DNA of 15,055 bases, from assembly GCA_027080315.1 (NCBI GenBank), contig JALWSI010000178.1, positions 1 through 15,055 of the forward strand, in the 5' to 3' direction. Every line of letters starts with the position of its first letter. Position 1 is the first letter of the stretch. The position numbers and the translations under genes are program-made. This DNA is from a bacterium (lineage in GTDB: Bacteria > Thermosulfidibacterota > Thermosulfidibacteria > Thermosulfidibacterales > JALWSI01). The notes beneath the pieces are model-generated. The model was given only the letters and a program-made list of their open reading frames with translations, was not told the origin of the DNA and did not search any database. Shown here one piece after another: positions 1 to 15,055 of the stretch.

Positions 1-1861
1 CGTTTAGTGCTTCTTGCACCACCGAGTTCAGGTCAATAAGCTCAGATGGCTCGTCTTTTGGAGCTTCACTTAACAGTAGGGCGGCCTTAACGGTGTTGCC
101 AACTCTTTGTGCCGCCTGAACGATGTTGTTCAGATACCTTTTATGGGTAGGGTTATCCACCTCTTCCAGCAGAATCTCTGCAAACCCAGATATTGCTGCC
201 ATGGGATTGTTTATCTCGTGAGCTATGGCTGCTGCCATCTGGCCCAGGGATGCCAGCTTGCTGGTGTGGAAGAGCTGTGCCTGAGCCTTTTTTAGCTCGG
301 TGATGTCTTTCATGGTGTGCACAAATATGGGTTTGCCTTCATGGTCTTTGGCCTTAAATACAGAGATCATGAACTCTCTGTTCACCTTTGGCAGATAGAC
401 CTCCTGTTCTATCTGCTCCTTTCCGGCTTGGCAGGCTTTTAAGGGGCAGTTAGAGGGAGGCATTTCGTTTCCAGTCACCACGTTGCAACAGGTGTCTCCA
501 ACAATGTCTTTAACGTCTTTTCCAACCAGATTGGCAAAGGCCTTGTTGGCTCGTATGATCCTCTTCTGGCTGTTTACTAAGATGATGGGGTTCTTTATGG
601 CGTCAAAGGTCTCTTCCCACTCTCTTTTTGCCATCTCCATCTGCTTGAACATTATGAACCTTTGAAGCGTTAACCCGATCTCTGATGCCAGATGCACCAT
701 GCTGAGCTCAACCAGGTTGGGGAAGCGCACCTCTTCTGCTACCTCGCTCCTGAATATGCCCTGGGGAGAGTTTTCTTCCAGGTGGTAGATGGGAAAGCAC
801 CACGAGCCTTTTCCCTGAGGCGATAAGGGACAGGTCTTGGGTATGTTCTCTCCAAACAGGATTGTGCCTTGGCAGTATGCCTTGCATTTAGTGCAGGGCA
901 GATCCTTCTCGGTGAGATCCTTTCCCTCCTTTGTGGACTTTATTATCTTATTGCCGTTTATCCGTATGTAGAAAAGGGCGTGGCAGTGAAAGTCGTTTTT
1001 GATGATGCTAAGGGCATTCTGAATGGCCATCTCCATGGAAGGGGATGTGAACATCCTTTTCAAAAGCTCTAAAGAAGAAGCGTAGAGCCTTCTGCTCTCT
1101 AAAAGCCTGAGCTTCTCCCTCTCCTCCGAGGTGCAGTCAGAGAGGATGAATAGCAGAGATCGTCCTTCTGGGCCTGTGTCCAGGGTGTGGACCTCAAGTT
1201 GAAAGAACCTCTCTTCTCCCTTTGGATTTATCCATCTTATCTTCTCTTTGTGCTCTTCTAAGGTTTTCTCTTTCACCTTTTGTATCAGCTCTTGTGGAAG
1301 AAGATTGCATAGAGACTCAACCTCCCAGAGGGGGGTTCCTATGGCAGAAAAATCAAGCTGGAAGACCTCGCGGCAGTGTTTGTTGGCATACCATAGTTTT
1401 CCCTGTGAGTTTAAAGAGAAGACGGCTATGGGAAGAGCGGCAAGCAGCTTTGAGGTAAGAGCCCTTAATATCGATAGCTTTAACGACTGTTGAGGTCCAG
1501 ATAGCACCTCTTTAAGCACCTCGGGGAGTAGCTCTATCCTCTCTGGTTCAACCCAACAGTCCACATCTCCGAACCATGCCTCCTCTCTTCTTAACCTTCT
1601 GTTGCCAACGGATACTATGGGAACATGCCCATTGAAAAACCTTATCTTTTGCAACGCAGAAAGGATCTCTTGTGATAACGAGTTGGTGTCAACCACAATG
1701 GAAGAGAACTCCTCCCTCTCCAAGAGAGACTCCATTTCTTGAGGAGAGGCGAGAAGACAGCTGTAACCTTCCTCTTTTGTGATGGCCTCTTCTATCTCTT
1801 TTCCACGCGGAGAAGAGGAAACAACCAGTATCTTTTCCAAAAAAACTCCACCTTTACCCAT
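1..1861 (-). CDS. PAS/GAF sensor histidine kinase with degenerate receiver domain (partial, C-terminus off the left edge)
   Basis: Reading right to left, the frame stays open for 620 codons and leaves the window, so the ATP-binding domain is not visible. Domains seen: residues 9-120 resemble a response-regulator receiver; residues 130-250 a PAS domain; residues 260-400 a GAF-like domain; residues 410-525 a second PAS domain ending in the usual DITELKKA linker; then a HisKA dimerisation helix with the H-box AHEINNP, phospho-acceptor His548. No transmembrane segment is visible, so a cytoplasmic sensor is likely. The receiver keeps one Asp (D58) at the phosphorylation position, but the acidic pair after strand 1 is Ser-Ser and the conserved Lys is replaced, so it is probably a pseudo-receiver. 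Cysteines cluster at 323, 326, 330, 344 and 355, and again at 458, 459, 472 and 477. The ATG at 1861 follows a GGAAGGG; a TTG at 1840 (eighth codon), preceded by GGTGGAG with six-base spacing, gives the more typical MEKILVV start and may be the real one. The signal sensed is unknown. Confidence 0.88.
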   Translation of the reverse strand, partial: MGKGGVFLEKILVVSSSPRGKEIEEAITKEEGYSCLLASPQEMESLLEREEFSSIVVDTNSLSQEILSALQKIRFFNGHVPIVSVGNRRLRREEAWFGDVDCWVEPERIELLPEVLKEVLSGPQQSLKLSILRALTSKLLAALPIAVFSLNSQGKLWYANKHCREVFQLDFSAIGTPLWEVESLCNLLPQELIQKVKEKTLEEHKEKIRWINPKGEERFFQLEVHTLDTGPEGRSLLFILSDCTSEEREKLRLLESRRLYASSLELLKRMFTSPSMEMAIQNALSIIKNDFHCHALFYIRINGNKIIKSTKEGKDLTEKDLPCTKCKAYCQGTILFGENIPKTCPLSPQGKGSWCFPIYHLEENSPQGIFRSEVAEEVRFPNLVELSMVHLASEIGLTLQRFIMFKQMEMAKREWEETFDAIKNPIILVNSQKRIIRANKAFANLVGKDVKDIVGDTCCNVVTGNEMPPSNCPLKACQAGKEQIEQEVYLPKVNREFMISVFKAKDHEGKPIFVHTMKDITELKKAQAQLFHTSKLASLGQMAAAIAHEINNPMAAISGFAEILLEEVDNPTHKRYLNNIVQAAQRVGNTVKAALLLSEAPKDEPSELIDLNSVVQEALN

Positions 1862-1891
1862 ACCTAACCCTTCCCATGCTAACCTTTTCTT

Positions 1892-1921
1892 ATTAGTATG
1901 TCTTTTAACATTGCCTGACAA
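1892..1921 (-). promoter_or_regulatory. Candidate sigma70-type promoter for the sensor kinase
   Basis: On the minus strand a TTGTCA (+ strand 1916-1921) is followed after 17-18 bases by TACTAA/ACTAAT (1892-1898). The -35 matches the TTGACA consensus at five of six bases; the -10 is weaker. It lies about 30 bases upstream of the kinase start in the short divergent gap. This is a motif reading by eye only. Confidence 0.35.
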
Positions 1922-1986
1922 GGGTTAGAGGGGAGAGGATAACGGTTAAACTTGGAGAAATAGGAGAGTTTGGACTTATTGAAAGG

Positions 1987-2919
1987 GTGAGGGGAAGCCA
2001 CCGAGATGTTAAGTCCCCAGTGAAGTTAGGGATAGGTGATGATTGTGCCCTGTTTTACATGTCTGAAGATAGGGTGGGGCTCATCACCACAGACACCCTT
2101 ATTGAGGACACTCATTTTCGCTTAAAATGGACGGATCTCTTCTCTTTGGGGCGTAAGAGTTTAAATGTTAACCTTAGCGATGTTGCAGCCATGGGAGGGC
2201 TACCACTCTTCTACACCCTTTCGTTGGGTCTGCCTTCCTCTTTGCTCTCTGAAGAGGTTGAGGCCTTCTATGCGGGGCTTGACGACGCTGCAACAGCCTT
2301 TGGGGTACAACTGGTGGGAGGAGACACCTGCAACTCTCCACTACTCATGATCTCAATCACCTTGGTAGGAGAGTCGGTTAAAGATACTCTCGTGCTGAGA
2401 AAAGGCGCTAAGCCAGGGGATCTTCTTGCGATTTCTGGGGTTCCAGGTCTTTCGGCTGTGGGGTTAGAGGCCCTTGAGAGGGGAATCTCTCACAAGGAGG
2501 CGGGAGAGGCCATCGCTGCTCATCTTGATCCCTCTCCAAAGATTGAGCTTGGTAGGTTTCTCGCCGAGAGGGGTGTAGCCACGGCTATGATTGACACCAG
2601 CGATGGGCTTGCCTGGGACTGTCAGAAGATAGCGCAGGAGAGCGGGGTGGCTGTGGTTTTGGAGAGAAAGAGCATCCCCTTGCCTATTGTGCCTCAGGAC
2701 TTTGCCCATGATCCACTTTTCTATGCCCTGCACGGTGGAGAAGACTACCAGCTACTGTTCACCTTATCTCCCCTTCGCATGCCTGTTCTGGCCCAGATCT
2801 GTAATAGACTGAACGAGAGAATTACCATAATAGGAAGGGTGGAAGAGGGCGAGGGGGTATTCATTGAGGAGGAGGACAGCAGGGTGCCTCTTGAACCAGA
2901 GGGGTTTAAACACTTCTAA
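1987..2919 (+). CDS. thiL: Thiamine-monophosphate kinase ThiL
   Basis: ThiL phosphorylates thiamine monophosphate with ATP to give thiamine diphosphate, the last step of cofactor synthesis in the cytoplasm. The 310-residue product carries the family's motifs in order: GIGDDCA near residue 17, STDT-like TTDTLIEDTHF near 35, NLSDVAAMG near 61, VGGDT near 103, SGVPG near 139, DPSPK near 171, DTSDGLAWD near 201 and GGEDY near 250. The start is a problem. The in-frame codons upstream (about 1945-1986) encode KLGEIGEFGLIERV, which matches the conserved ThiL N-terminal helix, yet no ATG, GTG or TTG occurs between the in-frame stop at 1906-1908 and the GTG at 1987. The GTG is given as the first standard start, but translation probably begins upstream at a rare codon such as ATA at 1939 or CTG at 1915; a GAGGGGAGAGG ribosome-binding stretch lies at 1928-1938. 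It is the first gene of the plus-strand cluster. Confidence 0.93.
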   Translation: MRGSHRDVKSPVKLGIGDDCALFYMSEDRVGLITTDTLIEDTHFRLKWTDLFSLGRKSLNVNLSDVAAMGGLPLFYTLSLGLPSSLLSEEVEAFYAGLDDAATAFGVQLVGGDTCNSPLLMISITLVGESVKDTLVLRKGAKPGDLLAISGVPGLSAVGLEALERGISHKEAGEAIAAHLDPSPKIELGRFLAERGVATAMIDTSDGLAWDCQKIAQESGVAVVLERKSIPLPIVPQDFAHDPLFYALHGGEDYQLLFTLSPLRMPVLAQICNRLNERITIIGRVEEGEGVFIEEEDSRVPLEPEGFKHF

Positions 2920-2920
2920 T

Positions 2921-3478
2921 ATGGGCGCTGAAAAGAGAGAGGGCTCTCCTGCCTTTGACAGAAAGGGTTTTAAGAAGGCCTTTAGCTTTCAGACCTTTAA
3001 GGACGCCTTCTTCTCCCTTGATTCTTCTCCCCACAAAAAGGCCCTCTCTTTTGCCGTGGGGATATTCATCGCTTTCAACCCCACCTATGGCCTTCACACT
3101 GTAGAGGTGTTCGTTGTGGTGTGGCTGTTCAGGCTCAACTTTCCTTTGGTTTTTGCTGGTGCCTGGATGAACAACCCCTGGACCATCTTGCCTGTTAGCA
3201 CCTTCTGTTACTTTGTTGGCAGGGGTATGATGAAGCCCTTTGGTATCTCTTACGATCCCACTGCTGTTGACCGACTGCTCCACATTCTCATGCACAGCGG
3301 ATTGAAAGACTGGGTCTCTACCCTGCCACCCCTGCTGCTCCACGAAGGGGTTCCCTTTGTGATTGGCAGTCTCTTTGTGGGGACCATTGCAGGAATACTC
3401 ACCTACTTTGTCTCTCTCTTTCTCTTGACGAGGTTTCAAAGAATTAAGGCCTCAGCCAATAAGGAGGAGAGGGCATGA
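2921..3478 (+). CDS. DUF2062 family membrane protein
   Basis: The product is 185 residues and matches the DUF2062 pattern: a short hydrophilic N-terminus, then SPHKKALSFAVGIFIAFNP at about 35-53 with the typical Gly-Ile-Phe and Asn-Pro-Thr-Tyr-Gly-Leu-His-Thr features, a hydrophobic stretch at 58-80, Asn-Asn-Pro-Trp-Thr at 84-88, a segment around 90-104, and two hydrophobic stretches at about 134-170 near the C-terminus. An inner-membrane location is expected. The biochemical role of the family is not established; members often sit near envelope or glycan genes. The ATG at 2921 lies one base after the thiL stop; an in-frame TTG at 2864 would give a longer protein overlapping thiL, but those extra residues do not look like the family. 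The TGA overlaps the glnE ATG by four bases (ATGA), which suggests translational coupling. Confidence 0.82.
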   Translation: MGAEKREGSPAFDRKGFKKAFSFQTFKDAFFSLDSSPHKKALSFAVGIFIAFNPTYGLHTVEVFVVVWLFRLNFPLVFAGAWMNNPWTILPVSTFCYFVGRGMMKPFGISYDPTAVDRLLHILMHSGLKDWVSTLPPLLLHEGVPFVIGSLFVGTIAGILTYFVSLFLLTRFQRIKASANKEERA

Positions 3479-6291
3479 GCTTTTCTCTTCCCCGTCCTGA
3501 GTGCCTTCAACCCCCAAACCCTGAGCTGGCACACTCCTTCTGGTTGGATCTCAAAAGGGCCTCTCCGGATGTGGTTCAAAAGATAGAGAGGTTAGGGGTC
3601 TTAGAGGAGGTTCTCTTTATCCTTGGATCAGGGAGCTATCTGGGAGGTCAGCTTTCAAGGAACCCAGAGTGGTTAGATGAGTTTATGCTTCAAGAGGGGG
3701 GACTAAGCTCCCCTGCCTACCCGGAACTCTTCTCCCATCTTCCTTCAGGGGAAGAGAAGGCCTTGGAGGAGATCAGAAGGATAAAGCTGAAGGAGCATCT
3801 TCGGATTGGAGTGAAGGATCTGCTATGGGCCGCACCCATAGAGGAGGTGCTTGCAGATCTTAGCACTCTTGCCGATGCGGTTATTGAGGCCATGTTGAAG
3901 GTGGCCTGGAGCCGCTGCGTGAGGATATACGGTGAGCCCCTTTCGCAAGAGGGTGAGCCTGTTCAATTCTCTGTTATTGGGTTGGGCAAGCTGGGAGGAT
4001 ATGAACTCAACTACAACTCTGATGTGGATCTCATCTACGTCTACGGTACCGAGAAGGGGGAGACCACAGGTCCCAGGGTGGTTAAGAATCACCAGTTCTT
4101 TGTGAGGCTTGCAGAGTTGCTAACCGGTTATCTATCTGCCATGACCGAGGTGGGACAGTGCTACAAGGTGGACCTTAGGCTTCGCCCCGACGGTACAAGG
4201 GGAGAGATAACCCTGCCCCTGTTGAGCTACGAGATCTACTACGAGAGCTACGGCAGGGAGTGGGAGAGGGCCATGCTGGTTAAGGCCCGACATGTTGCTG
4301 GGGACAAGACCCTTACCCAGAGCTTTTTGGAGGCCCTTAGGCCCTTTGTTTACCGAAGATACCTTGACTCTTCTGTGATTGATTCAATGCGGGAGATGAA
4401 GATGAGAATTGATGCCGAGATGTGTAAACGGGGCTCTGAGTACGATGTTAAGCTGGGTAGGGGGGGGATAAGAGAGATAGAGTTTGTGGTTAACGCCATT
4501 CAGCTCCTGAACGGTGGCAAGCGTCCTCAGCTGAGGGTTCAAGGAACCATGAAGGCCCTTGAGGTTATTAAAAGGCTTAATCTACTGCCGAACAGCGAGT
4601 GCCAGGTCTTGAGTGATGCCTACCGGTTTTTGAGGAGGGTTGAGAATCGCCTACAGATGGTGAACTGCTTACAGACCCATAAGCTGCCTGAAGACCCCGA
4701 GGATAGGGAGAGAATAGCCAGGATGATGGGGGAGTTCTCCTCTCTGGAGAGGTTTGATGAGGTCTTCTCCCTTTACACCGGCGGGGTTTACGAGGTGTAT
4801 AGCAATTTCTTCCGTCAGGAGGGGGGGGAGGTGGCCTGCTCAATCTTGAACCCGGAAGACCTTGAGGCCACCCTTGAGGCCAAGGGGTTTCTGCAGCCAT
4901 CCTCTTCCGCTGCTGTGGTTAGAAGGCTATTCCTTGAAGACTCCACCCATCTTGGCGCCGAGCAGGGGGTTGCCATAGCCCAGCAGGTTATTGATCTTGC
5001 CTCTAACACCCCTGATCCCGACGGGGCTTTAGAGGGCTTAGAGAGGATAGCCCAGGCCTGGTCGGATAGCCTTGCCACCTTCTATTCCCTTCTCGCCGAG
5101 AACAGGGGATTGGTTGAGCTGCTTTTGAAGATATTTGGCACCAGCAGGTACTTGACCAACGTGTTGGTGCTTAACCCGGGGGTGATGGACTACCTGGAGG
5201 AACCCGACTTTGTTGAGACGGTTCTCTCGGTTGAGGAGCTGGTGGAAGATATTTGGTCTATGTGGGAGCTTGAGGGTGCCCATACCCTTGAGGAGAGGGC
5301 AGAGAAGCTACGAGAGGGGATTCTGAGGGAGCTGCTCAGGATAGGGGTGGGGCATCTCTTTCACCAGAAGGGGGTGGAGTGGGTCACCCAGAGATGGACG
5401 GTGCTTGCCCAGAGCGTTCTCTCTTCTCTGGTTGACTTCATGGTTGGTGAGGGGTTGATCTCACAGCCTGTTGGGGTGATGGGCTTGGGTAAGCTAGGCA
5501 GCAAAGAGCTTATCTACCACTCTGACCTTGATCTCATCTTTCTCACGGCAGATGAACCTTCCTCTACCTCTCAAAAGGGCGTTTCAACCTTGGTTAAGAC
5601 CTTAGGTGAGCAGACTACCAGGGGAAGGCTCTTTGAGGTTGATCTGAGGTTGAGACCTTACGGGGATCAGGGGATGCTGGTCACCTCCTTAAAGACCCTT
5701 GAGACCTATCTCAAAAAGCATGCCCAGCTATGGGAGTTTCAAGCCTTGACCAGGGCCAGGGGTGTGGCTGGGGATGATGAGATATGTTCAAAGGCCTTGG
5801 AGATCATCCATGCTGCCATCTACAGAGAGTCTCCTCCTGAGGATATGGCCAAAAGGGTGGCAGATATGCGCCTTCGCATGGAGAGGGAGCTCTCCAAAGG
5901 CTCTCCTTACCATCTGAAGTACAGTCCAGGAGGGCTGGTGGATGTTGAGTTTCTGGTGCAGTACCTCAGGTTGCTTCATGGCCATGGCTTCGTGGAGCTA
6001 AGAACCGCCACATCCTCCTTTGAGGTTCTTGATCTTCTCCACCGTTTAGACCTCCTCAATGACCAGGATCATCACACCTTGGTTGGGGGGTACCGCTTTT
6101 TGAGGGTTGCCGAGATGTGGCTTCGTATCCTCTTTGATGTGCCGGTCTCACGGCTTCCTGAGGATCCAAGGCGCAGACTGATTCTGGCCAAGGCCATGGG
6201 ATACTCTGACGAGGCTGAGCTCCTGAAAGAGTACGCAGCCCACACCAGTAAAATAAGAGACACCTTCAAGAAGGTGCTGGGGCTTTCTTAA
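3475..6291 (+). CDS. glnE: Bifunctional glutamine synthetase adenylyltransferase/deadenylase GlnE
   Basis: GlnE adds AMP to, or removes it from, the conserved tyrosine of glutamine synthetase and so sets ammonia assimilation to nitrogen status, usually under control of PII protein. At 938 residues the length is normal (E. coli about 946). Both nucleotidyltransferase halves are present and look intact: the N-terminal (deadenylylase) half has GLGKLGGYELNYNSDVD with the metal aspartates D183 and D185, followed by KLGRGGIREIEF at 326-337; the C-terminal (adenylylase) half has GLGKLGSKELIYHSDLD with D684 and D686, followed by SPGGLVDVEF at 817-826. The region of about 440-600 between them is the expected regulatory linker. 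The start ATG overlaps the preceding stop and follows AAGGAGGAGAG. No glnA or glnB lies in the window. Two eight-G runs (about 4457-4464 and 4821-4828) are in frame. Confidence 0.96.
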   Translation: MSFSLPRPECLQPPNPELAHSFWLDLKRASPDVVQKIERLGVLEEVLFILGSGSYLGGQLSRNPEWLDEFMLQEGGLSSPAYPELFSHLPSGEEKALEEIRRIKLKEHLRIGVKDLLWAAPIEEVLADLSTLADAVIEAMLKVAWSRCVRIYGEPLSQEGEPVQFSVIGLGKLGGYELNYNSDVDLIYVYGTEKGETTGPRVVKNHQFFVRLAELLTGYLSAMTEVGQCYKVDLRLRPDGTRGEITLPLLSYEIYYESYGREWERAMLVKARHVAGDKTLTQSFLEALRPFVYRRYLDSSVIDSMREMKMRIDAEMCKRGSEYDVKLGRGGIREIEFVVNAIQLLNGGKRPQLRVQGTMKALEVIKRLNLLPNSECQVLSDAYRFLRRVENRLQMVNCLQTHKLPEDPEDRERIARMMGEFSSLERFDEVFSLYTGGVYEVYSNFFRQEGGEVACSILNPEDLEATLEAKGFLQPSSSAAVVRRLFLEDSTHLGAEQGVAIAQQVIDLASNTPDPDGALEGLERIAQAWSDSLATFYSLLAENRGLVELLLKIFGTSRYLTNVLVLNPGVMDYLEEPDFVETVLSVEELVEDIWSMWELEGAHTLEERAEKLREGILRELLRIGVGHLFHQKGVEWVTQRWTVLAQSVLSSLVDFMVGEGLISQPVGVMGLGKLGSKELIYHSDLDLIFLTADEPSSTSQKGVSTLVKTLGEQTTRGRLFEVDLRLRPYGDQGMLVTSLKTLETYLKKHAQLWEFQALTRARGVAGDDEICSKALEIIHAAIYRESPPEDMAKRVADMRLRMERELSKGSPYHLKYSPGGLVDVEFLVQYLRLLHGHGFVELRTATSSFEVLDLLHRLDLLNDQDHHTLVGGYRFLRVAEMWLRILFDVPVSRLPEDPRRRLILAKAMGYSDEAELLKEYAAHTSKIRDTFKKVLGLS

Positions 6292-6294
6292 AGC

Positions 6295-8424
6295 ATGGGT
6301 AGAAAGTCTGCTGGTCCCCTTCGCTTCGTGATCGCAGTGAACAACCATAAGACCACAGGAACCGGCGCCTTGGCCCTTCTGCTGGCCAAGGGTCTGAAGT
6401 TGTTGGGAGAAGAGGTGATCTTTGTGGTTGAGAAGGATGGCTCTCTTGCCCGCTCTGCCCTTGCCGCAAAGATAGAGACCGTGTGGCCTCTACTTAGATT
6501 GCCCAACCAGCTTAAAGAGGGGGATACGGTTGTTGTGTTTAGGTCAAAGGATGCTCTGTTCTCCCTTCTATCCCTGGGAATGTGGGTCACCAGGGTCAGG
6601 GTGTGGTCCCGCCTTGAGCCACCAAAGGGGTTGGAGCACCTTCTGGGCAGGTTTTTCCATCTTTTCGTTCTTCCCTCCCATGCCCTTGAATCCATGCTTA
6701 AAGGGATTCCTTCAGGGGTTTTGCCAGGTGGGGTTGATATCTCACTCTTTCAACCACGGGGCTTAAGTAGGAAGGGTGAGGCTTTAAAAGTGGGCATGGT
6801 GGCCCGTTTAAAGCCCGGCAGAGGGCATCAGAGGCTCTTGAAGGCCTCTGCCAAGCTTCCTTTTAGACATCAGGTGGTTCTTGTGGGAGACGGAGAGGCC
6901 TTTGAGGAGATTGATGAACTTGCCCGTAGGTTGAATCTATCTTCCCATCTCACCGTGGTGAGAGAGAGGGTGAAGGACTATCCGGGGCTGCTCTCCTCCT
7001 TTGATCTTCTCGTCTATCTCTCCCCGGGTTCAGATGCCACCTGCCGTACTGTTTTTGAGGCCATGGCCTGCGGGGTGCCTGTGGTTGCCGCGGCAATTGG
7101 AGATCTTGAAGGGATACTTGAGGGTTGCGGGATTGTGGTGAGGGAGAAGCTTGAGGGGGCTCTGCTTTCAATTCTCTCTTCTCCGAGAATGGGGATGAGA
7201 ATGGGGCGGTTGGGTGTTGAAAAGGTTAAGAGGAGCCACACCCTTGAAAAGCGAGCCCACAGGTTGAAGTCCCTTTTGAAGGTTAGAGAAGGGGAGAAAC
7301 GTTCCTCTCTTCATTCTGAGATGGCGGTGCTTCAGCTCATCTCTCGTAAAGGTTGCGACAGCGGCGGAGGGCTGCAGGCCCTTCAGCTTGCCTGGGCCCT
7401 GAAAAAAAGGGGGATAAAGGCTATCTTCTCTGCCAGAGGGGGAGGAAGCTGCCAGAGAAGGAGCGAAGAGCTGGGTGTGCCCTTCTTTCCCTTCCCCATG
7501 AGAGGAGAGTGGGATCTATCATCCCTCGTATCCCTTATTCTCTTATTGAGAAGGGAGGGCATAGCCCTTGTTCACGTCCACAAGGGGCTGGCCCATTCCC
7601 TGGCTCTATTTGCCAGTGTGCTGCTTACCAATCCCATATCCATAGTTGCCAACAGGGGGGTCTCTTTTGATTTAGAGCCCTGGAATTGCTGGCGTTATCA
7701 GCTTTCCTTCACAAGGGCGGTGGTGGCGGTCTCCCACTCGGTTAAGCAGACCTTGGTTAAGGACGGGTTGTTTCCAGAGAAGGTGAGGGTGGTTCCAGGT
7801 TCCGTTGATCTGCAACGGTTCTCTCCATCTCAGGGGGAAGGGGTGCGAAGAGAGCTTGAGATACCTGAAGATGCTTTTCTCGTTGGGTTCATTGCAGCAA
7901 TGAGACCGTGGAAGAACCACGTTGAGTTTGCCCGGCTCGTGGCCCCACTCATGCAGACACATCCAAACCTTCATTGTCTCTTTGCAGGCAAAGAGAAGCC
8001 CAAGATCCTGCGGGCAATGAAGAGGATTGCCAGAGAGGCTGGGGTTGAAGGTCGTTTCCACTTTCTGGGGTACCGTGAGGATCCCGAGAGGATCATTGCT
8101 GCCTGCGATCTTACTGTGAACTTCTCTTCCGAGGGAGAGGGGATGCCAGGGGTGCTAAGGGAGTCTCTGTCCTGCGGGGTGCCCGTGCTCGCAACCCCTG
8201 TGGCAGGAAATCCTGAGGTTGTGCTCTCTAAGGCTACAGGGGTGATCCTCAAAGAGGATGGAGGGGACCTGCCCGAGGCCTTGGCTCTTCTTAAGTCAAC
8301 GCCCCGGCTCCGCTTCTTGATGGGCAAGAGGGGACGCTCTTTTGTTGAAAGGAGCTACTCTGTCTCTCGCCGCATAGACAGGATGCTAAAGCTCTACCAG
8401 GAGGCGGTTGGTGAGGGAGATTAG
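6295..8424 (+). CDS. Tandem double-domain GT4 family glycosyltransferase
   Basis: This 709-residue protein holds two complete GT-B glycosyltransferase modules in one frame. Module 1 is residues 1-330, with PGGVDISLFQP near 142, the nucleotide-sugar-binding start VGMVARLKPGRG near 165, and SDATCRTVFEAMACGVPVV at 246-264. Module 2 is residues 343-709, with a Gly-rich GGGLQALQLAWAL loop near 358, PGSVDLQRF near 501, AAMRPWKN near 535, and EGMPGVLRESLSCGVPV at 615-631. Module 2 has a classical EX7E pair (E615, E623). In module 1 the first Glu is Asp (D247) while the second (E255) is kept. The family transfers a sugar from a nucleotide donor, typically in LPS core, O-antigen or capsule assembly at the inner face of the membrane; donor and acceptor cannot be told here. 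No membrane segment or signal peptide is seen. It starts three bases after glnE and overlaps the following kinase gene, which fits joint work on one glycan. Confidence 0.85.
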   Translation: MGRKSAGPLRFVIAVNNHKTTGTGALALLLAKGLKLLGEEVIFVVEKDGSLARSALAAKIETVWPLLRLPNQLKEGDTVVVFRSKDALFSLLSLGMWVTRVRVWSRLEPPKGLEHLLGRFFHLFVLPSHALESMLKGIPSGVLPGGVDISLFQPRGLSRKGEALKVGMVARLKPGRGHQRLLKASAKLPFRHQVVLVGDGEAFEEIDELARRLNLSSHLTVVRERVKDYPGLLSSFDLLVYLSPGSDATCRTVFEAMACGVPVVAAAIGDLEGILEGCGIVVREKLEGALLSILSSPRMGMRMGRLGVEKVKRSHTLEKRAHRLKSLLKVREGEKRSSLHSEMAVLQLISRKGCDSGGGLQALQLAWALKKRGIKAIFSARGGGSCQRRSEELGVPFFPFPMRGEWDLSSLVSLILLLRREGIALVHVHKGLAHSLALFASVLLTNPISIVANRGVSFDLEPWNCWRYQLSFTRAVVAVSHSVKQTLVKDGLFPEKVRVVPGSVDLQRFSPSQGEGVRRELEIPEDAFLVGFIAAMRPWKNHVEFARLVAPLMQTHPNLHCLFAGKEKPKILRAMKRIAREAGVEGRFHFLGYREDPERIIAACDLTVNFSSEGEGMPGVLRESLSCGVPVLATPVAGNPEVVLSKATGVILKEDGGDLPEALALLKSTPRLRFLMGKRGRSFVERSYSVSRRIDRMLKLYQEAVGEGD

Positions 8425-9346
8425 CAAGACCAGACACTCTCTTTTACCGCGGGTAGAGCACTTGATTAAAAGAGGCCTCTTTGAGGCAGGTGCCCTTGTC
8501 ACCCCTGTGGGTAGGGGAAAGAAGGCTCTGGTCTATCTCGTGAGAGATGGAAAAAAGGATGGGGTGGTGAGGCTCTTCAACGATCCGTTAAGGTTTCTCC
8601 GCTATCTAAGGGTCTATTCGCTAATGGGTTTCAACTCACCTCTTTTTCCTGCATGCAGGCTTGTGAGGATTGAGCCTGGGCTTTGGGCCAGGGGCCTATT
8701 TGCCCTTTCGGTGGAAGAGAGGTTGGCTATGCCCAGATCCCTCTCAGCCGGATTCTCTGAAGGCCTTGGCAGGGTCCTTGCCAGGCTTCACCTTGTTAAA
8801 AGGGATAAATGGGGCGGGCTATTCTGGCCTTCAAAGGGGGAGTGCTCAAGGATTATGATCCACCACACCATCTCACGCATAGGGGCCTTGGAGAGATACT
8901 GGGGAGAAGGGTTTGGTCTTAGCAAAAACCCCAGGGACTGGTTTCTATCCTGGGAGTCCCGCCTTGATGAGCTTGAGGTAAGCGGCTACCAGCTTGTTCA
9001 CGGGGATATCGCCATTGGGAACACTGGAATGAGAGGTGATGAGGTGGTGCTTCTTGACCTTGTGCGGTTGCGATTTGCCTTTGCCTTAGAGGATGTGGTT
9101 GCCGCTTTGGACATGGTTAGAAGGCAGAAAAGCGTGGATTCCCAAGCCTTGGAGAGTGCCTTCTGGGAGGGTTATCTGGCAAACAGGGTGTTATCGGCCA
9201 CCGAGAGAGGGTTTTTACCCTTATTTGAGGCGGCTTTTCATGTGAAGAGGCTTAAAAGGGCTGTTAAGCACCTTAAAAAGGGAGAGATCTGGTGGAACCA
9301 GAGGGCCTCTTGGCATCTTGGTCAACTGAGGCAGATAGTGAATTAA
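8411..9346 (+). CDS. Small LPS-core-kinase-like phosphotransferase (APH/InaA/KdkA-type fold)
   Basis: About 311 residues. The clear signature is the phosphotransferase catalytic loop HGDIAIGN (numbered from the TTG at 8408: His198, Asp200, Asn205) followed by VVLLDLVRL with the metal-binding Asp217, as in aminoglycoside phosphotransferases and the LPS sugar kinases InaA, WaaP and KdkA. The N-terminal part (residues 25-60) has a Gly-rich VGRGKKALVYLV strand-loop-strand expected of the nucleotide-binding lobe. The context, overlapping the end of a glycosyltransferase gene, favours a kinase that phosphorylates a sugar of the lipid A or core region rather than an antibiotic-resistance enzyme. Two starts are possible: TTG at 8408 and GTG at 8411. 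The GTG is chosen because AGGAGG at 8399-8404 gives it six-base spacing. The gene overlaps the preceding stop by 14 bases. The exact substrate is unknown. Confidence 0.75.
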   Translation: MREISKTRHSLLPRVEHLIKRGLFEAGALVTPVGRGKKALVYLVRDGKKDGVVRLFNDPLRFLRYLRVYSLMGFNSPLFPACRLVRIEPGLWARGLFALSVEERLAMPRSLSAGFSEGLGRVLARLHLVKRDKWGGLFWPSKGECSRIMIHHTISRIGALERYWGEGFGLSKNPRDWFLSWESRLDELEVSGYQLVHGDIAIGNTGMRGDEVVLLDLVRLRFAFALEDVVAALDMVRRQKSVDSQALESAFWEGYLANRVLSATERGFLPLFEAAFHVKRLKRAVKHLKKGEIWWNQRASWHLGQLRQIVN

Positions 9347-9396
9347 CTCGCCTTTTGGGGTGGTTTTGTGATTGTTGATGAAGTAAATTTAAGTCT

Positions 9397-10767
9397 ATGG
9401 GGGTTAGAGATAAGACGGTTAAGGAGCTTCTTTCCCTTCTTGGTGAAGAGAGGGTGCTCACAGGAGAAGAGGAGCTTCTGCTCTACTCTTACGATGGCAC
9501 AGGGGAAGAGTTTTTGCCCTGGGCCGTGGCCTTTCCTGAGTCCACCAATGAGGTTGTGAAGATCCTTGAGGTGGCCTTTGAGAATGAGGTGCCTCTGGTT
9601 CCCCGGGGGGCAGGTTCAGGTTTCACTGGCGGCTCTCTTCCCGTTCAAGGGGGCATTGTGCTCTCAACAGAGAGGATGAACCGTATTCTGGAGATAGATC
9701 GCGATAATCTCACCGCATGGGTTGAGCCGGGTGTTGTCACAGGGGAGTTCCAAAGCAGGGTTGAATCTGTGGGGCTATTCTATCCCCCTGATCCTGCGAG
9801 CCTCGCTTTCTGCACCCTTGGGGGCAATGTGGCGGAGAACGCCGGTGGTCCCCGGGCTGTGAAGTACGGGGTCACCAAAGATTATGTGCTTGGGCTTGAG
9901 GTGGTGCTCTCAAACGGTGAGGTGATCACCACGGGGAGAAAGGTGGTTAAGGACGTGGTTGGGTACAACCTTACCGGGTTGATGGTGGGCTCTGAGGGCA
10001 CTCTGGGGGTGATAACCAGGGTTCTCCTTCGCCTTCTGCCGCTTCCCGTGGGCAGAAGCACCATGCTTGCCTATTTCAAAAGCAGATACCATGCAGGAAA
10101 GGCGGTGTCTGAGGTGCTCTCCCGGGGGGTGATCCCTGTCACCATGGAGTTTATTGACAAAAGCGCCTTAGAGGCGGTGGCTAAACATGCAGAGGTAGAG
10201 GTTGAACCAGAGGTTGAGGCTGTGCTGCTTATTGAGACAGATGGCCCCAACTCAAAAGGGGAGCTTGAGCTGTGCAGTGAGGTGGTTGTGCTTCATGAAG
10301 GCTCCTTCAGGATGGCTGAATCAGAGGAGGAGAGGGAACACCTCTGGAGGGCCAGAAGGGCCATATCTCCCTCTTTGGTTCACCTCGCCCCCACCAAGGT
10401 GAACGAGGATGTTGTTGTGCCACGAAGCCTCTTGGCGACCGCTCTTGAGGGGATCTCAAGAATAGAGAGGAAGGTTGAGCTTCCCATAGTCTGCTTCGGT
10501 CACGCTGGGGACGGCAACATCCACGTGAACATCATGACCGACAAGAGCGATTCTTTGGCCTGGGGCAGGGCTATGGAGGCCGTTGACGAGCTCTTTGACC
10601 TCGTGGTGGGGCTGGGGGGAAGTATATCAGGTGAACACGGTATTGGTATAACAAAATCACGCTATATCTCAAAGCAATTATCGGGGACGGTTCTTGAATT
10701 ACAGAGGGGGATAAATAGGGTGTTTGACCCTAAGGGCATACTGAATCCAGGGAAGATGGGGGTGTAA
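9397..10767 (+). CDS. glcD: GlcD-type FAD-binding 2-hydroxyacid dehydrogenase (glycolate oxidase / D-lactate dehydrogenase subunit)
   Basis: The 456-residue product has the FAD-linked oxidase (PCMH) N-terminal domain with PRGAGSGFTGG at 69-79 and ENAGGPRAVKYGVTKDYVLG near 148-167, and the C-terminal substrate/flavin domain with NEDVVVP, CFGHAGDGNIHVN at 366-378 and SGEHGIG at 411-417, ending in the usual FDPKGILNPGK. This is the GlcD / D-lactate dehydrogenase family, which oxidises glycolate, D-lactate or a similar 2-hydroxyacid and passes electrons to partner subunits or quinone. The length is at the short end (relatives about 460-500). The canonical partners GlcE and GlcF are not downstream, so it may act alone or with partners elsewhere. 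The frame closes at a TGA (9379-9381), so ATG 9397 is the first usable start, but no good Shine-Dalgarno precedes it. A 50-base, AT-richer gap separates it from the kinase gene. Confidence 0.9.
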   Translation: MGVRDKTVKELLSLLGEERVLTGEEELLLYSYDGTGEEFLPWAVAFPESTNEVVKILEVAFENEVPLVPRGAGSGFTGGSLPVQGGIVLSTERMNRILEIDRDNLTAWVEPGVVTGEFQSRVESVGLFYPPDPASLAFCTLGGNVAENAGGPRAVKYGVTKDYVLGLEVVLSNGEVITTGRKVVKDVVGYNLTGLMVGSEGTLGVITRVLLRLLPLPVGRSTMLAYFKSRYHAGKAVSEVLSRGVIPVTMEFIDKSALEAVAKHAEVEVEPEVEAVLLIETDGPNSKGELELCSEVVVLHEGSFRMAESEEEREHLWRARRAISPSLVHLAPTKVNEDVVVPRSLLATALEGISRIERKVELPIVCFGHAGDGNIHVNIMTDKSDSLAWGRAMEAVDELFDLVVGLGGSISGEHGIGITKSRYISKQLSGTVLELQRGINRVFDPKGILNPGKMGV

Positions 10768-10770
10768 GGG

Positions 10771-11466
10771 ATGCAGCCCATGCCCATTGGTGTTTGGGAT
10801 TCACTGTTGCGTCTCTTACTGGCCTTTGTGCTTGGGGGCATAATCGGGGTTGAGCGAGAGATGAGGGACCAGCCCGCGGGCTTTCGCACCCATGTGATCC
10901 TGGCCATTGGTGCCGCCCTTTTGGGAATCATCTCAATCAATGCCGCCCGTCACTACGGCAACATGAGGGTGGGAGACCCTGCACGAATAGCCGCCCAGGT
11001 GGTGAGTGGAATCGGTTTCTTGGGGGCAGGGGCCATCTTCAAAATAGGGGTGAATGTGCGGGGACTCACCACAGCCACCACCCTGTGGAGCACTGCAGCC
11101 ATTGGCCTTGCGGCAGGTATGGGGTGTCCCGAAGGTGCCATCTTCACCACCGCTCTTGTGATGTTCTCTCTTCTCCTCTTGAGGCGGGTTGAGAGGCTTC
11201 TTCTTGCCACAAAGCCAAAGCTTCATCTCTACGTCTCGGCTTACGACTCTCCCTCCATCATGGGGGAGATAGAGAAGACCTTAAACAACCTTTGCCTGAA
11301 GATAGACTTTGTTGAAGTGAACAGAGATCCTGAAGTTGGTGAGGTTGAGATAAACATGGTGGTGCGTCCCTTGCCTGGATGTGAATGTTCTGTGAAAACA
11401 GGGGGGTCGTCTCTTGCATCTTCCCTGATGCAGCTTGAAGCAGTGCACAATGTTGAGATTAGGTGA
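10771..11466 (+). CDS. MgtC/SapB family inner-membrane protein
   Basis: The 231-residue protein begins with the family hallmark LLLAFVLGGIIGVERE (about 14-29), followed by hydrophobic segments at about 39-58, 72-92, 98-118 and 121-140, including the conserved QVVSGIGFLGAGAIF and GLTTATTLW motifs. Residues from about 147 to the end form a soluble C-terminal domain with the alternating strand/helix pattern of the ACT-like domain in MgtC proteins. MgtC-type proteins are tied to survival at low Mg2+ and, in Salmonella, to inhibition of the F1Fo ATPase; outside pathogens the role is poorly defined. The ATG is three bases after the glcD stop. The TGA at 11464-11466 lies 11 bases before the next start. 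No Mg2+-sensing leader is visible. Confidence 0.9.
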   Translation: MQPMPIGVWDSLLRLLLAFVLGGIIGVEREMRDQPAGFRTHVILAIGAALLGIISINAARHYGNMRVGDPARIAAQVVSGIGFLGAGAIFKIGVNVRGLTTATTLWSTAAIGLAAGMGCPEGAIFTTALVMFSLLLLRRVERLLLATKPKLHLYVSAYDSPSIMGEIEKTLNNLCLKIDFVEVNRDPEVGEVEINMVVRPLPGCECSVKTGGSSLASSLMQLEAVHNVEIR

Positions 11467-11477
11467 AGGGAGACAAA

Positions 11478-13073
11478 ATGAGACTAACCTTTCTTGGTGG
11501 TGTGCAGACTGTCACCGGGTCCTCCTACCTTATGGACACCCAGGGGGGCAGGGTGTTGGTGGACTGTGGCATGTTTCAGGGACATATGGAGGAGAGAAAC
11601 TGGAGGACCCTCTCCTTTGATCCAACCACCATAGATGCCATTCTACTTACCCATGCCCATATAGACCACAGCGGTTTTATTCCTCGGTTGGTTAAGCTGG
11701 GGTTTTCGGGGAGGGTGATAGCCACCGCCGCTTCTCTTGATCTCTGCCAGATCATGCTTCTTGACTCTGCCCATCTTCAGGAGATGGAGGCAGAGCACAT
11801 CTCAAAGAGGAACCTGAGAAAGGGGAGATCCCCTGTTGAGCCCCTTTACACCGTGGCAGATGCAGCCAAGGCCTTTCCACTCTTTAAACCCGTTGGTTAT
11901 CGCCAAGAGGTGGAGGTTGTGCCCGGGATGAAGGCAACCTTTCACGATGCCGGTCATATTCTGGGTTCTTCCATAGTGCAGGTGAGGGTTGAAGAGGATG
12001 ATGGCGCTGTGAACCTGGTCTTCTCAGGGGATCTGGGGAGGTACCACGGGCTTATCCTCAGGGATCCTGAACCTGTTGAGCAGGCGGATGTGGTGCTCAT
12101 TGAGTCAACCTATGGCAATCGGCTTCACAAGGGGCAGACTGATAGCGAAGAGGAGCTTATTGAGATCATAAACAGGGCATACAAAGAGAAGGGGAAGGTG
12201 CTTATTCCATCTTTTGCCGTGGGAAGGACCCAAGAGCTTCTCTATCTTCTGAACAAGGCCCGCAATGAGGGCAGGATTCCCCACATACCGGTCTTTTTGG
12301 ACAGCCCTTTGGCCATTGCCGCTACAGAGATCTTTCAAAGGCACCACGAGTGTTTTGACGAAGAGACCTTGGAGATAATGAAAAGGGATTACGACCCCTT
12401 CACCTTTCCGGGATTGAAGATGGTAAGGGCCACAGAAGAGTCAAAGGTGCTGAACAGCATAGACCAGTGTGTGATCATTGCCGGCTCTGGCATGTGCAAC
12501 GGAGGCAGAATAAAGCACCATCTAAAACACGGCCTTTGGCGGCACGATACCCATGTGATCTTTGTTGGCTTTCAGGCCCAGGGCACCTTGGGAAGAAGGC
12601 TTGTGGACGGGGCGAAGAAGGTAAAGATATACGGTGAAGAAATAGAGGTGGGTGCCCAGATTCACACTCTGGGCGGCTTTTCGGCCCACGCAGACCAGTC
12701 TGAGTTGCTGAGGTGGCTTGGGGGATTCAAGACTCCTCCTGGTGTGACCTTTGTGGTTCACGGTGAAGAGAGCGCTTCTAAGGCCTTTGCAGAGAAGGTG
12801 GAAGAGGTGCTGGGCTGGAGAACCCACCTGCCCTCTATACGAGAGAGCGTTGATCTTGCGCCGCATGCCATTGGACCCTTCCATGCTCCCGAGATGGAGC
12901 CTGCCATTCCGCCGGAGGTGCAGGAGCGGTTTGAGGAGATAGAGGGGGTGCTCTACCGCCTGAGGGAAGAGGTGGACAGCCTGTACAGGCACCCGTATAG
13001 CCCCGAAACAAAAGAGCGTATCAATCATCTTGCAAGACTCTTGAGGAGGGTTGAGAAGGAGTTGAAGGGGTAG
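11478..13073 (+). CDS. Beta-CASP metallo-beta-lactamase RNA-processing nuclease (CPSF73/TTHA0252-like)
   Basis: The protein is 531 residues. The metallo-beta-lactamase core has the metal ligands HAHIDH (H59, H61, D63, H64), H160 in DAGHILGSS and D185 in FSGDLGR, followed by IESTYGNR. The inserted beta-CASP domain carries IPSFAVGRTQELLYLL and IAGSGMCNGGRIKHHL, and the Zn-dependent RMMBL segment carries GGFSAHADQ with H404 and VVHGEE near 427. All catalytic positions look intact. Relatives act as RNA endo/exonucleases in the cytoplasm. Residues from about 455 are an extra tail with a predicted helical, charged end (about 480-531) beyond the usual core. ATG 11478 is chosen because AAGGGAG stands five bases before it; a GTG at 11463 would overlap the mgtC-like stop and add five residues. 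It is the last gene of the dense plus-strand cluster. Confidence 0.9.
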   Translation: MRLTFLGGVQTVTGSSYLMDTQGGRVLVDCGMFQGHMEERNWRTLSFDPTTIDAILLTHAHIDHSGFIPRLVKLGFSGRVIATAASLDLCQIMLLDSAHLQEMEAEHISKRNLRKGRSPVEPLYTVADAAKAFPLFKPVGYRQEVEVVPGMKATFHDAGHILGSSIVQVRVEEDDGAVNLVFSGDLGRYHGLILRDPEPVEQADVVLIESTYGNRLHKGQTDSEEELIEIINRAYKEKGKVLIPSFAVGRTQELLYLLNKARNEGRIPHIPVFLDSPLAIAATEIFQRHHECFDEETLEIMKRDYDPFTFPGLKMVRATEESKVLNSIDQCVIIAGSGMCNGGRIKHHLKHGLWRHDTHVIFVGFQAQGTLGRRLVDGAKKVKIYGEEIEVGAQIHTLGGFSAHADQSELLRWLGGFKTPPGVTFVVHGEESASKAFAEKVEEVLGWRTHLPSIRESVDLAPHAIGPFHAPEMEPAIPPEVQERFEEIEGVLYRLREEVDSLYRHPYSPETKERINHLARLLRRVEKELKG

Positions 13074-13181
13074 GGATTTTTACTCCTTACCTTTGTGGGC
13101 AAACTTTGGCTAACACCGAATAACCGGTTGTGACCAGTGGTAATCCCTCTTTTTAGCTGTAAAGGCTGAGCCGGATTCTTC

Positions 13182-13210
13182 TTGACGTTGTGAGACTGTG
13201 GTGTTATGAG
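13182..13210 (+). promoter_or_regulatory. Candidate sigma70-type promoter for the ankyrin gene
   Basis: TTGACG (13182-13187, five of six to consensus) is separated by 17 bases from TATGAG (13205-13210, four of six). A transcript from here would have a leader of roughly 70 bases before the ankyrin ATG at 13285. It lies outside any coding region at the place where the ankyrin gene needs its own promoter. Evidence is motif matching only. Confidence 0.4.
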
Positions 13211-13211
13211 T

Positions 13212-13239
13212 GGGTAACCTCATGGATTGATAGGGTAAC
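13212..13239 (+). repeat. Direct repeat GGGTAAC x2, possible operator
   Basis: GGGTAAC occurs at 13212-13218 and 13233-13239, start to start 21 bases, about two helical turns. The pair sits immediately downstream of the candidate -10 box, where a repressor dimer could act. A related GGGTAAG occurs at 13274-13280 but coincides with the ribosome-binding site. A seven-base repeat can arise by chance. Confidence 0.3.
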
Positions 13240-13284
13240 ATGTACGTCGTGATTTAGCACGGGTTTAGGAAAGGGGTAAGTATT

Positions 13285-14313
13285 ATGAAGTCAGGATTGT
13301 CCGAAGAGTTGGTGATAGCAGTAGCAGAGGATAATGTCTCAAAGGTCAAAGAGCTTATTGCCAAAGGAGCGGATGTTAATGCCAAAAACAGCGACGGCGT
13401 AACACCGCTGTGTGCAGCGGCATATCAGGGCAATGTTGAGATGGTTAAGACCCTCATAGAGAATGGAGCCAACTTGAACGAGAAGGATGAAAAGAAAGGC
13501 TGGACGCCACTTATGATGGCAGCCGCAAATGGTGCTTTAGAGGTTGTGGAAGCCCTAATTGCCAATGGAGCGGATCCGAACATCAGAGAGGACGAAAAGG
13601 GTTGGACAGCCTTAACCTTGGCATCTGCGTTTGGCCATGCCGAAGTTGTAAAACTCCTCATTGCCAATGGAGCAGAGGTCAACATTAAAGACAAAGATGG
13701 GCTAACCCCACTAATACAAGCCTATTTATTGGACAGGTTTAATGTGGTGAAGACCCTCATCGCTCATGGGGCCGATGTGAATGAAAGGAGCCGATATGGT
13801 TCAACCCTTTTGATGTTGTCCGCTGGCGATGGACGGGCGGATATAGTTAGAGAGCTGATAGCCCATGGTGCAGATGTTAATGCTGAGGTGGAGAACGGCG
13901 AGACAGCCTTGATGGTTCCTGCTAAAAAAGGTGATCTTGAAGTGGTTAAAATTCTTGTTGAGAACGGGGCAAATGTTAATGCCAAAGCTGCCAATGGCGC
14001 TACGCCATTAATGGGTGCCTCGTGTGAGGGTCATCTGGAAGTGGTAAAGCTACTCATAGAGCATGGAGCCGATGTGAATGCAAAAACAGTGGACGGGATC
14101 ACTGCCCTGCTCATGGCGGCGGGAGAGGGTCACACAGAAGTGGTGAAAACCCTGATTGCCCATGGTGCAGATGTGAACGTCAAAACCAACGACGGGTGTA
14201 CCCCTTTGATGGCGGCGCATGATGAAGGGCATGTTGAGATAGCCCATATTTTGAAAGAGGCTGGGGCAAGAGAGAAGGAGATTAGGGTGAGAAGAGCAGA
14301 GGATGATGTGTAG
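13285..14313 (+). CDS. Ten-repeat ankyrin protein
   Basis: The 342-residue protein is almost entirely ankyrin repeats. After a short N-terminus, a capping repeat (about residues 7-36) is followed by eight internal repeats (37-302; 32-35 residues each, mostly 33) and a C-terminal repeat from 303. The consensus is DGxTPLMxAAxxGHxEVVKxLIxxGADVNAK. The tail after about 332 is short and charged. There is no signal peptide, membrane segment or catalytic domain, so it is probably a cytosolic scaffold or binding protein whose partner is unknown. Repeats 5 and 6 depart most from consensus (IQAYLLDRF; LLMLSAGDGR), which may mark a binding face. The ATG is preceded by AAGGGG with eight-base spacing. The gene stands alone between the operon and the AT-rich restriction-like gene; whether it works with that gene cannot be judged from this window. 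Confidence 0.93.
   Translation: MKSGLSEELVIAVAEDNVSKVKELIAKGADVNAKNSDGVTPLCAAAYQGNVEMVKTLIENGANLNEKDEKKGWTPLMMAAANGALEVVEALIANGADPNIREDEKGWTALTLASAFGHAEVVKLLIANGAEVNIKDKDGLTPLIQAYLLDRFNVVKTLIAHGADVNERSRYGSTLLMLSAGDGRADIVRELIAHGADVNAEVENGETALMVPAKKGDLEVVKILVENGANVNAKAANGATPLMGASCEGHLEVVKLLIEHGADVNAKTVDGITALLMAAGEGHTEVVKTLIAHGADVNVKTNDGCTPLMAAHDEGHVEIAHILKEAGAREKEIRVRRAEDDV
13303..14280 (+). repeat. Ankyrin-coding tandem repeats (about 99-base period)
   Basis: Ten in-frame units of roughly 96-105 bases repeat the ankyrin motif; for example units begin at GAC 13393 and GAC 14191. Copies differ at many synonymous sites (such as GTGGTGAAGACCCTC against GTGGTGAAAACCCTG), so the array looks old rather than freshly expanded. 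Confidence 0.85.
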
Positions 14314-14432
14314 AATCAATCTTCACAGTTCCAGAGCTCCAGTATCGTGAGCTTGAAAGGTTGAGTTATTACAAGGTAAGTATAGGCCTGAAAAGGAGAT
14401 TTTGTGTAGAATAAGGGGTTATGGAGGAAGAG
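14314..14432. other. Spacer between ankyrin and restriction-like genes
   Basis: The 119-base gap is bounded by a 10-base direct repeat TGTGTAGAAT (14307-14316, overlapping the ankyrin stop, and 14403-14412; 96 bases apart). Between the copies one frame is open for about 34 codons up to a TAA at 14412-14414, but it has no credible start with a ribosome-binding site and no recognised family. No clear promoter or terminator was found; TAGAAT inside each repeat resembles a -10 box without a matching -35. Confidence 0.4.
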
Positions 14433-15055
14433 ATGACAAAATATTGGCAAATTGCAGCAGGATCTCATGGGCGAGATTACTCAGACTACTTCCTAAAATT
14501 TGGAATGGCGTTTGTTGGGGGAGAAAACAATATAAAAACAATGATGGAAATAGATGTAGGAGATATTGTCGTTCTTAAACAAGGCATGAAGAAAATAATC
14601 GCAGCAGGGAAAGTAATAGAGAAAGATGGAAAGCATTGTGGTTCTGGTGATAAAGGGTGGTTACGAGATTTTGATGGATGGGACCTGCCGGCATATTGTT
14701 ATGTTGAGTGGAAAAAACCTAGTCAGCCAGTTTCAATAAGTGGCCTTACTAGAGCGACTATACAAAGGATACATGAGGAAAAACTTAAAAAGGCTGCTGA
14801 TAATATACTAAAAACTGGAACTGTTGTTGCTGCTGAACCAGAGCCACCAGAGACAAAAGTTGTGGACGATGATGAAATTTTGAAATTTCTAATCAAAGAA
14901 GGTTTGAGCCCTTCATGTGCTGATGAACTAACACGTGCTATATCAAGAATAAGATTGCTAGCAGATTATTATTGTAGCTATCATTGGGAGGATATTAGAG
15001 AACATGAAACAAGAACTTTTCTGGTTGTGCCTTTACTCATAGCTCTAGGTTGGGC
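14433..15055 (+). CDS. EVE/PUA-like domain protein with type I restriction HsdR_N-like domain (partial, C-terminus off the right edge)
   Basis: The frame is open from the ATG at 14433 to the window end (207 codons). That start is chosen over the ATG at 14421 because GGAGG at 14423-14427 gives it five-base spacing. Residues 1-105 resemble an EVE/PUA-like small-molecule or modified-base-binding domain: it opens with TKYWQIAAGSHGRDYSDYF, then FVGG, VGDIVVLKQG and KIIAAGKVIEKDG, and a DGWDLPAYCYVEW strand. A charged helix (about 110-135) and an acidic proline linker (about 140-153) follow. From about 155 the sequence leads to HETRTFLVVPLLIALGW, the usual opening of HsdR N-terminal and related restriction nuclease domains; the catalytic PD-(D/E)xK residues would lie beyond the edge. 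Composition is much more AT-rich than the operon (hand count 14521-14580: 17 G+C of 60, against 34 of 60 at 10501-10560), which suggests recent acquisition. A restriction or defence role is inferred. Confidence 0.75.
   Translation, partial: MTKYWQIAAGSHGRDYSDYFLKFGMAFVGGENNIKTMMEIDVGDIVVLKQGMKKIIAAGKVIEKDGKHCGSGDKGWLRDFDGWDLPAYCYVEWKKPSQPVSISGLTRATIQRIHEEKLKKAADNILKTGTVVAAEPEPPETKVVDDDEILKFLIKEGLSPSCADELTRAISRIRLLADYYCSYHWEDIREHETRTFLVVPLLIALGW

Follow-up and report, generated by a model that had tools for sequence, protein, structure and literature searches.

What does a protein do when its gene runs off the end of a contig and only its first part can be read? The window analyzed here, a stretch of exactly 15,055 bases that makes up the whole of its contig, breaks off at its right end inside such a gene. 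The sequence-only reading of this locus had noted an EVE/PUA-like opening joined to the opening of an HsdR_N-like restriction domain, and had proposed a one-protein defense enzyme that senses modified phage DNA, with its catalytic part out of view.

The truncated gene and its surroundings

The visible part of the reader-nuclease gene consists of 207 codons without interruption (Table 1), and the motifs quoted in the first reading (YWQIAAGSHGRDYSDYF, VGDIVVLKQG, and ETRTFLVVPLLIALGW) are all present in this frame. The ATG at 14433 was chosen as the start codon, the in-frame ATG at 14421 being judged less likely. As had been stated, the catalytic part lies beyond the contig end, and a search of the source assembly found the rest of the gene nowhere else. 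The truncated frame is a real coding gene, since it aligns end-to-end with about 30 homologs and is 71% identical over the visible 207 residues to its closest relative, the Desulfobacteraceae protein at locus L020. No promoter or terminator signal above chance was found around the gene.

Table 1. Features at the right-hand end of the window
Feature	Position	Strand	Basis or remark
GGAGG, likely ribosome-binding site	14423..14427	+	5 bases ahead of ATG 14433; read from sequence
Reader-nuclease gene, 5′ 207 codons	14433..15053	+	Open frame to contig end; remainder past 15055
N-terminal EVE/YTH-like (PUA superfamily) reader domain, residues 1–119	14433..14789	+	AlphaFold2 model, Foldseek, VIA-align
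Helical linker, about residues 120–182	14790..14978	+	Alignment with L020 model: helices 116–128, 146–155, 160–183
First helix of HsdR-type PD-(D/E)XK nuclease domain (HETRTFLVVPLLIALGW)	14979..15053	+	Homolog L020; catalytic strands past contig end

The gene is AT-rich compared with the operon to its left, as the first reading had observed: its GC content is 38.5% and its GC3 24.6%, against 47–55% and 55–63%, respectively, in the leftward genes. The gene immediately 5′ of it (13285–14313, + strand) encodes an ankyrin-repeat protein of 342 aa, in which Pfam finds 10 Ank matches, and its composition (GC 49%, GC3 49%) is intermediate between the left-hand operon and the AT-rich gene. Further to the left, a 709-aa protein (6295–8424, + strand) resembles two glycosyltransferases in one chain, and the next gene, at 8408, is kinase-like; both assignments were made by eye only.

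Predicted folds of the reader and nuclease domains

Reader residues 1–119 were modeled separately with AlphaFold2 from the family alignment (pLDDT 95.7, pTM 0.88). Comparisons with Foldseek and VIA-align highlight 2p5d as the top fold match (Z 12.4, rmsd 2.6, 109 aligned), followed by 1wmm (Z 11.6) and 2hd9 (Z 11.5), all three of them EVE proteins. The EVE-HNH restriction enzyme VcaM4I (6yex) aligns with a Z score of 10.8. Readers of the YTH type fit the fold nearly as well as EVE proteins, with the m6A reader YTHDC2 (9szp) at Z 10.4 and many others at Z 9–10. From this model, the domain is predicted to be a PUA-like barrel with EVE/YTH topology, belonging to the EVE/YTH branch of the PUA superfamily.

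The EVE/PUA-like opening is thus borne out at the level of fold (Z 9–12.4 to EVE/YTH PUA folds across residues 1–119), but not by a Pfam EVE match. The window protein matches no Pfam family at E ≤ 10, and EVE is absent among the Pfam families listed for 26 family members. Because identity in the fold matches is mostly 8–16% and the Pfam EVE model is unmatched, the domain is labeled EVE/YTH-like by fold. A family-profile sequence search of solved structures returned chance matches only. A shared fold shows no function, and the base that is read is not given by fold alone.

The nuclease half has to be read from relatives. The window protein stops after two conserved Glu residues and the sequence ALGW, and the assembly does not contain its D, ExK, and QxxxY residues. 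In the full-length L020 homolog (332 aa, AlphaFold2 pLDDT 93.9), the second domain (184–332) matches HsdR (3h1t) with a Z score of 11.6 and an rmsd of 2.3 over 113 residues at 21% identity, and also matches two type IIG enzymes, DrdV (Z 10.7) and BpuSI (Z 10.2). Both Glu residues of the first helix (E191 and E193) are invariant in 32 of 32 family sequences, and both are present in the window protein. Asp225 is kept in 29 of 30, and both the ExK (E245, K247) and the Q-x3-Y (Q259, Y263) residues are kept in 29 of 29. Pfam gives weak matches to HSDR_N in 13 of 26 members and to HSDR_N_2 in 8 of 26.

According to the alignment and the L020 model, the family proteins comprise reader, linker, and nuclease only. 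No helicase, translocase, or methyltransferase domain was found in the homologs, which are 315–365 aa long, and no second copy of either domain was found among neighbor proteins. The missing half of the window protein is accordingly predicted from its relatives to be an HsdR-type PD-(D/E)XK nuclease. The first reading had called the visible end HsdR_N-like, had proposed a one-protein defense enzyme, and had advised a search for a PD-(D/E)xK site; the full-length relatives hold both domains, with the nuclease domain complete and the site (D225, E245-x-K247) conserved.

Relatives and gene neighborhoods

Peptide patterns from the single sequence recovered no close relative in genome contigs or viral contigs. 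A tblastn search of plasmids identified one gene on a Photobacterium toruni plasmid (64% identity) and one in Cupriavidus metallidurans (26%), profile searches (386 genomes, then one phylum) added four full-length relatives, and a scan of genome contigs based on an alignment of three sequences yielded 25 loci. These span Desulfobacteraceae, Nitrospirota, ANME-2 archaea, Thioalkalivibrio, Verrucomicrobiota, Ignavibacteriota, Armatimonadota, Planctomycetota, Acidobacteriota, Bacteroidota, and Bacillota, among others. The first alignment scan of viral contigs found no relative and a later one a single locus; phage records contained no match. In a maximum-likelihood tree, the sequences fall into clades A, B, and C, with 14, 13, and 4 rows, respectively, and the window in clade A; the Bacteroidota member L034 sits on a long branch of unsure placement.

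The low GC content of the window gene, the scatter of its relatives, with the nearest in Desulfobacteraceae, and its absence from eight genomes of the same order speak for horizontal gain. Two relatives are broken. An IS3 element parts the first codons of the Photobacterium gene (L003, 6605–8864) from the rest, and the L030 gene (6569–7602) is split between frames, which indicates that the gene is sometimes lost or disabled.

Clades A and B have no neighbor in common beyond pairs of loci, and their genes are mostly solitary; the window itself shows one flank only. Several copies have neighbors of the defense type. The gene is adjoined by GmrSD and Schlafen AlbA_2 genes at L020, by genes for a GmrSD_N and a TIR-like/Mrr_cat protein at L031, and by a YhcG nuclease gene at L023. 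It lies within type I RM operons at L026 (HsdM, HsdS, and HsdR, with a GmrSD_N protein) and L034. At L033 (Acidobacteriaceae, 1840–16402), a clade B copy has PglZ-like and BrxL genes on one flank. The SspC and SspD families are present among the neighbor proteins (PADLOC), and are probably placed at L033, judging from ORF sizes and order. What had been named as evidence against a defense enzyme was the lack of a nuclease, methylase, or ATPase domain, the lack of an EVE/PUA fold, and housekeeping neighbors; a nuclease domain, an EVE/YTH-type PUA fold, and defense genes beside relatives were found instead.

Among the other genes at these loci, the L031 protein (1801–2649) combines a TIR-like N-terminus with an Mrr_cat restriction domain, and divergent genes on the other flank at L033 resemble a PAPS-reductase-like protein and a large ATPase. 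A clade B copy on an IMG/VR contig, a predicted provirus (L059, 447–12229), is apparent cargo, with two serine recombinase-like genes and tail-like genes around it as judged by eye. The PADLOC models matched at E ≤ 1e-15 numbered 252 for the 103 proteins within 2.5 kb and 26 for the 79 proteins more than 5.5 kb away, figures that count redundant models, not genes, and give a rough indication only. Many copies have no defense gene in view, and most have no DNA methyltransferase in view.

The arrangement in clade C is fixed. In 4 of 4 genomes, the reader-nuclease gene lies directly between genes for a DNA (N6-)methyltransferase and a DUF499 ATPase. In one of them, DUF499 is upheld by Pfam (E 5.5e-13), and the methyltransferase has a weak N6_N4_Mtase match and a DPPY motif. 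These operons are BREX-related/Hma systems (PMC12839542). In genome G108, a SNF2-type helicase with a nuclease-like C-terminal segment, read from its sequence, is encoded upstream, and the EVE-nuclease there would therefore be an additional nuclease. A search for PF04465 (DUF499), positive in Thermotoga maritima as a control, gave no match in the source genome of the window (94% complete, 253 contigs). Membership of the window gene in a BREX-related (BR) operon was ruled out on this ground.

Proposed function and relation to known systems

The family, the clade of the window included, probably represents stand-alone modification-dependent (type IV) restriction endonucleases. Its most likely role would be defense by one protein against phages with modified DNA. 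The EVE/YTH-like N-terminal domain would bind DNA and flip a modified base into its pocket, base flipping by an EVE domain having been shown for VcaM4I (PMC7897488). The HsdR-type PD-(D/E)XK C-terminal domain would then cut the DNA nearby, probably as a dimer, and the enzyme would work without NTP. Host DNA without that modification would be spared, so that no cognate methyltransferase would be needed. The expected outcome is phage restriction, with the unseen half of the gene presumably intact in the source genome. Enzymes such as VcaM4I have been described as orphan single genes, often in defense islands (PMC7897488), a description that suits clades A and B.

Several points favor the type IV reading: the predicted folds, the catalytic residues conserved among relatives, the scattered distribution, the mostly solitary genes, the defense genes beside several copies, and the copy in a predicted provirus. 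Against it stand the many copies without a defense gene in view, the unmatched Pfam EVE model, the low identity (8–16%) of the fold matches, the unseen catalytic half of the window gene itself, and clade C, which is always beside a methyltransferase that an orphan type IV enzyme would not need. It is tempting to speculate, though doubtful, that the gene is a portable cassette, alone in two clades, a fixed part of BREX-related methyltransferase-ATPase operons in the third, and beside BREX-like or type I systems in single cases. There it would destroy phage DNA modified in a way that overcomes the host system, and the base could be m6A, read in the YTH manner, not a modified cytosine.

The main rival to the type IV reading has the protein serve as an accessory nuclease to systems based on methylation (type I RM, BREX/Ssp-like, or DUF499 BREX-related): its reader would inspect the host system's mark or the absence of that mark while the nuclease acts with the system, and solitary copies would use marks made elsewhere in the genome. 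The invariable place of clade C between methyltransferase and ATPase genes argues for such a role, as do the two copies inside type I RM operons, the L033 copy adjoining PglZ-like and BrxL genes, and the close fit of m6A-reading YTH proteins to the reader. However, clades A (that of the window) and B lack a conserved neighbor, the source genome lacks DUF499, and at most copies no DNA methyltransferase is in view. This explanation suits clade C better than the clade of the window, and for the family it is unlikely.

A nucleic-acid-triggered suicide nuclease or RNA-directed nuclease, in which binding of the PUA-type reader to modified RNA or to host DNA would lead the nuclease to kill the infected cell, is very unlikely. 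The PUA superfamily includes RNA readers such as YTH, and EVE domains are also known from toxin-antitoxin settings (PMC7641849), but the nuclease half resembles the DNA restriction enzymes HsdR, DrdV, and BpuSI, and the gene has no conserved antitoxin-like neighbor. Least probable is that the gene in the source genome is a remnant, truncated or frameshifted past the contig end and no longer functional, as the Photobacterium and L030 genes might suggest, given that its visible codons are uninterrupted, align end-to-end with intact relatives, and follow a good ribosome-binding site.

Type IV enzymes of this general design have been foreseen. In Bell, Wolf and Koonin 2020 (PMC7641849), EVE-, YTH-, and DCD-PD(D/E)XK fusions are predicted to be type IV enzymes, and stand-alone EVE genes beside DUF499 operons are noted. 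The EVE-PD(D/E)XK enzymes described there likewise join a PUA-superfamily modified-base reader to a PD-(D/E)XK nuclease and have defense associations; the family here has an HsdR-type nuclease and a reader fold between EVE and YTH. VcaM4I shares the N-terminal reader fold and is also a small, modular, single-gene enzyme, its gene being an orphan as those of clades A and B mostly seem to be, but its nuclease is HNH and not PD-(D/E)XK. The type I HsdR nuclease domain (3h1t; EcoR124I) has the same nuclease fold and D...ExK...QxxxY residues, whereas the family here has no SWI2/SNF2 translocase and no HsdM/HsdS requirement, and carries a reader domain in front. In the DUF499-centered BR/Hma systems (PMC12839542), clade C is a fixed extra gene; clades A and B, in contrast, lie outside such operons.

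The family is therefore probably an uncatalogued one, of the kind that Bell et al. had foreseen. Its less ordinary part is the constant position of the clade C gene within DUF499 operons, which suggests a second defense layer within those systems. Small one-gene enzymes whose cutting of DNA depends on base modification help to map modifications and reveal the phage modifications that bacteria encounter.

No full-length model of the family was present in the copies of Pfam, NCBIfam, and PADLOC searched, and no paper describing it was found among texts that were mostly open-access main texts. The PADLOC candidate PDC-S02 shows profile similarity to clade B members (E down to 3e-8) over ~60 reader residues, but leaves the nuclease unmatched, as it does clade A members scanned singly. 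It was rejected as a family name because the match spans part of the reader only, and 'mad2' of MADS was rejected on account of a weak and short match. One annotated record was found, which names the family by its nuclease half only.
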